Shown here piece by piece: positions 1 through 64,000 of a DNA stretch of 64,000 nucleotides. This DNA comes from Hymenobacter montanus (GTDB lineage: Bacteria; Bacteroidota; Bacteroidia; Cytophagales; Hymenobacteraceae), in NCBI RefSeq assembly GCF_014699115.1, contig NZ_JACXAD010000005.1, forward strand, positions 62,001-126,000, given 5' to 3'. The stretch's first letter is position 1; every line of letters starts with the position of its first letter. The notes under the pieces were generated by a model. It was not told the DNA's origin. It was given only the letters and a program-made list of their open reading frames with translations, and did no database searches. A program made the translations under genes and the position numbers.

Positions 1-357
1 CTGCCAGTAGCCCACGGCTTCGTGCGCACTGCGCGCATCGCCCTGCAAGGCACTTTCCTGGAGGGCCAGGTAGCGAAAGTCCAAGGGCACCCCTTCGGCT
101 TTCAGTACTCGGTCGATAATGGGAAACGCGGCATCAGCCAAATCTACCCGCGCCTGAAACGACGGCTGGTGGCGGACCAGGCCATCGGCTTTTTGTTGCA
201 CCAGCTGCTGCGCTGCTTCATTCAACACCAAGTGTAATCCGGCCACATCCAGGGTCGCCGGCACTTGCGGACGCGGGCGGGAAGCAAGGGGTTGGGCCGC
301 TAGCGGGCGCCCCAGGCCCCAGCCCAACAACAGAAATAACACGACTATTTTTCGCAT
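1..357 (-). CDS. Lytic murein transglycosylase, N-terminal part
   Basis: Only the first 119 residues are inside the window; the gene runs off the left edge. The ATG at 355-357 opens a clear signal peptide (MRKIVVLFLLLGWGLGRPLA), so the product is exported. The segment near residue 95-119 (YLALQESALQGDARSAHEA followed by VGYW) matches the start of the SLT/MltD catalytic fold, where the Glu of 'ALQES' is the expected general acid that cleaves the peptidoglycan MurNAc-GlcNAc bond. LysM domains, usual in MltD proteins, would lie outside the window. The family assignment is by motif reading and is fairly safe; the exact subtype is not. Confidence 0.7.
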   Translation of the reverse strand, partial: MRKIVVLFLLLGWGLGRPLAAQPLASRPRPQVPATLDVAGLHLVLNEAAQQLVQQKADGLVRHQPSFQARVDLADAAFPIIDRVLKAEGVPLDFRYLALQESALQGDARSAHEAVGYWQ

Positions 358-508
358 AAGCAACGCCGACCTGAAGCAATTACCTCGGCTGCCTCCTTGG
401 CCGGAACCTGCAAATAACCTGATTTTTAGTTAAAGGAGCGACGAGCGCCGTTGAGAATGATTGCTTCCGCTCCAAGCCTTGAAATGTTCTACTTTTAATT
501 AGGACGAC

Positions 509-3427
509 TTAGGGCGGTCCGCCCCCGGGAGGTCCCACGCCGGGAGGCGGGCCGCTGCCCTCGGGCCGGCCGTAGCCGCCGGGGCGGCCAAAGCCGCGCT
601 CACCGCGGGGACTATCGGTTGGCTCGGTGGGGGCCACCACGTTGCCGCTGCGAATGTTGTAAGTAAACATCAGCATGAGGTAGCGCTGCAAAATCGTGGT
701 CTGCACGTCTTCGTAGTATGCCTCGGTTACGTTGCGCTGAATGGCGCGGTTCTGGCCCAGCAAGTCGAAAGCGTAGAGCTTGATTTCGCCCCGCTGGCCG
801 GGGAAGACTTTCTGGCCCAGGCTAGCGTTCCAGAGCAGGTACTGCTGGTTGTAGCCCGCCGACAGCCCTGAGTACGCCTGGTGCAACAGGTCGGTTTGGA
901 GGGCGATGCCCGGCCCCACAATCCAGCTCAGCCGGAAGCGGGTAACCTGCGCGAAGTAGTTGCTATTAAGCCGGGCTTGCAGGGTGTTGCGCACGAAGTT
1001 CTGGCTCGACGTGGTCGAGGCCGTAAAGTCGAGGTTAGCGCTGATGTTGGAGCTGAGCGTCAGGCCGGCCCCCACCGAGGGCACCCGGGCGTAGTTCAGC
1101 GCGCCGTTCACCAGGCCCGGCGTCTGCGTAAAGCTGGCGTTCGCGCTCAGGTTCACGTTGGTTTTAATGGCTTTGATGGGCCGGCCGTAGCTAGCCAGCG
1201 AGCGCACCGAGTACTGCTGGCTGAGGTTGACGGGTTGGGTAAGCTGCCCGCCGGCGGGCAGGCGCACGCCCGGTGCACCCTCCGGCACTACGGTAACCTC
1301 GTCGGCTGCCACCACGGTGCGGTTAGCAATGGGGTTCTGGGTGAACGAGCCCGAGAGCAGCGCGAAGAAGTTACTCGACACCTCCGGGTTCGAAGCCGAG
1401 TAGCGAATCACCCCCGAATGCTGGAACTCCTGCCGCAACGTCGGGTTGCCGATGGTAAGCTGCAGGGGGTTGGCGTTGTTCACTACGGCCTGCAACTGGC
1501 TCACGCTGGGAGCGTTGGTATTAGTACGATAGAAGAACCGTAGATTTTTCTGCCGCGAGAATCGGTAGGTGAGGCTGGCATTGGGCAGCACGTTCACGAA
1601 GTAGTAGCGCCCAGTACTGGGTCGGGGGTACTGCGCGTCGCTGTACAGCTCGGCGTACTGCCCGGCCAGCCCCACGCTGGCCTGGTACTTGGGTGTAACG
1701 TGCCGATAAGTCAGCCCACCCGACTGGGTTAGGTAGTAGTTTTCGAAAACGTTGCTCAGGCCCTCGTTCAGCTGCCGGGTATCGCCGGTCAGCACATCGT
1801 AGGTGTATTTATTCGACTCGTTGGGCGCGTAGCTGATGGCGTAGCTACCCTGCAGCTGGTCCTGCTTGGTGAGGGCTTCCGTGAGGGCCAGGTTGGCGTT
1901 GAGGCTGCCGCCGTTCTGCTTCAGTGTACTGGTTTGGTTGAGGTTGTTAATAGCAGAGCCCGTGTCGACCGTTCGCAGGGCATTGTCGCCCTTGCGCTGG
2001 GTGTACGTGCCGCCAATGCCCAGGCTGGCCGTGCGGCCGGGCTTGGCAAAGCGATGGCGCAGCAGCAGGTCACCACCGGTATTCAGGCCCCGGTTGTTCG
2101 AGCCGTAGCTACTCGCAATCCGGCTTTGTTCCTCGCCGCTCGAGCGGGTAACCCCATCTACCCCACTGGTGGCCTCGTTCTGCTGGTAGCTGAAGCGGGG
2201 CCGAAACAGGATGGAGTTGGCCGAGTCGATCTTGTGCTCTAGGCGCAGGTTGAAACGCTGGTTGGTGTTGAGGTTATTGCTGTTGATGCTTTGGCTGTAG
2301 GTGGTGCTGGCCTGCTGAGGCAGCACGTACTGCCGCTGTGCGCTGCTCACCAGCGTGTTATTGGCCCGGTTGAAGAAGTAGCTGGCCGACAGGTCGGTTT
2401 TCTTGTTCCAGGAGTCCGAGTAGTTTAGGCCCGCGGCGTTGGTTTTGGTGATGCCCCCGCTCTGGTTCACCAGGAAGTCGCTGGCATTACCGCCGTTGCC
2501 GCCGCCGCCCGCACCACCCTGCCCCCGCCCTCCACTACCTCGCCCGTTGCCCCCCTGGTTCGAGTTGCCCACTACGCCCAGCAGGTCCTCGGTGCCGAAG
2601 TTCTGCTCGTTCACGTTGTTCGACTGGGCCAGCACCGACACCCGCCGGCTGCCCTTGAAATCGTTGATGTTGCCACTGGCCCGATAGCGGTCGGGGCCCG
2701 CCCCCGCCACCACTCGCCCAAAGGTGCCGTTGCGGAATTCCACTTTGGTTACGATGTTGATGGTTTTCGTCGTGTTGCCGTCATCAAAGCCCGAAAACCG
2801 GCTCTGCTCGCTGCGCTGGTCGAACACCTCTATCTTGTCCACCATTTCGGCCGGCAGGTTTTTGAGCACCGCATCGGGGTCGTTGCCAAAAAAGACCTTA
2901 CCATCAACCAGCACCTGCTGCACGTTTTCGCCCTGGGCCTGCACCTTGCCATCAGACCCGCGGGTCACGCCGGGCAGCTTCTCAAGCAGGTCGCCGGTGG
3001 TGGCATCGGGGTTGGTTTTAAAAGCCCGGGCGTTGAACTGGGTAGTGTCGCCTTTCTGCACCGATTGAGCCGCCTGGCCCGTCACCACCACGCCTTTCAG
3101 GCGCACGCCCCCAGCCTGCAATGCCAACGTGCCCACCTGCACCGGCTGCCCGCTCACGACCAGGGCCTGGCGCTGCCTCTGGTAGCCCACGAAAGAAGCC
3201 TCCAGGAGGTAGCGCCCCGCCGCCACGTTATCGAACTGAAACCGGCCCTCGGCATCGGCCGCAGTGCCGGTTTTCACCGAGTCCGGCAAATGAATCAGCA
3301 CCACGTTAGCTCCAATCAGGGGTGACTGGTCTTTGCCGTCGGCCACGCGCCCGCTCACCGGGGCCGGTGCCTGGGCCCAGGCCGTACCCAGCCCAATCAG
3401 CCAAAAGAAAAGCAGTTTCCAGACCAC
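509..3427 (-). CDS. Outer-membrane beta-barrel protein with carboxypeptidase-regulatory-like and plug domains
   Basis: A 972-residue outer-membrane protein. I start it at the GTG at 3425-3427 because that codon directly opens a signal peptide (VVWKLLFFWLIGLGTAWAQ); the frame is open for 56 more codons upstream, but that stretch is the translation of an interspersed repeat and is unlikely to be native protein. After the signal come a CarboxypepD_reg-like domain (about 25-105), a plug-like domain (about 110-215, with 'GDLLEKLPGV' and 'VLVDGKVFFGND') and a long beta-barrel. A Gly/Asn-rich stretch lies near residue 290, and the C-terminus is a Pro/Gly-rich tail instead of the usual terminal aromatic. 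This fits the 'outer membrane beta-barrel family' rather than a classical TonB receptor. The substrate is unknown. The repeat abuts the start codon, so the native promoter and start may have been altered. Confidence 0.8.
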   Translation of the reverse strand: MVWKLLFFWLIGLGTAWAQAPAPVSGRVADGKDQSPLIGANVVLIHLPDSVKTGTAADAEGRFQFDNVAAGRYLLEASFVGYQRQRQALVVSGQPVQVGTLALQAGGVRLKGVVVTGQAAQSVQKGDTTQFNARAFKTNPDATTGDLLEKLPGVTRGSDGKVQAQGENVQQVLVDGKVFFGNDPDAVLKNLPAEMVDKIEVFDQRSEQSRFSGFDDGNTTKTINIVTKVEFRNGTFGRVVAGAGPDRYRASGNINDFKGSRRVSVLAQSNNVNEQNFGTEDLLGVVGNSNQGGNGRGSGGRGQGGAGGGGNGGNASDFLVNQSGGITKTNAAGLNYSDSWNKKTDLSASYFFNRANNTLVSSAQRQYVLPQQASTTYSQSINSNNLNTNQRFNLRLEHKIDSANSILFRPRFSYQQNEATSGVDGVTRSSGEEQSRIASSYGSNNRGLNTGGDLLLRHRFAKPGRTASLGIGGTYTQRKGDNALRTVDTGSAINNLNQTSTLKQNGGSLNANLALTEALTKQDQLQGSYAISYAPNESNKYTYDVLTGDTRQLNEGLSNVFENYYLTQSGGLTYRHVTPKYQASVGLAGQYAELYSDAQYPRPSTGRYYFVNVLPNASLTYRFSRQKNLRFFYRTNTNAPSVSQLQAVVNNANPLQLTIGNPTLRQEFQHSGVIRYSASNPEVSSNFFALLSGSFTQNPIANRTVVAADEVTVVPEGAPGVRLPAGGQLTQPVNLSQQYSVRSLASYGRPIKAIKTNVNLSANASFTQTPGLVNGALNYARVPSVGAGLTLSSNISANLDFTASTTSSQNFVRNTLQARLNSNYFAQVTRFRLSWIVGPGIALQTDLLHQAYSGLSAGYNQQYLLWNASLGQKVFPGQRGEIKLYAFDLLGQNRAIQRNVTEAYYEDVQTTILQRYLMLMFTYNIRSGNVVAPTEPTDSPRGERGFGRPGGYGRPEGSGPPPGVGPPGGGPP

Positions 3428-3452
3428 GGACCACAAATTCGCTCGGATTCTT

Positions 3453-3674
3453 GACCACGGATTCGCTCGGATTTTTCGGATTACACGGATTTTGTGGACG
3501 ATTTTAACGTGTGCTTGATGCCCTGGTTTGGGTAGATATCTTGGGTCGATAGAGTTAGCAACTTGCATTTTGCATTGGGTTAGATAATCACGCAACCACT
3601 ACGAAAAATCAGCAGGCAGGCCGCATCGTCCACAAAATCCGTGTAATCCGAAAAATCCGAGCGAATCCGTGGTC
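3453..3674. repeat. Perfect 49-bp inverted repeat pair of an interspersed element
   Basis: The 49 bases at 3453-3501 are the exact reverse complement of 3626-3674, with a 124-base spacer. The unit reads as alternating 'ATCCG' words (for example CCGTGTAATCCGAAAAATCC). A further partial copy lies at about 3425-3450. One arm ends on the stop codon of the O-methyltransferase gene (3673) and the other lies just upstream of the start of the beta-barrel gene. Similar 'atccg' units are known to be scattered in many Bacteroidota genomes; that statement is from general knowledge. Confidence 0.85.
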
Positions 3675-4317
3675 AGAGTTTCCGCAGTAGCAGCAACCCA
3701 TCGCGCAGGGGCAGAAAAACCGGCTCTACCCGCGCGTCCTGGGCCATTTTGTCGTTGAAAGCTCGGACTAGCGGCGTATCCCTGTCGCTCTTCCTTACCT
3801 CGTGTCCGGGCAGCACCTTGCCGCTCCACAGTACGTTGTCGACGATGAGGAGCCCGCCCGGGCGCACCTGCCCGATTACTGCCTCAAAATAAGCGTCGTT
3901 GCTGCGCTTGTCGGCATCAATAAAGACCAAGTCCCAGACTTCATCGACCAGGCCCGGCAAAACATCGAGGGCCGCCCCGATGTGCAGCCTGATTTGAGCC
4001 GTTTTACCGGCCGCGGTCACGTAGCGCCGGATGCGCGCTTCTCGCTCGGGGTCTATTTCAATGGTGTGCAACAGCCCGTCGTGGGCCAGGCCCTCGGCCA
4101 GGCATAGCGTGGCATAGCCGCAAAACGTGCCGATTTCGAGGACGCGGCGGGGGCGCATAAGCTGGCTCAACAGGCTCAGGAACCGGCCTTGCACGTGGCC
4201 GCTGCTCATGCGCGGCAGCAGGGTTTGCAGGTGCGTTTCGCGGGTGAGCTGGGCTAAGAGGGGCGGCTCGGGCGCGGTGTGCTGCTCGGCGTAGGCTTGA
4301 ATGGGGTCGTGGTGCAT
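3673..4317 (-). CDS. Class I SAM-dependent O-methyltransferase
   Basis: A 214-residue cytosolic enzyme that transfers a methyl group from S-adenosylmethionine to a hydroxyl group, in the caffeoyl-CoA/catechol O-methyltransferase family. The SAM-binding glycine region is 'VLEIGTFCGYATLCLAEGL' (about residues 59-77), the acidic ribose-binding residue follows in 'LHTIEIDPER', and the metal/substrate Asp region is 'DLVFIDADKRSNDAYFE' followed by 'GGLLIVDNVLWSGKV'. Length is normal for the family. It is transcribed in the same direction as the SRA and M16 genes upstream but separated from them by the 4337-4433 repeat. The natural acceptor cannot be read from the sequence. Confidence 0.9.
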   Translation of the reverse strand: MHHDPIQAYAEQHTAPEPPLLAQLTRETHLQTLLPRMSSGHVQGRFLSLLSQLMRPRRVLEIGTFCGYATLCLAEGLAHDGLLHTIEIDPEREARIRRYVTAAGKTAQIRLHIGAALDVLPGLVDEVWDLVFIDADKRSNDAYFEAVIGQVRPGGLLIVDNVLWSGKVLPGHEVRKSDRDTPLVRAFNDKMAQDARVEPVFLPLRDGLLLLRKL

Positions 4318-4336
4318 TGTTTAGACTTTTGTGTGT

Positions 4337-4433
4337 TTTCACCGCAGAAGACGCTGAAGGTTACGCAGAGGAAACGCAGAAGAACGTCCTCTGCGCTCCT
4401 TCTGCGAAACCTTCTGCGTCCTCTGCGGTGAAA
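4337..4433. repeat. Palindromic 'cgcagag' interspersed repeat
   Basis: A 97-base imperfect palindrome. The left arm begins TTTCACCGCAGAAGACGC and the right arm ends CTGCGTCCTCTGCGGTGAAA; in between are several CGCAGA/TCTGCG words. It sits in the gap between the SRA gene and the O-methyltransferase gene. Elements with this wording are widespread in unrelated bacterial genomes (general knowledge). It can form a long hairpin in RNA and could act as a weak terminator or mRNA stabiliser. Confidence 0.8.
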
Positions 4434-4450
4434 CCAACGCTGGTGCACAC

Positions 4451-4900
4451 TCACCTAATCGCCCGCAGCCGAAACACAAACACCCGAAAGCCCGACTTGC
4501 CCGGCCCGTAGCTGGAGCCCACAATCTGGTACAGCCCCTCGTAACGGTACACCTCCGGCCCGCCATCCTCCGCCGGCACCTTACGCAGTACGCGCACGGG
4601 CCGGCCGGTTTCCTGGCTGGTTAGCAGAGCGAGGTTAGTCCCAGCGGCTATTTGGTCGGTGGTCTGTTTGCCGGTCTTCGGGTCGCGCCCGCCGCTGCCC
4701 GCGTACCGGATCTCCTCCTCGTCGAACTGGTCGTCTTCGTACTGACCGGCCAGGACGATGCTTTCGGTCCCCAACTGCTGGGTGCCGCAGACGCCCGCCC
4801 GGCGCGGCCGGTGCACCCCGCTAAAAGCCAGCTCCAGCCGGTTACGAAACGTGTCGCCGGGCCGGTAGCTACCCACGTGGCCAAATACGGGCCGGTTCAT
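4451..4900 (-). CDS. Stand-alone SRA-YDG domain protein
   Basis: A 149-residue protein made almost only of an SRA-YDG domain, the fold that flips out and reads 5-methyl- or 5-hydroxymethylcytosine in UHRF1 and in modification-dependent restriction enzymes. Visible landmarks: 'FGHVGSYRPGDTFRNRLEL' (residues 6-24), 'SGVHRPRRAGVCG', 'SIVLAGQYEDDQFDEEEI', 'YAGSGG', 'TNLALLTSQETGRPVRVLR', and 'YRYEGLYQIV'. No HNH or other nuclease domain is attached, unlike most bacterial SRA proteins. Its ATG overlaps the stop of the upstream M16 peptidase gene (ATGA, 4897-4900), so the two are translationally coupled. The family call is solid; what modified base it reads, and why it is paired with a peptidase, are unknown. 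Confidence 0.85.
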   Translation of the reverse strand: MNRPVFGHVGSYRPGDTFRNRLELAFSGVHRPRRAGVCGTQQLGTESIVLAGQYEDDQFDEEEIRYAGSGGRDPKTGKQTTDQIAAGTNLALLTSQETGRPVRVLRKVPAEDGGPEVYRYEGLYQIVGSSYGPGKSGFRVFVFRLRAIR

Positions 4901-6135
4901 TTTGCTTCCGGCACGTACTGCAGCACGCTCAAGTGCTCGTCGGTCAGCACCTCGTTGGCCATATCCCGCAGCTCCGTCGCCGAAATCCGCTCGATTTTCC
5001 CGAAAATTTCACTTAACGGCTCCACCCGGCCCAGGTCGAGGGTGCTTTTGCCGAGGAGCTGCATCAGGCCGCTGTTGCTTTCCTCACTCATGGCGAGCTG
5101 GCCCATGAGCTGGTGCTTGGCAGTATGCAGCTGATTGACGGTCAGTAGCTTTTCGCGCAACAGCCTGAGTTCCTTCTGCACCAGGCCCAGGGTGCGTTTC
5201 ACCTGCTTGCCCTCGGTGCCGAAATAGATGCCGAACAAGCCCGTGTCGGTATAGGGCGAGTAGGTGCTGTCAATGGTGTACACGAGGCCATACTTTTCGC
5301 GCACGGCCAGGTTAAGGCGCGAATTCATGCCAGGCCCGCCGAGGATGTTGTTCAGCATGAAAAACGGGATACGGCGCGGGTCAGCAATGGAGTAGGCCGG
5401 CCCCCCTACCAGGCAGTGGGCCTGCGAGATAGGCCGGGTTTCGACCTGCACCTTGCGCTGGTAGTCGCCCACCGGGCGGCGCACCCGCGGGCCCAGCTTG
5501 GCCGGCAGCGGGGCCAAAAACTTGTCGGCCAAGCGCTTCACCTCTTTGAACGGCAGGTTGCTCACCGAGCTGAATACCAGCCGGTCAGTGCGCATCTGCT
5601 CCTGCAAAAAGGTATGAAAATCGGCGCTCTGAAAGCGGCTCACGCTCTCGCGGGTTCCGAGGATGTTCACCCCCAGCGGATGGTCGCCGAATACCACCGC
5701 GTCAAAATCATCGACAATGGCATCTTCCGGGGCATCCTGGTACATGCTCATCTCTTCCAGAATTACGCCCCGCTCCTTTTCTACCTCCCGGCCGGGAAAC
5801 ACGGAGTTGAAGGTCAGGTCCGTCAGCAGCTCAAATGCGCGCTCGAAGTGGGTGCTGAGCAGGGCGGCGTAAAAGCAGATTTTCTCCTTGGTCGTGTAAG
5901 CGTTGAGCTCGCCACCCACCATTTCGAGCCGGTTGAGAATGTGAAACGACTTGCGTTTCTTGGTTCCCTTGAAAGCCATGTGCTCCCAGAAATGAGCCAG
6001 GCCCTGCTGGTGCGGAGCCTCGTCGCGCGAGCCAATGTCGAGCAGGAAGCCGCAATGCACAATTTTAGTATGAAGTACCTGCTTGTGCAGCAGGCGGATA
6101 CCATTAGGGTATTCGTGGATGTCGTAATCGGGCAT
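4897..6135 (-). CDS. M16 family zinc metallopeptidase
   Basis: A 412-residue peptidase of the pitrilysin/insulinase family. The inverted zinc motif HxxEH is His48-Phe-Trp-Glu51-His52 (LAHFWEHMAFKGTKKR), and the third ligand is expected at the Glu pair in 'GVILEEMS' about 75 residues later. An inactive-type C-terminal M16 domain follows ('NILGGPGMNSRLNLAVREK'). I start at the ATG at 6133-6135 (MPDYDIHEYPNGIRLL); 18 further codons upstream are open but do not resemble the family. There is no signal peptide, so it is probably cytosolic. The gene overlaps the SRA gene by four bases. Confidence 0.9.
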   Translation of the reverse strand: MPDYDIHEYPNGIRLLHKQVLHTKIVHCGFLLDIGSRDEAPHQQGLAHFWEHMAFKGTKKRKSFHILNRLEMVGGELNAYTTKEKICFYAALLSTHFERAFELLTDLTFNSVFPGREVEKERGVILEEMSMYQDAPEDAIVDDFDAVVFGDHPLGVNILGTRESVSRFQSADFHTFLQEQMRTDRLVFSSVSNLPFKEVKRLADKFLAPLPAKLGPRVRRPVGDYQRKVQVETRPISQAHCLVGGPAYSIADPRRIPFFMLNNILGGPGMNSRLNLAVREKYGLVYTIDSTYSPYTDTGLFGIYFGTEGKQVKRTLGLVQKELRLLREKLLTVNQLHTAKHQLMGQLAMSEESNSGLMQLLGKSTLDLGRVEPLSEIFGKIERISATELRDMANEVLTDEHLSVLQYVPEAK

Positions 6136-6398
6136 AAGAAAAACAAAGGTACCGGGCGCGGCGCGTAATGCGGAACGAGGAATCAACAAGACGGAGACCG
6201 GACAAGTTGTTAGCTGCTCCGTCTCCCTTCGTCAGAGCGCGTCGGGAACGTTGGTCAGGTAGGGGGCTGGACCGGCGCGCGTCTGTAATGTGTGAGGCAG
6301 CCTGCTTTCGCGGCGCCGACGTGGGCATTGGCCGGGCCCAGACGGCGGGCCGTCACAGACGCCAAGCTGGGCCTTACCGACGGGTCAGCACCTCTAGC

Positions 6399-7472
6399 TT
6401 ATTCTTCTTTCTTCATCGTGGCCAGCAGCTGGTCTACTTCTATGGTGTAGGCGCAGCGAAAGTGCCCCAGCGGGCAGGCGCCGTGCCCGTGCAGGCCACA
6501 GGGCTTGCACTCCAGCGGCTCGGTGGTTTGTACCACAAACGACACGGGCGACAGTGGCCCAAACCCAAACTCCGGCACGGTGCTGCAAAAAACCGCCGTA
6601 ACGGGCGCGCCCACCGCCGAGCACAGGTGCAAGGGCGCCGAGTCGTTCACATAGTTCATCACCGCCCCGCGCATGAGGGCCGCCGAGGCCAGCAGATTCA
6701 TTTTGCCGGCTAAGCTGCTCACGTTTTCGCGGTTGCTGGCCGCGGCGAGTCGTTCGCAGGCCGCCGCGTCGGGTGGCCCACCCAACAGGTACACCCGGAG
6801 TTCGGCGGGTAGCGCCAGGAGCAGTTCCCGCCATTTTTCTTCGGGATACTGCTTCGTGAACCATACCGAAGTGGGGGCCAGGCACACGTACGGGCCCGCC
6901 GCGGCATACGCGGTTGCTAAAGCCTCGTCGGCAGCCGACGGATAAAGCCGGGGCGGGGGCAAGGCAGAACGAGCATCAAGCGTGGGGGCATTCCCGCCCG
7001 ACCACGCTGCGTGCTTCGTGCCTGACTCCTCATTAAATGCCGGGTCCAGCAGGCTCAGGTTGCGCGCTACTTCGTGGGTGCCGTCGCCGATAACGTGGCG
7101 TACGCGCCGCGTAAAAAACCGGCTGAAGGGGTTTTTGGCAAACCCCACCCGCTCCGGCGCCCCCGAAAAAGCCGTCAGAAAACCCGTGCTGGCAAAGCGC
7201 TGCAAGGTTACGACCCGCCCGTAGCCAGTGGCCCGAATTCGACCAAGCAACTGCCACAGGTTGGCGTACTTGCGGTGCTTCTTATCCCAAACCAATACCT
7301 GCCGCACGTGCGGATGGCCCGCCAACAGGCTTTCGTTGCCGCGCCGCACCAGTACGTCGACGGGCGTGGCTGGCTCCGTTTGGTGCAAGTGTTCCAGCAG
7401 GGCCGTGAGTAAAATCACGTCGCCGATAAAAGCAGTTTGAATGAGTAAGGTGGCGGGTAGCTGAGCAGGCAT
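6399..7472 (-). CDS. Glycosyltransferase family 9 (heptosyltransferase-like)
   Basis: A 357-residue GT-B enzyme of the ADP-heptose:LPS heptosyltransferase family. The N-terminal domain opens with 'LLIQTAFIGDVILLTALLEH', the hallmark of GT9, and the C-terminal domain has 'VCLAPTSVWFTKQYPEEKW' and the nucleotide-sugar-binding 'YVNDSAPLHLCSAVGAP'. It probably adds a sugar to lipopolysaccharide core or another surface glycan on the cytoplasmic face. It stands alone here rather than within a glycan gene cluster. The preceding 260 bases (6136-6398) show no gene. Confidence 0.88.
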   Translation of the reverse strand: MPAQLPATLLIQTAFIGDVILLTALLEHLHQTEPATPVDVLVRRGNESLLAGHPHVRQVLVWDKKHRKYANLWQLLGRIRATGYGRVVTLQRFASTGFLTAFSGAPERVGFAKNPFSRFFTRRVRHVIGDGTHEVARNLSLLDPAFNEESGTKHAAWSGGNAPTLDARSALPPPRLYPSAADEALATAYAAAGPYVCLAPTSVWFTKQYPEEKWRELLLALPAELRVYLLGGPPDAAACERLAAASNRENVSSLAGKMNLLASAALMRGAVMNYVNDSAPLHLCSAVGAPVTAVFCSTVPEFGFGPLSPVSFVVQTTEPLECKPCGLHGHGACPLGHFRCAYTIEVDQLLATMKKEE

Positions 7473-7544
7473 GAGCGAGTGCGAAAGTACGCCGCGCCAA
7501 CAAGCCGCGCCCCGGGCTGGTGCCCCGCTCCTTTCGGCTTACTT

Positions 7545-8009
7545 TTAGGTTAGCTGGGTGGGGCGGTTGATGACTTCTTCCAGCGAAATCAGCGTTTCAG
7601 TGCGCTCGATGCCGTCGATGGGCTGAATGCGGTCGTGCAGCACGTCGCGCAGATGCAGGGTGTCGCGGCATACCAATCGGGCAAATACCCCGTAGGCCCC
7701 GGTCGTAAAATGAATGCTCACTACTTCGGGGATTTCGCGGAGTTGGTGTACTACGCTGGTGTAGACCGAGCTTTTTAGCAGGTAGATACCCAGAAACGCG
7801 TTCACGCCATAGCCCAGCTTCTGGTAGTCGATGCGCAGAGTAGCCCCTTGCACGATGCCGATTTCCTCGAGCCGAGCCATGCGCACATGCACCGTGCCGC
7901 CCGATACGTTCACCTTGCGGGCAATCTCGGTGTAGGGCATTTTCGCATCTTGAATAAGCAGGTTCAGAATGTTCCGGTCAGTATCGTCAAGTTCGTAGTT
8001 ACGAGCCAT
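7545..8009 (-). CDS. Lrp/AsnC family transcriptional regulator
   Basis: A 154-residue regulator. The N-terminal winged helix-turn-helix is 'LDDTDRNILNLLIQDAKMPY' followed by 'TEIARKVNVSGGTVHVRMAR'; the C-terminal RAM ligand-sensing domain follows from about residue 70 ('YGVNAFLGIYL', 'VSIHFTTGAYGVFARLVCRD'). Start chosen at the ATG 8007-8009, where the family normally begins (MARNYELDD); twelve extra codons upstream are open. Such proteins sense amino acids and form octamers on DNA. The target cannot be told from its neighbours, GT9 and DsbD. Confidence 0.9.
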   Translation of the reverse strand: MARNYELDDTDRNILNLLIQDAKMPYTEIARKVNVSGGTVHVRMARLEEIGIVQGATLRIDYQKLGYGVNAFLGIYLLKSSVYTSVVHQLREIPEVVSIHFTTGAYGVFARLVCRDTLHLRDVLHDRIQPIDGIERTETLISLEEVINRPTQLT

Positions 8010-8148
8010 TGTTAGCGGAGAATGGGGAAAAAGATAAGGCCGCAAGGCCGAATATTAATTTTTCGCAGAAAGGCAATGGTTTGCCAATGCGGCCGAAGGT
8101 CTTTTACTAACCATGGCTCAAGGTACAGCGCCGCGCTTATCGGGCAGC

Positions 8149-8192
8149 AAAAAGCAATCAGAAAGCTGATTGGAAACCAGCTTTCTGATTGC
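8149..8192 (-). terminator. Rho-independent terminator downstream of dsbD
   Basis: A perfect 15-bp inverted repeat (8154-8168 against 8178-8192) with a nine-base loop, followed on the minus strand by five T. It lies about 165 bases past the dsbD stop. Nothing else was recognised in the gap 8010-8357. Confidence 0.75.
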
Positions 8193-8357
8193 TTCTACGT
8201 TCGTTGCGGGCATGGTTAAATACGGAAGAAGGCAAGGGAATGAGCTACGCGGCTAAGCGGGTCGATGCCTCATTGCATAATAGCGGCTTCCGGGTGCGGT
8301 CACCTATTCTTGCTTACGCATTCGGTTAGACATTATTGCTACTTTATATCTTAACGG

Positions 8358-10580
8358 TTAGCGACTTGCTACGGGAGTCTGCCGCTCCTGAAACTGCTTT
8401 AATCCCGCCTGTAAAAAGGCGTTGAACTGGGCTACGTTGGGCTCGTAGGCAATGGGGGTTACCAAGGGCTTACCGGTGTCATCATTGGGGTCGAGCAGCA
8501 CGTAGTACGGCTGCGCGTTAAAGCCGTAGCGGGTTATTTGCAAGTCGGCGTTCTGCTTGCCCAGGGTGGTTTTGAGCTGTTTATCCCGCGGCGACGTGTA
8601 CCACTCGTGCTGGGGAAGCTCAGTTTTGTCGTCGACGTACAAGGCCACCACCACGTAGTCGTTGCGCAAGCGCTCAAGTACCTGAGGGTCGCTCCAAACC
8701 GTCGCCTCCATCTTGCGACAGTTCACGCAGGCGTGGCCCGTGAAATCGATAAAAATGGGCTTGTGCTGTTGGCGGGCGCAGCGCTTGGCTTGCTCGAGGT
8801 CGAAGTAGCCGTTCAGGTTGTGGGGCAGCTCGAGGAAGTCGCCGAAGCGGGGCGCCTCGCATTGCGGAGTAGAGCCGCTCGCGCCGGCTGCCACGGCAGG
8901 GCTGCCGGCTCCGCTGGCCGCCGCGACTGAGAAGTCGTGCTTGCTCTGGGGGGGCAGGTAGCCGGCCAGCAGCGGCAGTGGGGCGCCAAACAGGCCCGGC
9001 ACCAGGTACACGGTGAAAGCAAACGCCGCTACGGCCATCAGCAAGCGGCCCACGCTGAGGTGATCGAGGGGCGAATCGTGCGAGAGGCGGAACTTGCCCA
9101 GCAAGTAGAACCCAAGCAGCGCCGAAAGCACAATCCACAGCACCAGGTACACGTCGCGGTCGAGCAGGTGCCAGTGGTAAGCCAAGTCGGCGGTGCTCAG
9201 AAATTTCAGGGCCAGCATTAGCTCGACGAAGCCCAGCACTACTTTCACCGTATTCAGCCACCCGCCCGAGCGGGGCAGGCCTTTCAGCCACGACGGGAAA
9301 ATGGCAAACAGGGTAAAGGGGAGCGCGAATGCCAGTGAGAAGCCCAGCATGCCCACGATAGGCGTTATCCGCTCGCCACGGGCCGCCAGACCCAGGATGC
9401 TGCCCACGATGGGGGCCGTGCACGAAAACGACACCACCACCAGGGTGAGGGCCATAAAGAACACGCCGGCCCAGCCGCCCTTATCGGCCTGCGCGTCCAC
9501 GGTATTCACGATTTTGTGGGGCAGCGTAATTTCGAACAAGCCCAGAAACGACAGGCCGAATACCACGAACACCACGAAGAAAATCAGGTTGGGCAGCCAG
9601 TGCGTGCTGATGAGATTGGGACCATCCTCGCCCAGCAAGGCCGATACCAGCACTCCTACCAGCACGTAAATGGCAATAATGCTGGCCCCGTACACCAAGG
9701 CCTTGAGAATGCCCCGCTGCCGACTGTCGTTGCCACTGGTGAACAGCGAAACCGTCATGGGCACCATCGGAAAGACGCACGGAGTAAACAGGGCGGCCAG
9801 GCCAAAGGTGAAGGCCAGGAAAGCGAAGCTCCACAGCCCCCCGGCCTTATTAACCGGGTCGTCGGGAGCTGAAGCGGCGGGCGCGACCACCTGCGCTGGA
9901 CTAGGCCCGGGCGTCGCCCGGGCCGACGGTGCCGACGCCGCGGCCGACGGCCCCGAAGCGGAGGGAACCGTATTCGGCCCCGCCGACGGACCCGGCGCGG
10001 AAGCTGAGCTTGCCGGAGCTGGGGCGGCCCCGGTGCCTGCGGGCTTGGTGGGCGCGGCGGGGGTTGTCGCGCCGGTAGCCGGGGCTGGGGCGGCCCCGCC
10101 GGCCACGGTCAGAGGCCCAAACCGGAGCGTTTCGTTGCCCGGCACGCAGCGGCCATCCACGGTGGTGCAGCTTTGGTACTCGGCGTCGGCGGTAATGGTG
10201 AGGGAGCCGGGTTGCAGCACTTTGATTCGCTGGCGCAGCTGGCCGGTTTTTTCCCAAAAAGCTACTTCACCCTTAAACACTTCATCCTGCTCGTGGTGCG
10301 ACTTGATGGACTGCAGCTTGCCAACCAGCGCGTAGGCCGGGCTCGGTTGGAATTTCAGGCTGAACACCACGGGTCCTACCTCGTCGCTAAAATCCGAGGC
10401 ATACAGGTGCCACTTGTCGTCGATGCGGGCGTTAATCACCAGCTCAAGCTCCTCCCCTACTTTAGCGGTGGGCTGGCTCAGGCCCGTGCTCAGGTGCGTG
10501 GGCGTGAGAACCTGGCCGGTGGCGGACAAGGCCACCCCCAGCCAAAGCGCCAGAATTTTAACAATCGAAAAGGTCTTCAT
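8358..10580 (-). CDS. dsbD: Protein-disulfide reductase DsbD-type thiol transporter
   Basis: A 740-residue inner-membrane protein that carries electrons from cytoplasmic thioredoxin to periplasmic thiol proteins. Order: signal peptide (MKTFSIVKILALWLGVALSA), N-terminal immunoglobulin-like alpha domain (about 20-150), an Ala/Pro/Ser-rich linker (about 165-235) much longer than usual, an eight-helix membrane core with the two redox cysteines in 'FTPCVFPMVPM' and 'SFSCTAPIVGS', and a C-terminal thioredoxin-like domain with a CxxC in 'ACVNCRKMEATVW'. The start at 10578-10580 places the signal peptide at the N-terminus. The C-terminal motif is CVNC. Its partners here may include the thiol peroxiredoxin-like protein at 12654-13301 (inference). 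Confidence 0.92.
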   Translation of the reverse strand: MKTFSIVKILALWLGVALSATGQVLTPTHLSTGLSQPTAKVGEELELVINARIDDKWHLYASDFSDEVGPVVFSLKFQPSPAYALVGKLQSIKSHHEQDEVFKGEVAFWEKTGQLRQRIKVLQPGSLTITADAEYQSCTTVDGRCVPGNETLRFGPLTVAGGAAPAPATGATTPAAPTKPAGTGAAPAPASSASAPGPSAGPNTVPSASGPSAAASAPSARATPGPSPAQVVAPAASAPDDPVNKAGGLWSFAFLAFTFGLAALFTPCVFPMVPMTVSLFTSGNDSRQRGILKALVYGASIIAIYVLVGVLVSALLGEDGPNLISTHWLPNLIFFVVFVVFGLSFLGLFEITLPHKIVNTVDAQADKGGWAGVFFMALTLVVVSFSCTAPIVGSILGLAARGERITPIVGMLGFSLAFALPFTLFAIFPSWLKGLPRSGGWLNTVKVVLGFVELMLALKFLSTADLAYHWHLLDRDVYLVLWIVLSALLGFYLLGKFRLSHDSPLDHLSVGRLLMAVAAFAFTVYLVPGLFGAPLPLLAGYLPPQSKHDFSVAAASGAGSPAVAAGASGSTPQCEAPRFGDFLELPHNLNGYFDLEQAKRCARQQHKPIFIDFTGHACVNCRKMEATVWSDPQVLERLRNDYVVVALYVDDKTELPQHEWYTSPRDKQLKTTLGKQNADLQITRYGFNAQPYYVLLDPNDDTGKPLVTPIAYEPNVAQFNAFLQAGLKQFQERQTPVASR

Positions 10581-10788
10581 CTCTATAAACATCACAGGTT
10601 GTCTCCCGGGAACTCCCCCAGAACTGAAAAAGATGGTGCCTCGTTATAAGCCTCATTCCAGTGACTTCGGTGGAGCCCGTTGCCCAGGCCCGCGTTTTCC
10701 CGCTTTCCGGGCCACAAAACTACGGGTGTTGGTACCACAAACTGCCGCGCTAAAAGTTCGTCGGCTCAACCACCTGCGCCAAACTGCG

Positions 10789-10796
10789 TACTTTTG
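10789..10796 (+). promoter_or_regulatory. Bacteroidota-type -7 element TACTTTTG
   Basis: TACTTTTG matches the TAnnTTTG consensus and lies 45 bases before the ATG of the CNNM/CorC gene. No good TTG lies 19-21 bases upstream, so this is a partial match. Confidence 0.4.
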
Positions 10797-10840
10797 GGCA
10801 ACAAAGGCCCCTCGACCGACCGCGTCACGGAGCCGCCAAC

Positions 10841-12175
10841 ATGGGTTTAAAAATATTCTTTACCGTTCTACTCGTCTTAGTAAACGGTTTTTTCGTGGCT
10901 GCTGAATTCTCGTTGATTCGCATCCGCCTTTCGCAACTCGAGCTGAAAGCCAAAGAAGGCAGTCGCTTAGCTCGCCAAGCCATGGGCGTGCTGCGCCGGC
11001 TCTACGACTACCTCTCCGCCACGCAGTTGGGGGTGACCATTGCGTCCCTGCTGCTTGGTGCCGTGGGCGAAGAGCTGTTTACGGAGCTACTACTCGGCTT
11101 CCTGCCGCGCCTGGGGCTCAACATTGCTCCTCTCACGGCCCACAGCATTGCCGTTACCATCGGCCTGATCCTGCTGACTTTTATCCACGTGCTCTTCGGC
11201 GAATTATTCCCCAAAGCGTTGGCCATTCAGCGGCCCGAGGCGGTGAGCCTGGCGCTGGTGCTGCCATTGCGGGGGTTCTTCTACCTCACCCGGCCGCTGA
11301 CGTGGTTTTTATCCAAGGCTTCCAACATCATGCTCAACGCGGTGGGCATCAACAACGTGCACGGCACTGAGGCCCATACCTCCGACGAGCTGCGCCTGCT
11401 CATCGACCAGAGCAAGGAGAGCGGGGAAATTCAGGATTCCGAGCACGAGCTGATTGAGAACGTATTCGAGTTCAACGACCGGATGGTGAAGCAAATCATG
11501 GTGCCCCGCACCAAGCTCTCGGCCCTGGACGTGAATGCCCCAGAAGACCAGATTCTGGACATTGTCTTCAACGAAGGCTACTCCCGCATGCCGGTTTACG
11601 AAGGCAACATCGACAACATCGTGGGCGTGCTCAACGTGAAGGACTTACTGCCCATCATCCGGCGGCAGGAGCCGCTGGAGCTGGCCCGGATCATGCGCCC
11701 GCCGTATTTCGTGCCCGAAACCAAGAAAATCAACCGCCTGCTGCGCCAGTTTCAGCGCAAGCACATCGTGATGGCCATCGTGAGCGACGAGTTCGGCGGG
11801 GTGTCGGGCATCGTCACCATTGAGGACATCATGGAAGAGCTGGTGGGCGAAATCCAGGACGAGTACGACAACGAGGTGCCGGTGGTGGAGAAAGTGGCCG
11901 AGGACGAATACCGCGTCAACCCCGCCACGCCCATCTCCGACGCCAACGAGTACCTCCCCTTCCCCCTGCCCGAGGGCGAAGACTACGAAACCGTAGGGGG
12001 CCTGCTGAATGTCATCTACGGCAGCATCCCGGAAGTGGGCGACGTGGCCGTGCTCGACCCCTACGAGTTCCGGGTGCTGCAACGCTCCCGCCGCGCCGTG
12101 GAGCTGGTGCAGCTCCGCGTGACCACGCGGGCCGAGCGAGCCGAGCCGCGCGGTGATCTCGGCGACGAGGTGTAG
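10841..12175 (+). CDS. CNNM/CorC-type transport protein (DUF21, CBS pair, CorC_HlyC)
   Basis: A 444-residue inner-membrane protein of the 'hemolysin family', now known as the CNNM/CorC magnesium and cobalt efflux group. Residues 1-190 are the DUF21/CNNM membrane domain with four hydrophobic segments ('ATQLGVTIASLLLGAVGEEL'); 210-330 hold a pair of CBS domains ('MVPRTKLSALDVNAPEDQIL', 'SDEFGGVSGIVTIEDIMEEL'); the C-terminal 80 residues form the CorC_HlyC domain. It is the only plus-strand gene in the first 21 kb and is divergent from dsbD. The transported ion is not shown by the sequence. Confidence 0.9.
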   Translation: MGLKIFFTVLLVLVNGFFVAAEFSLIRIRLSQLELKAKEGSRLARQAMGVLRRLYDYLSATQLGVTIASLLLGAVGEELFTELLLGFLPRLGLNIAPLTAHSIAVTIGLILLTFIHVLFGELFPKALAIQRPEAVSLALVLPLRGFFYLTRPLTWFLSKASNIMLNAVGINNVHGTEAHTSDELRLLIDQSKESGEIQDSEHELIENVFEFNDRMVKQIMVPRTKLSALDVNAPEDQILDIVFNEGYSRMPVYEGNIDNIVGVLNVKDLLPIIRRQEPLELARIMRPPYFVPETKKINRLLRQFQRKHIVMAIVSDEFGGVSGIVTIEDIMEELVGEIQDEYDNEVPVVEKVAEDEYRVNPATPISDANEYLPFPLPEGEDYETVGGLLNVIYGSIPEVGDVAVLDPYEFRVLQRSRRAVELVQLRVTTRAERAEPRGDLGDEV

Positions 12176-12225
12176 GCAGCTACCCGAGTGCCCCAAGCCG
12201 TGCTCGAGGCACCCAGGGGGTTAGC

Positions 12226-12438
12226 TCACCCAGCCTTCCAGGGGGCAGACGGGCGGCGTTTCCGCACGGCCTGCACGAGGGCGTAGGTTAGGCTGCTCGT
12301 TACGCAGACCGGGCAGACGCCAAAGCGAAAAAATAGCAGTCCCACTTTCTTGTACCACGGCAGGTTGACGGGCGTGATGGGGCAGTTCACTCCATCCCCT
12401 TCACTTTCTTGGATATTCCAGATGTTTGTCGTCTTCAT
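12226..12438 (-). CDS. Small Cys-motif protein of unknown function
   Basis: A 70-residue protein I do not recognise. It begins MKTTNIWNIQESEGDG and has a hydrophobic middle with a CxxC-like motif 'FGVCPVCVTSSLTYALV', then a basic tail. The same CPVC tetrapeptide is the active-site motif of the peroxiredoxin-like protein encoded 216 bases upstream on the same strand, which suggests a shared redox or metal role (inference). It follows a 24-codon gene by 19 bases. Confidence 0.5.
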   Translation of the reverse strand: MKTTNIWNIQESEGDGVNCPITPVNLPWYKKVGLLFFRFGVCPVCVTSSLTYALVQAVRKRRPSAPWKAG

Positions 12439-12457
12439 GATTTTATTTATTAAGTAG

Positions 12458-12532
12458 TTAGCGAAATAGCACGTACAGACAGCACAGCGTCATAAGCACG
12501 GCGCCGATCAGGAGCAGGGTTCTTACTTTCAT
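12458..12532 (-). CDS. 24-residue single-helix membrane peptide
   Basis: An ATG at 12530-12532 opens a 24-codon frame that encodes a basic start (MKVR), one hydrophobic helix of about 17 residues (TLLLIGAVLMTLCCLYVLF) and a final Arg. It lies between the peroxiredoxin-like gene and the 70-residue CPVC gene, all on the minus strand. Its composition is that of a real small membrane protein, but the length alone gives weak support. Confidence 0.4.
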   Translation of the reverse strand: MKVRTLLLIGAVLMTLCCLYVLFR

Positions 12533-12653
12533 GGGTTGGGGCGAAAAAGGAGTTGAGGCTGTTGGGCAAGTTGCTGGCCCCGTAAAGACGCGCAGGGTCG
12601 CGTCTCCGCACCGCTCGGGCAAACTGCAGTGAGTGGGCCGACGAGGATGCCGG

Positions 12654-13301
12654 TTAGTTTAGAAATTTTTTGATGTCGGCCAGGGGCAGCTCGTCGCCGA
12701 TGTAGCGGTGGTAATGGGCCACGGCCACCGTACCCCGCTCGTCGAGCAGAAACTCAGCTCCGATGCGGTTACGGTTGCCGTCTGGCTCAATGGCTTGCTG
12801 AAAGAGCTTCTTGCCTTGGCTGGCCTTGCCTATCACCCCGTGGAAGACCGACGCCATGGCCTTGGCGCCCGACACTTCCAGGCCATAGAGCTGATAAAGG
12901 CTTTGGTCGGGATTGGGCACCATCGTGAAAGGCACCGCTTGCCCGGCCAGATACTGCTTCATGAGGGCCGGCGAGGATTCGTACACGGCCACCACCGCCA
13001 GGTTGTGCGCCCGGAAATAATCGGCCTGCTCCAGCAGCTCGTGCACGCGTCGGTTGCACACCGGGCAGCCTACGTTGCGCATAAACATCAACAGTACTTT
13101 GCGACCTTTGAGGCTAGCCAGCGAAACGGGCCGGCCGTCAACATCAACCGTCGTGAAGTCGCGGGCCGCTTGCCGGGCTTGTAGTCGCACGGGGCCCTTG
13201 GCCAGCGGCGCGGCTACGGGCGGCTTAGCGAGGGCCGGCACGGCCCACAGCAGCATCGCGGCAACCAGCGAGCGGAAATAAGGAAGCGGAAAAGGGTTCA
13301 T
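12654..13301 (-). CDS. Exported peroxiredoxin-like (AhpC/TSA) protein
   Basis: A 215-residue thioredoxin-fold protein. A signal peptide (about 1-25, ending LWAVPALA) sends it to the periplasm. The redoxin core starts near residue 48 ('ARDFTTVDVDGRPVSLASLK') and the active site is 'FMRNVGCPVCNRRVHEL', a CxxC in place of the single peroxidatic Cys of typical peroxiredoxins; this is the 'peroxiredoxin-like' class. It may reduce peroxides or act as a thiol reductant fed by DsbD (inference). Two small genes follow on the same strand. Confidence 0.85.
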   Translation of the reverse strand: MNPFPLPYFRSLVAAMLLWAVPALAKPPVAAPLAKGPVRLQARQAARDFTTVDVDGRPVSLASLKGRKVLLMFMRNVGCPVCNRRVHELLEQADYFRAHNLAVVAVYESSPALMKQYLAGQAVPFTMVPNPDQSLYQLYGLEVSGAKAMASVFHGVIGKASQGKKLFQQAIEPDGNRNRIGAEFLLDERGTVAVAHYHRYIGDELPLADIKKFLN

Positions 13302-13423
13302 GAGAAATTAAGGAGTAAAAGTGACGATGTGTGTACCTTTTATTCCTTAAGCTCTGGGCCCATCACCCGCTGGTTTCCTTTTTATTTTGACCACTACACC
13401 AGCTAGTCGCCGGGCAGCCTCGC

Positions 13424-13993
13424 TTAAGCCGAGTTATTGCGAACTCCGCGCCGGGCCTGCTCCAAGCACTTATACTTCTGGTTCTGGGCGTTGTGAACCG
13501 ACGTGTAGTGGTGGTCCTGCGCGACGGCTTGAATGGTTTTCTGATTAAAGAAGAGGGCTTGAATCAGGGCTTGGCACTTAGCGCTGATGCGCGCCAGTAG
13601 CCCCCGAACTTGGGTTTGCTGCTGGGCTGCTGCTTCCTCGCCGAAAGCGGCCGGTTCGGTTGCCGGTGAATGGCCTTCCAGCTCTTCCAGCTCGGCCCGC
13701 ACCACGCGCCCAGCTTGGCGCAGGCGCTTCAGCCACAAGTTGCGGCTAATCGACAGAAGGTACGTTTTCAGCGAAGACGTTAGCTGAAAGTCGGCGGTGG
13801 GCACCTTCTCAAGCAGCACCAGAATGGTTTCCTGAAAAATATCCTGCGCTTCGGCCCGCGAGCCGCTGTTACGCAGGACAAACCGCTCAACAGCCGGGTA
13901 ATAAAAGGTGTAGAGCACGGCGAATGAGCTGTCTTCGCGGCTGCGCAGCCCCGCAAGAGTCTGCTGGTCGGAGGGTGGAAGCGAATTTTTCAT
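13424..13993 (-). CDS. ECF-type RNA polymerase sigma factor
   Basis: A 189-residue sigma-70 family factor with region 2 ('FAVLYTFYYPAVERFVLRN', 'RAEAQDIFQETILVLLEKV', 'SSLKTYLLSISRNLWLKRLR') and a region 4-like C-terminal half ('LLARISAKCQALIQALFFNQ', 'IQAVAQDHHYTSVHNAQNQK'). Region 4 is divergent: the normal 'YSYEEIAEILG' helix-turn-helix is replaced by 'KTIQAVAQDHHYTSVHNA', as in many Bacteroidota ECF factors. No anti-sigma gene is next to it, so how it is controlled is not visible. Confidence 0.88.
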   Translation of the reverse strand: MKNSLPPSDQQTLAGLRSREDSSFAVLYTFYYPAVERFVLRNSGSRAEAQDIFQETILVLLEKVPTADFQLTSSLKTYLLSISRNLWLKRLRQAGRVVRAELEELEGHSPATEPAAFGEEAAAQQQTQVRGLLARISAKCQALIQALFFNQKTIQAVAQDHHYTSVHNAQNQKYKCLEQARRGVRNNSA

Positions 13994-14159
13994 ACGAAAA
14001 GCCTTAAGGCGGATTGCGTCATCATAACAGGGGCCTTGGCCAGTCGGCCGCGTAGTAATACCGCGACAAACTCAATAATCACCCAAAATCTACTAAAATA
14101 TTTCCCCGCCGCGTAAACGCAGAAACCAACTACCTCAAGTTGCGAAATAGCCTTGTATC

Positions 14160-14294
14160 GGCGGCAGGTTGGTAGTACTTAAAGAGGTCCGGTGGGTGAA
14201 AGCCGCGTAGCGGTGGCACCTTCGGCTAGTGGCTCTGTCACCGCTACGCGGCTCTGGTTTGGCCCGGAGTACCATGCTCTACCAACCTACCGCC
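14160..14294. repeat. 135-bp imperfect palindromic element (MITE/REP-like)
   Basis: Outer arms 14160-14175 and 14279-14294 pair in 15 of 16 positions (GGCGGCAGGTTGGTAG); inner arms 14201-14215 and 14239-14253 pair perfectly (AGCCGCGTAGCGGTG). No open frame crosses it. It fills the gene-free gap 13994-14404 between the sigma factor and the carbonic anhydrase; the rest of that gap shows nothing I recognise. Confidence 0.6.
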
Positions 14295-14404
14295 CTACCG
14301 GGTACGACCGCGACGCGGCTATTCGGCAACTCGAGTTAACAAATAAATAGGTGTAACCCTCTATCAGACAAGAGCAAGAGCCTCCTACAGCCCCTGGTGG
14401 GCGC

Positions 14405-14923
14405 TTATGCACGCTCAAACCAGCTGGCGTAGGTCTGGTAATTGGCCGCGGTGCGTCGCAGCCCTTCGCGTTGCTCCTGGGTCACGGGCTTGATTTTTCT
14501 GGCCGGCACGCCGGCGTATAAAAAGCCCGGCTCGCACACGAAGTTCTCCAGCACCACGGCCCCCGCCGCGACGATGCAGCCGCTGCCCACCACGGCGTGG
14601 TCCATTACGATGGCGCCCATGCCGATGAGCACCTCGTCCTCCACGGTGCAGCCGTGCACCAGCGCCCGGTGCCCGATGCTCACGCGGCTGCCAATGGTGA
14701 GCGGCGCCTTTTGGTAGGTGCAGTGCAGCACGGCTCCGTCCTGAACATTGGTTTCGTCGCCGATGCGGATGCGGTGCACGTCGCCGCGAATCACGGCCGT
14801 AAACCAAACGGTACAGTTCCGGCCCAGCACCACATCACCCACGATGGTGGCATTGTCGGCAACAAAGCAGTCGGCCGGAATTTCCGGGTGAATACCGTGA
14901 ACAGGAAGGATGAGAGCAGGCAT
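14405..14923 (-). CDS. Gamma carbonic anhydrase family protein
   Basis: A 172-residue left-handed beta-helix protein of the hexapeptide-repeat superfamily. Repeats run from about residue 15 to 140. The metal-site region is visible as 'IGDETNVQDGAVLHCTY', 'VSIGHRALVHGCTVEDEVLI' and the capping 'AGVPARKIKPVTQEQREGL'. Three His positions (in AVLH, IGHR, LVHG) are placed as in Cam-type gamma carbonic anhydrases and YrdA/PaaY proteins, which form trimers and may hydrate CO2. Many family members have no shown activity, so the enzyme role is family-based. Confidence 0.88.
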   Translation of the reverse strand: MPALILPVHGIHPEIPADCFVADNATIVGDVVLGRNCTVWFTAVIRGDVHRIRIGDETNVQDGAVLHCTYQKAPLTIGSRVSIGHRALVHGCTVEDEVLIGMGAIVMDHAVVGSGCIVAAGAVVLENFVCEPGFLYAGVPARKIKPVTQEQREGLRRTAANYQTYASWFERA

Positions 14924-15020
14924 TTTTATAGGGAGCTGTTGGCAGTGAGTATAATGGGCTAATATACTTTTAGCAGAATAGCCTGTGGGCCCAAAGCTCA
15001 GCGCAATTTTCTATCTGTAA

Positions 15021-16007
15021 TTACGCTAGTTGCAGCAGGCGTTTCCACGTGCCCTTTTCCCAATTATACTTGAGGGTACTAGGCAGTGCCTGCCAGAAAT
15101 ACTTGCTGGTTTCGACGGCAAAGCTCGGCTGCATGTAGCAGTTAATGGTGCACCCCTCGCACTGGGGCAAGCGGCCTTCGAGGGCCGCCAGGCGCTGGGT
15201 TTCGGGGGCGTTGTAAAGGTCGTAGAGCTGCCCCTGAATGGCGAACTTCTGCTCACCGAGGTGATAACAGGGCAGCACCAGCTCGTTGCTAGGCGAGATG
15301 ACCAGCGTGGTACTGGCGGCCCGGCACACCGGGTCCGCCACGTGGTTGCCGCCATCGCGCCGCAGCTGAATAAAGGCCTCATTCAGATATACTCCCCGGC
15401 GCTTGCCGAAGGCTGAAAGGTAATCCAGCTCGGCCGCCGTGAGCTGCTCTCCGGTTGCTATGTCGCCGTATTCAAAGGCCGGATTGATTATCAGCACCAA
15501 GCCGTTGGGCTGGGTAATGTCGCGGTACACGGCCTCGAGGTCCGCTAGGTTGTTGCGGAACACCGTAAACAGAATGTCGGGCCGCTCGCCCAGTTCTTTG
15601 GCCACGCGGATGCTTTCGAGCACGAAATCGTAGCAGGCTACCCCCCGGCCCAAGTCGTGGGTAGCGCGGTCGGCTGAGTCGAGCGAGAAGTGCAGCATGT
15701 CGACCAGCCCGCGCAGCTTACCGGCGTTCTTCGGGTACAGCAAACCATTCGTGGTTACGGTGGTGATAAACCCCATTTGGCGCGCCAGAGCCAGAAACTC
15801 CGGCAGTTGGCGATGCAGCAGCGGCTCGCCCCCCGTGAAATCAACCACCGACACCCCGAGGCGCTTGAGGTCGCGTAAGTTCTGCGTCACATCGGCCAGC
15901 GTAATATAGGGCGACGGCTTTTCCCAAATGTCGCAAAACGCACACTTCGCATTGCAGCGGTAGGTGACGTAATAATTGCAGAGGACGGGATGCTTGACGA
16001 GGCGCAT
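15021..16007 (-). CDS. Radical SAM protein with C-terminal cysteine cluster
   Basis: A 328-residue radical SAM enzyme. The 4Fe-4S motif CxxxCxxC is in 'YRCNAKCAFCDIW' (about residues 17-29). A SAM-binding 'VVDFTGGEPLLHRQLPEF' follows. The C-terminal part has further cysteines ('DPVCRAAST', 'LPCYHLGEQ', 'QCEGCTINCYMQPS'), resembling a SPASM or twitch domain with one or two extra clusters. I start at the ATG 16005-16007, where the family normally begins (MRLVKHPVLCNYYV). The substrate is unknown; the next gene upstream, transcribed the same way, is a base-excision glycosylase, giving no pathway clue. Confidence 0.85.
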   Translation of the reverse strand: MRLVKHPVLCNYYVTYRCNAKCAFCDIWEKPSPYITLADVTQNLRDLKRLGVSVVDFTGGEPLLHRQLPEFLALARQMGFITTVTTNGLLYPKNAGKLRGLVDMLHFSLDSADRATHDLGRGVACYDFVLESIRVAKELGERPDILFTVFRNNLADLEAVYRDITQPNGLVLIINPAFEYGDIATGEQLTAAELDYLSAFGKRRGVYLNEAFIQLRRDGGNHVADPVCRAASTTLVISPSNELVLPCYHLGEQKFAIQGQLYDLYNAPETQRLAALEGRLPQCEGCTINCYMQPSFAVETSKYFWQALPSTLKYNWEKGTWKRLLQLA

Positions 16008-16118
16008 GGCATAAAGGTACAGCGGGGTGCGCCGTAGCCTTCGCGGCGGCGTTGCTTCGTCACTACCCGAACAATATGGCAACGGTCCGGGCCTGGCGCA
16101 GCCAAGGCGGCTCTATAC

Positions 16119-16892
16119 CTAATGCGGCAGCTTACCCCAGGCGGCGGGGTCCCACTGCGCGGGCGTGGCCGCCAGGGCGGCGGCCGTAGCCTCCCCGTAG
16201 TGCTCCCAGTAGTAGTTGCAGAAACCCTTCAGCGGGCAGCGCGGGCAATTAGGCTTCAGAAAAAAGCAGATTTGCTGCCCGTGCCAATAGTTGTGCTTGT
16301 GGAAGTTAAACAGTACTTCGGCATCGGCCGGCAGCAGGGCCAGGAGCACGGCGTGCGCCTTTTCGACTGATACCTTGGGGCCCAGGAACCCGACTCGCTG
16401 CGCCACCCGGTGCACGTGCGCATCGACCGGTAGCACGGGCTTGTGGTAGTTAAAGAGCAAAAGCAGCGAAGCCGTTTTCAGGCCAATGCCGGGCATGTCG
16501 GTCAGCCAGGCCATGGCCCGCTCCAGCGGCCACTCGGCCAGAAAATCCAGGTCGAACGCCCCGCCGGTTTCGGCCTGGATGCGGCGCAGGATTTCCTGAA
16601 TGCGCGGAGCCTGCGTATCGGGCCAGCGCGTGGTGCGGATGGCATGGGCCAGCTCGGCCGTGGGGGCCGCCAGCACCCCGGGCCAGTCGCCGAAAGCGGC
16701 CAGCATGCGGTCGTAGGCCAACTCTTCGTCGGCGTGGGTGGTGCGGTGCGAGAGAATGGTCGACACCAGCTCGCGCATGGGCGTGCGGCGGGGCTCGGGC
16801 GGCAAGTGGCCGTAAAAATGGTCAAGGATGACGTGGTCGGCCCAGGCTTTTTCGGCCGCGGGCGAGGCGTAGGTAGCATCGGAGGCAGGCAT
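16119..16892 (-). CDS. Endonuclease III-like HhH-GPD DNA glycosylase
   Basis: A 257-residue base-excision repair enzyme. It has the helix-hairpin-helix 'LTDMPGIGLKTASLLLLFNY', whose Lys (in GLKTA) is the expected Schiff-base residue, the catalytic Asp in 'LPVDAHVHRVAQRVG', and a C-terminal 4Fe-4S loop with the spacing C-x6-C-x2-C-x5-C ('CFFLKPNCPRCPLKGFC'). All key residues of a bifunctional glycosylase/AP lyase are present. The 30-residue C-terminal tail is longer than in E. coli Nth, so it is an Nth-family member rather than certain Nth itself. A 14-bp palindrome GTACCGGCCGGTAC at 16900-16913 lies just upstream of the ATG. Confidence 0.9.
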   Translation of the reverse strand: MPASDATYASPAAEKAWADHVILDHFYGHLPPEPRRTPMRELVSTILSHRTTHADEELAYDRMLAAFGDWPGVLAAPTAELAHAIRTTRWPDTQAPRIQEILRRIQAETGGAFDLDFLAEWPLERAMAWLTDMPGIGLKTASLLLLFNYHKPVLPVDAHVHRVAQRVGFLGPKVSVEKAHAVLLALLPADAEVLFNFHKHNYWHGQQICFFLKPNCPRCPLKGFCNYYWEHYGEATAAALAATPAQWDPAAWGKLPH

Positions 16893-16955
16893 GCCTGTTG
16901 TACCGGCCGGTACGCAGTAAGGTTGTGCTAATTAGGGTTATTGTTTAAAAGCCAC

Positions 16956-16989
16956 AAAAAAAGCGGCGACCCCTGGGCCGCCGCTTTTT
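16956..16989 (-). terminator. Terminator of the first OmpA gene
   Basis: GC-rich stem (AGCGGCG paired with CGCCGCT) flanked by A and T runs, 40 bases past the stop of the 17029 gene. On the minus strand it ends in seven T. It could also work on the plus strand. Confidence 0.8.
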
Positions 16990-17028
16990 GATTTAGGACA
17001 AGCTGCCGTTTCAGCAGCGTGAATGAGC

Positions 17029-17745
17029 TTACAGTTGGCCTTTCTTGGCAGCTTTCTGCATTTTCTCGTTGGCGAAGATGGCTACTTCTACGCGACGGTT
17101 AGCTGCTTTGCCGGCCGCCGTTGAGTTGTCGCCCACGGGCTGGGTCGAGCCGTAGCCGCTAGCCGTAACGCGGGAAGCGTCTACGCCTTCGTTGATGATG
17201 GTATTAGCCACGGCCTGAGCACGGCGCTGCGATAGCGGCTGGTTGATGGCATCCGAACCCGAGTTGTCGGTGTGGCCTTCCACCACCACGTTGGTGTCGG
17301 CGTACTTCTTGAGCGTTTCAGCCAGTTGGGTAACGTTGCCCGCGGCGTCGGGGGTCAGGGTAGCCGAATTAGTGGCGAACAGAATGCCCGAAGCAAAGGT
17401 GATTTTGATGCCTTCGCCTACGCGCTCTACTTTGGCGCCTTCCAGGTCGCGGCGCAGCTCCGCAGCGGCTTTGTCCATCTTACGGCCGATGAGGGCTCCG
17501 GCAGTGCCCCCCACTACGGCACCAATGATGGCTCCCTTAGCGGTACCCGACTTGCCGCCAATCAGGCGGCCAGCCACGCCACCCGCTACGGCACCGCCCA
17601 GGCCACCGATGAGGCCCCCTTTAAGGGTTTTGCTCATGCCCTTGGGCTTCTCAGTTGAGACGGTAGAGCTTTGAGCCTGCGCGAAGTTGTTTACCAACAG
17701 CAGCAAAGCCAACAAGAAAGTGAGGGATGAACGAAGAAATTTCAT
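17029..17745 (-). CDS. OmpA-domain protein with glycine zipper (copy 1)
   Basis: A 238-residue envelope protein. Signal peptide about 1-25 (ends NNFAQAQ), then a glycine-zipper membrane segment at about 40-90 ('GGLIGGLGGAVAGGVAGRLI', 'AIIGAVVGGTAGALIGRKMD') and a C-terminal OmpA peptidoglycan-binding domain (about 105-228) with 'VVVEGHTDNSGSDAINQPLS' and 'NRRVEVAIFANEKM'. The ATG at 17743-17745 sets the signal peptide at the N-terminus. It is a close paralogue of the 18445-19188 protein. It probably anchors the outer membrane to the cell wall. Confidence 0.9.
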   Translation of the reverse strand: MKFLRSSLTFLLALLLLVNNFAQAQSSTVSTEKPKGMSKTLKGGLIGGLGGAVAGGVAGRLIGGKSGTAKGAIIGAVVGGTAGALIGRKMDKAAAELRRDLEGAKVERVGEGIKITFASGILFATNSATLTPDAAGNVTQLAETLKKYADTNVVVEGHTDNSGSDAINQPLSQRRAQAVANTIINEGVDASRVTASGYGSTQPVGDNSTAAGKAANRRVEVAIFANEKMQKAAKKGQL

Positions 17746-17878
17746 GTTAAAAAAAAGATTTGGATAAAAAATGCCCGCAAATGGCAATGACGAGTGAAAT
17801 TCGCCGCAAGTACGCCAATTGCAACCACCTTGCCAAACTATTCCGCCTTGATACCAGCCTGAGCTACGAAACCATAAA

Positions 17879-17908
17879 AAAAGGCCTTGCCGCGTGGCAA
17901 GGCCTTTT
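17879..17908 (-). terminator. Terminator of the glycine-zipper gene
   Basis: A perfect 13-bp stem (AAAAGGCCTTGCC with its complement) and a four-base loop, 33 bases past the stop of the 17941 gene, followed on the minus strand by a T run. Confidence 0.85.
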
Positions 17909-17940
17909 CGGGCTGATGGGTTGACGAACCCGCCAAATCC

Positions 17941-18243
17941 TTATTTTTTGTTCCGATAAGCCTTGTACCGTTCAGGATCTTTCTTTTTATCCTTGTTGCG
18001 GCCAATCAGCCCGCCGCCAATCACGCCCGCGGCCCCGCCGATAATTGCTCCCTTAGTGCCCCCCAGCACGGCACCGGTCACGATGCCAGCCCCGCCGCCA
18101 ATGGCAGCGCCTTTGGCCTTGTTGCTCCACCCTTTCTTAGGAGTGGGCGTCTGGGCAGGAGTGGACGTCTGGGCTTGGGCCGCCGAAACGGTCAGAAACA
18201 AACAAGTGAAGGCGAGCAGCAAATATACTTTGAGTGCTTTCAT
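17941..18243 (-). CDS. Small exported glycine-zipper protein
   Basis: A 100-residue protein with a signal peptide (MKALKVYLLLAFTCLFLTVS, cleavage after AQA) and one glycine zipper ('GAAIGGGAGIVTGAVLGGTK', 'AIIGGAAGVIGGGLIGRNKD'), ending in a very basic tail. It resembles the zipper part of the two OmpA proteins on either side without their OmpA domain. The ATG at 18241-18243 is chosen for the signal peptide. It probably inserts in or spans the outer membrane; no function is known. Confidence 0.8.
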   Translation of the reverse strand: MKALKVYLLLAFTCLFLTVSAAQAQTSTPAQTPTPKKGWSNKAKGAAIGGGAGIVTGAVLGGTKGAIIGGAAGVIGGGLIGRNKDKKKDPERYKAYRNKK

Positions 18244-18357
18244 GACAAATGCAAGTTTGAAGTTGAAAAATACCAACTAGGCTTAAACGTGAGCCGACCC
18301 TGCTGAGTTGTGCTCCAATGCCCTGGCTCCGGGCTACACCACGGCGGAAGCTTCCAC

Positions 18358-18387
18358 AAAAAAGGCCGCCCTTGCAGGCGGCCTTTT
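18358..18387 (-). terminator. Terminator of the second OmpA gene
   Basis: An 11-bp stem (AAAAGGCCGCC with its complement), six-base loop and minus-strand T6 run, 58 bases past the stop of the 18445 gene. Same design as the 17879 terminator. Confidence 0.85.
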
Positions 18388-18444
18388 CCAGAAATGGTGC
18401 TTGCTACGAGCCGATAATGAGGCTGAAGAAGCAACTCTTAGGGT

Positions 18445-19188
18445 TTATAAAGTGCCAGACTCGGCAGCTTTTTTCATTTTCTCATTGGCATAGATGGCGA
18501 TTTCTACGCGACGGTTAGCCTGCCGGCCTTCGGCGGTAGAATTGTCGGCGACGGGCTGCGAAGAACCATAGCCCTTAGAGGTAACCCGGCTAGCCGATAC
18601 GCCCTTGGCAATGGTCGAAGAAGCGACCGCCTGAGCCCGGCGCTCCGACAGCGGCTGGTTGATGGCGTCGGTACCCGTATTGTCGGTATGGCCTTCTACC
18701 AGTACGTTGGTGTCGGGGTATTTCTGCAGTACAACGGCCATCTTGGTGATGTCAGCTTCCGAAGCCGGCCGCAGCGCGGCGGAGTTGGTGTCGAAGAGGA
18801 TGCCCGAGTCGAAGGTGATTTTAATGCCTTCACCCACGCGCTCTACCCGGGCGTTCTGCATGTCCTTCTGAAGTTCGGCAGCCTGCTTATCCATTTTGCG
18901 GCCGATAATCGCGCCGGCCGTGCCACCGGCCGCAGCACCGATGATGGCGCCAATAGCGGTACCCGACTTGCCACCGATTATGCGGCCCAGAATGGCCCCC
19001 GCGGCGGCGCCGCCGCCGGCGCCGATTAAGCCGCCTTTGGTAGTTTTGCTCATGCCGGTTTTGCGGGCTCCGGTACCGTTAGCCGACGAGAGGTCAGGCT
19101 GGGAAGTAGCTTGCTGGGAAGTGGCGCAGGAGCTAAACAACAGCACAAAGGCCATCAACACGGAAAGAAGTGATTTGGAAGTGTTCAT
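18445..19188 (-). CDS. OmpA-domain lipoprotein with glycine zipper (copy 2)
   Basis: A 247-residue lipoprotein. The signal ends in a lipobox (VLLFSSCATSQQ), so the mature protein starts at a lipidated Cys. A glycine zipper at about 55-100 ('GGLIGAGGGAAAGAILGRII') is followed by an OmpA domain with 'VLVEGHTDNTGTDAINQPLS' and 'NRRVEIAIYANEKMKKAAES'. Over the zipper and OmpA domain it is nearly the same as the 17029 protein, but the export signal is of a different class. Start chosen at the ATG 19186-19188; 54 upstream codons are open but do not look like protein. Confidence 0.9.
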   Translation of the reverse strand: MNTSKSLLSVLMAFVLLFSSCATSQQATSQPDLSSANGTGARKTGMSKTTKGGLIGAGGGAAAGAILGRIIGGKSGTAIGAIIGAAAGGTAGAIIGRKMDKQAAELQKDMQNARVERVGEGIKITFDSGILFDTNSAALRPASEADITKMAVVLQKYPDTNVLVEGHTDNTGTDAINQPLSERRAQAVASSTIAKGVSASRVTSKGYGSSQPVADNSTAEGRQANRRVEIAIYANEKMKKAAESGTL

Positions 19189-19231
19189 GTCGAAATGAAT
19201 AAAAAATGGTGTATTTCCGGCCTTATACGAG

Positions 19232-19266
19232 GAAAACCCGTTCCGGTATATGGAAACGGGCTTTTC
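19232..19266 (-). terminator. Probable terminator of accD
   Basis: A stem built on CCCGTT/AACGGG with flanking AAAA/TTTT lies 41-75 bases past the accD stop. The stem has one bulge and the minus-strand T run is only four, so strength is uncertain. Confidence 0.55.
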
Positions 19267-19306
19267 AAGAAGTGTGCCGAAAGCGAAAACAGCCTCGAAA
19301 AAAGAC

Positions 19307-20212
19307 TTAATTAGCTTTTGTTGAGGCAATAGCGATGCGGCGCGCCCCACGCGCCTCAGCTACCGGGGCGGGGCGCAGCAGGCCTAGCAAATCAGCCAGT
19401 CGGTGCTTGAGCTCCCGGCGGTCCACAATGAAATCGAGGAAACCGTGCTCCAACACAAATTCGGCGCTTTGGAAGCCTTTCGGCAGATCCTTGCCAATGG
19501 TTTCTTTAATAACCCGGGGCCCCGCGAAGCCGATGAGAGCGCCGGGCTCGGCAATGTTAAAGTCGCCGAGCATCGCAAACGAGGCCGTGACGCCGCCAGT
19601 GGTTGGGTCGGTGAGCAGCGACACGTAGGGCACGCCGGCTTCCGCGAGCAGCGCCAGCTTGGCCGAGGTTTTGGCCATTTGCATCAGCGAGTAGCCCGCT
19701 TCCATCATGCGGGCGCCGCCGGAGCGCGAAATCATCAGGAATGGCGTCCGGCTTTGGCGGGCGAAGTCGATGGCCCGGGCAATTTTTTCGCCCACCACCG
19801 AACCCATCGATCCGCCGATGAACTTGAAGTCCATAGCCGCCACTACCAGCGGCTGACCCGCTGACACGCCGTGGGCAGTGCGCACGGCATCCTTCAAACC
19901 GGTGTTGCGCTCCGTAGCCGCCACCCGTTGCGGGTACGCTTTGGTATCGACGAAGTGCAGCGGGTCGCCGGACGTCAGGTCGGCATCGAGCTCGGTAAAC
20001 TGCCCATCGTCGAACAGCAGCTCAAAGTAGTCGGCGGCATCGATTCGGTCGTGGTGGCCGCAGGCGCCGCACACGTGGAGCAGACGCTTGTGTTCGGCCA
20101 TGGTCACCACCGCTTTGCACTCGGGGCATTTGTACCAGAGACCGTCGGGCGTCTCTTTTTTCTGGTCGGTGGGGGTGACGATGCCCTTTTCTACGCGCTT
20201 AAACCAGGCCAT
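19307..20212 (-). CDS. accD: Acetyl-CoA carboxylase carboxyltransferase subunit beta
   Basis: A 301-residue cytosolic subunit that with AccA moves the carboxyl group from biotin to acetyl-CoA, the first step of fatty-acid synthesis. The N-terminal zinc ribbon has Cys pairs in '[10 protein letters not shown]' and '[10 protein letters not shown]', and the crotonase-like core has the oxyanion glycines in '[14 protein letters not shown]' and '[18 protein letters not shown]'. Length is normal. accA is not in the window, as usual. The gene is single, with the terminator at 19232 behind it. Confidence 0.95.
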
Positions 20213-20350
20213 ATTTATAAGGAGAGAATGTTAGTAGCTGGAAGCTAGTAGTTAGAATCAGATTGTAAAGTCAAAAGTAAGGGATTGCCGGCGGTACGAA
20301 CGGGGAGCGGCAGGCTAGCCCACCGGTTGGCCCGTGGGAGGCGGCAGGAC

Positions 20351-21397
20351 TTACGCCAACGTAATTGCGGGGTCGAGGTATACGTCCTGAATGGCATGTA
20401 GCAACTCTACGCCTTCGGCAAACGGGCGCTGGAAAGCTTTGCGGCCCGAAATAAGCCCTTGGCCGCCCGCGCGCTTGTTAACGATGGCCGTTCTAATGGC
20501 CGCTTCCCGGTCGCCCGCCCCCAGGCTTTCGCCCCCGGAGTTGATGAGGCCAATGCGGCCGGCGTAGCAGTTCAGCACCTGGTAGCGGGTCAGGTCGATG
20601 GGGTGGTCGCGGCTGAGCTCGTCGTACATCGCCGGGAAGGTTTTGCCGAACTTGAGGGTCGAAAAGCCGCCGTTGTTTTCGGGCAGCTTCTGCTTAATAA
20701 GGTCGGCGCCCATGGTCACGCCCAGGTGGTTGGCCTGCCCCGTGAGGTCGGCGGCGACGTGGTAATCCTGGTCGCTGGTTTTGAAGGCGTTGTTGCGGGT
20801 GTAGCACCACAGCACGGTGGCCAGGCCCAGCGCGTGCGCTTCCTCAAAGGCCTGGGTTACTTCGGCAATCTGGCGATTGCTCTCCGCCGAGCCGAAGTAC
20901 ACGGTGGCTCCCACGGCCGTAGCTCCCAGATCCCAGGCCTGGCGCACCGAGCCAAACATAATCTGGTCGAAGGTATTAGGATAAGTCAGCAGCTCGTTGT
21001 GGTTGAGCTTGACCAGAAACGGGATTTTATGGGCGTACTTGCGAGCTACCGTGCCAAACGTGCCGAAGGTGGTGGCTACGGCATTGCAGCCGCCTTCCAC
21101 CGCCAGCCGCAGGATGTTCTCGGGGTCGAAATACAGGGGGTTCGGCCCGAACGAGGAGCCCGCGGTGTGCTCAATACCTTGGTCGACGGGCAGAATGCTC
21201 AGGTAGCCGGTGCCCCCCAGGCGGCCGTGGCCGTAGAGGGCGCCGAGGCTGCGGAGCACCTGCGGCGGGCGGCTGCCCGGCACAAAATAGCGGTCCAGAA
21301 AGTCCGGGCCAGGGGCGTGAATCAGGTCTTTGCTTACCAGGGCCTGATGCGTCAGCAAGGCTTCATTTTCGGGGCTCAGAGTCAGGGAAGAAGCCAT
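20351..21397 (-). CDS. fbaB: Class I fructose-bisphosphate aldolase (FbaB/DhnA type)
   Basis: A 348-residue glycolytic/gluconeogenic enzyme that splits fructose-1,6-bisphosphate into dihydroxyacetone phosphate and glyceraldehyde-3-phosphate through a Schiff base. Landmarks are '[20 protein letters not shown]', '[20 protein letters not shown]', '[20 protein letters not shown]', '[16 protein letters not shown]' (the Lys in LIKQK is the likely Schiff-base residue) and '[16 protein letters not shown]'. The family makes large oligomers and differs from the zinc-dependent class II enzyme. Confidence 0.93.
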
Positions 21398-21453
21398 GCG
21401 GAAAGAGCAGAGTGCGGTGGAGACGGGCGGGTAGCAGCCAGCGGGGAAGTAAG

Positions 21454-21461
21454 CAAAGATA
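21454..21461 (-). promoter_or_regulatory. Bacteroidota-type -7 element of fbaB
   Basis: The minus strand reads TATCTTTG, an exact TAnnTTTG match, 57 bases upstream of the fbaB ATG. The expected TTG at -33 is not at the right spacing. Confidence 0.4.
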
Positions 21462-21584
21462 GCCGAAAACGCGGGGCAAATCGGCCCGCTGCTACGCTGG
21501 CTGCCCGTTAAGCGCTACCTTGCTGTACCAAGGCGGCCGGGCGGTCCGGCCCGCTGGTGGCGTGGCCCGTGGCCTTTGTAATCC

Positions 21585-22592
21585 GTGAAACACTTCTCCC
21601 CTACCCTGCTGGCCCTGTCGCTGCTGGCTGCTCCGGCGCTCAACAGCTGCGTAACCGCCAAGCGATACGACGACCTCAGCGCCCGCCAAAAAGCCGACGC
21701 TAATGGCAAAGCCGAAGCCGAGCGGCAGTACCGCAACGCCACCGCCGAGCTACAAAAAGCCACCGATGAGCTAGCCCAGCTGCGCCTGGCCCAGAAGCGC
21801 CTCGTGACCGACTCGGCCGCAACGGGCGTGGCGTACCGCAAAACCCGCAGCCTTTACAACGAGCTCAGCAGCGGCTACGATAAGCTACTCAAGAACAGCG
21901 ACCGGGAGCTGGCCAATAAGTCGTCGGACTACGATAAAGTAGCCAAGGACCTGGCCCGTCGCGAAGCCGAGCTGGGCCAGCTCGACGCTACCCTTCAGAA
22001 AAGCAAGGCTGAAAACGACCGCCTGGCCGCCGACCTTAAAACCCGGGAAGCCCGCCTCACCGAGCTCACTCAGGCTCTGGCCGATAAAGACCAGGCCGTG
22101 AACGACCTCAAGGCCCGCGTGAGCAAGGCCCTGCTCAGCTTCAACTCCAGCGACTTGCAGGTGAAGCTGAAGGACGGCAAAGTCTACGTGTCGCTCTCCG
22201 AGCAACTGCTCTTCAAATCGGGCTCCACCAAAGTCGACCCCAAAGGCCAGGAAGCGCTGAAAAAGCTCGCCACCGTGCTGCAGGAGCAGAAAGACGTAAA
22301 CGTGGTGGTGGAAGGCCACACCGACAACGTGCCCGTCCTACGCGGCACCGCCGGCCTGAGCGACAACTGGGACCTGAGCGCCCTGCGGGCCACCGAAATT
22401 GCCCGCCTGCTCGCGGCCAGCGGCGTCACCCCGGCGCGCATCACGGCCTCGGGCCGCGGCGAGTACGTGCCGGTGGCGGCGAACGACACGCCCTCGAACA
22501 AAGCCCTGAACCGTCGCACCGAAATCATCCTGACCCCTAAGCTCGACGAGCTGTTTCAAATTCTGGGAACCAACTCCAGCGCGACGAAATAA
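21585..22592 (+). CDS. OmpA-domain lipoprotein with coiled coil
   Basis: A 335-residue lipoprotein that starts at GTG (21585-21587), the only start that puts the signal peptide first. Lipobox 'LNSC' at about residue 21. Residues 30-185 form a long coiled coil rich in Ala, Leu, Lys and Glu ('DLARREAELGQLDATLQKSK'), and 205-330 an OmpA/MotB peptidoglycan-binding domain ('VVVEGHTDNVPVLRG', 'ITASGRGEYVPVAAND', 'ALNRRTEIILTPKLDEL'). This is the Bacteroidota type in which the coiled coil spaces the OmpA domain away from the outer membrane. It is not a close copy of the two zipper-type OmpA proteins. Confidence 0.9.
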   Translation: MKHFSPTLLALSLLAAPALNSCVTAKRYDDLSARQKADANGKAEAERQYRNATAELQKATDELAQLRLAQKRLVTDSAATGVAYRKTRSLYNELSSGYDKLLKNSDRELANKSSDYDKVAKDLARREAELGQLDATLQKSKAENDRLAADLKTREARLTELTQALADKDQAVNDLKARVSKALLSFNSSDLQVKLKDGKVYVSLSEQLLFKSGSTKVDPKGQEALKKLATVLQEQKDVNVVVEGHTDNVPVLRGTAGLSDNWDLSALRATEIARLLAASGVTPARITASGRGEYVPVAANDTPSNKALNRRTEIILTPKLDELFQILGTNSSATK

Positions 22593-22699
22593 GGCCCCGG
22601 CGCCTCGCTATCAGACGTGGGAGTGGCTTAGCGACAGACCTCAGCACAAAACAGCCAACCCCGTTATCGGAGGCTGGCGTTGACTTCCAAAGAGTGGGG

Positions 22700-22707
22700 T
22701 AGATTTG
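22700..22707 (+). promoter_or_regulatory. Bacteroidota-type -7 element TAGATTTG
   Basis: An exact TAnnTTTG match 34 bases before the ATG of the MDR oxidoreductase. A TTG lies 17 bases upstream of it, slightly closer than the usual 19-21. Confidence 0.45.
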
Positions 22708-22741
22708 AGATCTTCTTTCATTTCTTTACCTCCGCTTTTTC

Positions 22742-23758
22742 ATGCAAGCAGTTGAATTTGGAGCAGGACATGGGGTCGCTTCCTTGCACTTAGTCCAACG
22801 GGCCGACGAGCCCTTAGCTCCCCACCAAATCCGGGTGCGCGTCCGCGCCGTTTCCCTCAACTACCGCGATTTACTCGTGGCCAACGGCGTGGACCGCTGG
22901 AAGCCCCCATTGGGCCGGATTCCCACCTCCGACGGGGCAGGGGAAGTGGTAGAAGTCGGCACCGCCGTAACCCAATGGCGACCCGGCGACCGCGTCGTCG
23001 GCTTGTTTCTTCCGCATTGGACCGGTGGGCGGATTAAGGCTGAGAGCCTGCAGCGCTCCCCGGGCGGCGCCCGATTCGACGGGTTTCTGGCCGACAACCG
23101 GGTCCTTGGCGAGGGCGAGGTGACGTCATTCCCGGACTACCTTAGCTACGAAGAAGCCGCGACCTTGCCCTGCGCCGCGCTCACCGCTTGGCATGGCCTA
23201 GTGGAAGAGGGACAAGTGCGGCCCGGGCACACGGTGCTCATCCAAGGCACCGGGGGGGTGTCGCTGTTCTCCTTGCAGTTCGCGTTGCAGGCGGGCGCCC
23301 GCGTCATCGTGCTTTCTAGCAGCGATGCCAAGCTGGACCGCGTCCGGGCACTGGGTGCCCACCACACCCTTAACTATGCCCGTACGCCCGACTGGGCACC
23401 GCTCGTGCGAGAGTTGACCGATGGGCGGGGTGTCGACCATGTGGTAGAGGTCGTGGGGGGCAATAACATCAACAAGTCCCTCGATGCCGTTGCCGTGGGC
23501 GGAACGATTTCTGTTATTGGCATCATCGACGGGTTAATGGGGGAAATCCGGACCGAGCAAATCATGGGGGGCCACGTTCGGCTCCAGGGCATCGAGGTTG
23601 GCTCCACCGAAATGTTTCAGCGGATGAACCAAGCACTGGCCACGAGCCAATTACGGCCCATTATCGACCGCATATTTTCCTTCGCTGCTTACCGGGAAGC
23701 CTACGACTATCTAAGCAGCGGCGGGCATTTCGGCAAGATTTGCATCAGCCTCCCATAA
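22742..23758 (+). CDS. Zinc-free MDR-family oxidoreductase (quinone-reductase type)
   Basis: A 338-residue NAD(P)H-dependent oxidoreductase of the medium-chain dehydrogenase superfamily. The GroES-like N-terminal half has 'VSLNYRDLLVANG', where zinc alcohol dehydrogenases have a Cys ligand, so the catalytic zinc is missing. The Rossmann half has 'VLIQGTGGVSLFSLQFALQA' and 'VIVLSSSDAKLDRVRALGAH'. The proton-relay end is 'YDYLSSGGHFGKICI'. It resembles YhdH/quinone reductases; the substrate is not known. It stands alone, with a promoter-like element upstream and a dead transposase downstream. Confidence 0.85.
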   Translation: MQAVEFGAGHGVASLHLVQRADEPLAPHQIRVRVRAVSLNYRDLLVANGVDRWKPPLGRIPTSDGAGEVVEVGTAVTQWRPGDRVVGLFLPHWTGGRIKAESLQRSPGGARFDGFLADNRVLGEGEVTSFPDYLSYEEAATLPCAALTAWHGLVEEGQVRPGHTVLIQGTGGVSLFSLQFALQAGARVIVLSSSDAKLDRVRALGAHHTLNYARTPDWAPLVRELTDGRGVDHVVEVVGGNNINKSLDAVAVGGTISVIGIIDGLMGEIRTEQIMGGHVRLQGIEVGSTEMFQRMNQALATSQLRPIIDRIFSFAAYREAYDYLSSGGHFGKICISLP

Positions 23759-23839
23759 TGAATCAGAGGCTTTGGAAAGCGTACACTTGAGTGGCAGCTC
23801 ATTTTAGCCCTTATTCAACCAGGGAGTGTTCACAGTTAG

Positions 23840-24502
23840 GGCCAGGTTAAGGCTGGACTCAAGCAACGAGTAGCAAAGTAATTGGCGGTGCGCTTGCCAA
23901 AGCAGGTGGCCACGGCCCGAGAGCGTTTTAAGCCGCTGATGGCGCGTTTCATCTGGTTGCGGCCTTTGTCGAATTCGGCGTCGTAGGCCCGGGCCCGGCT
24001 CAGTTCTTCTTGCTGGTTATCAGGGCGATGGCACCGTGGAGTTGGGCGCGCTCGTAGCCGGCGGCGGCCCGGTCCGCCAGCACGGCTTGGCTGGGGCGCA
24101 GGTGGCGCACCAGTAAGCCCGATGCCTGCGGGCAGTCCCGGCTTGGCGCCGGGTCAGGGCCAAAGCACACAGGCGGCCCAACGCAACGCCACTGGAGTCG
24201 CGCTGCGTTGGGCCGCCTGTGTGCTTTGGCTGAGCGCCTGCCCGCACGGGCTGTCTTTATTTTCGCACCGGCTACTTGGTGGGAAGTACGGCGGTGAAAT
24301 AGACCAGCAGGCACTGCAAGCCCGTTTCCGGTTGCACTTGGGCCAGCACTCGGGGCCATCCCCGCGCTTGGTGCCAGCGGCGAAACCGGGCGTACACCGT
24401 GTGCCAGGGCCCCCACCGCTCGGCTGACAACTCGCGCTACGGCACCCCGCAGCGGGCCCGCCAGCGCCCGTCTTTCGCCAACAAGCGCGGGTCCTTAGCC
24501 AT
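23840..24502 (-). pseudogene. Degraded IS5-family transposase
   Basis: The minus strand carries recognisable pieces of an IS5-type transposase in several frames: 'ERWGPWHTVYARFRRWHQ' from the N-terminal helical domain, preceded by 'GVP*REL' where a Trp codon has become TAG; 'SGLLVRHLRPSQAVLADRAA' followed by 'AGYERAQ', from the catalytic DDE core; and 'YDAEFDKGRNQMKRAISGLK' from the C-terminal end. Stops and frameshifts separate them. Terminal inverted repeats could not be recognised. The gap 23759-24624 between the oxidoreductase and the TonB receptor holds nothing else. Confidence 0.8.
24160..24229. repeat. Perfect 26-bp inverted repeat inside the dead transposase
   Basis: 24160-24185 (CCAAAGCACACAGGCGGCCC and six more) is the exact reverse complement of 24204-24229, with an 18-base loop. 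An intact transposase gene would not contain such a palindrome, so a small inversion-duplication has altered this copy. Confidence 0.85.
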
Positions 24503-24624
24503 GGTACTGGGCGAACTTTCCTGGCCCGGCACCACGGCCAAAGCTTCGTTCACGGCGCAGCAGTCAATAAACTCCGGTTTTAGGCAAACCTAAAGGTTGA
24601 GCCTAACTATCCCCCTAGCAGGCT

Positions 24625-27534
24625 TTACAGGGTGAAGTTTAGCCGGGCGAAGTAGTAGCCACCGTTGAACCCGAACTGGTTAGCGTTGTAGACAAAACGG
24701 TTACGGTTGGTATTGTCCAGATTGCCCGCGTAGCTCAAGTCGGGTCTGCTGGTATCGGGCTTACCATTCGGGAGCAGTGGCGGCGCGTTGAAGTTGTTGG
24801 GGTCGTTGCGGGGGTTGAGGCGAAACTTGTCGGGATACACATTAAACAAGTTATTGGCACCCAACGTGAGGCCAACCTGCTTGAGAACCTGCACGTTCAC
24901 GGACAAATCCGTAACCCACTTCGCCGAGAACGTCTGGTCGAACAGCGCGGCATTGGCCGGGTTGGCATCTCTGAATTGCACTTCGCCAAAACGTACTACC
25001 CGAGCCTCAATGCCGAAGATGCCGACGCCGTAGTTGGCTGCCAGGTTAATCTTATTGCGGGGTTGGGCCGATTCGATGCGCGTGCGCTGCTGCCGGTCAA
25101 AAAGAGTGTTTTGCAGGCTAAGGTCTTCGTTGATGGTGCTGGAGGATGTATTTAAGCTGCGTACGAACGTCTCGGTGAAGTTGGCGGCCACGGTGAGGCC
25201 GAGGCGGCTCTCGCCAAAGGTCAGACGCTCGTTGGCCACAACATCAATGCCGCGGGTGCGCGTGTTAATCGCATTGGCAAAGAATTGGACCCGGCTCACA
25301 TCGGGACGGGATGCCAGGATTTGGTCCACCGTGGGCTGTTGAGCCGGCGGCAAAGTGGAAGGTGGGTTGCTCTTGGCAAACTGCGAGGAGAGCACGATTC
25401 TATCATTGATGTCAATTTGGTAGGCATCCACAGTGAGCGTGATGGTTTGAGCGACCCGAGCGGTTATACCCAAACTATAGTTCACCGACTTTTCTTGCTT
25501 GAGGGCACCTACCCCGAAGCCCTTCTGACCCGGCGTCGAGAAACTGTTGCGAACAATGGGGTCATCGTTATTTACCGTGAGCACCTGATTAGGCAGCCCG
25601 CTTATAAATTGGGTGCTGGTGTTGGTGAAATAACGCTGCTGAAGAGAGGGAGCGCGGAAGCCATTGCCAATCGAGCCACGCAAGGCCAGCCCGTCGAGGA
25701 TGCTGAAACGGGCGGCCGCCTGGCCGCTCACGTTCGAGCCAAAGTCGCTGTAGTTTTCGGCCCGGCCCGCCAGACGCAGCAGCAGCTTCTCGGTTACGTC
25801 ACTTTCGAGGTCGAGGTAGCCGGCCACGTTGGAACGCGACTTGTCTACTTCATCGCTGGGCTGGTAGCCCGGAAATACCTGCGCCCCGGCCGCTTTGGTT
25901 CCACCAATGGGGTTAGCGTTGAGATAGGAATTTCGTTCACCGGCCCCAATCTGGAACTGGTCGACGCGGTATTCCCCACCGAAGGCAACGTTTAACGTCG
26001 CCAGCGGGCCGACTTCCGAGAATCTACGCGAAAAGCCCAGGTTGGTGGTATTCTGGCCGAAGCGCAGCTTGCCCGCGTAAAATTCGGTTTGGTTGCGGAT
26101 GCCGGGTCCCTGCGGCAGCGAGGCGTTTACGGTATTGGTAATGTCGAAGCGCAGCTCGTTGCGGCCGTAGGTGTTGCTCAGGTCAACGGCAAAGCCGGCG
26201 AGGCTGGCCCGCAGGCCGACAATGGCCGACTGGTCGTCGATGGTGGTGTTGATGAAAGGCAGGAAGCCGTTCGGGAAAATCGTGAGGTCGCTTTGCGCAG
26301 GCTGGTTGGGCAGGCGGTAAAAGCCAGCGGCCTTGCCCGTGCGGTGCGTCACACCACCCGCTACGTAAGCCTCCACGCCGCCGCCCAGCCGGTAAGCCGC
26401 ATTCAGAAAACCGCCGTAGTTGCGCGACTCCGAGTTGCCTACCCGCATGTTTTTACGGTCGAAGCCGTTTTGGGCCACCAACGCATCGTCCTGGGCTTTG
26501 AGGGCCCGGCGCTCCGCCTCATTGAGGGGAATAGAGCTGGGGATGTTATCCGGATTGGGCTGCCCCGCTCCGGGATAAGCCGGATTAGGCTTCGAGGGGT
26601 AATTGCCGCCGTTGCCCCCCAAGTACATAAGCGGAGCGGTGTCCTCAAAGGTCCGGTTGGTGTAGCCGCGGTTCAGGAATTGCCCACTCACATCCAGAAA
26701 GCCGCGGCCGCCCAGCCCAATGCCAATGTTGGCATCGCCTTGAATCACCCGGCCGTCGCCTTCATACGTTTGGCCGCCGGTGGCGCTGGCGGTTACCCCG
26801 GTTGAATCATTCTTCAGCTGAATGTTGATAACGCCGGCAATGGCATCGGAGCCGTACTGGGCGGCGGCACCTTCGCGCAGCACTTCGATGCGCTTGATCG
26901 AAGCCAGGGGAATAACGTTCAAGTCGGTACCCACCGAGCCCCGGCCCACGGTACCATTGATGTTAACCAAGGCCGAGTTGTGGCGGCGCTTGCCGTTTAC
27001 CAGCACGAGCACCTGGTCCGGGCCTAACCCGCGCAGAGAAGCGGGGTCCACATGGTCGGTGCCATCGGAAATGGCTTGCCGCGACGACTGAAACGAAGGC
27101 GCCGCGTAAGTGAGTACCTGCGAGACATCGGTTTGCGCGAAGGCCTTGATCTCGCGCGCCGAAATAACGTCGACCGGCGCGGTGGTGAGGATGTTGGAGC
27201 GACCCTCGCTGGCGCGGGAGCCCGTCACGACGACTTCGTTGAGGTCCTGGGCGCTCACTTGCATTGTCACGTCGAACGTGTTGCGCCCGTCCACCGGCAC
27301 GGATTGGGTTTGAAAGCCAATGGCGGAGAAGATAAGCGTAGCATCCGGGCTCACTTCCAGGGCGAAGTTGCCGTTGCTGTTGGTAGCCAAGCCATTGGTG
27401 GTGCCTTTCTCGAGCACCGTAGCCCCTGGAATAGCCTCGCCTCGGCTGCCGAGTACGCGCCCCGAGACGGATATTTTCTGGGCGTTAGCTGTTAATCCTA
27501 GCAGGACGAACAGCAACAGTAAGAGTTGTTTCAT
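24625..27534 (-). CDS. TonB-dependent receptor
   Basis: A 969-residue outer-membrane receptor that takes up a bound substrate using energy passed by TonB. Signal peptide (ends LTANAQ), CarboxypepD_reg-like domain (about 20-105, 'GRVLGSRGEAIPGATVLEKG'), plug (about 110-240, 'LNEVVVTGSRASEGRSNILT', 'LRGLGPDQVLVLVNGKRRHN', 'VLREGAAAQYGSDAIAGVIN') and a 22-strand barrel ending in 'GGYYFARLNFTL' with the expected final aromatic and hydrophobic residues. 'RASEGRSNIL' and 'GKRRHNSALV' are typical of the non-SusC receptor group; no SusD gene follows. The substrate cannot be named. Confidence 0.93.
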   Translation of the reverse strand: MKQLLLLLFVLLGLTANAQKISVSGRVLGSRGEAIPGATVLEKGTTNGLATNSNGNFALEVSPDATLIFSAIGFQTQSVPVDGRNTFDVTMQVSAQDLNEVVVTGSRASEGRSNILTTAPVDVISAREIKAFAQTDVSQVLTYAAPSFQSSRQAISDGTDHVDPASLRGLGPDQVLVLVNGKRRHNSALVNINGTVGRGSVGTDLNVIPLASIKRIEVLREGAAAQYGSDAIAGVINIQLKNDSTGVTASATGGQTYEGDGRVIQGDANIGIGLGGRGFLDVSGQFLNRGYTNRTFEDTAPLMYLGGNGGNYPSKPNPAYPGAGQPNPDNIPSSIPLNEAERRALKAQDDALVAQNGFDRKNMRVGNSESRNYGGFLNAAYRLGGGVEAYVAGGVTHRTGKAAGFYRLPNQPAQSDLTIFPNGFLPFINTTIDDQSAIVGLRASLAGFAVDLSNTYGRNELRFDITNTVNASLPQGPGIRNQTEFYAGKLRFGQNTTNLGFSRRFSEVGPLATLNVAFGGEYRVDQFQIGAGERNSYLNANPIGGTKAAGAQVFPGYQPSDEVDKSRSNVAGYLDLESDVTEKLLLRLAGRAENYSDFGSNVSGQAAARFSILDGLALRGSIGNGFRAPSLQQRYFTNTSTQFISGLPNQVLTVNNDDPIVRNSFSTPGQKGFGVGALKQEKSVNYSLGITARVAQTITLTVDAYQIDINDRIVLSSQFAKSNPPSTLPPAQQPTVDQILASRPDVSRVQFFANAINTRTRGIDVVANERLTFGESRLGLTVAANFTETFVRSLNTSSSTINEDLSLQNTLFDRQQRTRIESAQPRNKINLAANYGVGIFGIEARVVRFGEVQFRDANPANAALFDQTFSAKWVTDLSVNVQVLKQVGLTLGANNLFNVYPDKFRLNPRNDPNNFNAPPLLPNGKPDTSRPDLSYAGNLDNTNRNRFVYNANQFGFNGGYYFARLNFTL

Positions 27535-27551
27535 GAAGAAATGCAGATGTA

Positions 27552-27582
27552 GAAAGTTAAAAGGTTAAGCTGCTTTTCACAA
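27552..27582 (-). promoter_or_regulatory. Possible promoter of the TonB receptor
   Basis: The minus strand shows TTG (27580-27582), 20 bases, then TAACTTTC (27552-27559), one mismatch from TAnnTTTG. It lies 18 bases before the ATG. Confidence 0.4.
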
Positions 27583-27737
27583 TAGCTCCGTTGCTACCGC
27601 GACGTGTTGGTTTACTGGAATTTTGAAATAGCCCCGGGGCTCCCACCCCGGTATTTTCTTGTTTGGATTGCTCAAGGCTCATCCGTGAATGAAGTAGAAC
27701 TGCCAATATACTTCGATCTTAAACAGAAGCAAGAGCC

Positions 27738-28301
27738 TTATTTTAAGCGGAAGGTGAAAGGCAATTCATACACGACGGGCAGCGCCTTGGTGCCCAGCCG
27801 GCCCGGTAGCCACTGGTCGGGCACGGTGCGGGCCACGCGCAGAGCCTCTTCGTCGCAGCCACTGCCGATGCCGCGCACTACCTGGTAGTCGCTGAGATGC
27901 CCGAGGGTATCGACCACGAATGACACCACTACCCGACCCTGCACGTTGCGGGCCTCCGCCGCGGGTGGGTACCTGAGCTTGGACGTGTAAGCGGCCAGGG
28001 CCTCGTGCCCGCCAATGAACCAGGGTGGCTGCGTTAATTGGATGCTCTCCCAGCGGCCGCGGGAAACTTCAGCCTTGTACAGTTTGTCGTCGGGCCGGCA
28101 ATACACCAGCTTGTTGGCCGTGTGGTCATAACGCTGGGTTACGACTCGCTCACCCAGGGCGGAGTAGCTGTAGTACTCCCATTCGCCTACTTTCTCCCCT
28201 TTCTCCAGGACGCCGCTTTCCCAGGTAGTCGACCGCTGCCGCTGAGCAGTTGCCGCAAACGGCAATAGCAATAAAGTACAAAATAGTAGAACTTTGTTCA
28301 T
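27738..28301 (-). CDS. TonB-family C-terminal domain protein
   Basis: A 187-residue exported protein. A cleavable signal (MNKVLLFCTLLLLPFAATAQ) is followed by a middle part with an antitoxin-like 'WEYYSYSALGERVVTQRYDH' repeat-type segment and a TonB C-terminal domain from about residue 105 ('YPPAAEARNVQGRVVVSFVV', ending 'LPFTFRLK'). True TonB has an uncleaved N-terminal membrane anchor; here the signal looks cleavable, so it may be a periplasmic TonB-like protein rather than the energy transducer itself. It lies upstream of the TonB receptor on the same strand. Confidence 0.8.
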   Translation of the reverse strand: MNKVLLFCTLLLLPFAATAQRQRSTTWESGVLEKGEKVGEWEYYSYSALGERVVTQRYDHTANKLVYCRPDDKLYKAEVSRGRWESIQLTQPPWFIGGHEALAAYTSKLRYPPAAEARNVQGRVVVSFVVDTLGHLSDYQVVRGIGSGCDEEALRVARTVPDQWLPGRLGTKALPVVYELPFTFRLK

Positions 28302-28806
28302 AGGAGAATAGAGATCATGGCATAACTTTGCGAAAAGCACTTTTAGTGCCAGATCAGCGCAATATACTGGGTTCTCACGGATGTGGCCATCATTCTTCTT
28401 CCCAATTCCTATTTTCTCTTTTTTGCCCTATTTCTTACTAATACAATCCTGCCAGGCGCAGGGCCACGGCAACGCATGGTCCGGGCGCGGGTCAGGCCGC
28501 TGGCCACCGGGGCCTATGGCCGCTATCCCCCCCGTTCCGGCACTTCGCCACTCACGAAACGCCAAGCTGAACGGCCTTACTGCAAGACCAGCGGCTGCTC
28601 AGCAGGCAGTAGCTGCCGGTGCCCGCGCTACCAGCTACGGGGCAAGTATTAGCTTTTAGCGCTCCATCCCCACGTGGGAGCCAACGGTAGTCAGGCGGGA
28701 GCTGAGGCATTCCTGACCGTTACGAAGCAGGCTGCCGAATGGACCTTGGCATAGCGTTCTTACCGCTACACCTCGACAGCACCGGGCCCAGACCGGGCAG
28801 CGAGCA
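28302..28806. other. 505-base gap without a recognised gene
   Basis: No frame here resembles a known family. A 92-codon plus-strand frame (28381-28659) begins with a hydrophobic stretch but becomes low in recognisable structure, and is not called. No strong hairpin or consensus promoter was seen. Confidence 0.5.
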
Positions 28807-29664
28807 TCAGGCCATTACGGCTACTAAGCGCAGTACCGCTTCCCCCAACTGCTCGCTGCCGATAAGCCGCGCCTGCGAGCGGGCCTCGACTGGGCTGAGC
28901 CCTTTGGTGAAGAGCCGCCAGGCGGTATCGGCAGGCAGGACGACTTCGGCCGCTGGCACCGCCTGGGCATCGAGTGGTTGGAAACCCCAGGCGGCCGGGG
29001 CTTTCACCAGTTGCCAGCCATTGCCGCGCAGGCCCTCAATGCGGACCTGTACTACCGTGCCAACGGGGGCGGCAACTTCCCGGTAAGCATGCGGCAGCCC
29101 GCGCAGCAGCGTTTCGATGAAGGGGCCAAACAACTCCTCGCTCAGCAGCCCCGGTCCGCCCACCGCCGCGTGAATCTGCTGCTGGTGGTGCCACTTTTCG
29201 GTGTACTCGCGGGCTACGTGAAACCAGTTGGCCGACTCCGTTTCGCCGGCCCACCCCACGGCGAAAGCCGCCGGAGCGAACGGGTCGAGCGTAGCCAGGA
29301 AAGCCGTGTACTCAGCCCCCGACTGCGCCAGCAGGTCAATCAGGATGGTTGGGCTGAGGCGCCGGGCGGCCCGCACCCAGTCGCCATTCAGGCGGTTGAG
29401 GAAGGTTACCAGGCCATCGTAAGAGTGAGGGTCGTCGGGGGCTTCGGCGAAATACCCGTCGCGCAGCATCGACAGCGAGCGCAGGTTGCCGTCGAGCAGA
29501 TGCGCCGCCACGTCTTTCACCGTCCACTGCCGGGCCAAGGTAGGCCGCTGCCAATCAGCGGGCGACAACGACCGCAGCAGCTCGGTCAGCAGCTGGTCCA
29601 GCACCGGAAACAAAGGCAGGACGTTAATAGGAGCAGTTGGTGAAGGAGCCAGAGGAGTAGTCAT
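28807..29664 (-). CDS. Maleylpyruvate isomerase-like DinB-superfamily protein
   Basis: A 285-residue protein of the mycothiol-dependent maleylpyruvate isomerase N-terminal group. The four-helix bundle starts at about residue 15 with 'LDQLLTELLRSLSPADWQRP' and has the metal-ligand-type His in 'WTVKDVAAHLLDGNLRSLSM'; a second ligand region is 'FHVAREYTEKWHHQQQIHAA'. The C-terminal 100 residues form an SCP2-like part. I start at the ATG 29662-29664. Bacteroidota make bacillithiol rather than mycothiol, so it may be a thiol transferase using another low-weight thiol (inference). Confidence 0.8.
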   Translation of the reverse strand: MTTPLAPSPTAPINVLPLFPVLDQLLTELLRSLSPADWQRPTLARQWTVKDVAAHLLDGNLRSLSMLRDGYFAEAPDDPHSYDGLVTFLNRLNGDWVRAARRLSPTILIDLLAQSGAEYTAFLATLDPFAPAAFAVGWAGETESANWFHVAREYTEKWHHQQQIHAAVGGPGLLSEELFGPFIETLLRGLPHAYREVAAPVGTVVQVRIEGLRGNGWQLVKAPAAWGFQPLDAQAVPAAEVVLPADTAWRLFTKGLSPVEARSQARLIGSEQLGEAVLRLVAVMA

Positions 29665-29869
29665 CAGGTAAGCTCGCGTTTTATGGTATGAGCTGCGCAC
29701 CGGGTAGTCGGCGCTACCGCGCTTCAAAAATAATGTTGTACACGGCAGTCACTTTGATTTTGCGCAGGTTCGGGGGTGAGAATCCCGCTCGCATTACCTA
29801 ATGTCCCGCCGATGCTGATTCTCTTATCCAAAAAACGCTAGCGCCCAGGTCTTCAAGTAGCATTAAAAC

Positions 29870-29907
29870 AAAAGCGCCGGACTGCTGGTCTGGGCAGTCC
29901 GGCGCTT
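29870..29907 (-). terminator. Terminator of cystathionine gamma-synthase
   Basis: A perfect 14-bp stem (AAGCGCCGGACTGC with its complement) with an eight-base loop, 26 bases past the stop; the minus strand continues with TTTTG. Confidence 0.85.
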
Positions 29908-29932
29908 CCGGTTTAGCTTAGCCGATGCTGCG

Positions 29933-31072
29933 CTAGCCGATGGCCTGCGCCAGGTCCTCGATCAAGTCTTCGGCGTCCTCGATGCCCACGCTGAGGCGGA
30001 TAAGCGAGTCGCTCAGGCCGGATTTACGGCGCTGCTCGGCCGGGATGCTGGCGTGGGTCATGCTGGCGGGGTGGCCGCTGAGGCTTTCGACGCCGCCCAG
30101 GCTTTCGGCCAGGGTGAAGTAGTGGAATTTCTCGAGCACGGCGATGGCATCCTCCTGGCGGTCGCCCTTCAGCACGAAGGAAATCATGCCGCCGAAGTCC
30201 CGCATTTGCCGGGCAGCCACGGCGTGGTTGGGATGGTTCTCGAAGCCGGGCCAGTACACTTTCTCTACTTTGGGGTGCTGGCGGAGGAATTCGGCCACGG
30301 CACGGCCGTTCTCGCAGTGCCGCTGCATGCGCAGGTGCAGCGTTTTCAGGCCCCGCAGCACCAGGAAGCAGTCCTGCGGGCCGGGCGTGCCGCCGCAGGC
30401 ATTTTGCAGGAAGCGCAGCCGCTCATGCAGCTCATCATCCTTCACCACGAGGGCGCCCATCACGGTATCGGAGTGGCCGGCCATGTACTTGGTGAGCGAG
30501 TACATCACGATGTCGGCCCCCAAATCCATGGGCGTTTGCAGGTAGGGCGTGCTAAAGGTGTTGTCGACGGCCAGCAGGGCGCCGCACTCCCGGGCCACGG
30601 CCGCCGCGGCGGCAATGTCGATAACGTTCAGCAGGGGGTTGGTGGGGGTTTCGACCCAGATCAGCTTGGTCTTGGGGCCGGCTACGGCGCGCACGGCGGC
30701 CATATCGTGCATGGGCACGAAGTGAAATTTAATGCCCAGCGGCTCGTACACTTTCGTGAACAGGCGGTAGCTGCCGCCGTAGAGGTCATTGGTCGAAATT
30801 ACTTCGTCGCCGGGCTGCAGCAGCTTGGCCACGCAGTCGATGGCCGCCATGCCCGTGGCGAAGGCCAGCCCGTGCCGGCCGTTGTCGAGGGCGGCCAGGG
30901 CATCCTGCAGCTGGGAACGGGTGGGGTTGTGGGTGCGCGAGTACTCGAAGCCTTTGTGGTCGCCGGGCGAGCGCTGCACGTAGGTCGAGGTCTGGTAAAT
31001 GGGCGTCATGATGGCCCCGGTGGCGGGGTCCGGGTGGACGCCGGCGTGAATGGCTTTGGTGGCGAATTTCAT
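29933..31072 (-). CDS. metB: Cystathionine gamma-synthase / related PLP enzyme
   Basis: A 379-residue Cys/Met-metabolism PLP enzyme that joins an O-acylhomoserine with cysteine to make cystathionine, on the path to methionine. The PLP lysine is Lys195 in 'MYSLTKYMAGHSDTVMGALV'; other marks are 'EYSRTHNPTRSQLQDALA', 'ISTNDLYGGSYRLF' and 'SLGGVESLSGHPASMTHASI'. Family members include cystathionine beta/gamma-lyases with the same signature, so the exact reaction is the best guess rather than certain. It is a single gene with its own terminator. Confidence 0.88.
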   Translation of the reverse strand: MKFATKAIHAGVHPDPATGAIMTPIYQTSTYVQRSPGDHKGFEYSRTHNPTRSQLQDALAALDNGRHGLAFATGMAAIDCVAKLLQPGDEVISTNDLYGGSYRLFTKVYEPLGIKFHFVPMHDMAAVRAVAGPKTKLIWVETPTNPLLNVIDIAAAAAVARECGALLAVDNTFSTPYLQTPMDLGADIVMYSLTKYMAGHSDTVMGALVVKDDELHERLRFLQNACGGTPGPQDCFLVLRGLKTLHLRMQRHCENGRAVAEFLRQHPKVEKVYWPGFENHPNHAVAARQMRDFGGMISFVLKGDRQEDAIAVLEKFHYFTLAESLGGVESLSGHPASMTHASIPAEQRRKSGLSDSLIRLSVGIEDAEDLIEDLAQAIG

Positions 31073-31245
31073 GGAAGCAAAAATATAATTTTAAGACGAT
31101 CAGCCAGAACAAAGCGGTGAGCTAGTCCGCCTTGGGCCGGCAAGTTACGGCGGCCAGCCAAGGCTAAGCCGAAATCTGGGCCCAGGTTATATTCGCAGGT
31201 TCGAGCATTTTCCGACATCTCACCATCTCCAAATTTGTGCGCAAC

Positions 31246-32151
31246 ATGAAACAACTCTTACTGCTTTTTATTTGCCTGCTTTGGGGCGGGGCCGCCTTTG
31301 CCGCGTCGAGCCCGGTGCTCTCGGCCGCCGATTCGGTAGCGCGCTGGCAGAAGGCCCAGCGGGCCTACGTCGATTCCATCGACCGCACGCTCCACTACCA
31401 GCAAGGCCACCTCAAGCTGCCCGGCGGCGTGGCCGAGCTGACGGTGCCCCGCGGATTTCGCTTTCTCGACTCGGCCCAGACGGCGCGGGTGCTCACCACC
31501 ATCTGGGGCAACCCCAAGAGCGAATGCCTGGGCATGCTGCTGCCCGAAAAATACAGCCCGGCCGAGGGCGATTCCTGGGCCTACGTTATTCGGTACGACC
31601 CCATGGGCTACGTGAAAGACAGTGATGCCGAAGACATCGACTACAACGAGCTGCTGGAGGAAATGCAGAACGATACGCGCGAGGGCAACAAGGAGCGGGA
31701 GGCCGCGGGCTTCGAGCCGGTGTACCTGCTGGGGTGGGCCGCCAACCCCTTCTACGACCAGCAGAAGAATGCCCTGCACTGGGCCAAGTCCCTGCGCTTC
31801 GGCAACAGCCCCGACACGACCCTCAACTACAACGTGCGCCTGCTCGGCCGCAAGGGCGTGCTCGTGCTCAATGCCGTGGGCGTGCCGCGCCAGCTGAGCG
31901 AAATCAGGGCCAGCATTCCCGGGCTGCTGGCCAACGTGACTTTTGCCAAAGGGGAGCGGTACGCCGACTTCAACCCCAGCCTCGACGAAGTGGCCGCCTA
32001 CACCATCGGGGGCCTGGTGGCCGGCAAGGTGCTGGCCAAAGTCGGCCTGTTCGCCCTGATTCTCAAGTTCTGGAAGTTGGGCCTGCTGGCCTTGGGTGGG
32101 GCCTGGGCCGCCCTCAAGCGGTTTTTGGGGTTCGGCGCGAAAGAATCCTGA
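31246..32151 (+). CDS. DUF2167 membrane-associated protein
   Basis: A 301-residue exported protein of the DUF2167 family. The ATG at 31246 opens a signal peptide (MKQLLLLFICLLWGGAAFA); a GTG nine bases upstream is possible. Family marks are 'VAELTVPRGFRFLDSAQTAR', 'YVIRYDPMGYVKDSDAEDID', 'LGWAANPFYDQQKNALHWAK' and 'YNVRLLGRKGVLVLNAVG'. The C-terminus has two hydrophobic segments ('YTIGGLVAGKVLAKVGLFAL', 'WKLGLLALGGAWAALKRFLG') that probably anchor it in a membrane. No function is known for the family. Confidence 0.88.
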   Translation: MKQLLLLFICLLWGGAAFAASSPVLSAADSVARWQKAQRAYVDSIDRTLHYQQGHLKLPGGVAELTVPRGFRFLDSAQTARVLTTIWGNPKSECLGMLLPEKYSPAEGDSWAYVIRYDPMGYVKDSDAEDIDYNELLEEMQNDTREGNKEREAAGFEPVYLLGWAANPFYDQQKNALHWAKSLRFGNSPDTTLNYNVRLLGRKGVLVLNAVGVPRQLSEIRASIPGLLANVTFAKGERYADFNPSLDEVAAYTIGGLVAGKVLAKVGLFALILKFWKLGLLALGGAWAALKRFLGFGAKES

Positions 32152-32276
32152 CCCCGCGACCGACCACTAGCTCAAGCGTAGCGTAAAGGCTCGGTACTGA
32201 CGAGGCCGTTCGGGTGGGCTCACGAGCCCATCTTGAGTGGCCTGACCTGAGCGGCTCCGCCCTACCTTCGCGGTCC

Positions 32277-32987
32277 ATGAAATTTCTGCGCGAGCTTCTC
32301 CAGAAAAACTTCTCCACCCTGCTCACCATGTTTCTGCTGGTGGCGGTGCCGCTGGCGGGCTCATCGTCGCTGCTGATGCTGCTGCGCCAGCAGCCTACGC
32401 TCCTGCAGGGGCTGAGCCCCGGCCAGCAGCTACTGTACTTCGTGGTCATTGCCTTCACCATGGCCAGCGCCCTCACGCCCACCACGTTCGTGGCCATCGT
32501 GACGGGGTATTACTTCGGCTGGCCCGGCGTGGCGGGCGTGGTGCTGGCTTATGCGCTGGCTTCCGCCATCGGCTACGAGCTGGCCCAGCGCATCGACCAC
32601 GGCAAGCTGCGCCAGTTCCTGCACCTGTTTCCCAAAGCGGAAGCCGTACTCGGCGAGCTGCAGCACCAGAACTGGCAACTCATCCTCCTCACCCGCCTCT
32701 CCCCCGTGCTGCCCTTCGCCCTGATGACGTTTGTGCTAGCCATCGTGGGGGTGCCGCGGCGGCGCTTTCTGCTGGCTTCGGTAGTAGGCATGCTGCCGCG
32801 CAGCCTGTTCTTTTACTGGCTGGGCACCGAGGCTTCCAACGTGCTGGCCCTGCTGCACGACCCGGATCAGGGCCGGCTGAGCAAAGTCTTCCTGGTTAGC
32901 CTGGTGGCGGCTTCGCTTTTCGGGCTGCTCGTCGTTTTCAACCGGGCCTTACAAAAGGCCTTGCGCGGCGCCACCGACAATCCGTAA
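32277..32987 (+). CDS. TVP38/TMEM64 (VTT-domain) membrane protein
   Basis: A 236-residue inner-membrane protein with about six hydrophobic helices of the VTT/SNARE-associated family. The core motif region is 'GYYFGWPGVAGVVLAYALAS' and 'LLTRLSPVLPFALMTFVLAI' with 'VPRRRFLLASVVGMLPRSLF'. Proteins of this fold are thought to move lipids or small ions between membrane leaflets. I start at the ATG 32277 (MKFLRELL). It lies just upstream of the tRNA-Arg gene. Confidence 0.88.
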   Translation: MKFLRELLQKNFSTLLTMFLLVAVPLAGSSSLLMLLRQQPTLLQGLSPGQQLLYFVVIAFTMASALTPTTFVAIVTGYYFGWPGVAGVVLAYALASAIGYELAQRIDHGKLRQFLHLFPKAEAVLGELQHQNWQLILLTRLSPVLPFALMTFVLAIVGVPRRRFLLASVVGMLPRSLFFYWLGTEASNVLALLHDPDQGRLSKVFLVSLVAASLFGLLVVFNRALQKALRGATDNP

Positions 32988-33056
32988 AATGTTGAGTTGA
33001 TTATTAGCCAATTACTGGCTCAAATCGCTTTTTATCACGAAAAAAGTGCTCCCGGC

Positions 33057-33088
33057 TTGCACTGCCGCCTTTTTCTCCCTTACCTTTG
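33057..33088 (+). promoter_or_regulatory. Promoter of tRNA-Arg
   Basis: TTG at 33057-33059, 21 bases, then TACCTTTG at 33081-33088, an exact Bacteroidota promoter. The predicted start falls about 12 bases before the mature tRNA. Confidence 0.7.
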
Positions 33089-33107
33089 CGCTCCCAACAC
33101 GGGAACA

Positions 33108-33181
33108 GGTTGTGTAGCTCAATTGGATAGAGCATCTGACTACGAATCAGAAGGTTTAAGGTTCGACTCCTTACACGACCA
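33108..33181 (+). tRNA. tRNA-Arg(ACG)
   Basis: A 74-base cloverleaf. Acceptor GGTTGTG pairs with CACGACC (one T-G pair), D stem GCTC/GAGC, anticodon stem TCTGA/TCAGA with loop CTACGAA giving anticodon ACG, and T stem TAAGG/CCTTA with loop TTCGACT. The discriminator is A33181 and CCA is not encoded. The 3' end marks the edge of an accessory region. Confidence 0.95.
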
Positions 33182-33187
33182 CGAAAA

Positions 33188-33224
33188 AGGCCCTCAGCAT
33201 CACGCTGAGGGCCTTTCTTCTTTT
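33188..33224 (+). terminator. Terminator of tRNA-Arg
   Basis: Perfect 11-bp stem (AGGCCCTCAGC with its complement), five-base loop, then TTCTTCTTTT. Confidence 0.85.
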
Positions 33225-33225
33225 A

Positions 33226-33366
33226 GGGGGGCAAAAAGGGGGGCACAAAAGGCAAGGGGGGCGTATTCCTACCCTCACTGATTCAGCTTCTGGCTGAGAA
33301 TTATGAAAAATGGCCCATTAAGCTAATTTCGCAGTTTTTGGAAAATAGGGGGCAAAAAGGGTGGCA
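33226..33366 (+). repeat. GGGGGCAAAAAGGG direct repeats next to the tRNA
   Basis: Units of the form GGGGGGCAAAAAGGGGGGC occur at 33226-33243, with a shorter relative at 33255-33262, and again at 33348-33366 (GGGGGCAAAAAGGGTGGC). Short G-rich direct repeats beside a tRNA end look like arm-type binding sites of a tyrosine recombinase. No integrase gene is present in the window, so this would be a remnant. Confidence 0.5.
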
Positions 33367-33413
33367 TTGCTTACAATGCACTTACTATTTGGGCAGTAGC
33401 TGCCCGGCTCCTC

Positions 33414-33463
33414 ACACGAACACAAAAAAGACCCTCACAGCACTGTGAAGGTCTTTCTATTTA
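33414..33463 (+). repeat. Degenerate copy of the tRNA-Arg end and its terminator
   Basis: ACACGAACACAAAAAAGACC followed by a CTCACAG/CTGTGAAGG hairpin and TTTCTATTT. It aligns, with a few changes, to 33174-33224 (ACACGACCACGAAAAAGGCC, hairpin, TTTCTTCTTTT). This is the pattern left when an element inserts at a tRNA 3' end and duplicates the attachment site. The hairpin can still act as a terminator. The gap 33225-33584 holds no gene. Confidence 0.55.
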
Positions 33464-33584
33464 CTCGTCAGAAATAATGATACCTGCTGCTTCCTATCTG
33501 GCTGATCTCATTTCAGCACCCCTTGCTACTAAAAAGGTATCACAGATGTTGCGGACTTACTTTTTGTGAGTCCGTATTAAGTTC

Positions 33585-36356
33585 TCAGAAATTATATTTG
33601 AGGCGACGTAGTTCAAAGGCATTTTTGCCTCCTTCCATAGTCTGAGTAATAGCATCTCGAACGGTAGGCAAATCAATTGCACCTATTTCATTAATACTGC
33701 CAGCATTGAGGTCAACTACTAACTCAGCATCACCATTAACAACAAGGTTGGCATTGTGTGTGGCAAAAATCAATTGTTTCTGAGACTTAGCTGCATGTAT
33801 TGCCGAGACTATATCCCCAATAATGCGATTGTCTAAGCCCTCTTCTGGTTGGTCTAGCAGGAGCGGTCCACCAGTTTGTCTCATTAGCACATTTAGAAGA
33901 ATTGTTGCTTTTTCCCCTTGTGAGGCTTGGCTGAATTCAACTTCTCTGCCCTTCTGCTTATGCATCAATTTTACTCTAGGACGAGATACAGCTGTAAGCG
34001 CTTGACTAACGCGTTCTACACTTAACATGTCACAAAACCTGCCCAGGCCACCAGCGTCGATAGTTTCATCCAATATTGGCAAAGTAGGTCGTGCCTCTGT
34101 CATAGAAAGGCCGCTGATTTTCCATCGGAAGGCATCAAGTACTTCATTTAGTAATCTCCACCAAACAGCAACTGCATCAGTTCCTTTTAGAGTATCTACT
34201 AGCTTATTTATACGCTCACTTCTAACACCAGAACCTTTAAAAAGGGTAGCTATAGCATCAACCATTTCAGATATATCATCCGTCAGCGATAATTTAGCGC
34301 TGGCTTGACCATTCGTAAGCTCAACCAATTTGGCAGCGCTTGAACTAGTTAATTGACGCAGCAATGCTTGCTGAGCAGAGTAATCCCCGCTCTGCCTAGT
34401 TATCTCTACTGTATATGCTTGAAGGTCCTCCATCTTAGCAGTCAATTCATCACGATTAGCCTGTTGCTGAAGTTGCTGCTGCTCTAAAAAAGTGAGTCTT
34501 TGTAAATCCGCAGTAAATTTTTCTGCTTGACTTAATGCTACACTGTACTGCACATTATGCTCATTCAGTACAGATTTCCATGATTCTTTATTAATTTCTA
34601 ATTTTTGCTCAAATGCTTCGCTAGCAGCAATTATAATTCTGAAAGCATCTGTTACAGCTGTTAATTCCTCTCTTAAAGCACCAGCAATAAGCTGAGCAGC
34701 GTCAGCTAAAGGGAGTGATAATATTGTCAGATTTTTCTCCGAAACAGCCAAATGAGTCTCAAATGCACTAACCAGATTTCCTTGAGATTCGGTATACTCG
34801 TTAATTAAGTTTTTGAGCCAACGGCTAGTTTGCCCAACTATTTGGTGACGGTCTAAGATGTCTTGGGTACCTGAATCCAGTCCTCCAAGGCCCTTTTTAA
34901 TACTATCAATACCCGCTTTTGTAGTAATAAGCTGAGCATCGATTTGGCGACGCTGACCTTCTAGTCGCCAATACTCTACAGCTTGGCCCAGCAATCTACG
35001 TAATTCGCCATCTATATCTTTTATTGCCTTATTTACACCATCAAAAGAGGCCTGATCTGGAGCAGTAATTAATTCAAATAGGCGCTTTTCAGCTTTTCCT
35101 TCGCCAAGGTGAGATAGTTCGCCTTGGCTATATGCCTGGATAGGAAATAGCTTCTTAGCATCACTCATGCTAATAGACTTCTCTTGCCCGCCTACTTGCA
35201 TAACAATCCTATCTGGATTGGCATGCGAACGTGTAATATGGATAGAAACACCATCCTGTATCAAGACTACCTCTACTTCGCTTGAGGCATTTAATGTTGC
35301 TTCGAGTAATGCTTTCCTGCGTTCATAAGTTGGGTCCCAATCGGAACCCCGTCCTTCCAAAGCGGATATTCCAAGGGCATAACGTACATATTCCAGCAGG
35401 GTGGATTTACCCGAACCACGCCCACCGATTACAGACGAAAACTGAGGGCTAAAGTGTAGAGCTTCATCTAAATGAAGGTATGCCGCATTCTTCACACTTA
35501 CTGACTCTATATAGAGAGTGGGAGGTTTAGTGGCAGTATACGAAATACGTGAATCTGCCGCTAGCATAGCTTGGCGTAACGATTCGGCAGTTGGGGCTGC
35601 TAACTTAAGCCAAGTAGGAAAAGCTCCAAGATCACTGAAGTCAGCAATACGAGAGTCTGATGTACTAATGATTCCCCTTGCTCCGCCCCAATCAACAGTC
35701 TGACCAGTTACTCGGTGATAAGCTTTTGTCCTAAGGTCTGTCGGATATTTTTTATCTAAATAAAGCCCAACATAAGGCATCTCTGCAAAACGTTTGTGAA
35801 ACCCATCTCTAACAATGTGTTTATAACCATCTGCTGTAACATTAGGCATTATAATAAACCTACCTACAAGCTCCGGGTCAGCATCGAGAATTATTTGAAG
35901 TTTCTCAAGGTCATGATTCATGACCTTGACTTCGATTCCTACCCGCTTATTTTCTTCTACATCTGCCTTTAACCCTAATGCATTTCTCGCCTTATCAAAT
36001 AATGCTCTCGGGATATCATGGTCAAATAGAATTAAAGCCTGTACGGAGTCCCGGCAAGTCAATTCCATTCCGGGCATAAACCAGAGATCCACACCTTGAT
36101 TCTTTCGTCTTTCAACCTCGTTCCATACATACCAACAGTACACGCCTTCATGGTGGTCTGTTAATGCAGCGACTTGAATTCCTTTAGCAACACAGGCATC
36201 TACAAACTCAGCAGCCCATTTTATTCTCTTTGTAATTATCTCATGTTCTGTAAGTTCTGCTCGGCTGTCATCAGGACGCCCACCTACCCAATTGGCATCA
36301 CGAGGAGAATGAATCTGTAAATCTGTTTTTCTGTAAGTAGCTCCTCGGTGGCTCAT
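33585..36356 (-). CDS. TrlF-type PHP-domain SMC-like ATPase
   Basis: A 923-residue protein. Residues 10-240 form a PHP phosphoesterase domain (metal-binding motifs 'KTDLQIHSPRD', 'VAALTDHHEGVYC', 'MPGMELTCRD'). An SMC/ABC-type ATPase follows: Walker A 'GGRGSGKSTLLEYVRYALG' with Lys317, a long coiled coil from about 430 to 700, the ABC signature 'FSQASQGEKATILLNVL' near 813, Walker B 'GGPLLLDQPEEGLDNRI' near 835, and the switch His in 'IFATHNANLVV'. Both halves look intact. PHP-ATPase fusions of this kind are frequent in defence islands (family knowledge); a nuclease role in anti-phage defence is an inference. The base composition is clearly more AT-rich than the rest of the window, a sign of horizontal transfer. 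Confidence 0.85.
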   Translation of the reverse strand: MSHRGATYRKTDLQIHSPRDANWVGGRPDDSRAELTEHEIITKRIKWAAEFVDACVAKGIQVAALTDHHEGVYCWYVWNEVERRKNQGVDLWFMPGMELTCRDSVQALILFDHDIPRALFDKARNALGLKADVEENKRVGIEVKVMNHDLEKLQIILDADPELVGRFIIMPNVTADGYKHIVRDGFHKRFAEMPYVGLYLDKKYPTDLRTKAYHRVTGQTVDWGGARGIISTSDSRIADFSDLGAFPTWLKLAAPTAESLRQAMLAADSRISYTATKPPTLYIESVSVKNAAYLHLDEALHFSPQFSSVIGGRGSGKSTLLEYVRYALGISALEGRGSDWDPTYERRKALLEATLNASSEVEVVLIQDGVSIHITRSHANPDRIVMQVGGQEKSISMSDAKKLFPIQAYSQGELSHLGEGKAEKRLFELITAPDQASFDGVNKAIKDIDGELRRLLGQAVEYWRLEGQRRQIDAQLITTKAGIDSIKKGLGGLDSGTQDILDRHQIVGQTSRWLKNLINEYTESQGNLVSAFETHLAVSEKNLTILSLPLADAAQLIAGALREELTAVTDAFRIIIAASEAFEQKLEINKESWKSVLNEHNVQYSVALSQAEKFTADLQRLTFLEQQQLQQQANRDELTAKMEDLQAYTVEITRQSGDYSAQQALLRQLTSSSAAKLVELTNGQASAKLSLTDDISEMVDAIATLFKGSGVRSERINKLVDTLKGTDAVAVWWRLLNEVLDAFRWKISGLSMTEARPTLPILDETIDAGGLGRFCDMLSVERVSQALTAVSRPRVKLMHKQKGREVEFSQASQGEKATILLNVLMRQTGGPLLLDQPEEGLDNRIIGDIVSAIHAAKSQKQLIFATHNANLVVNGDAELVVDLNAGSINEIGAIDLPTVRDAITQTMEGGKNAFELRRLKYNF

Positions 36357-36417
36357 GGTAGAATTGTGATGAAGTAAATGATTTTAAAAGCTTGGATATC
36401 CCCTTGGATGATATTAA

Positions 36418-36993
36418 TCAGTCCGCAACTAGATACTTGTGCATCGTCGCTACTGGCACTCCCGTAACGACCTGAATTTTTTTAAAGCTTAGCCCCTCCC
36501 CGCGTAACCGGCGCAGCTCCGCTACTTTGGCTGGGTCGAGGGTAGGACGGCCGGGCTTCTTGGTGCTACGTGCCTGCCCTGCCTTGATGCGCTCGGAGAA
36601 GCGTGCCCGCTCCTGTTTGGCAATGGCAGCGAGGATAGCCACGATGGCGTCCTTGAACACGCCAGTGCTATCGAGGTACTGCTCGGTGAAGGACTTGAAT
36701 TGCACGCCGACAGCGTTCAGCTTTTGCAGATGATTGAGCGTCTCGGTCACACCTTCCCGGCTGAAGCGGTCTAGGCTCCAGAACAGTACCACGTCGAAGC
36801 GCCGCTGGTGGGCATCGACGAAGAGTTGCTGAAACTGGGGGCGCTCGGCCGTGCCACCGCTTTCCTGGTCGCAGTACTCCTGATAGATGGTATAGCCTAG
36901 CCGCTCGGCAAAGGCACGCAGTTCCAGAAGCTGGTTGTCGTTAGTTTGGCCCTTGTCGCGGGTAGAGACGCGGGCGTATATGGCGCAAGTCAC
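36418..36993 (-). CDS. Serine recombinase (resolvase/invertase family)
   Basis: A 191-residue site-specific recombinase. The catalytic Ser is in 'AIYARVSTRDKGQTNDNQ', and the arginine-rich active-site region is 'VLFWSLDRFSREGVTETLNH'. The long E helix ('KQERARFSERIKAGQARS') is followed by a C-terminal resolvase helix-turn-helix ('GRPTLDPAKVAELRRLRGEG', 'LSFKKIQVVTGVPVATMHKY'). I start at the GTG 36991-36993, just after the stop of the upstream gene; a GTG ten codons earlier at 37021-37023 would overlap it. It probably moves or resolves a mobile element in this zone. Confidence 0.9.
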   Translation of the reverse strand: MTCAIYARVSTRDKGQTNDNQLLELRAFAERLGYTIYQEYCDQESGGTAERPQFQQLFVDAHQRRFDVVLFWSLDRFSREGVTETLNHLQKLNAVGVQFKSFTEQYLDSTGVFKDAIVAILAAIAKQERARFSERIKAGQARSTKKPGRPTLDPAKVAELRRLRGEGLSFKKIQVVTGVPVATMHKYLVAD

Positions 36994-37001
36994 CACTTCT
37001 A

Positions 37002-37283
37002 CTAAATGCTGCCCGCCTGCCACTCAGTTCTGAATGAATAAGGGTCAACGCTCAGAAGGAAGCTAGCTGCAATTTGCCATTTTTCTAGATTGGATGGTCC
37101 AATAATCAAGACACTGTCATCAACAATATCGACGGCAATGATTTTATCTGGGTATCTCTCTTCCAAAATGTCGCGGATTCGATTTGAGTGATCAAACTTC
37201 AGAACCTCTCTCATCTTGATTGTACCATAATGAATGGAGTGCTGTCCATCGTACTTGACGTTGACATAGTAGTAGTGAGCCAT
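37002..37283 (-). CDS. Hypothetical protein beside the recombinase
   Basis: A 93-residue protein I do not recognise. It begins MAHYYYVNVKYDGQHSIHYG and contains 'ILEERYPDKIIAVDIVDDSV' and a hydrophobic patch 'ASFLLSVDPYSF'. No known motif, signal or membrane helix. It ends just before the recombinase start, so the two may be co-transcribed. AT-rich like the TrlF gene. Confidence 0.55.
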   Translation of the reverse strand: MAHYYYVNVKYDGQHSIHYGTIKMREVLKFDHSNRIRDILEERYPDKIIAVDIVDDSVLIIGPSNLEKWQIAASFLLSVDPYSFRTEWQAGSI

Positions 37284-37441
37284 TTTATTTTGCTTTAATG
37301 CGTCCGTAAAACTACTGTTTTTCGAATGGATTCCTAAACCACGTCAAAGGTCCTAAAAACGCAGCTTTAGGGGCCATTTTTGGGGAGGGTTTTCCGAACG
37401 CCCTTCTGTTCAAATTAGATTTCTTTTTTGAACACTTTCCG

Positions 37442-37495
37442 ACACCCATCAGAAGATCCCGAAAATGCAGATTTTCGGGGTCTTCTGATGGGTGT
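37442..37495. repeat. 25-bp inverted repeat, strong hairpin
   Basis: Arms 37442-37466 and 37471-37495 match in 24 of 25 positions (ACACCCATCAGAAGATCCCG...), with a four-base loop GCAG. A second smaller inverted repeat, GGGTGTAA/TTACACCC, overlaps its right end and reaches about 37519. There is no T run, so it is not an ordinary terminator. The gap 37284-37562 has no convincing gene. Confidence 0.7.
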
Positions 37496-37562
37496 AATTT
37501 AAGCACCTGCTTTACACCCAAATTCCGTTTTCGTAGCGCACCTGCTTGGCCTCTTCAACCGA

Positions 37563-37860
37563 CTACTGCAGGCCCTGCACATCCAGGCGCACGTCTAGCT
37601 CCCAAGCCCAACTGCGCACCTCGGCCAGGCCACGGTTCATCGACCGCATCTCGCCCAGGATAGCGGTCAGCACTTTGTTCATAGTAGTGCCATCCGAGCC
37701 CAGCCCGGCAAACACCTGGTCGGTGCTCAGCGGAGCCGACGCGGAGGTCGTGCCACCTTCACAGAATCCGCGCACCCGCTTGGCCTCAACCCAGTTTTCG
37801 AAGGCCACCACCTGAGCGTCTTTGCGCAGCTAGGGGGGAATGACACCCTCGTCCTCGTGC
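37563..37860 (-). pseudogene. Fragment of an unrecognised protein with in-frame stop
   Basis: The minus strand encodes 'LRKDAQVVAFENWVEAKRVR' and 'VFAGLGSDGTTMNKVLTAIL' in one frame, ending at 37563, with a TAG just upstream that interrupts the same frame after 'VHEDEGVIPP'. The composition looks like real protein, but no start or family is evident. It may be a remnant of an element gene. Confidence 0.35.
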
Positions 37861-38041
37861 ACCAGACCAGATACCCGCCCTCAGCGCAAGCACCTACTAC
37901 CCGTGTGCGTAAATCCTTCGGAGTACGGTTTCGTACACGCACTCATAACCGCTTATAGACAACTGAAAGTAACGCTGCTTTCATTGAGCAAAGCGCGTTT
38001 AAGGCATCACTGTTTCGCTATACTTCCTGAAATTAGCAAGC

Positions 38042-38535
38042 ATGCAGTTTCTGCTACTCGCCCTACTGCTGCCGGCCTTAGCCTCAGCCCAAACCCGAAA
38101 GTCGCCTGTGCCAGTTCTGGGACGCATCCCCACTGCCAGCGCACCAACGGCGCTGCAACGGGCAATAGCGGCGCACTCCGAACCCAGAAAGGGCAGGCCG
38201 AAGACGTAGCGCAGAGGAAAATCGTGTACGGCGATATGGATGGCGACGGGGTGCTGGATGCCGCCGTGCAATACGCCCTCGACAATACCGAGGGCAATAG
38301 CTGGGGCCAATCCCTTGCCGTTTTTCTTGCTAAACAAGGGGGGTACAAGCTAGCTGCCGACGAAGTAGTGGGCGGCAAGTACTTCCGCATGTTCGATATC
38401 GTACAAATTGTCGGGCACGAAATAATTGGTCAAACCCGGACCTGCCCCGGCACGGATCCCCAAGGCGTATGCCATAACCCCCTCAAGAAGCAGGTAAGGT
38501 TGGTCTTAATGGGCGCCAACCTGCGGGAAAAATAG
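38042..38535 (+). pseudogene. Exported hypothetical protein, frameshifted
   Basis: An ATG at 38042 opens a textbook signal peptide (MQFLLLALLLPALASAQT) in one frame, which ends at a TAG about 55 codons later. The rest of a sensible protein continues in another frame to 38535: 'KIVYGDMDGDGVLDAAVQYA', 'GGYKLAADEVVGGKYFRMFD', 'QVRLVLMGANLREK'. The DxDGDGxxD segment is a calcium-binding FG-GAP/VCBS-like loop. A frameshift of one base, somewhere between about 38095 and 38215, separates the halves; it may be a mutation or a sequencing error. No family name can be given. Confidence 0.65.
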
Positions 38536-38616
38536 CTATTCCCCAAGCCCCTCCGCATACCCTGCGGAGAACAACGGCCGGGCTGGTCGAACGGCACGGC
38601 CGATGAACTTTGCCCG

Positions 38617-38624
38617 TACCTTTG
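38617..38624 (+). promoter_or_regulatory. Bacteroidota-type -7 element TACCTTTG
   Basis: Exact TAnnTTTG match 38 bases before the ATG at 38655. It supports that small frame being expressed. No TTG at the standard spacing. Confidence 0.4.
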
Positions 38625-38654
38625 CCCTTTTACTTGGGTATTCTCCTCTTCGCC

Positions 38655-38831
38655 ATGAAACTCCGCGAACGTTACCGCCAGTTGCAGGATCCCGCCGTGG
38701 TTAAGGCCATGGTCGTGCGCTCGGTGTACGCCTCGATGGCGCTGGAGGACCAGGCTGTCCCCCTGGCGCGGCTCGAGGCCCTCTACGAGCAAACGGCCCC
38801 TATCCCCCCAGCGGGCGCAGTTGCGCGCTGA
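38655..38831 (+). CDS. Small protein convergent to Fic, possible Fic antitoxin
   Basis: A 58-residue protein, MKLRERYRQLQDPAVVKAMV and onward, starting at ATG 38655 (an earlier start 15 codons upstream is possible). The segment 'VYASMALEDQAVPLARLEAL' looks like the inhibitory helix found in Fic proteins or their antitoxins, whose motif is [S/T]xxxE[G/N]: here Ser-x-x-x-Glu is present, with Asp instead of Gly/Asn next. Its last 32 bases overlap the 3' end of the Fic gene on the other strand. Role as antitoxin is an inference. Confidence 0.55.
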   Translation: MKLRERYRQLQDPAVVKAMVVRSVYASMALEDQAVPLARLEALYEQTAPIPPAGAVAR

Positions 38832-39393
38832 TCAGTGCCTGCAGCGGGCCCAGGTCATAGGCGTCTGCCTGGCGGATGGCCTGCAAGTACTGGGCCCGCT
38901 CTTCTCCGTTTTTGCGGTGATATAGTCCCACATGCTGGTAGCCGTAGTTGTAGGCGAGCAAGTTGGTGAACAAGCGCGCCGTCCGGCCGTTGCCATTGAC
39001 GAACGGGTGGATGGCCACGAGCCGGTGATGCGCGTACGCCAACAACCCGGCCACGTGCGCTTCGGCAGGTACATCAGGCAGCTGGGTTTGCCGGTGGCGC
39101 AGCTCGTCGACAAATTCGTACAACAGCTGCGGCACGCGGTTCGCTGGCGGCGGTAGGTAGGCGCCTACGTTGGGCACCTGCGTGCGCCAGCGTCCGGCCC
39201 AGTCGTAGAGGTGGCCAAAGGCGCGCCGGTGCAGGTCCTGCAACAAGCTAACCGAGAGGTCAGCCGGGTAGTCAAAGTCTTCGAGCAGGTAGCGTTCGAC
39301 CCGCGTCACGCCCAGCGCTTCCTGTTCGTTGAGTGCAGCTTTGTCGGTCAAGCCGAGTAAATTGTCCTCCGGTGCGTCGGTATAATGCCCCAT
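38800..39393 (-). CDS. Fic/DOC family protein
   Basis: A 197-residue Fic-fold enzyme that would transfer AMP (or another phosphate-linked group) from a nucleotide to a target protein. The catalytic motif HPFxxGNGRxxR is complete: His129 in 'HPFVNGNGRTAR'. Upstream landmarks are 'LLQDLHRRAFGHLYDWAGRW' and 'NVGAYLPPPANRVPQLLYEF'. No inhibitory [S/T]xxxE[G/N] helix is seen within the protein itself, which would make it a class I Fic protein needing a separate antitoxin. The convergent 58-residue protein is a candidate. It sits among broken genes in the tRNA-linked zone. Confidence 0.88.
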   Translation of the reverse strand: MGHYTDAPEDNLLGLTDKAALNEQEALGVTRVERYLLEDFDYPADLSVSLLQDLHRRAFGHLYDWAGRWRTQVPNVGAYLPPPANRVPQLLYEFVDELRHRQTQLPDVPAEAHVAGLLAYAHHRLVAIHPFVNGNGRTARLFTNLLAYNYGYQHVGLYHRKNGEERAQYLQAIRQADAYDLGPLQALISAQLRPLGG

Positions 39394-39465
39394 GCCTCCA
39401 AAGGTAACCGGTCCAAATAGGCCAACTAACGCCTAAAGCAAGGAGTGTTCAATTAAACGGCCTGA

Positions 39466-39620
39466 CTAGCCGCCGTAAAACAGCCCTAGCAGGGTAGCAG
39501 TCCAAAGGGCCCCATACAGCGGCCAAGCACTCAACGCACAGGTCCCGAGTAGCAGCAAAACGCCCGTCCAGCGGTGCATTCGTCCCAGCGCGGCGTATCC
39601 GTCACGGGCCCGCAGGAGCA
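39466..39620 (-). pseudogene. C-terminal remnant of a small membrane protein
   Basis: An open frame that begins beyond the IS3 scrap and ends at 39466 encodes 'YAALGRMHRWTGVLLLLGTC' and 'SAWPLYGALWTATLLGLFYG', two hydrophobic helices. Its upstream part is lost where the IS3 remnant starts. Family not recognised. Confidence 0.3.
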
Positions 39621-39626
39621 CGGCGC

Positions 39627-39830
39627 GGCAACTGCTACAACAACGCCCAAGCCGAGTCCTACTGGAGCCGGCTTAAAACCGAACTACTCGATGGCGGCAG
39701 CTTCCCCAACCTAGAAGAGGCTCGCTTCGAACTCGCCCACTACATCGCCCACTACATCGCCCACAACGAAGGCCGGCATTCTGACTTGATTACCAATCAC
39801 CTAATTGCTTTAAAACCCAACTTCAAACAA
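39627..39830 (+). pseudogene. C-terminal scrap of an IS3-family transposase
   Basis: Encodes 'GNCYNNAQAESYWSRLKTEL' and 'GGSFPNLEEARFELAHYIAH', the end of the rve integrase core with the last catalytic Glu (in QAESYW). A 12-base tandem duplication (CCCACTACATCG twice) inserts four extra residues 'HYIA' just before the normal 'N.RRHS' end, here 'NEGRHSDL'. The N-terminal part, start and inverted repeats are absent. The rest of the gap 39394-39886 holds only the membrane-protein remnant. Confidence 0.75.
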
Positions 39831-39875
39831 CGTCCCAAAAGTGTCCACCCTCAACCGAAATTTTTTCCGGGCCGG

Positions 39876-39905
39876 TTGCATTTTTGATACCGAATGGTAT
39901 ATTTG
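39876..39905 (+). promoter_or_regulatory. TetR promoter with embedded operator
   Basis: TTG (39876-39878), 19 bases, then TATATTTG (39898-39905): an exact Bacteroidota promoter. The palindrome ATACCGAATGGTAT (39887-39900) lies in the spacer and overlaps the -7 box, the expected place for an autorepressor. The ATG of the regulator is 21 bases past the -7 box. Confidence 0.75.
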
Positions 39906-39925
39906 CTCTCGTTCCAGCAATTTCC

Positions 39926-40522
39926 ATGTCCAAAGCCGAGCGCACCCGCCAGTTCATTATTGAGCAAACGGCCCCTGTTTTTAACAAGCAGGGCTACGCG
40001 GGCACGTCCCTGAACGACCTGACGGCCGCCACCGGGCTGACCAAGGGTGCCATCTACGGCAACTTCGAGAATAAGGAGGAGGTCGCGCTGGCGGCCTTTG
40101 AGCACAACCTCGCGTTTGTATCCAACGGGCTGCGGGCTAGCGCGACCCAAACGGCCCCGGCCCGCGAGAAGCTGTTGGCCCTGCCGCGCTTCTACCGGCA
40201 CGCCTACGCCGAATTGCGCGCCCGGGGCGGTTGCCCCATCCTCAACACGGCCGTGGAAGTTGACGACGGCCCCCCCTCTCCCCTCCGTCGGCGGGTGGAG
40301 GAAACCCTGCGCGGCTGGCGCGGCAACCTCGTGCGCATCATCGAGGCTGGGCAGCAGGCCGGCGAGCTCAAGCCCGCAGCTGATGCGCTTCGTTACGCGA
40401 CGGTCTTCATGGCGCTCATTGAAGGCGGCGTGCTCCTGGCCAAAGCGACCAACGACCCCCAGGCGCTGTTCACGACCCTCGACCACTTAGAACAGCTGAT
40501 TGAAACGGAACTGGTTGCCTGA
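39926..40522 (+). CDS. TetR/AcrR family transcriptional regulator
   Basis: A 198-residue repressor. The N-terminal helix-turn-helix is 'TRQFIIEQTAPVFNKQGYAG' with 'TSLNDLTAATGLTKGAIYGN' and 'FENKEEVALAAFEHNL'; the C-terminal ligand domain resembles the YcdC/TetR_C group ('RARGGCPILNTAVEVDDGPP'). Start at ATG 39926 (MSKAERTR), 14 codons after another possible start. Identical-type operators before this gene and before the thiolase suggest that it controls itself and the thiolase-FabF pair. Confidence 0.9.
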   Translation: MSKAERTRQFIIEQTAPVFNKQGYAGTSLNDLTAATGLTKGAIYGNFENKEEVALAAFEHNLAFVSNGLRASATQTAPAREKLLALPRFYRHAYAELRARGGCPILNTAVEVDDGPPSPLRRRVEETLRGWRGNLVRIIEAGQQAGELKPAADALRYATVFMALIEGGVLLAKATNDPQALFTTLDHLEQLIETELVA

Positions 40523-40540
40523 CCTTTTTTTACCCAGTAA

Positions 40541-40556
40541 TATACCAATCGGTATA
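40541..40556 (+). promoter_or_regulatory. Second TetR-type operator before the thiolase gene
   Basis: TATACCAATCGGTATA is a perfect six-base-arm palindrome with the same ATACC-N4-GGTAT core as the operator at 39887. It lies between the regulator stop and the thiolase start. Confidence 0.7.
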
Positions 40557-40629
40557 ATAATGCAGCTTCTTTGCTAACGCCCTAATAAGAACTTCCTCAA
40601 TTCTCACCCCCTTCAACTCCCCATTGCTC

Positions 40630-41766
40630 ATGGATGCTTACCTGCTGGATTTTGCCCGCACCCCCTTTCAATTTGCTCGCAAAGGGTCTTTCGCGACCTT
40701 GCCGCCGGCCGAGCTGGCCGCGCAGCTGGTCCGCGGGTTGCTGGCCCGCCAGGCCTTCGACCCCGCCGAGCTGGAAGACGTGCTGCTGGGCTGCGCCTAC
40801 CCAGAAGGTGAGCAGGGCGACAACCTGGCCCGTATCGTGGCGTTGCTGGCCGGGCTGCCCGAGCACGTTGCGGGGGCTACCATTAACCGCTTCTGCGGCT
40901 CCTCGATGACGAGCATTCACGCGGCGGCGGGCAGCATTGCCACCGGCGCGGGCGAGGTATTTTTGTGCCTGGGTGTGGAGTCGATGACCAAGGTACCGCA
41001 GGGCGGCCTCCACCCCTCGTCCAGCCCTGCTTTGCAGCAATTGCGGCCGGAAGCGTACACTGCCTTGGGCATTACGGCCGAGAACGTGGCCCAGCGGTAT
41101 GGCATCAGCCGGGAGGCCCAGGAACAATTTGCCACCGCTAGCCAGGCCAAGGCAGCTACTGCGTTGGCCTCCGGGGCCTTAGCCGACGAGCTAGTTCCGG
41201 TACAGCTGCCCGATGGTACTATCGTGACCCAAGACGGCTGCCTGCGCCCGGCCACGTCGCTGGAAGGCCTGGCGGCCCTGAAGCCAGCGTTTGCCCCCGA
41301 CGGGACGGTGACAGCCGGTACGTCGTCGCCGCTGACGGATGGCGCGGCGGCCGTGCTGGTGGTCAGCGAGGCTTTTTTGCGGCGGCACAACCTCACGCCC
41401 CTGGCGCAGCTGCGGGCCGTGGCGGTGGCGGGCGTGGCCCCGGAGGTCATGGGGCTGGGCCCGGTGCCGGCCACGGGCAAGGCGCTAACCCGGGCGGGGC
41501 TGCGCCTGGCGGACATCGACGTAGTGGAACTCAACGAGGCGTTTGCGGCCCAGGCGCTGGCCTGCCAGCAGGAGCTGGGCATCGCGGCGGATAAGCTGAA
41601 CCTGGACGGGGGCGCCATCGCGCTGGGGCACCCTCTGGGGGCTACGGGGGCCCGCATCACGGGCAAGGCCGCCAGCTTGCTCGGGCGCACCGGGGGCCGC
41701 TACGCGCTGGCGACGCAGTGCATTGGGGGCGGGCAGGGCATTGCTACCGTGCTCGAACGCTGCTAG
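40630..41766 (+). CDS. Thiolase (acetyl-CoA acyltransferase)
   Basis: A 378-residue thiolase, which joins or splits acyl-CoA units in beta-oxidation or ketoacyl formation. The acyl-accepting Cys89 is in 'TINRFCGSSMTSIHAAAGSI'; the other active-site blocks are 'VVELNEAFAAQALACQQELG', 'DGGAIALGHPLGATGARITG' and 'ATQCIGGGQGIATVLE' with the second Cys. Start at ATG 40630. Length is slightly short but complete. Followed after 51 bases by a ketoacyl synthase; no hydratase or dehydrogenase is near, so the pair may serve a dedicated lipid or storage product (inference). Confidence 0.92.
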   Translation: MDAYLLDFARTPFQFARKGSFATLPPAELAAQLVRGLLARQAFDPAELEDVLLGCAYPEGEQGDNLARIVALLAGLPEHVAGATINRFCGSSMTSIHAAAGSIATGAGEVFLCLGVESMTKVPQGGLHPSSSPALQQLRPEAYTALGITAENVAQRYGISREAQEQFATASQAKAATALASGALADELVPVQLPDGTIVTQDGCLRPATSLEGLAALKPAFAPDGTVTAGTSSPLTDGAAAVLVVSEAFLRRHNLTPLAQLRAVAVAGVAPEVMGLGPVPATGKALTRAGLRLADIDVVELNEAFAAQALACQQELGIAADKLNLDGGAIALGHPLGATGARITGKAASLLGRTGGRYALATQCIGGGQGIATVLERC

Positions 41767-41817
41767 GGTCCGACCCCGACCTGCGGGCTTTTCCGATCAT
41801 CTTTTGCCTCTTTTACC

Positions 41818-43071
41818 ATGCCTGAATTGAAACGCGTAGTCATCACCGGAGTGGGGGCCGTGACGCCCCTCGGCAACACCGCCGCGGCCTTTGGCCGGGC
41901 CCTGGTGGCGGGCGTCAGCGGCGCGGCGCCCATCACCCACTTCGACGCGGCCAAGTTTAAAACGCGCTTCGCCTGCGAAGTCAAGGGCTTCGACCCGCTC
42001 GACTTCTTCGAGCGCAGCGAGGTGCGCAAGTACGACCCTTTCACCCAGTACGCCCTGGCCGCGACCGAGGAAGCCGTGCGGCACGCCCAACTGGATTTTG
42101 CCCGGTTGAACCGCGACCGCATCGGCGTCGTCTGGGGCTCCGGCATCGGGGGGCTGTTCACCCTGCAGGAGCAAATCACGGAGTTTGCCCGGGGCGATGG
42201 AACGCCCCGCTTTAATCCGTTCTTCATCAGCAAGATGATTGTGGACATCGCCGCCGGCGTCATTTCCATCAAGTATGGCCTGCGGGGCTTGAACTACGCC
42301 ACAGTGTCGGCCTGCGCCACGTCCACGACGGCGCTGATTGACGCCTTTAACTACCTGCGCTTAGGCAAGGCCGACATCCTGATTTCCGGCGGCTCGGAAG
42401 CGGCCGTGAACCAGACGGCCGTGGGGGGCTTCAACGCCTCGCGGGCCCTGTCGACCCGCAACGACGAGCCCGCCGGGGCCTCCCGGCCGTTCGACGTGAG
42501 CCGGGATGGCTTTGTGTTGGGCGAAGGCGCGGGGGCGCTCGTGCTGGAGGAGTACGAGCACGCCCTCCGGCGCGGCGCACCCATCCTGGCCGAAGTCGTG
42601 GGCGGGGGCCTGGCCGCTGACGCCTACCACCTCACCGGCACCCACCCCGAGGGCGCAGGTGCCTACCTGGGCATGCGAGCCGCCTTGGACGACGCCGGCC
42701 TGCGGCCGGAGCAGATCGACTACCTCAACGCGCACGCCACCTCCACGCCGCTGGGCGACACGAGCGAGCTGCGGGCCGTGCGGCGCCTGTTCGGGCCAGC
42801 GTCGGAGCTGCGCATCAGCGCCACCAAATCCATGACGGGCCACCTGCTGGGCGCGGCAGGGGCAATTGAGGCCATTGCCTGCGTGCAGGCCGTGCGCGAC
42901 GACGTCATTCCGCCCACCATCAACACCACAACGGTTGAGCCGGAGTTCTCGCAGGGCCTGCACCTGACGCTGAACCGCGCCGAGCACCGGCGCGTGGACT
43001 ACGCGCTGAGCAACACATTCGGCTTTGGCGGGCACGTGGCCTGCCTGATCGTGAAGAAATATCCGGCTTAG
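41818..43071 (+). CDS. fabF: Beta-ketoacyl-ACP synthase II
   Basis: A 417-residue condensing enzyme that elongates acyl-ACP with malonyl-ACP. The triad is Cys166 ('TVSACATSTTALIDAFNYLR'), a His in 'NAHATSTPLGDTSELRAVRR' and a His in 'KSMTGHLLGAAGAIEAIACV'. The C-terminal 'SNTFGFGGHVACLIVKKY' is typical. It is in the TetR-thiolase unit and so is likely a specialised second copy rather than the main housekeeping fabF, which normally sits with acpP; this is an inference from place. Confidence 0.9.
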   Translation: MPELKRVVITGVGAVTPLGNTAAAFGRALVAGVSGAAPITHFDAAKFKTRFACEVKGFDPLDFFERSEVRKYDPFTQYALAATEEAVRHAQLDFARLNRDRIGVVWGSGIGGLFTLQEQITEFARGDGTPRFNPFFISKMIVDIAAGVISIKYGLRGLNYATVSACATSTTALIDAFNYLRLGKADILISGGSEAAVNQTAVGGFNASRALSTRNDEPAGASRPFDVSRDGFVLGEGAGALVLEEYEHALRRGAPILAEVVGGGLAADAYHLTGTHPEGAGAYLGMRAALDDAGLRPEQIDYLNAHATSTPLGDTSELRAVRRLFGPASELRISATKSMTGHLLGAAGAIEAIACVQAVRDDVIPPTINTTTVEPEFSQGLHLTLNRAEHRRVDYALSNTFGFGGHVACLIVKKYPA

Positions 43072-43203
43072 CTGCCTTGGTCGCGGCACCACTTGGTTTC
43101 GCGACCAGTTGAGAACAGATACCTTGCCGGGGACCACCTGCGGCGCTGCGGGGTAAGCTTATCACCGGCTATCAGTATAAAATCAACCTTCTCATGCTGT
43201 CTT

Positions 43204-44070
43204 ATGCATCACATTCCCGATGAGCTGACCCGGCCGATTGGCAAGCCAGGCGACGTGGGGCTGGTTGCGTACCGCAACCCCGACGCGGCGCCCGACCGGA
43301 GCCCGGTCACGCTTACGCGCCACGTGCTGAGCCTGGTGGAAGCGGGCGAAAAGCGCGTGTACCGGACCGGCCAGGTGCTGTGCATTCCGGCCGGCGACGT
43401 GGTGCTGCTGTCGGCGGGGCGCTGCCTGATGAGCGAGCGACGACCGGCCGGGGAAGCCTATCGCAGCACCTTGCTGTTCTTCGACAATGCGCACCTGCAA
43501 GCCTTTTTGAGCCGCTACGCCGCCCGCCTGACTTATCCGCGGGCACCGGCGGGGGAGCCGCGGCGCGAGGCATTCAGCTTCGGCAGCACCGGGTTTTTCC
43601 GGCACTACTACGCGGCCCTAGCGGGGTGGGCCGCTGATGGGCAACCCGGCGGCGACGCGATGCTCCGGTTGAAAATTGATGAGCTGTTACTTTACCTGGC
43701 CACGACGTTGCCGGGGGCGTTTGGGCAGTTCGTCGCTGGTGTTGCGCGGGGCCCGGCGGTGGTTTTCCACCAGGTAGTGGAGAACCCGGCCACGCAGGGT
43801 CTGTCGCTGGCGGAGCTGGCTTTTTTGTGCCACATGAGCCTGGCCACGTTCAAGCGCCGGTTTCGGGCGGCGTACGGCACCAGTCCGGAGCGCTGGCGGC
43901 AGCAGCGGCGCTTGCAGCAGGCGGCCCAGTTGCTGGAGCAGCCCGGCACCCGGCCCAGCGACGTGTTCGAGGCGGTGGGCTACGAAAGCCTGTCCAGCTT
44001 CAGCCACGCCTTCAAGCAGATCTTCGGCTACACGCCCAGCCAGTACCAGCACCAGCAAATGCGCGTTTAG
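43204..44070 (+). CDS. AraC family transcriptional regulator
   Basis: A 288-residue regulator. The first 180 residues form a ligand- or cupin-like part with no close motif; the last 100 residues carry the two helix-turn-helices of AraC/XylS ('LSLAELAFLCHMSLATFKRR', 'PSDVFEAVGYESLSSFSHAF', 'KQIFGYTPSQYQHQQMRV'). Start at ATG 43204 (MHHIPDELTRPI). It may act on the PEBP gene just downstream, which has its own promoter-like element. Confidence 0.9.
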   Translation: MHHIPDELTRPIGKPGDVGLVAYRNPDAAPDRSPVTLTRHVLSLVEAGEKRVYRTGQVLCIPAGDVVLLSAGRCLMSERRPAGEAYRSTLLFFDNAHLQAFLSRYAARLTYPRAPAGEPRREAFSFGSTGFFRHYYAALAGWAADGQPGGDAMLRLKIDELLLYLATTLPGAFGQFVAGVARGPAVVFHQVVENPATQGLSLAELAFLCHMSLATFKRRFRAAYGTSPERWRQQRRLQQAAQLLEQPGTRPSDVFEAVGYESLSSFSHAFKQIFGYTPSQYQHQQMRV

Positions 44071-44118
44071 CCACACTTTTTGAGCGTTTCGCGACAGCTG
44101 CACGGCTTGGGAGCCGGA

Positions 44119-44126
44119 TACTTTTG
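44119..44126 (+). promoter_or_regulatory. Bacteroidota-type -7 element TACTTTTG
   Basis: Exact TAnnTTTG match 26 bases before the ATG of the PEBP-like gene. No TTG at the right distance, as might be expected if an activator such as the upstream AraC protein is needed. Confidence 0.4.
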
Positions 44127-44151
44127 GGTCGTTCAATCTCTCATTTTAACC

Positions 44152-44688
44152 ATGAAGCGCTTCTCTTTTTTGCTCGGCCTGGGCCTGCTGGCCGCGGGCG
44201 GCCACGCCCAGACTTTCACCCTGAAAAGCAGCGAGCTGGGCGGGCAAGCCACAGCCCGCCAGTTTCTCAACGGCAACGGCTGCTCGGGCGGCAACGTCTC
44301 GCCGCAGCTCTCCTGGGAGCACGCGCCCAAGGGCACCCAAAGCTTTGCCGTGACGATGTACGACAAGGACGCGCCGACCGGCAGCGGCTGGTGGCACTGG
44401 GTGGTGTTCAACATTCCGCCTTCGACTACGGAGCTGAAGGCCGGGGCCGGTGAGGTAGCCAAGGCCCTGGCCCCCGCCGGGTGCGTGCAGAGCGTCACCG
44501 ACTTTGGCAAACCGGGCTACGGGGGCCCCTGCCCGCCGCCCGGGCCTCCCCATCAGTACCTAATCACTGTCTACGCCCTGAACACCAAACTAGATTTAGA
44601 CAAAACCGCCACCCCGGCGCTGGTGGGCTTCTACCTGGGGCAGGCGGCCCTGGCGCAGGCGTCGCTGGTCGTGTACGGGAAGCGGTAA
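44152..44688 (+). CDS. Exported YbhB/YbcL-type PEBP-like protein
   Basis: A 178-residue phosphatidylethanolamine-binding-like protein, the bacterial relative of Raf kinase inhibitor protein. A signal peptide (MKRFSFLLGLGLLAAGGHA) sends it out. Family marks are 'VSPQLSWEHAPKGTQSFAVT', 'MYDKDAPTGSGWWHWVVFNI' and 'GYGGPCPPPGPPHQYLITVY'. Ligand and role in bacteria are not clear. Start at ATG 44152 for the signal. Confidence 0.9.
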   Translation: MKRFSFLLGLGLLAAGGHAQTFTLKSSELGGQATARQFLNGNGCSGGNVSPQLSWEHAPKGTQSFAVTMYDKDAPTGSGWWHWVVFNIPPSTTELKAGAGEVAKALAPAGCVQSVTDFGKPGYGGPCPPPGPPHQYLITVYALNTKLDLDKTATPALVGFYLGQAALAQASLVVYGKR

Positions 44689-44873
44689 GGGCCCGGCGCA
44701 GCCCCAACTGTGCTGGTTGCCAACGCCGAAAAGTGCACCTGTTTTGGTGCGCCGGGACCGCGGACTTTTGTCGGAGTAATCAGCGGTTCTCCGCGGGCAT
44801 CCATTCCGAATGTATTAGCCTTCCGGGGCCCTGATACTCCTAACAGCAACCTCACCCTACTCCTTCTCATCCG

Positions 44874-45251
44874 ATGACGCCACAAGAAGCCTCTGCATTT
44901 GCCCACGACTGGGTTGCCAGCTGGAATGCCCACGACCTGGACCGCATCATGGAACACTACGCCGACGAGCTGGACTTTCGCAGTCCCATTATCCAGCAGC
45001 TCGGCGCGGACCCGACCGGTGTCATCCGCTTGAAAACGGAGCTGCGGGCCTATTTCGCGGATGCCCTGGGCCGTTACCCCACCCTGCGCTTTGAGCTGGA
45101 GCAGGTGCTGCCCGGCGTGGACTCGCTCGTGCTCTACTACCAAAGCATCAATCAGCTGCAGGCCGCCGAATACATGGAGCTCGACCCCGCCGGCCGCGTA
45201 CGGGGGGTGCGGGCTCACTACACCCGAGCCACCCCACCAAGCGCGAATTAG
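44874..45251 (+). CDS. NTF2-like (SnoaL-type) protein
   Basis: A 125-residue cone-shaped alpha+beta barrel protein of the nuclear transport factor 2 superfamily. Typical features are 'AFAHDWVASWNAHDLDRIME' with 'HYADELDFRSPI' and the late 'LEQVLPGVDSLVLYYQSINQ'. Members include isomerases and unknowns; the substrate is not shown. It begins the plus-strand run that continues with the MocR regulator. Confidence 0.8.
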   Translation: MTPQEASAFAHDWVASWNAHDLDRIMEHYADELDFRSPIIQQLGADPTGVIRLKTELRAYFADALGRYPTLRFELEQVLPGVDSLVLYYQSINQLQAAEYMELDPAGRVRGVRAHYTRATPPSAN

Positions 45252-45317
45252 TAACTCGCGGGAGCCTGGGCCGCCCCGGCGCCCCAAGCCCGGTAACCCT
45301 TTTATCATGTCGCTACT

Positions 45318-46841
45318 ATGCACCCTGCCCTGACCGTTGCGGTCCCTGCCCATAAGTATCAGTTGGTGGCCAACCACCTCGAGGCGCAGATTCGGGGCGG
45401 GGTGCTGCGCGTGGGCGACAAGCTGCCTTCCGTGCGGGTGCTGAGCCGGGAGCAGGGGTTGAGCGTGAGCACGATTCTCCAGGCCTACTACGAGCTGGAA
45501 GTGCACGGGCTGGTGGAGGTGCGGCCCCAGTCGGGCTATTACGTGTGCCGACCCCACCGCCGGCCACCAGCGCTGCCCACGCCCACCCAGCCCGCGGCGC
45601 AGCCCCCCGGGACCCCGGCTTTCAGCGAGACCGAAGACCTGATTGCCGAGTATTACGAACAGATTGCCGACCCGCACCTGCTGCGCCTGTCGCTCTCCCT
45701 GCCCGACCCGTCGTTGCTGCCCGTGGCCAAGCTCGCCCAAGCCCTGCGACAGGCCCTGCTCCAACTGCCCCAGGCCGGCACGCCGTACGAGCCGGTACAG
45801 GGGAATCTGCTGCTGCGCCAGCAGGTTGCGCGCTACAGCGTGCTCTGGGGCGGGCAGCTCAGCGAGCAGGACCTGCTTACCACCGAGGGGTGCATGGCTG
45901 CCATGGCGCTGTGCCTGCTGGCCCTGACCAAGCCCGGCGACACGCTGGCCGTGGAAAGCCCGACCTACTTCGGGGTGCTGCAGCTGGCCCGGACCCTGGG
46001 CCTGCGGGTGCTGGAACTGCCGACCCACCCGGAAACGGGCGTCGAGCTGGATACCCTGGCCGGGCACCTGGCGGCGGGCCGGGTGCAAGTCTGCCTGCTG
46101 GTAACCAACTTCAACAACCCCATGGGCAGTTGCATGCCCGAGGCCCACAAGTGCCGGCTGGTGCAGTTACTGGAGCAATACCAGGTGCCGCTCATCGAGG
46201 ATGACCTGTACGGTGACTTATACTTCGGGGCGCAGCGCCCCAAGCCCTGCAAGGCCTTCGACACCACCGGGCTGGTGCTATGGTGCGGCTCGGTGAGCAA
46301 GACGCTGGCGCCCGGCTACCGCGTGGGCTGGGTAGCGCCGGGGCGCTACCTGGAGCAGCTCAAGCGCCTGAAGCTCTACCAGCAGGTAGCCTCGCCCGGA
46401 CTCACGCACCAGGCCATCGGCCACCTGCTGGCCACCGGCCGCTATGAGCTGCACCTGCGGCGCCTGCGGCGCTTTCTGCTCGGCAACTACCGGCGCTACG
46501 CCCAGGTTATCGAGCAGCACTTTCCCGCCACCAAGGTCAGCCGGCCCCAGGGGGGCTTTCTGCTGTGGGTCGAGTTGCCGGCGCACGTCAACACCACCGA
46601 CTTATTCCGCCGCGCCGCCGCGGCGGGCATCAGTCTCGCGCCCGGCCGCATGTTTACCCTGCACGAGCAGTACCAGAACTGCTTCCGGCTCAGCTACGGC
46701 CTACCATTCAGCGAAGCGGTAGAAGCGGGCTTAGTGCGGCTGGCCGGCCTCGTGCGGGATGCTATCGGACCAGCCGCCGACCTAGCGCGGCCGGAGCTCC
46801 CTTCTGCCCCCGAGAACCCGGATTTTTCGTCGACTCCCTAA
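45318..46841 (+). CDS. MocR-type regulator (GntR helix-turn-helix plus aminotransferase domain)
   Basis: A 507-residue protein. Residues 8-80 are a GntR winged helix ('KYQLVANHLEAQIRGGVLRV', 'GDKLPSVRVLSREQGLSVST', 'LVEVRPQSGYYVCRPH'). Residues 110-490 form a fold-type I aminotransferase domain with PLP Lys328 in 'LWCGSVSKTLAPGYRVGWVA' and 'VCLLVTNFNNPMGSCM'. Such proteins bind PLP and amino-acid-related ligands and regulate nearby genes, so the amino-acid permease two genes downstream is a likely target (inference). The link to the neighbouring DinB gene is 12 bases. Confidence 0.92.
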   Translation: MHPALTVAVPAHKYQLVANHLEAQIRGGVLRVGDKLPSVRVLSREQGLSVSTILQAYYELEVHGLVEVRPQSGYYVCRPHRRPPALPTPTQPAAQPPGTPAFSETEDLIAEYYEQIADPHLLRLSLSLPDPSLLPVAKLAQALRQALLQLPQAGTPYEPVQGNLLLRQQVARYSVLWGGQLSEQDLLTTEGCMAAMALCLLALTKPGDTLAVESPTYFGVLQLARTLGLRVLELPTHPETGVELDTLAGHLAAGRVQVCLLVTNFNNPMGSCMPEAHKCRLVQLLEQYQVPLIEDDLYGDLYFGAQRPKPCKAFDTTGLVLWCGSVSKTLAPGYRVGWVAPGRYLEQLKRLKLYQQVASPGLTHQAIGHLLATGRYELHLRRLRRFLLGNYRRYAQVIEQHFPATKVSRPQGGFLLWVELPAHVNTTDLFRRAAAAGISLAPGRMFTLHEQYQNCFRLSYGLPFSEAVEAGLVRLAGLVRDAIGPAADLARPELPSAPENPDFSSTP

Positions 46842-46853
46842 CCCCACCACCTC

Positions 46854-47402
46854 ATGGAACAACTCAAATGGTTTGCGCGCGATTTTACTCATTCCGCCGA
46901 CCCGCGCCTGCTACCGTCGCTGCTGGAGCGGCTGCTGGGCACCCCGGCCCGGCTGGAAGAGAAGCTGGCCGCCATCGCCCCGCCGTGGCTGACCGCGCGC
47001 GTCGCAGGCACGTGGACCATCCAGGAGAACGTGGGCCACCTCGCCGACCTCGAGCCCCTCTGGCTAGGCCGGCTGGAGGACATTGTGGCCGGCGAGGCCG
47101 AGTTGCGCCCCGCTGATTTGAATAACCAAGCTACGACCCAGGCCAATCATAACGCTACTTCCCTGCCCGAGCTGCTGCAGCGCTTCCGGCAGCAGCGGAC
47201 GCACACGGTACGCCGGCTCAGCGAGCTGGATGCAGAAGTGCTCGACCGGTCGGCGCTCCACCCCCGCATGCGGACGCCCATGCGACCGGTGGACCTGTTC
47301 CTGTTCGTGGCCGAGCACGACGACCACCATTTGGCCCGCATCAGCGAGCTGGCCCGGCAGTTAGCGTTGGCCTCCCCTACCCCCTTCTCTTCGCAGCCAT
47401 GA
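46854..47402 (+). CDS. DinB-family protein
   Basis: A 182-residue four-helix bundle of the DinB/YfiT superfamily. The metal-binding His positions are in 'TIQENVGHLADLEPLWLGRL' and 'FLFVAEHDDHHLARISELAR'. Members are thiol-dependent S-transferases or unknown. Its stop overlaps the start of the permease gene (ATGA, 47399-47402), so the two are translationally coupled. Confidence 0.88.
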   Translation: MEQLKWFARDFTHSADPRLLPSLLERLLGTPARLEEKLAAIAPPWLTARVAGTWTIQENVGHLADLEPLWLGRLEDIVAGEAELRPADLNNQATTQANHNATSLPELLQRFRQQRTHTVRRLSELDAEVLDRSALHPRMRTPMRPVDLFLFVAEHDDHHLARISELARQLALASPTPFSSQP

Positions 47403-48961
47403 GAAACCTCTTTGCTACCAAACCCCTGGCCGTGCTCCTGGGCGAGGCCAACGCTTCGGGCCACGGCGCGCTCAAGCGCACGCTGGGCGCAGGGAATCTC
47501 ACGGCGCTGGGCGTGGGCGCCATTATTGGGTCGGGCTTGTTTATCCGGACGGCGAACGCCGTCTCCCAGGCTTCGGGCCCGGGCGTTACCCTCGCCTTCG
47601 TACTGGCTGCCCTGGGCTGCGTGTTTGCCGGCCTGTGCTACGCCGAGTTCGCGGCCATGATTCCCATCGCGGGCTCGGCCTATACCTACGCCTACACCAC
47701 CATGGGCGAGTTTGTGGCCTGGGTGATTGGCTGGGCCCTGATTATGGAATACGCCCTGGGCGCGGCCACCGTGAGCATCGGCTGGAGCGAGTACCTGAGC
47801 AAGCTGCTGGAGGCCTTCGGGGTGCACCTGCCCTACCGCCTGTGCCACTCCCCGCTGGAAAGCGCCGTGTTGAACGGAGTAACGGAGCACGGGCTGCTGA
47901 ACCTGCCGGCCGTGTTGGTAGTGGTAGCCCTGAGCTTGCTGCTGGTAAAAGGCACCCGCGAATCGGCGGTGTTCAACTCCCTCATGGTGGTGGTGAAAGT
48001 AGCCGTCGTTCTGCTCTTCATTGGCGTGGGCTGGCAGTTCATCAACCCCGCCAACCACACGCCCTACCTGATTCCTGCCGATGCGGCGCCGGTGAAGAAT
48101 GCGGCGGGCGCGGTGGTGCGCGAGTACTCGGCCTGGAACAAGCACGGGCTGGGCGGCATCCTGGGCGGAGCGGCCATCGTGTTCTTTGCGTTCATCGGCT
48201 TTGATGCGGTGAGCACCGCGGCCCAGGAAGCCAAGAACCCCAAGCGCGACATGCCCATCAGCATCCTGGGCTCGCTGGCTATTTGCACGGTGCTGTACGT
48301 GCTGTTCGGCCACGTGCTGACGGGCGTGGCCAACTGGCGCGAGTTTGCGGACCCCTCGCTCGGGGCGGAGGCGAGCGTGGCTTACGCCATCCGGGCGCAC
48401 ATGCCCGGCTACGGCTGGCTGGCCACCGCCGTGACGCTGGCCATCCTGCTGGGCTTCTCGTCGGTGGTGCTGGTGATGCTGATGGGGCAAAGCCGGGTGT
48501 TCTTCTCCATGGCCAAGGACGGTCTGATGCCCCAGGCGTTTGCCGAGCTGCACCCCCGCTACCGCACCCCGTACAAATCCAATCTCATGCTCATGGTTTT
48601 TGTGGGCTTGTTTGCCGCCTTTGTGCCCGGCTCGCTGGCCGGTGATTTAACGTCTTTTGGCACGCTGCTGGCCTTCGTGCTGGTGAGCGTGGGCGTGTGG
48701 CTGATGCGGCGCTCGCACCCCGCGCAGCCACGGCCGTTTCGGGCCCCGCTGTCGTCCCCCCGATTGCCGCTGGTGCCTGTTCTGGGCGCCCTGCTCTGCA
48801 CCTCGCTCATTATGGCCCTCGATGCCTTCACCCTACAAGTGGCCGGGACCTGGATGGTGCTGGGCTTCGGAGTCTATTTCCTGTATGGTCGCCGCAATTC
48901 CAAGCTGCAGCAGGGCATTGTGGTGGTTCCCACGCCACTGGCCGAGCCGGCCAACGGGTAG
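47399..48961 (+). CDS. Amino-acid permease (APC superfamily, CAT-like)
   Basis: A 520-residue inner-membrane transporter with about 12-14 helices. The APC signature is 'LTALGVGAIIGSGLFIRTAN'; others are 'EFAAMIPIAGSAYTYAYTTM', 'FFAFIGFDAVSTAAQEAKNP' and 'GQSRVFFSMAKDGLMPQAFA', all close to cationic-amino-acid transporters and YfnA-like proteins. The start ATG overlaps the DinB stop. The MocR protein encoded two genes upstream may control it. Confidence 0.93.
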   Translation: MRNLFATKPLAVLLGEANASGHGALKRTLGAGNLTALGVGAIIGSGLFIRTANAVSQASGPGVTLAFVLAALGCVFAGLCYAEFAAMIPIAGSAYTYAYTTMGEFVAWVIGWALIMEYALGAATVSIGWSEYLSKLLEAFGVHLPYRLCHSPLESAVLNGVTEHGLLNLPAVLVVVALSLLLVKGTRESAVFNSLMVVVKVAVVLLFIGVGWQFINPANHTPYLIPADAAPVKNAAGAVVREYSAWNKHGLGGILGGAAIVFFAFIGFDAVSTAAQEAKNPKRDMPISILGSLAICTVLYVLFGHVLTGVANWREFADPSLGAEASVAYAIRAHMPGYGWLATAVTLAILLGFSSVVLVMLMGQSRVFFSMAKDGLMPQAFAELHPRYRTPYKSNLMLMVFVGLFAAFVPGSLAGDLTSFGTLLAFVLVSVGVWLMRRSHPAQPRPFRAPLSSPRLPLVPVLGALLCTSLIMALDAFTLQVAGTWMVLGFGVYFLYGRRNSKLQQGIVVVPTPLAEPANG

Positions 48962-49013
48962 CCTTGCCGATTTCCGCCCCACTTTTTAGCCAGCCCCTGG
49001 CGGCTGCCCTCCT

Positions 49014-49871
49014 ATGCCCAAAGCCCTTCCCCTGGCCCTGCACGGGCTCCACTTCTTCTATCGCTTTCTCAGTCCCGGGCTGCCGGGACTGGCGGTGCGG
49101 CTGATGTGGCAGACCTTCCGGCCCCGCCGCCGGCCGCTGCGGGCCGAGCAGTCTCAGCTTCTGGCTGGCGCAGAGCTATTTTCGTTTACCAGTGCGGGTG
49201 CCCTCACCAGCAAGACCATCCGGTTGCAAGGCTACCGCTGGGGCACGGGCCCACGCACCGTGCTGCTGGTCCACGGCTGGGAGGGCAACCCGGCCGATTT
49301 CCGGGAGCTGGTGCCCGGGCTGCTGCGTCAGGGCTACGCCGTTGCCGCGTTCGACCTGCCGGCGCACGGCCGCTCCGAAGGTGCCGAAACCAACCTGGTG
49401 GAGATGAAGCAAGCCTTGGTGGACTATACCCACTTCGCGGGTCAGCCCTACGCCGTGGTGGCCCACTCCCTGGGGGGCACGGCAGCGGCGCTGCTGCTAC
49501 AGGACGCCGCGGCCCCGGTGGAGAAATTTGTGTTTGTGGCCAGCCCCTTGTCGGCCCCGGACGCCTTTGAGATGGTCTTTACCCAGCTGCAGGTGCCCCA
49601 GTCCGTGCGCCGGCGCTTTTATCAGCGCCTGGCCCGGCACCTGAGGCAGCCCGTGGAAGATATTGCCTTTGCCCCCGTGGAGCGGTTAAGGGCTCACCGC
49701 CTGCTGGCTGTGTATGACGCCACCGACGAACGAGTGGTATTTGAGCGGGTGCAGCTCTACCTGGCGGCAAATGCAGCCATCGAGCCGCTCGTGGTCAGCG
49801 GAGTAGGCCACAACCGCCTGTTGCGGCACGCGCCCGTGGTGCAGCGCATCACCGACTTTATCGAGGCCTGA
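49014..49871 (+). CDS. Alpha/beta hydrolase
   Basis: A 285-residue serine hydrolase of the alpha/beta fold. The oxyanion region is 'TVLLVHGWEGNPADFRELVP', the nucleophile elbow is 'VVAHSLGGTAAALLLQDA' (Ser in AHSLG), and the catalytic His is in 'VSGVGHNRLLRHAPVVQRIT'. The first 60 residues are basic and hydrophobic ('FFYRFLSPGLPGLAVRLMWQ') and may hold the protein at the membrane. The substrate is unknown. Gap to the permease is 52 bases, so co-transcription is possible. Confidence 0.88.
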   Translation: MPKALPLALHGLHFFYRFLSPGLPGLAVRLMWQTFRPRRRPLRAEQSQLLAGAELFSFTSAGALTSKTIRLQGYRWGTGPRTVLLVHGWEGNPADFRELVPGLLRQGYAVAAFDLPAHGRSEGAETNLVEMKQALVDYTHFAGQPYAVVAHSLGGTAAALLLQDAAAPVEKFVFVASPLSAPDAFEMVFTQLQVPQSVRRRFYQRLARHLRQPVEDIAFAPVERLRAHRLLAVYDATDERVVFERVQLYLAANAAIEPLVVSGVGHNRLLRHAPVVQRITDFIEA

Positions 49872-49883
49872 ACGGCTGACTGG

Positions 49884-50036
49884 CCGCCCAAACTAGTCCG
49901 CCGGGAATTACTCACGCCCACCACCGCTACCGCTGCAGCACCTTCTCCCCGCCCGGGCTGGTCCGCCGGAAATCAACAGTTGCGCAGAGCTTATCGACCG
50001 GCTGCGGCCTTCCCGCCCGAACTGGTCTGCCGGAAA
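49884..50036 (+). repeat. Three spaced direct repeats with 64-65-bp period
   Basis: Three imperfect copies of CCGCCCGRRCTRGTCYGCCGG start at 49884, 49949 and 50013, each followed by GAAT or AAAT. The period of 64-65 bases is about six helical turns. They fill the gap before the EamA exporter gene. No protein frame fits all three copies. Confidence 0.65.
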
Positions 50037-50076
50037 TACCGGCGCTTGCTTTTAACATCTTCCTACTGAATCGCCC

Positions 50077-51078
50077 ATGCCCGCCACTGCCGATGTCCCT
50101 CTTCGCCGAAGCGGCCCCCTCGCGCCCCACCCCGGCGCGGGTAGGCCGACGCCCGGTGCCATCGGGCTGGCCTTTGCCGCCATCTACCTGATATGGGGGT
50201 CGACGTACTTTTCGGCGCTGGTAGCACTGGAAACGCTGCCCCCGTATCTGATGATGGCCACGCGGCTGGTGGTGGCGGGCTCCCTGCTGGCGGGCCTGTC
50301 CCGTTGGCGCAGCCCTACGGCCTCGCTGCGGGCCGGCTGGTCCCGCAACGCGCTGAGCGGCATCCTGATTCTGGGGCTGGGCAGTAGCTCCACGGTGTGG
50401 GCCGAGCAGTTCCTACCCAGCAGCCTGGCGGCCATTCTGGCCACCACGGTGCCCCTGTGGCTGGCGGTGCTCGACTGGCCCCGGTGGGCCCGCTACCGGC
50501 ACGAGAAATTGCGGCTGCTCGGGCTGCTATTCGGCGGGCTGGGAGTGGTCGCATTGTTTGGGGAGCAGCTGGCGGCGCCCACGCCGGCGGTGCCCATTAC
50601 CGGGTACTGGCTGGCCGTGGGCGCCGTCCTGGCCGGCAGCCTGTGCACAGCTGGCGGGTCGCTGCTGGCCCGCTACCAGGCGGCGCCGGGGCCACCCCTG
50701 CCGAATGCGGCGGTCCAACTGCTGGCCGCCGGGCTGTTCTGCGGGGTGGTCAGCGCCGTAGCGGGCGAATGGACGCCCTTTTCGCTGGCTCAGGTCAGCC
50801 GCCGCAGCGCCTGGGCGGTGGCCTACCTGGTCGTCTTTGGCTCGGGGGTCGCTTACCTGGCCTACTTGTGGCTGCTGCGGGTCCGCCCGCCGGCCGTGGT
50901 GGGCACCTATGCCTACGTTAACCCCGTGATGGCCGTGCTGCTGGGCGCCGGGCTAGCCCACGAGGCCATCACCGTGCAGCAGGTGCTGGCCCTGGTGGTG
51001 ATACTGATTGGGGTGTGGCTCATCAACCGTCCGTCGGCCGGCCCCAGCCCGGCTCCGGCGGAGCGCAACACCAGTTGA
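50077..51078 (+). CDS. EamA/RhaT-type drug-metabolite transporter
   Basis: A 333-residue inner-membrane exporter with ten helices in two EamA repeats. The first repeat begins 'IGLAFAAIYLIWGSTYFSAL' and the second ends 'TYAYVNPVMAVLLGAGLAHE'. Conserved 'SSSTVWAEQFLPSSLAAILA' and 'SGVAYLAYLWLLRVRPPAVV' fit the family, close to YedA-type proteins. It probably exports amino acids or related metabolites, matching the amino-acid theme of the neighbours (inference). The ATG is at 50077. Confidence 0.9.
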   Translation: MPATADVPLRRSGPLAPHPGAGRPTPGAIGLAFAAIYLIWGSTYFSALVALETLPPYLMMATRLVVAGSLLAGLSRWRSPTASLRAGWSRNALSGILILGLGSSSTVWAEQFLPSSLAAILATTVPLWLAVLDWPRWARYRHEKLRLLGLLFGGLGVVALFGEQLAAPTPAVPITGYWLAVGAVLAGSLCTAGGSLLARYQAAPGPPLPNAAVQLLAAGLFCGVVSAVAGEWTPFSLAQVSRRSAWAVAYLVVFGSGVAYLAYLWLLRVRPPAVVGTYAYVNPVMAVLLGAGLAHEAITVQQVLALVVILIGVWLINRPSAGPSPAPAERNTS

Positions 51079-51188
51079 ATCAGCTGCTCGGTAGCTTCTA
51101 AGGGGTGCTTCTGCACCATTGCTGTTCTTGCCGAAACTTCTCCTGCTTCCGAAGGTGACTATTTCCTTATCTCTTCATTCCCTTCCCC

Positions 51189-52310
51189 ATGGCCCCCGAT
51201 TACCTCAGCAGCGTTAAAAAACAGTTCGAGTACTACAAGCTGCTCGGCGATAAAACGTTGGTCCAGCTGCCCGACGAAGCCTTATTCTGGCAGTACAACG
51301 CCGAAAGCAACAGCATCGCCATCATCGTGCAGCACCTGTGGGGCAACATGCTCTCCCGCTGGACCGATTTCCTGACTGCTGACGGCGAAAAGGAGTGGCG
51401 TAATCGGGACGCCGAATTTGAACCGGGAATGCTGACCCGAGCTGAACTGCTGGCGAAGTGGGAGGCCGGCTGGGCCTGCTTGTTTGCTGCCATTGATTCC
51501 ATCACGGAGGCAAACCAAGACACCACCGTGTACATCCGCAACCAGGGGCACACCGTTACCGAGGCCCTCAACCGGCAGCTGGCGCATTACCCGTACCACG
51601 TGGGCCAAATCGTCTTCATCGGCAAGATGGCGCTCGATGCCCACTGGAACTCGCTCTCCATTCCCCGCGGCAACTCGCAGGAGTATAACGCGGAGAAGTT
51701 TGCCCAGCCCAAACGGAAGAGGCACTTCACGGCGGAATATCTGCCGGGCAATACATCCGCCCGCGGTACCGGGGCCGACGCCCTAGGGGGCCCGGGGGTA
51801 GCTGGTGAAAAGCACGCCGGGCGCGAAGCTCCGACAGCTCAACAGGTACGCATTCTGCCCTACCAGCCGCAGTACGCGGCTGATTTCAAGCGCCTGAACG
51901 TGGCCTGGATTGAGCAAGAGTTTGTGCTGGAAGCAGCCGACCTGAAGATGCTGGACCACCCGGAGGAGTACGTGCTGCAGCCGGGCGGCCACATTCTGCT
52001 CGCGGAGTACCAGGGGCAGATTGTGGGCGTTTGTGCCCTGGTCCGCCGGGATGGGGACACGCTGGAGTTAGCGAAAATGGCCGTGTCCCCATCGGCCCAG
52101 GGACAGGGGATTGGCCAGCGCCTGGTCGAAGCGGCCCTTGATACGGCCCGGCACCTGGGCGCGCGGCGAGTGTACCTGGAAAGCAACACCAAGCTCACGG
52201 CGGCCATCCGGCTCTACGATAAGCTGGGCTTCCAAAAGGTTGAGCCCAACCATCCCTCGCCATATGAGCGGGTCAACATCCACATGGAACTGCTCCTCGC
52301 TGCCGGGTAG
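51189..52310 (+). CDS. DUF1572 (DinB-superfamily) and GNAT acetyltransferase fusion
   Basis: A 373-residue protein in two parts. Residues 1-170 are a DUF1572 domain, a DinB-like bundle ('YKLLGDKTLVQLPDEALFWQ', 'IIVQHLWGNMLSRWTDFLTA', 'LAHYPYHVGQIVFIGKMAL'). After a linker of about 50 residues rich in Gly and Ala, residues 220-373 form a GNAT N-acetyltransferase with the acetyl-CoA-binding 'MAVSPSAQGQGIGQRLVEAA' and 'SNTKLTAAIRLYDKLGFQKV'. The frame is open throughout with no sign of a frameshift at the join. The two domains normally come as separate proteins; what the fusion acts on is unknown. Confidence 0.88.
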   Translation: MAPDYLSSVKKQFEYYKLLGDKTLVQLPDEALFWQYNAESNSIAIIVQHLWGNMLSRWTDFLTADGEKEWRNRDAEFEPGMLTRAELLAKWEAGWACLFAAIDSITEANQDTTVYIRNQGHTVTEALNRQLAHYPYHVGQIVFIGKMALDAHWNSLSIPRGNSQEYNAEKFAQPKRKRHFTAEYLPGNTSARGTGADALGGPGVAGEKHAGREAPTAQQVRILPYQPQYAADFKRLNVAWIEQEFVLEAADLKMLDHPEEYVLQPGGHILLAEYQGQIVGVCALVRRDGDTLELAKMAVSPSAQGQGIGQRLVEAALDTARHLGARRVYLESNTKLTAAIRLYDKLGFQKVEPNHPSPYERVNIHMELLLAAG

Positions 52311-52350
52311 CTCAACGCGCCCCTTAACTTGCGACAACCTGCTAACGCGA

Positions 52351-52875
52351 ATGGAAATCCAAACAATTGCCTCTTTTCTGGACTACCGGGCGAAAATCGG
52401 CCAGCGCACCGACCGCTTGGTGGACTTGGTGCCCCCCGACCAGCTGGAATGGAGCTGCCGGCCCGGCGGCTTCAGTATCGGCGACACCATTCGCCACCTC
52501 GCGGCCATCGAACGGTACCTGTACGCCGAAATTGTGGCTGGTCGGCCAAGTGCATACGCGGGCTGCGGCCGGAACCTCGCCGACGGGCCCGTACAGGTGC
52601 GGAGCTTCTACCAACGCTTGCGCGCAGAGTCCACCGCCATTTTCAGCGGCCTTACCGATGGCGACCTGAACCGAAAGTGCCGGACTCCCGGCAATGGGCA
52701 GATTACCCTGTGGAAATGGCTCCGGGCCCTGCTCGAGCATGAGATTCACCACCGGGGGCAGCTATACGTGTACCTGGGGCTGCTGGACGTACCGACCCCG
52801 CCCATTTTCGGTCTTACCTCCGAGGAAGTAATCGGGTTGAGCGGCCCCGGCCAGCAGGGCCTCACCACGACCTGA
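52351..52875 (+). CDS. DinB-family protein
   Basis: A 174-residue four-helix-bundle protein of the DinB/YfiT superfamily. Its helix motifs are 'FLDYRAKIGQRTDRLVDLVP', 'FSIGDTIRHLAAIERYLYAE' and 'LRALLEHEIHHRGQLYVYLG', with three His in the metal-site positions. It follows the DUF1572-GNAT gene by 40 bases in the same direction. The frame is open upstream into that gene, but MEIQTIASFL at 52351 is the natural start. Confidence 0.88.
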   Translation: MEIQTIASFLDYRAKIGQRTDRLVDLVPPDQLEWSCRPGGFSIGDTIRHLAAIERYLYAEIVAGRPSAYAGCGRNLADGPVQVRSFYQRLRAESTAIFSGLTDGDLNRKCRTPGNGQITLWKWLRALLEHEIHHRGQLYVYLGLLDVPTPPIFGLTSEEVIGLSGPGQQGLTTT

Positions 52876-52877
52876 TT

Positions 52878-53010
52878 TAGAGCGTTTTTCGCATAGGAGG
52901 AAGGAATTAAAAATTAAAAATGAAGAATTAAAAGTTTGACCAGCCGATTTTTAATTCTTCATTTTTAATTTTTAATTCCTAAAAAACGCACGGACTGGAG
53001 AACCGCTCTA
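52878..53010. repeat. AT-rich nested inverted repeat element
   Basis: Outer arms TAGAGCG (52878-52884) and CGCTCTA (53004-53010) enclose a perfect 32-bp inverted repeat: 52902-52933 (AGGAATTAAAAATTAAAAAT...) against 52949-52980, with a 15-base spacer. It is far more AT-rich than its surroundings. It looks like a small non-coding insertion. The gap 52876-53184 holds nothing else. Confidence 0.8.
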
Positions 53011-53184
53011 GATGTTTTGCCCGGCTGCCGGGGCTACCGCAGGCTAAGTATCCGGTTAGGTGTTAGCCTATCTTAGTAGCAGCGGGGAGAGAGAATTACG
53101 GCCCCAGCCCGGTTGAGAGCACCGGCTCGGGCCTCCCCGCTTTCCCAAGGGGTTTTCTTGTTTTCAATTTCCAGGCAATTTTCT

Positions 53185-54165
53185 ATGCATTCTCCGGGTA
53201 AAACAACCGAGCTCGCCGTCGTTGGACTAGGGGGCGTCGGCGGCTATTTTGGCTTCAAACTGGCGCAGCACTATGCCGGCTCGGCCGCGGTCCGGGTTAC
53301 GTTCGTCGCCCGAGGGGCCACTCACGCCGCCGTTCGCACGCACGGGCTGACGCTGCTCTCGCCCGAGCATTCGGATTCCGTGGCCTATCCGGCGCGGGTG
53401 CTGGAAACCGTGGCCGACCTGGGTCAGGCCGACTTGGTGCTGCTATGCGTCAAGGAGTACGACCTGGCGGACCTCTGCCGCCAGTTGCACCCGGTGCTGC
53501 CCGCCGGCACGGTGGTGTTGCCCCTGATGAACGGGGTGGACATCTACGAGCGCCTCTGCCGTCAGCTGCCGCACACGATTGTCTTGCCGGCCTGCGTGTA
53601 CGTGGCTTCCCACCTCAAGGAAAAAGGGGTCGTGGAGCACCGGGGCAATCCGGGCAACATTGTCGTCGGCCCAGCCCCCCGGCATCCTTCATTCGACCCC
53701 CGCCCGCGGTTGCGCTACCTGACCGACGCGGGCATTGCTTTGGAGTACCAGGCCGATGCCTTTCCCGCCATCTGGACCAAGTTTTTCTTCATTGCCAGTT
53801 TCGGCCTGGTGTCGGCCCGCTACAACCAATCCATCGGCCAGATTCTCGAAGCACCTGCCTTGCACGCCCGGGCCCGGCACCTGATGCAGGAAATCGAGGC
53901 CATTGCCCGCGCCAAAGGCATTGCGCTGCCGGCGGACATCATCGAGCGTACTTTCCAAAAAGCCGCGACCTTCCCGTACCATACACCCACTTCCCTGCAG
54001 CTGGACGTACACGCGGGCAAGCCCCGCACCGAGCTGGACCTGTTTGCCGGTGCCATCCTCACGTACGGAAAATCTCTGGGTTTGCCAGTGCCGGAAACCG
54101 GGGCGATATACCGTGAGATTCAGGCCCTGACAACCGATGGGCAACCGCAGCCTCCGGCTATTTGA
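53185..54165 (+). CDS. Ketopantoate reductase-family protein (ApbA/PanE)
   Basis: A 326-residue NADPH-dependent reductase of the 2-dehydropantoate 2-reductase family. The Rossmann glycines are in 'LAVVGLGGVGGYFGFKLAQH'; the catalytic Lys and Glu regions are 'DAFPAIWTKFFFIASFGLVS' and 'PYHTPTSLQLDVHAGKPRTE' with 'LDLFAGAILTYGKSLGLPVP'. Many genomes have several family members, so this may not be the pantothenate-pathway enzyme itself. No other pantothenate gene is near. Start at ATG 53185. Confidence 0.85.
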   Translation: MHSPGKTTELAVVGLGGVGGYFGFKLAQHYAGSAAVRVTFVARGATHAAVRTHGLTLLSPEHSDSVAYPARVLETVADLGQADLVLLCVKEYDLADLCRQLHPVLPAGTVVLPLMNGVDIYERLCRQLPHTIVLPACVYVASHLKEKGVVEHRGNPGNIVVGPAPRHPSFDPRPRLRYLTDAGIALEYQADAFPAIWTKFFFIASFGLVSARYNQSIGQILEAPALHARARHLMQEIEAIARAKGIALPADIIERTFQKAATFPYHTPTSLQLDVHAGKPRTELDLFAGAILTYGKSLGLPVPETGAIYREIQALTTDGQPQPPAI

Positions 54166-54358
54166 GGCAAGCAGGGGCAAACGGGCGGGATTATGCGAAA
54201 TTTTAGAGATCTGGCGGTTAGCCATTCACCTCCCCCGCAAGCAAAAAATATAGCCCGAGGCGAAGGCTGAGTAAGGCGGCCGGGCTCATCCCTACTTATT
54301 TTGTATTTTGCCGGGGCAACGTCTGCCATTACGTATCCCCTACAGTCCTACCTTGTTG

Positions 54359-55546
54359 ATGCTCCTCAGCCCTGCTCCTCCATTAGCTCTTACCCGGGCA
54401 GCTACGCCCCGCGTCCAGGCCATTGATGTTGTGCGGGGCCTGGCGATGGTGATAATGGCCCTCGACCATATCCGCGAGTTTTGGAGCCCCACGCTCGTGC
54501 GGCCCGAAGACGTGGCCCACGCCTCGGCGCTGCTATTTCTCACGCGCTGGGTAACGCATTTCTGCGCCCCCGCCTTCGTGTTTTTATCGGGCAGCAGCAT
54601 CTACCTCTACGAGCAAAAGCAGCAAAGCCGGGCGGCTGTCAGCCGCTTCTTGCTCACGCGCGGGACGTGGCTGGTGCTGCTGGAAGTAGCGCTTTTCACC
54701 TTTATCCTGAGCTGGAGCTATAGCATGATACTGCTCCTGGTTATCTGGGTTATTGGAGCGAGTATGCTGCTGCTGGCCGGCCTACGCTGGCTGCCCCGCG
54801 GGCTGCTGGTAGGGTTGGCGGTTGTCATCCTGGCCGGGCATAATTTATTGCCTGCTATTCAGCCGGTCACGGCCGCTAATGCCGGGTGGGCGCTGTTACA
54901 CAACGGGCCGTTTGTGCTGCCGGTGCCGGGGCTGCCGCCGCTGTTAGTGGGGTATTCGCTCGGGCCGTGGCTGGGAGTGATGCTGGCTGGCTACCTGGTG
55001 GGGCCGTGGTTTAAGCTGCCCCTGCCCCAGCGGACGCTGCGGCTACGCAGGGCCGGCGCGGGGCTACTAGGGCTGTTTGGGGTGCTTCGCGCTACCAACT
55101 GGTACGGCGACCCTTCTCCCTGGAGCGGGCAGCCGCAGGGCCTGCTGCACACCGCCCTGTCCTTCATCAACGTAACCAAATCCCCGCCCTCTCTGCTCTT
55201 TTTGTGCCTCACCATCGGATTGGCACTGCTGCTGCTCAGCCAGGTAGAAACCGCCAACGGCTGGCTCAGCCAGGCCCTGCGCACCTTTGGGCAGGTACCG
55301 TTCTTTTATTACCTGCTGCACTTTTCGCTCGTTAGCGGTTCGGCCTGGGTCTGGACGACGCTGACGTTTGGCGAGGCGGTGAACTTCGCCTTTGTCCCGG
55401 CCAGCGCGTGGCCGCCCGCCTACGCTCCCAGCTTGGGGCGGGCCTATCTCGTGTGGGCGATAGTGGTGCTAGCCCTGTACTGGCCATGCCGCTGGTACCA
55501 GCGTTTCAAACAGCAACACACTTACTGGTGGTTGTCTTACCTATAA
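54359..55546 (+). CDS. Heparan-alpha-glucosaminide N-acetyltransferase-like membrane protein (DUF1624)
   Basis: A 395-residue inner-membrane protein with about ten helices. The family opening 'RVQAIDVVRGLAMVIMALDH' with 'IREFW', the active-site His near residue 37, and 'LFLTRWVTHFCAPAFVFLSG' mark the DUF1624/HGSNAT acyltransferase group, which moves an acyl group across the membrane to a sugar. Start at ATG 54359, 17 codons after another start. The acceptor is unknown. Confidence 0.85.
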   Translation: MLLSPAPPLALTRAATPRVQAIDVVRGLAMVIMALDHIREFWSPTLVRPEDVAHASALLFLTRWVTHFCAPAFVFLSGSSIYLYEQKQQSRAAVSRFLLTRGTWLVLLEVALFTFILSWSYSMILLLVIWVIGASMLLLAGLRWLPRGLLVGLAVVILAGHNLLPAIQPVTAANAGWALLHNGPFVLPVPGLPPLLVGYSLGPWLGVMLAGYLVGPWFKLPLPQRTLRLRRAGAGLLGLFGVLRATNWYGDPSPWSGQPQGLLHTALSFINVTKSPPSLLFLCLTIGLALLLLSQVETANGWLSQALRTFGQVPFFYYLLHFSLVSGSAWVWTTLTFGEAVNFAFVPASAWPPAYAPSLGRAYLVWAIVVLALYWPCRWYQRFKQQHTYWWLSYL

Positions 55547-55719
55547 ATCTTTGAAGGTGATTCATTCACGGCTGGGCTTCTTGGGTAGAGCCGTCTTGGT
55601 TTCTTGATTGCCCAAACAGGAACAATCTTGGTTAGAAGGCGGCTACCAATACTACCTGTCTGGCCCACCCGGCTTTCTAAACAGGATGTTCCCACTTACA
55701 CCTGGCCAACTCCGTCACG

Positions 55720-56191
55720 TTTACAGAGTCTGCTTCCACCAATCCTATCGACCTGATCGAGGCCTGGGTAGGACGCAGGTGCGACGAGCAAGGTCAGCCA
55801 TGGCAACCCCAATCGCCAAGGTGCAAAGGAACCCACGCCTCGGGACGTAATAAGGGTTTATTCCTTGCGCTATTGGCTGGATAGCGGTAGTGACTTGCCG
55901 ATGTACTTCGACCAAGGCAGCGGAAGCCGTCACCCCCTAAAAAACTACGCCACTAGCAAAAATCCCTAAGTGGGTTAAGGCAATAGTCGGCGGCTTAGTG
56001 GTCTGGGTCAGCTTTTGTAAGCGGGCCATCACCTCGGCGGTAGGCAGGGGTTCCGCTACTGCCAGGGAAAGGTGAGGAACCGATCCCAGGCTACGAATAC
56101 TATCCGAGATACCTGCCTGCGCGAGTTGGTGCCATAGGTGACGCACGGCCTCCTCGGCGGCACTATCGAAGTATAATTCGATTGCTCTCAT
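55720..56191 (-). pseudogene. 2'-5' RNA ligase-family gene broken by frameshifts
   Basis: The minus strand encodes 'MRAIELYFDSAAEEAVRHLW' and 'GSVPHLSLAVAEPLPTAEVM' (first HxS motif, HLS) down to a stop at 55937. The natural continuation, 'TASAALVEVHRQVTTAIQPI' and 'FLCTLAIGVAMADLARR' (second HxT region, with the His lost to a frameshift), lies in a different frame. At least two frameshifts separate the pieces. It is a dead cyclic-phosphodiesterase/2H phosphoesterase gene. The rest of the gaps 55547-55719 and 56192-56621 shows no recognised gene. Confidence 0.65.
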
Positions 56192-56621
56192 CATCTTGCA
56201 GAGGGGGCAGTAGGTCAGGAGTGAGCTGAGACAACTCACTATTATGGGCCGGCTACGACCTGGGGTTTTCCGGGCAGCCCGCACGCCTTGTTGCCTGCAC
56301 CGCGAAGTGCGGCCTTAGCTGAGGCAAAAGTGTAATTCCAGCAACCCCACGCATAAATCCGGACCGATCTGCTGCTCAACCACCTCATTCCCCACCGGGG
56401 CCCACTCACCGCGTACCTGCGCCTGTCCAAGTGAGCCGGGTGCTGCGAATCGAACTCCTGCTGCACTAGTACCGGATGCTCCGGTTGATTAGAAGCCGTA
56501 TTCGTCGCCCTCCTTCTGTCTAGTATTCCCAGACCATCTCATAGCATACGCAAGCCTATCCGTTATGTAATCTACTGCTGGCTGGCATCGGGGATGTACT
56601 TCTCCTAGTGCGAGCCTGCGT

Positions 56622-59600
56622 ATGCGTCCTTTCTTACTCCTCGTTCTGTTCTCGCTCCTGTATGCCCCGTTGCAGGCTCAACCGCGCCTCGCGCAAGCCC
56701 GGCAGCGGAGCTACCTCACCAAAGTTTTTCGGCTTACCGAAGCCCAAACCCGCCACCTCTACGAGCACGGTATGTCGGCGGCGCGGCCGGAGTTTTTCAC
56801 CCAGCTAGTCGATTCCTTTCGCACCGATAAGCCCGACCAGCGCACCCTGCCGCTGGGTTACTACCTGGAAGCTTACGCCGAAGGCCCCCAGCTGGTGTAC
56901 GAGCTGCGCGCCGAAACCGACCGCGACGTGCTGGTGGTGGACAACCAGGTCGACTTAACGCTGGTGGTGCGCGACTCGCTGGGCCGACTGCTGCCCGATG
57001 CCCAGGTGGCCATAGCCGGCCGGCCCCTCCCCTACGACGCGGCCACCCAGAGCTACCGGCGCGCCGGCGGCGGCCGGGCCGGCCTGGTAGCCGTCACGCG
57101 GGCTGGCCGGACCACCTTCCACCCCCTGACCCGGACCTTCCCGAATGCCGCCCCCCGCCGCCGCTTCGGCGGCAACTGGCTGCGACGGGCCGGCGGGCGC
57201 GTCCTCTACGGGTTCCCGCTGGGCTACTTTACCCGGCCAGTGTGGCGCTTGGTGCGCGATCTTAAGCACGCCAGCAACGTTTCGACCGGCGTGGTGGGGC
57301 TGCTGCGCTCGGCTTTCAACGAGGACGTGCGCGAGGAGCGTCGGGACCGCCGCAATAGCACCAGCACTAGCACCACTACGGACGGTGGTTGGACTAACTA
57401 CGTGGCCACCAGCCAACCCCGCTACCGCCCCAGCGGCGACACCCTGCGCTTGAAGGCCCGGGTGCTCCGTCAGAAAAACGGCCGTCCCTATCGTCGGCCC
57501 CTCACCCTGTGGCTCGGGGGCACATCCTACGATGACGAGGGCAGCAAGCGCATTGCCACGCTGCGCCCCACCCGGCCCGGCAGCTACGAGTACACCCTCC
57601 CCCTGACCGATACGCTGGGCCTGCGGCCAGATACTTACGTGGGCTTCCGGCTGAAAGACCGGCACAACCGCACCCGGGCCAGCGGGCAGTTTCAGCTCGA
57701 AGACTACGAGCTAAAAAACAACCGCTACACCCTGCGCGTGGCCGAAAAAACCCAGCACCTTGGCCAGCCTCAGGCGGTGTTCGTGCGCGGCACCGATGCC
57801 AATGACCTTAACCTGCTCGACGCCCGGCTGCGGCTGAGCCTCACCCCGGCCGGGGTGCCGGGCGCGCTTCCCCGCCGGCAGGTGTTCATCCCCGACACGC
57901 TCTGGACCAAAAGCCAGGCGCTGGATGCCCTGGGCGAAACCCGCATCAACGTGCCACAAAACGTGCTGCCCGACGTGGACTTCCGCTACGACGTGCACGC
58001 TACCCTGCTGACGTCCGACAACGAGCGCCGCACCGAAAGTACCTCCGTGGAGTTCCGCCGCGACCCCGGCGAGCTGCGCCTGGAGCTGCGCGGCGACTCC
58101 GTCTACATGGAGTACCGGCACCTGGGCCAGCCGCGGGCGCACGCGGCGAAGCTGGAAATTTCGACGAACCACGCCTTGAGTAGCGGCTGGCTGTTTCGGG
58201 GGGCGGTGCAGCTGCCGAGCACGGTGCCGGTAGCCGCGCTGGCCGATTACTACCGCCTGACCGACGAGCAAGGCCACCAAACCACTCTTGACCTTGATGA
58301 GTACAACGCCGACCTCACGTTACGCTCCGACCGGCCCAACGATTCGCTGGTACTCGCCGTGGATAACCCACGCCGGCTGGCTTTCTGGTACTTCGTTTAC
58401 CAGGGCGACCGGCTGCGCTACCGCGGCTACGGCTCCGATTTGCGCCTGGCCGTGCCCCAGGCCGGCCGCGGACCGTGGTTTGCTTCGCTGCACTACTGGT
58501 GGGGCGACCAGCTACGCTCGGCCGAATTCACCATGGCGCGGCCTGCCCCGCAATTGGTCGTCAACACCGAGCAGCCGGCCGTGGCCTATCCCGGCCAGAA
58601 AATCAGCCTGCGCTTCGCCGTAACCGACGAACAGGGCCGCCCCGTCCCCAACGCCGACCTGACCAGCTATGCCTACACCGGCAAGTTCGGCCAGCCGAAC
58701 GCCACCGAGCTGCCAGTGATCCGCACGGCCCGGCCAGTGGTAGGTCGGCGCTCGCTACGGCGCTTTCAATTGACCAAACAGTTTGGCGAGGACTCCGAGC
58801 GCCAGCCGCTGCCCTGGCCCCGCTGGCGCCGCGTGCTGGGCCTCGACTCGCTGACTTTCTACCACTTTCTGTACCCGGACGAGGGCTTTTTTCACGAGTA
58901 CCGGCCGGCCCCGGGCGGGCTCACGCAGGTGGCCCCGTTCGTGGTCGACTCGGGCCGGGTGCAGCCGCCCATCGCGGTGTACGTGGACGGCCAGCCCGCT
59001 TACATCCACGACGTGAACCAGAACGACCCCTACACCGTAGTGGCCGACAGCGGGCACCACACCCTCAGCATCCGCACGGCTACCCGCCTCATCACGCTGC
59101 GCGACGTGTACCTGCGTCCGCTGCACAAGCTCACCCTCAGCATCGACCCCAACCGGCCTTGCCGCGAGCTGAGCGTGGAAAAACGCTCCTCCAACCTCAC
59201 CCCCACCGAGTTGCTAGGTCTGCGCCGCTCGCTGGTGCTGCTGGATGATGCGCAGCTGACCGAGGCCACACTGCGGCAGGGGCCAGTGCTGCGGCCCCTC
59301 GTGCGCGGTCACTTTGCCAATTTCATCGGGGGCCCGTTCCGGCCCGATTCGGTGCTGCTGCGCGATGCTTACGGGCTGCGACGCAAGTTTCTGTTCGAGC
59401 CCTTGTTCCGGTATTCGTTCGGGCAGAACCTGCTGAAGATGCGGTGCGCGGATGGCGACGAGTTGGGGCCGCTCAACGGCACTGCTAGCTACTACTTATT
59501 GCCTCTGAAGGATTTCGCCTACACTGAAGCCGACTTCAAGCGCAGACCGCAGTGGGTTGAAGCCGCTACTCCCGACTATTTGCGCGCGGAACTCGACGTG

Positions 59601-62600
59601 CCGCGCTCCACTTCCACCGGTCAGGGCCGCCTGGAGCTGCGCCGCCCGAAGGAAGCCATACCAACCTATCAGCCGCTGCCGGCCTCGTGCTACGTGCTGC
59701 TTACCCGCCCGGACCAACCCAAATTCCAGCGCCTGGCACCCGGCACGGGCCTGATTCATGCCTTAGCCCCGGGCCGCTACCGGGTAGCCGTGCTGCTGGC
59801 CGATAGCTCCTGCCTGGCGCCGGCCGAGGATGTCCTCATTCAACCCAATGGGCAGACCTACTACGAGCTGCGCCTGACCGACCACGTGCCGGCCGGTCGG
59901 CTCAGCCGCCGCATCCATCAGCTCCTGCGGATCCGCTACACCCAACTGATACGCCGTAAGCTAGCCAAGTCAGAGCCGGCCCGCCGCGAGATCCGGGTTG
60001 AAACCCCTACCGTTTCCCCAGTGGACTGGCGCCGGGTACGCGGGAAAGTAATTGATGCCGCCAGCGAGGAAGGCTTGCCCGGGGTGACGGTACTGCTAAA
60101 AGGCACCCAGGTGGGCGTATCCACCAATGCTGATGGTAGCTTCACGCTGGAAGTGCCACCTGGAGAAAGCAGCATCCTGACATTTAGCTACATTGGCTAT
60201 GCGGCGCAGGAGGTATCATTAGGTACGCAGCATACCATTTTAGCTAAGCTAAAGACAGACGTTAAGGAGCTCAGCGAGGTGGTGGTTACCAGCCTTGGTA
60301 TAGAGAAAAAAAGGCAGGCATTGGGGTACGCTGTCTCTACCATAACGAGTGAATCCCTGCGCTATTCCGTTACTTCGGTAACGAATAGGTCCCTGCAAGG
60401 CAAGGTGGGAGGGGTGCAAATTACCGGCATGCCAGGTTCCGGTGCACGGGTAACGATTCGGGGAGCGGCTTCACTGAACGGCAACCCGCAGCCGTTAATT
60501 ATTCTCGACGGCCTGCCCTTCAACGGCCTGCTTACCGACCTGGATCCCGCTACTATTGCCAGCACCAAGGTAGTGGAAGGAGCCCAGGCCACGGCACTCT
60601 ATGGTGCCCTGGGCGCGAATGGGGTGCTGCTCGTCACCACCAAGAAGAGTACCGGGCCCGAAGCCGCGGGGAGCGACCCGCGCCTGGCCCTGCGCCGCCA
60701 CTTCCGCGACTACGCCTGGTGGCGGCCCCTACTCGTGACCGATGCCCACGGCCGGGCCCGCACCGACGTGGTGCTGCCCGACGACGTAACCAGCTGGGAC
60801 AGCTTCGTGCTAGCCTCCGACGACCACGGCCGGCTGGGCCGGGCCACCGGCCACCTGCGGTCCTTCAAACAACTGCGGGCTGAGTTGGCCACGCCCCGCT
60901 TCCTGGTCGCGGGCGACCGCACCCAGCTCCTGGGCAAAAGCCTGAACTACGGTTTCGACACGGCGCAGGTCACCACCACGTTTCGGCAGCAGGGGCAGGT
61001 GCTGCGCCGCCAGGACCGGCGCGTCAGCCCCGTGGCGCTGGATACGCTCACGTTCACCGCCCCCACTGTGGCGACGCCCGATTCGGTGCAGCTCAGCTTC
61101 GCCCTGGCCCAACCCAATGGCTACCAGGACGGCGAGCAGCGCAGCCTGCCGGTGCTGCCGGCCGGCACGCGGGAGCGGGTGGGCACCTTCGCCACCATCA
61201 CGGCCGCTGATACAACGGTGCAGTTGCCCGTAAACCCCGCGTTGGGGGAAGTTACGGTGCATTTGGAAAGCGACGCGTTGCCGCTGCTCTTGTCGGAAAT
61301 CGACCACCTGCAGCGCTATGCCTACCTCTGCAACGAGCAAGCCGCGTCCAAGCTCAAAGCCCTGTTGCTGGAGCAGCGCATCCGGAAAGTACAACAACTG
61401 CCGTTCCGGGGCGAGCGGGCGGTGAATTTTCTCATTCGCAAACTGCTGACGGGCCGGCATCAGCCCGAGGGTTTGTGGGGTACCTGGCCCAAGTCGACGG
61501 TGAGCGCCTGGGTTACCACGCACGTGATAGAAGCCTTGCTGGACGCAGAAAAGGCTGGTTTTACCGTAAAATTTGACCGGGCCCTGGGGCAGGCTTTCCT
61601 GCTGCGGGAGCTGGATGACCACCTCAGCGAACCGGCCACGGTGGCGGCATTGAAGGGCCGTCCCTTGCCGGGCTACTACCACTCGCCCGACGACCTTATC
61701 CGCCTGTTGGCCCTGCTGCATCGCCTAGGCGCTCCTGCCGACTACCGCACCTACGTCGCCCGCTTCGACCGCCTCCAGGCCGGCCGGCAACCGCTGGACC
61801 GCTACCTGGCCCTGGTGGCACTGCGCCAGCAGCTCGGCCTGCCCTTCCAGCTCGATACGCTGCGCCGCTACCGGCTCCGAGCCCAGTTGGGCGGGGTGTT
61901 TTACGGCGATACGCTGCACGCTTCCTTGTACTACCGCTACCTGCTGCGCGACCAGGTGGGCACTACCCTGCTGGCCTACCGGGCCCTGCGGGCCGTGGGC
62001 GGCCACGACGCCGAGCTGGCGCGCCTGCGCACCGGCTTGCTCAACCTGCGCCAGGGCGGCCACTGGATCAGCACCTACGAAACCGCCGCCATCCTCGAAA
62101 CCATCGGGCCCGACCTGTTCCCCGAAGGTGGCCCGGCCACGGCGGCCCGCGCCAACCTCAGCGGCAGCCTGAACCAGACGGTGACGCAATTTCCCTTCAC
62201 GGCCACGCTGGCCGCCTCGGCCGGGCCGCTCACCCTGCACAAGCAAGGTCCCCTGCCGCTCTACGCCACGGCTTACCAAAGCCGCTGGAACCCCACACCA
62301 GCGCCCGTGTCGGCGGCCTTCGCCGTGCGCACGGAGCTGGCCGGCCAAACCGGTACCCGCGTGGTGCTGCGCGCCGGCCAGCCCGCCCAGCTGCTCGTGA
62401 CGGTAGACGTGAAAGCCGAGGCCCGGTACGTGCTGCTGGAAGTACCCATCCCGGCCGGCTGTTCTTACGGCGAGCCCGCTAGGCCCAATTCTCTCGAAAC
62501 CCACCGCGAGTACCTGCGCCACCAAACCGGCATCTTCATCGACTACCTATATTGGCCGACATCAGTTCCGCGTCGCGCTCCAGCCCCGATTCCGGGGTGT

Positions 62601-62688
62601 GTATACGCTCAATCCGGCCAAGGCCGAGCTGGTGTACTTCCCAACGAAGTTTGGGCGCTCGGCGAGCAAGCGGGTGGTGCTGGAATAA
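56622..62688 (+). CDS. Alpha-2-macroglobulin-like protein with internal SusC-like regulatory and plug domains, 3' frameshift
   Basis: A giant exported protein, about 2,020 residues. Signal peptide MRPFLLLVLFSLLYAPLQAQ. Residues 60-1130 look like macroglobulin-type beta-sandwich domains ('YRPSGDTLRLKARVLRQKNG', 'PGQKISLRFAVTDEQGRPVP'). Residues 1138-1215 are a CarboxypepD_reg-like domain ('GKVIDAASEEGLPGVTVLLK') and 1220-1343 a TonB plug ('SLQGKVGGVQITGMPGSGAR', 'PLIILDGLPFNGLL', 'ALYGALGANGVLLVTTKKS') with no barrel after it. Then the alpha-2-macroglobulin core follows ('HFRDYAWWRPLLVTDAHGRA', 'LPDDVTSWDSFVLASDDHGR') and the thioester region 'YAYLCNEQAASKL' with Cys1570, Glu1572 and Gln1573 (CxEQ), so a covalent trap of proteases is possible. 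Near 62,550 the frame shifts by one base; the sensible end ('GRHQFRVALQPRFRGVYTLN', 'RSASKRVVLE') lies in the +1 frame and stops at 62686-62688. Read without the shift the frame runs on to 62756 with nonsense. Confidence 0.85.
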
Positions 62689-62788
62689 GAAGGCGTCGGC
62701 AGCACCCAGGCTACGCAGCTAGTCGTAACCAATTATTGACCGCGCCAGCCGTTTGATACCCCCTTCGGTGGCGGGGGCTGCGTGATTG

Positions 62789-63892
62789 CTATATGGTGTG
62801 GAGGATGACGTAGAGTGAAGCCGTAGAAACGACCAACCAGAGCAGAATGCCCAGCAGATAGGGCCGCCCCCCCACCGATTTAACCACCCGGACTGAAAGC
62901 CCCGCCCCGATAAAAAAGAGCGTCAGCGTCAGGCCTATTTTTGCCAGGTGCGTTATTATCGGCCCCAGGGGTCGAACGGCGGGCACGAAGGTATTGACCA
63001 GCATAGCCGCGATAAATCCGAGGATGAAGTAAGGCACTTTCGCCTTCACACCCGGTTGCTTGAACAGCAAGGCCGTGCCAACGGTGACGGGGATAATCCA
63101 CAGGGCGCGGGCGAGCTTGACGGTGGTGGCCACTTGCAGGGCCTGGTCGCCGTAAGCGGCCGCTGCCCCCACCACGGAGGAGGTATCATGAATAGCAATG
63201 GCGCACCACAGGCCGAACTGGTTTTGCGTTAGGGCCAGGGCGTGGCCGATGGGCGGGAAGGCAAACAGCGCTACCACGTTCAACACGAACACCGTGCCCA
63301 GGGCTACCGACATCTCCCCGTCCTGGGCCCGTAGTACCGGGCCCACGGCGGCGATGGCGCTGCCCCCGCAAATAGCGGTACCGCAGGAAATCAGGTGCGC
63401 CACGTGGCGGCCCAGCCCCAGCCACCGGCCGGCGAAGTAACCCAGCGTCAGCGTGCCGCAGATGGAGACGACCGTAAACAGCAGGCCCTCCCGGCCCGCT
63501 TGCACCGCCGCGTGGGCGTTCATACCAAAGCCCAGGCCGACCACCGAAAACTGGAGCAGCTTGGCCGTGGCCCGCTTGGTTTGGCTGAGGAAGGGGTTGC
63601 CACTGGTTTGGGCCAGCACCAGGCCCAATGCCAGCGCCAGCGGCGGCGAGGCCCAGGGCGTAAGGCAGAACAAGCCGAACAAAACGAAGATTATCTGGCG
63701 CAGGGCAAAGCCATGCCCCAGTAGCTGCCGGGACGTATGCAGGGCCCGAAAAAAGCCGGTGGTCTCGGCCGGGCCTAATACCGGAGCGGGCGTTTCCCGC
63801 GCCCCTTGGGCTACTCCGGGCCCCGGCGTGGAGTTAGCCAGCGTACCAGGCGCCGGGCCGCGGGGCCCGGGCGGAGCAATGGGGGGAGCCAT
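62789..63892 (-). CDS. YeiH family putative sulfate exporter (UPF0324)
   Basis: A 367-residue inner-membrane protein with about ten helices. Family marks are 'LLQFSVVGLGFGMNAHAAVQ', 'ISCGTAICGGSAIAAVGPVL', 'GLWCAIAIHDTSSVVGAAAA' and 'IGLTLTLFFIGAGLSVRVVK'. The first 60 residues are a Pro/Gly/Ala-rich soluble extension not usual in the family; a later start is possible, but no better ATG is seen. Relatives are linked to sulfur-compound export and are often regulated by a divergent LysR protein. Confidence 0.88.
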   Translation of the reverse strand: MAPPIAPPGPRGPAPGTLANSTPGPGVAQGARETPAPVLGPAETTGFFRALHTSRQLLGHGFALRQIIFVLFGLFCLTPWASPPLALALGLVLAQTSGNPFLSQTKRATAKLLQFSVVGLGFGMNAHAAVQAGREGLLFTVVSICGTLTLGYFAGRWLGLGRHVAHLISCGTAICGGSAIAAVGPVLRAQDGEMSVALGTVFVLNVVALFAFPPIGHALALTQNQFGLWCAIAIHDTSSVVGAAAAYGDQALQVATTVKLARALWIIPVTVGTALLFKQPGVKAKVPYFILGFIAAMLVNTFVPAVRPLGPIITHLAKIGLTLTLFFIGAGLSVRVVKSVGGRPYLLGILLWLVVSTASLYVILHTI

Positions 63893-63967
63893 GGTTCGTA
63901 CGGATTGATTTCCGGCTCAAATGTACGGGTGCGGCTCAGCATGAAGTAATTACAAAATATTATTCTG

Positions 63968-63984
63968 TATAACCATTGGTTATA
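63968..63984. promoter_or_regulatory. Operator-like palindrome upstream of the YeiH gene
   Basis: TATAACCATTGGTTATA is a perfect palindrome (eight-base arms, one central base), 76 bases upstream of the YeiH start. YeiH genes often lie opposite a LysR-type gene, which would begin beyond 64000; this site would suit such a regulator. Confidence 0.5.
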
Positions 63985-64000
63985 ACAGGCTAGTAAAGCC

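Follow-up and report, generated by a model that had tools for sequence, protein, structure and literature searches.

What does an SRA domain do in a bacterium when it is attached to no nuclease and its gene lies directly behind that of a peptidase? Bacterial SRA domains are presented as guides of restriction nucleases in the available portions of four papers (PMC6212794, PMC7461809, PMC7641849, PMC12707154), and none of these portions describes a stand-alone bacterial SRA protein. No title on such proteins appeared among the matches listed in a literature search whose coverage leaves most subscription papers outside (for one query, the best 20 of 1,065 matches), and nothing was found there on Hymenobacter together with an SRA domain. 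The window analysed here, a stretch of 64,000 nucleotides from Hymenobacter montanus, contains a gene of this kind.

A complete standalone SRA gene under purifying selection

The minus-strand order at the locus is M16 peptidase, SRA and O-methyltransferase, and the space between the two outer genes is referred to below as the slot. The features are as follows:

4897..6135, minus strand: M16 zinc peptidase gene, 412 aa (PF00675, E 2.6e-35; PF05193, E 3.8e-28), old neighbour of the slot
4897..4900, minus strand: ATGA overlap of the M16 stop and the SRA start, seen in the sequence
4451..4900, minus strand: standalone SRA (SAD/SRA-YDG) gene, 149 aa (PF02182, E 8.1e-38; AF2 model and Foldseek)
4334..4436, no strand given: imperfect palindrome of 103 bp, two 50-nt arms, 84% complementary, between the SRA and O-methyltransferase genes
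3673..4317, minus strand: O-methyltransferase gene (PF01596, E 5.7e-48), opposite border of the slot

A first-pass annotation of this DNA had described a complete stand-alone SRA protein without a nuclease, overlapping the M16 gene by ATGA, and both observations were confirmed. The SRA frame starts at ATG, and its SAD_SRA domain is full-length: the PF02182 match covers residues 5-146 of the protein and positions 2-144 of the 148 in the profile, and its score of 129.9 bits against a curated cut-off of 30.7 places the protein in the family. The frame stops after the domain, leaving no room for a nuclease domain, and none was found in it, so that the C-terminal HNH nuclease domain of SRA-HNH Type IV enzymes is absent; across the whole window, four HNH queries run by tblastn gave nothing better than E 0.059. 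The gene is the single PF02182 match in its own genome assembly (5.37 Mb, 47 contigs, 98% complete). The AF2 model, built from 8 sequences, had a mean pLDDT of 90, and Foldseek returned TagI (6ghs) as its top match (E 2.9e-14, TM 0.82 by query length), followed by UHRF1-DNA complexes; TagI was thus the best PDB match by predicted fold and also by sequence.

The GC3 of the SRA gene (0.81) was similar to that of neighbouring genes (0.74-0.79), and homologues in relatives reached 87% identity, the named ones at 79-87% being those of H. glacialis, H. terrenus, H. lapidarius, H. jeongseonensis, H. cyanobacteriorum and Hymenobacter sp. BT770. In comparison with 12 relatives, dN/dS values were 0.07-0.26 for the SRA gene (with dS at 0.7-1.9, close to saturation), 0.04-0.08 for the M16 gene and 0.07-0.16 for the O-methyltransferase gene. 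These data indicate that the frame is a real gene, not a chance one, and that it is under purifying selection.

The SRA gene was probably inserted between two old neighbours

The arrangement around the gene was compared in 106 genus loci, fetched from the 110 SRA-positive genus genomes other than the window's own; four fragmented assemblies (G090, G094, G095 and G096) fall outside this count, and in the first three of them tblastn placed SRA beside M16. In 106/106 loci the SRA gene followed M16 in the same orientation, and the O-methyltransferase gene came next on that strand in 105, the contig ending first in the remaining one. The first-pass annotation had asked whether the pair is conserved, naming an SRA gene far from the peptidase gene in close relatives as the result that would speak against their coupling. 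Order and strand were indeed kept throughout, and so distant a placement was for the most part not seen, but the exact ATGA (-4) overlap with a standalone SRA was seen in only 11 of the 106 loci, besides the window. The M16 gene and the first SRA gene overlapped in 18 loci, a class that includes doubtful long overlaps (G025, G052, G079) since start codons were picked by rule; they were 0-30 bp apart in 35 and 31-400 bp apart in 42. Distances above 400 bp occurred in 11 loci, with an intervening gene visible in seven of them.

Of 20 genomes outside the genus, 18 had a match to M16 (E <= 1e-60). The O-methyltransferase gene followed it in the same direction at a distance of 32-508 bp in 13 of these 18 loci, and an SRA match at E 1e-5 was obtained in none of the 18. 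In a different family of the same order the standalone SRA gene is located elsewhere, and two genomes there have M16 with no adjoining SRA. Overall, SRA beside M16 was met only in Hymenobacter and one sister genus, other families having SRA elsewhere, and the pair was not found in gene contexts beyond this slot. The simplest reading is that M16 and O-methyltransferase are old neighbours and that SRA genes were inserted between them later; the M16 overlap looks like a consequence of this insertion, standing outside the mechanism. A functional partnership of SRA with the M16 peptidase, their expression being coupled through ATGA, would agree with the invariant order and strand in the genus and with the overlap seen in the window and in closely related genomes. 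It is nevertheless very improbable and was discarded on outgroup synteny and gap counts: the border pair exists without SRA, the exact overlap is confined to a few loci, the genes can be widely separated, and other families place SRA elsewhere. Of the two explanations that had been offered for the coupling, a regulated protein target or genome packing, the second agrees better with these data, and nothing found supports a tie to the peptidase.

In four genus genomes (L069, L071, L143 and L151) M16 and SRA are separated by about 4.6 kb, within the first 5.6 kb of the locus read in SRA-strand orientation, and this space is occupied by genes on the opposite strand. Judged by eye, they encode a KaiC/RecA-like ATPase, a protein like a PAS-histidine kinase and a small protein of the KaiB type. 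On the other side of the window SRA gene, the 18-base core of the palindrome occurs at three places in the genome, including 4334-4436, against none for a backward control; it is possibly a palindromic repeat or a putative transcription end.

Standalone and nuclease-fused SRA genes share the slot

Quantification of the slot contents in the 106 genus loci revealed a standalone SRA gene only in 73, a standalone gene together with a TagI-like SRA-HNH gene in 22, and SRA-HNH only in 11, so that SRA-HNH was present in 33 loci. The 95 standalone-bearing loci include G025, with a truncated SRA, and G107, at a contig end, both left out of trees and residue counts. The HNH motif of the longer slot proteins was recognized by eye, and the one protein scanned matched PF13391 HNH_2 (E 1.3e-13). 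When four HNH queries were run by tblastn (E 1e-4), slots not already called SRA-HNH gave no match, and a missing nuclease encoded nearby was therefore rejected. Of eight loci fetched from the sister genus g5, seven contained a standalone SRA in the same slot and one an SRA-HNH gene; in genus g3, six fetched SRA-HNH genes had no nearby M16 or O-methyltransferase match. Among the nine SRA-less genus genomes the slot was readable in five: G075, G076 and G102 have about 29 bp between the border matches, G073 has about 180 bp, with a 14-residue stub as its only SRA match, and G032 has about 790 bp with no SRA. In the other four (G093, G097, G099 and G108) both border genes were not found on one contig. 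Overall, the slot gives the impression of an ancient site for sensing modified DNA where most present-day lineages have the lone reader and nothing else.

The presence of both genes at 22 loci would be expected if the standalone protein were an antidote or decoy shielding modified sites from the neighbouring SRA-HNH nuclease. However, the 73 loci with a standalone gene and no SRA-HNH in the slot speak against such a role, as does the pattern of loss, the standalone gene being missing in 11/33 SRA-HNH carriers vs 5/78 genomes that have a readable slot and no SRA-HNH (Fisher p 6e-4, rising to 1.3e-3 when the truncated G025 is scored as a loss; the genomes are related, hence this comparison is a lead only). 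More frequent, not less frequent, loss in carriers fits overlapping roles of both genes, and we consider the antidote improbable.

A quick tree of 141 SRA domains, built on few columns and with many forks open, united 97 of the 101 standalone rows with three from SRA-HNH proteins (G007, G080 and G117; SH-aLRT 98). The four other standalone proteins (G060, G061, G063 and G085) grouped with the slot's 31 SRA-HNH rows (35 rows, SH-aLRT 100), and can be read as probable cases of later HNH loss, the root of the tree not being fixed. These four, together with the truncated SRA of G025 and the stub of G073, show the kind of sequence expected if the window gene were itself a decaying remnant of an SRA-HNH enzyme. 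That origin is scarcely credible for an intact gene under purifying selection that belongs to the large standalone group, and in a genus where slots not called SRA-HNH gave no HNH match in the tblastn search above.

Near-universal in the genus, rare in the phylum

SRA (PF02182) was detected in 111/120 genus genomes, the window's own included, vs 9/395 genomes sampled across the phylum, three of those nine from Hymenobacter itself, and in 9/244 genomes of a distant class. The rarity across the phylum is like that of a defence gene; the near-universal presence in the genus is not, being unusual for such genes, and argues against a defence-gene reading. The PADLOC models, scanned against the SRA, M16 and O-methyltransferase proteins and one SRA-HNH, gave no match to the window SRA at E 0.1; the O-methyltransferase matched the model mads_2 (E 2e-15), which we take as probably general methyltransferase similarity. 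A phage origin was rejected: tblastn at E 1e-3 gave no match in 50,697 phage records, the single match in 72,556 plasmid records was a protein in which an HNH motif could be recognized by eye, and both loci found in IMG/VR were SRA-HNH, with an integrase-like gene nearby (also by eye).

In another family of the order, a cytidine-deaminase-like gene comes directly after a standalone Arg-thumb SRA gene in four loci. It has a signal-peptide-like start, and PF00383 was found in the two proteins scanned (L203 and L207). The pairs are the following:

L203 5610-6805: SRA and deaminase-like gene, 4-nt overlap
L204 5662-6911: SRA and deaminase-like gene, 4-nt overlap
L206 5118-6508: SRA and deaminase-like gene, overlapping (longest frame)
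L207 5766-6987: SRA and deaminase-like gene, about 20 bp apart

A typA-like gene (named by eye) comes after the deaminase-like gene in L203 and L204. In L210, of the same family as these two, the SRA-HNH gene at 5764-6686 is broken into two frames; it has Gln at the thumb and likewise precedes a typA-like gene.

A conserved pocket and a thumb residue that mostly differs between the classes

Alignment with TagI located the residues that would contact a flipped base, encoded in the window as follows:

4799..4801, minus strand: Arg34 codon, thumb position predicted to fill the flipped-base gap (TagI Gln35)
4739..4741, minus strand: Tyr54 codon, wall of the flipped-base pocket (TagI Tyr55); Tyr in 159/159 aligned rows
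4730..4732, minus strand: Asp57 codon, pocket carboxylate (TagI Asp58); Asp in 158/159 aligned rows
4703..4705, minus strand: Tyr66 codon, second pocket wall (TagI Tyr67); Tyr in 159/159 aligned rows

The window SRA thus has the complete Tyr, Asp, Tyr pocket, whose residues are near-constant in the standalone and fused classes alike. The position that differs is the thumb, for which the role of TagI Gln35 is given as a prediction in the available part of PMC6212794. Position 34 was the best class-separating column (group-weighted overlap 0.003, next best column 0.10). In the main alignment, Arg was found there in 105/108 standalone and 0/51 fused proteins, the latter having Gln (35), Tyr (8), Ile, Val and Met (2 each), Gly and Ala (1 each). 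Second copies of the same genome's locus and the split gene L210 are outside this alignment. New full-length finds from the distant class had Arg in both standalone proteins, and one Gln and one Arg in fused ones; two fused proteins from IMG/VR had Gln (by eye), giving totals of 107/110 standalone and 1/55 fused proteins with Arg, in rows that mostly belong to one clade. Of other sequences, L240 and L241 have no thumb region and L242 gave no SRA match to the profile. Two standalone proteins of the distant class, L238 (1479-1962) and L239 (1014-1965; both minus, strand coordinates), combine an Arg thumb with Phe at the first pocket Tyr.

In the mixed groups of the tree the residue goes with the form: the three fusions inside the standalone group have Gln and the four HNH-less rows have Arg. 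An independent-pairs test of thumb vs form found three pairs on supported branches, on average 2.5 changing the same way and 0 the other way (median p 0.5); thumb and form each need five changes on the tree, and the test cannot reach significance. An absolute Arg rule was rejected: Gln is present in the standalone proteins G027, G675 and G618, the two outside the genus belonging to other families and G618 also lacking Asp57, and Arg is present in the fused L237, whose HNH looks intact. Nor does Arg mark every nuclease-free reader, since the aligned eukaryotic proteins SUVH9 and UHRF1 have Gln and Val (the latter presumably V446) at this position, and the arginine is thus dispensable for a non-cleaving reader.

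No C5-cytosine methylase match in the window's genome or in most of the genus

The first-pass annotation had also proposed looking for a genome-encoded cytosine methylase, and none turned up: PF00145 (C5-cytosine methylase) gave no match in the 98% complete genome, in a search that was positive in 10/14 control genomes. Among the 120 genus genomes, PF00145 was matched in 45 and had no match in 75, and the methylase was present in 38/95 genomes with a standalone-SRA locus vs 4/11 without one. The absence of a match in the own genome and in most of the genus argues for a non-self target; what the protein binds is probably foreign DNA or another base. A protein that reads cytosine methylation of the host, in the manner of UHRF1, was considered as well, and a UHRF1-like fold and pocket are in its favour. 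A PF01555 (N6/N4) methylase match, intact at one site of the genome and interrupted by a stop at another, leaves N4mC conceivable as a host modification. Nevertheless, a reader of host 5mC was rejected because no writer was found; the counts in genomes with and without a standalone SRA also speak against it, and a reader of host cytosine methylation is improbable, on a par with the antidote role.

SRA-HNH carriers, from which an attack on 5mC DNA is expected, had a C5-cytosine methylase no less often than other genomes (14/33 vs 28/73), so that avoidance of these methylases by SRA-HNH was not seen.

A proposed non-cleaving binder of modified DNA

The window SRA is best read as a sister protein of a Type IV restriction enzyme, devoid of a nuclease and retained as a binder of modified DNA. 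The fold and the Tyr-Asp-Tyr pocket like those of TagI and UHRF1, the high frequency in the genus vs the phylum, the occupation of the identical slot by SRA-HNH in about a third of the loci (33/106), the grouping of most standalones apart from the slot's SRA-HNH clade and the low dN/dS all point this way, and we favour, if tentatively, a lone SRA protein that binds modified, probably foreign, DNA and does not cleave it. According to the available part of PMC7461809, lone SRA domains are monomeric and, when isolated, show stronger in vitro binding to 5mC than to C. In the proposed mechanism, a single domain, akin to the reader module of the TagI-like SRA-HNH (Type IV) enzymes, would take a modified cytosine such as 5mC or 5hmC from foreign double-stranded DNA and flip it into its Tyr-Asp-Tyr pocket; the arginine thumb would hold the site with no cutting, and this core-genome binder may thereby mark or block modified DNA.

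The main rival to such a binder, unlikely but weightier than the other alternatives, is that the Arg-thumb SRA reads a base other than 5mC or 5hmC, damaged or differently modified, in a core housekeeping or repair-related role. It would account for the core-like distribution, the scarcity of C5 methylases in the genus and the Arg in place of Gln, and also for the pocket-side position of TagI Thr68, which is Ser or Ala in 86/96 standalone-clade proteins and Thr in 40/40 fused ones. But Asp57 and both Tyr residues, which serve cytosine in TagI and UHRF1, are kept; the four HNH-less proteins grouped with SRA-HNH retain Thr; no repair gene is visible in the slot; and five readable slots have no SRA gene at all.

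Three kinds of known systems come closest to the window SRA. The TagI/ScoA3IV SRA-HNH enzymes have in common with the window SRA the pocketed domain and, in relatives, the slot itself, but the window protein is without HNH, has Arg and not Gln at the thumb and is near-universal in its genus. UHRF1/UHRF2 and the SUVH proteins of eukaryotes are likewise nuclease-free SRA readers with the same fold and pocket; unlike them, the window protein is a single small domain with an Arg thumb in a genome with no C5 writer found, and its finger loop is four residues shorter than that of UHRF1 in the alignment. Standalone prokaryotic EVE/ASCH (PUA-like) proteins are, in the available part of PMC7641849, another case of a lone modified-base-binding domain outside a nuclease; theirs is a different domain and sits with restriction-modification or toxin-antitoxin operons, whereas the window SRA sits between peptidase and methyltransferase genes.

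It is possible, though we would not expect it, that across the whole genus the reading portion of a Type IV restriction enzyme has become a core base-reading protein with an Arg thumb and no nuclease; its ligand would then be something other than 5mC made by a host methylase, and perhaps something other than 5mC altogether. A nuclease-free SRA is maintained by selection in a genus where most genomes have no C5 methylase match, which poses the question of what a 5mC reader reads there, and the thumb arginine offers a one-residue handle for probing what the SRA domain reads.
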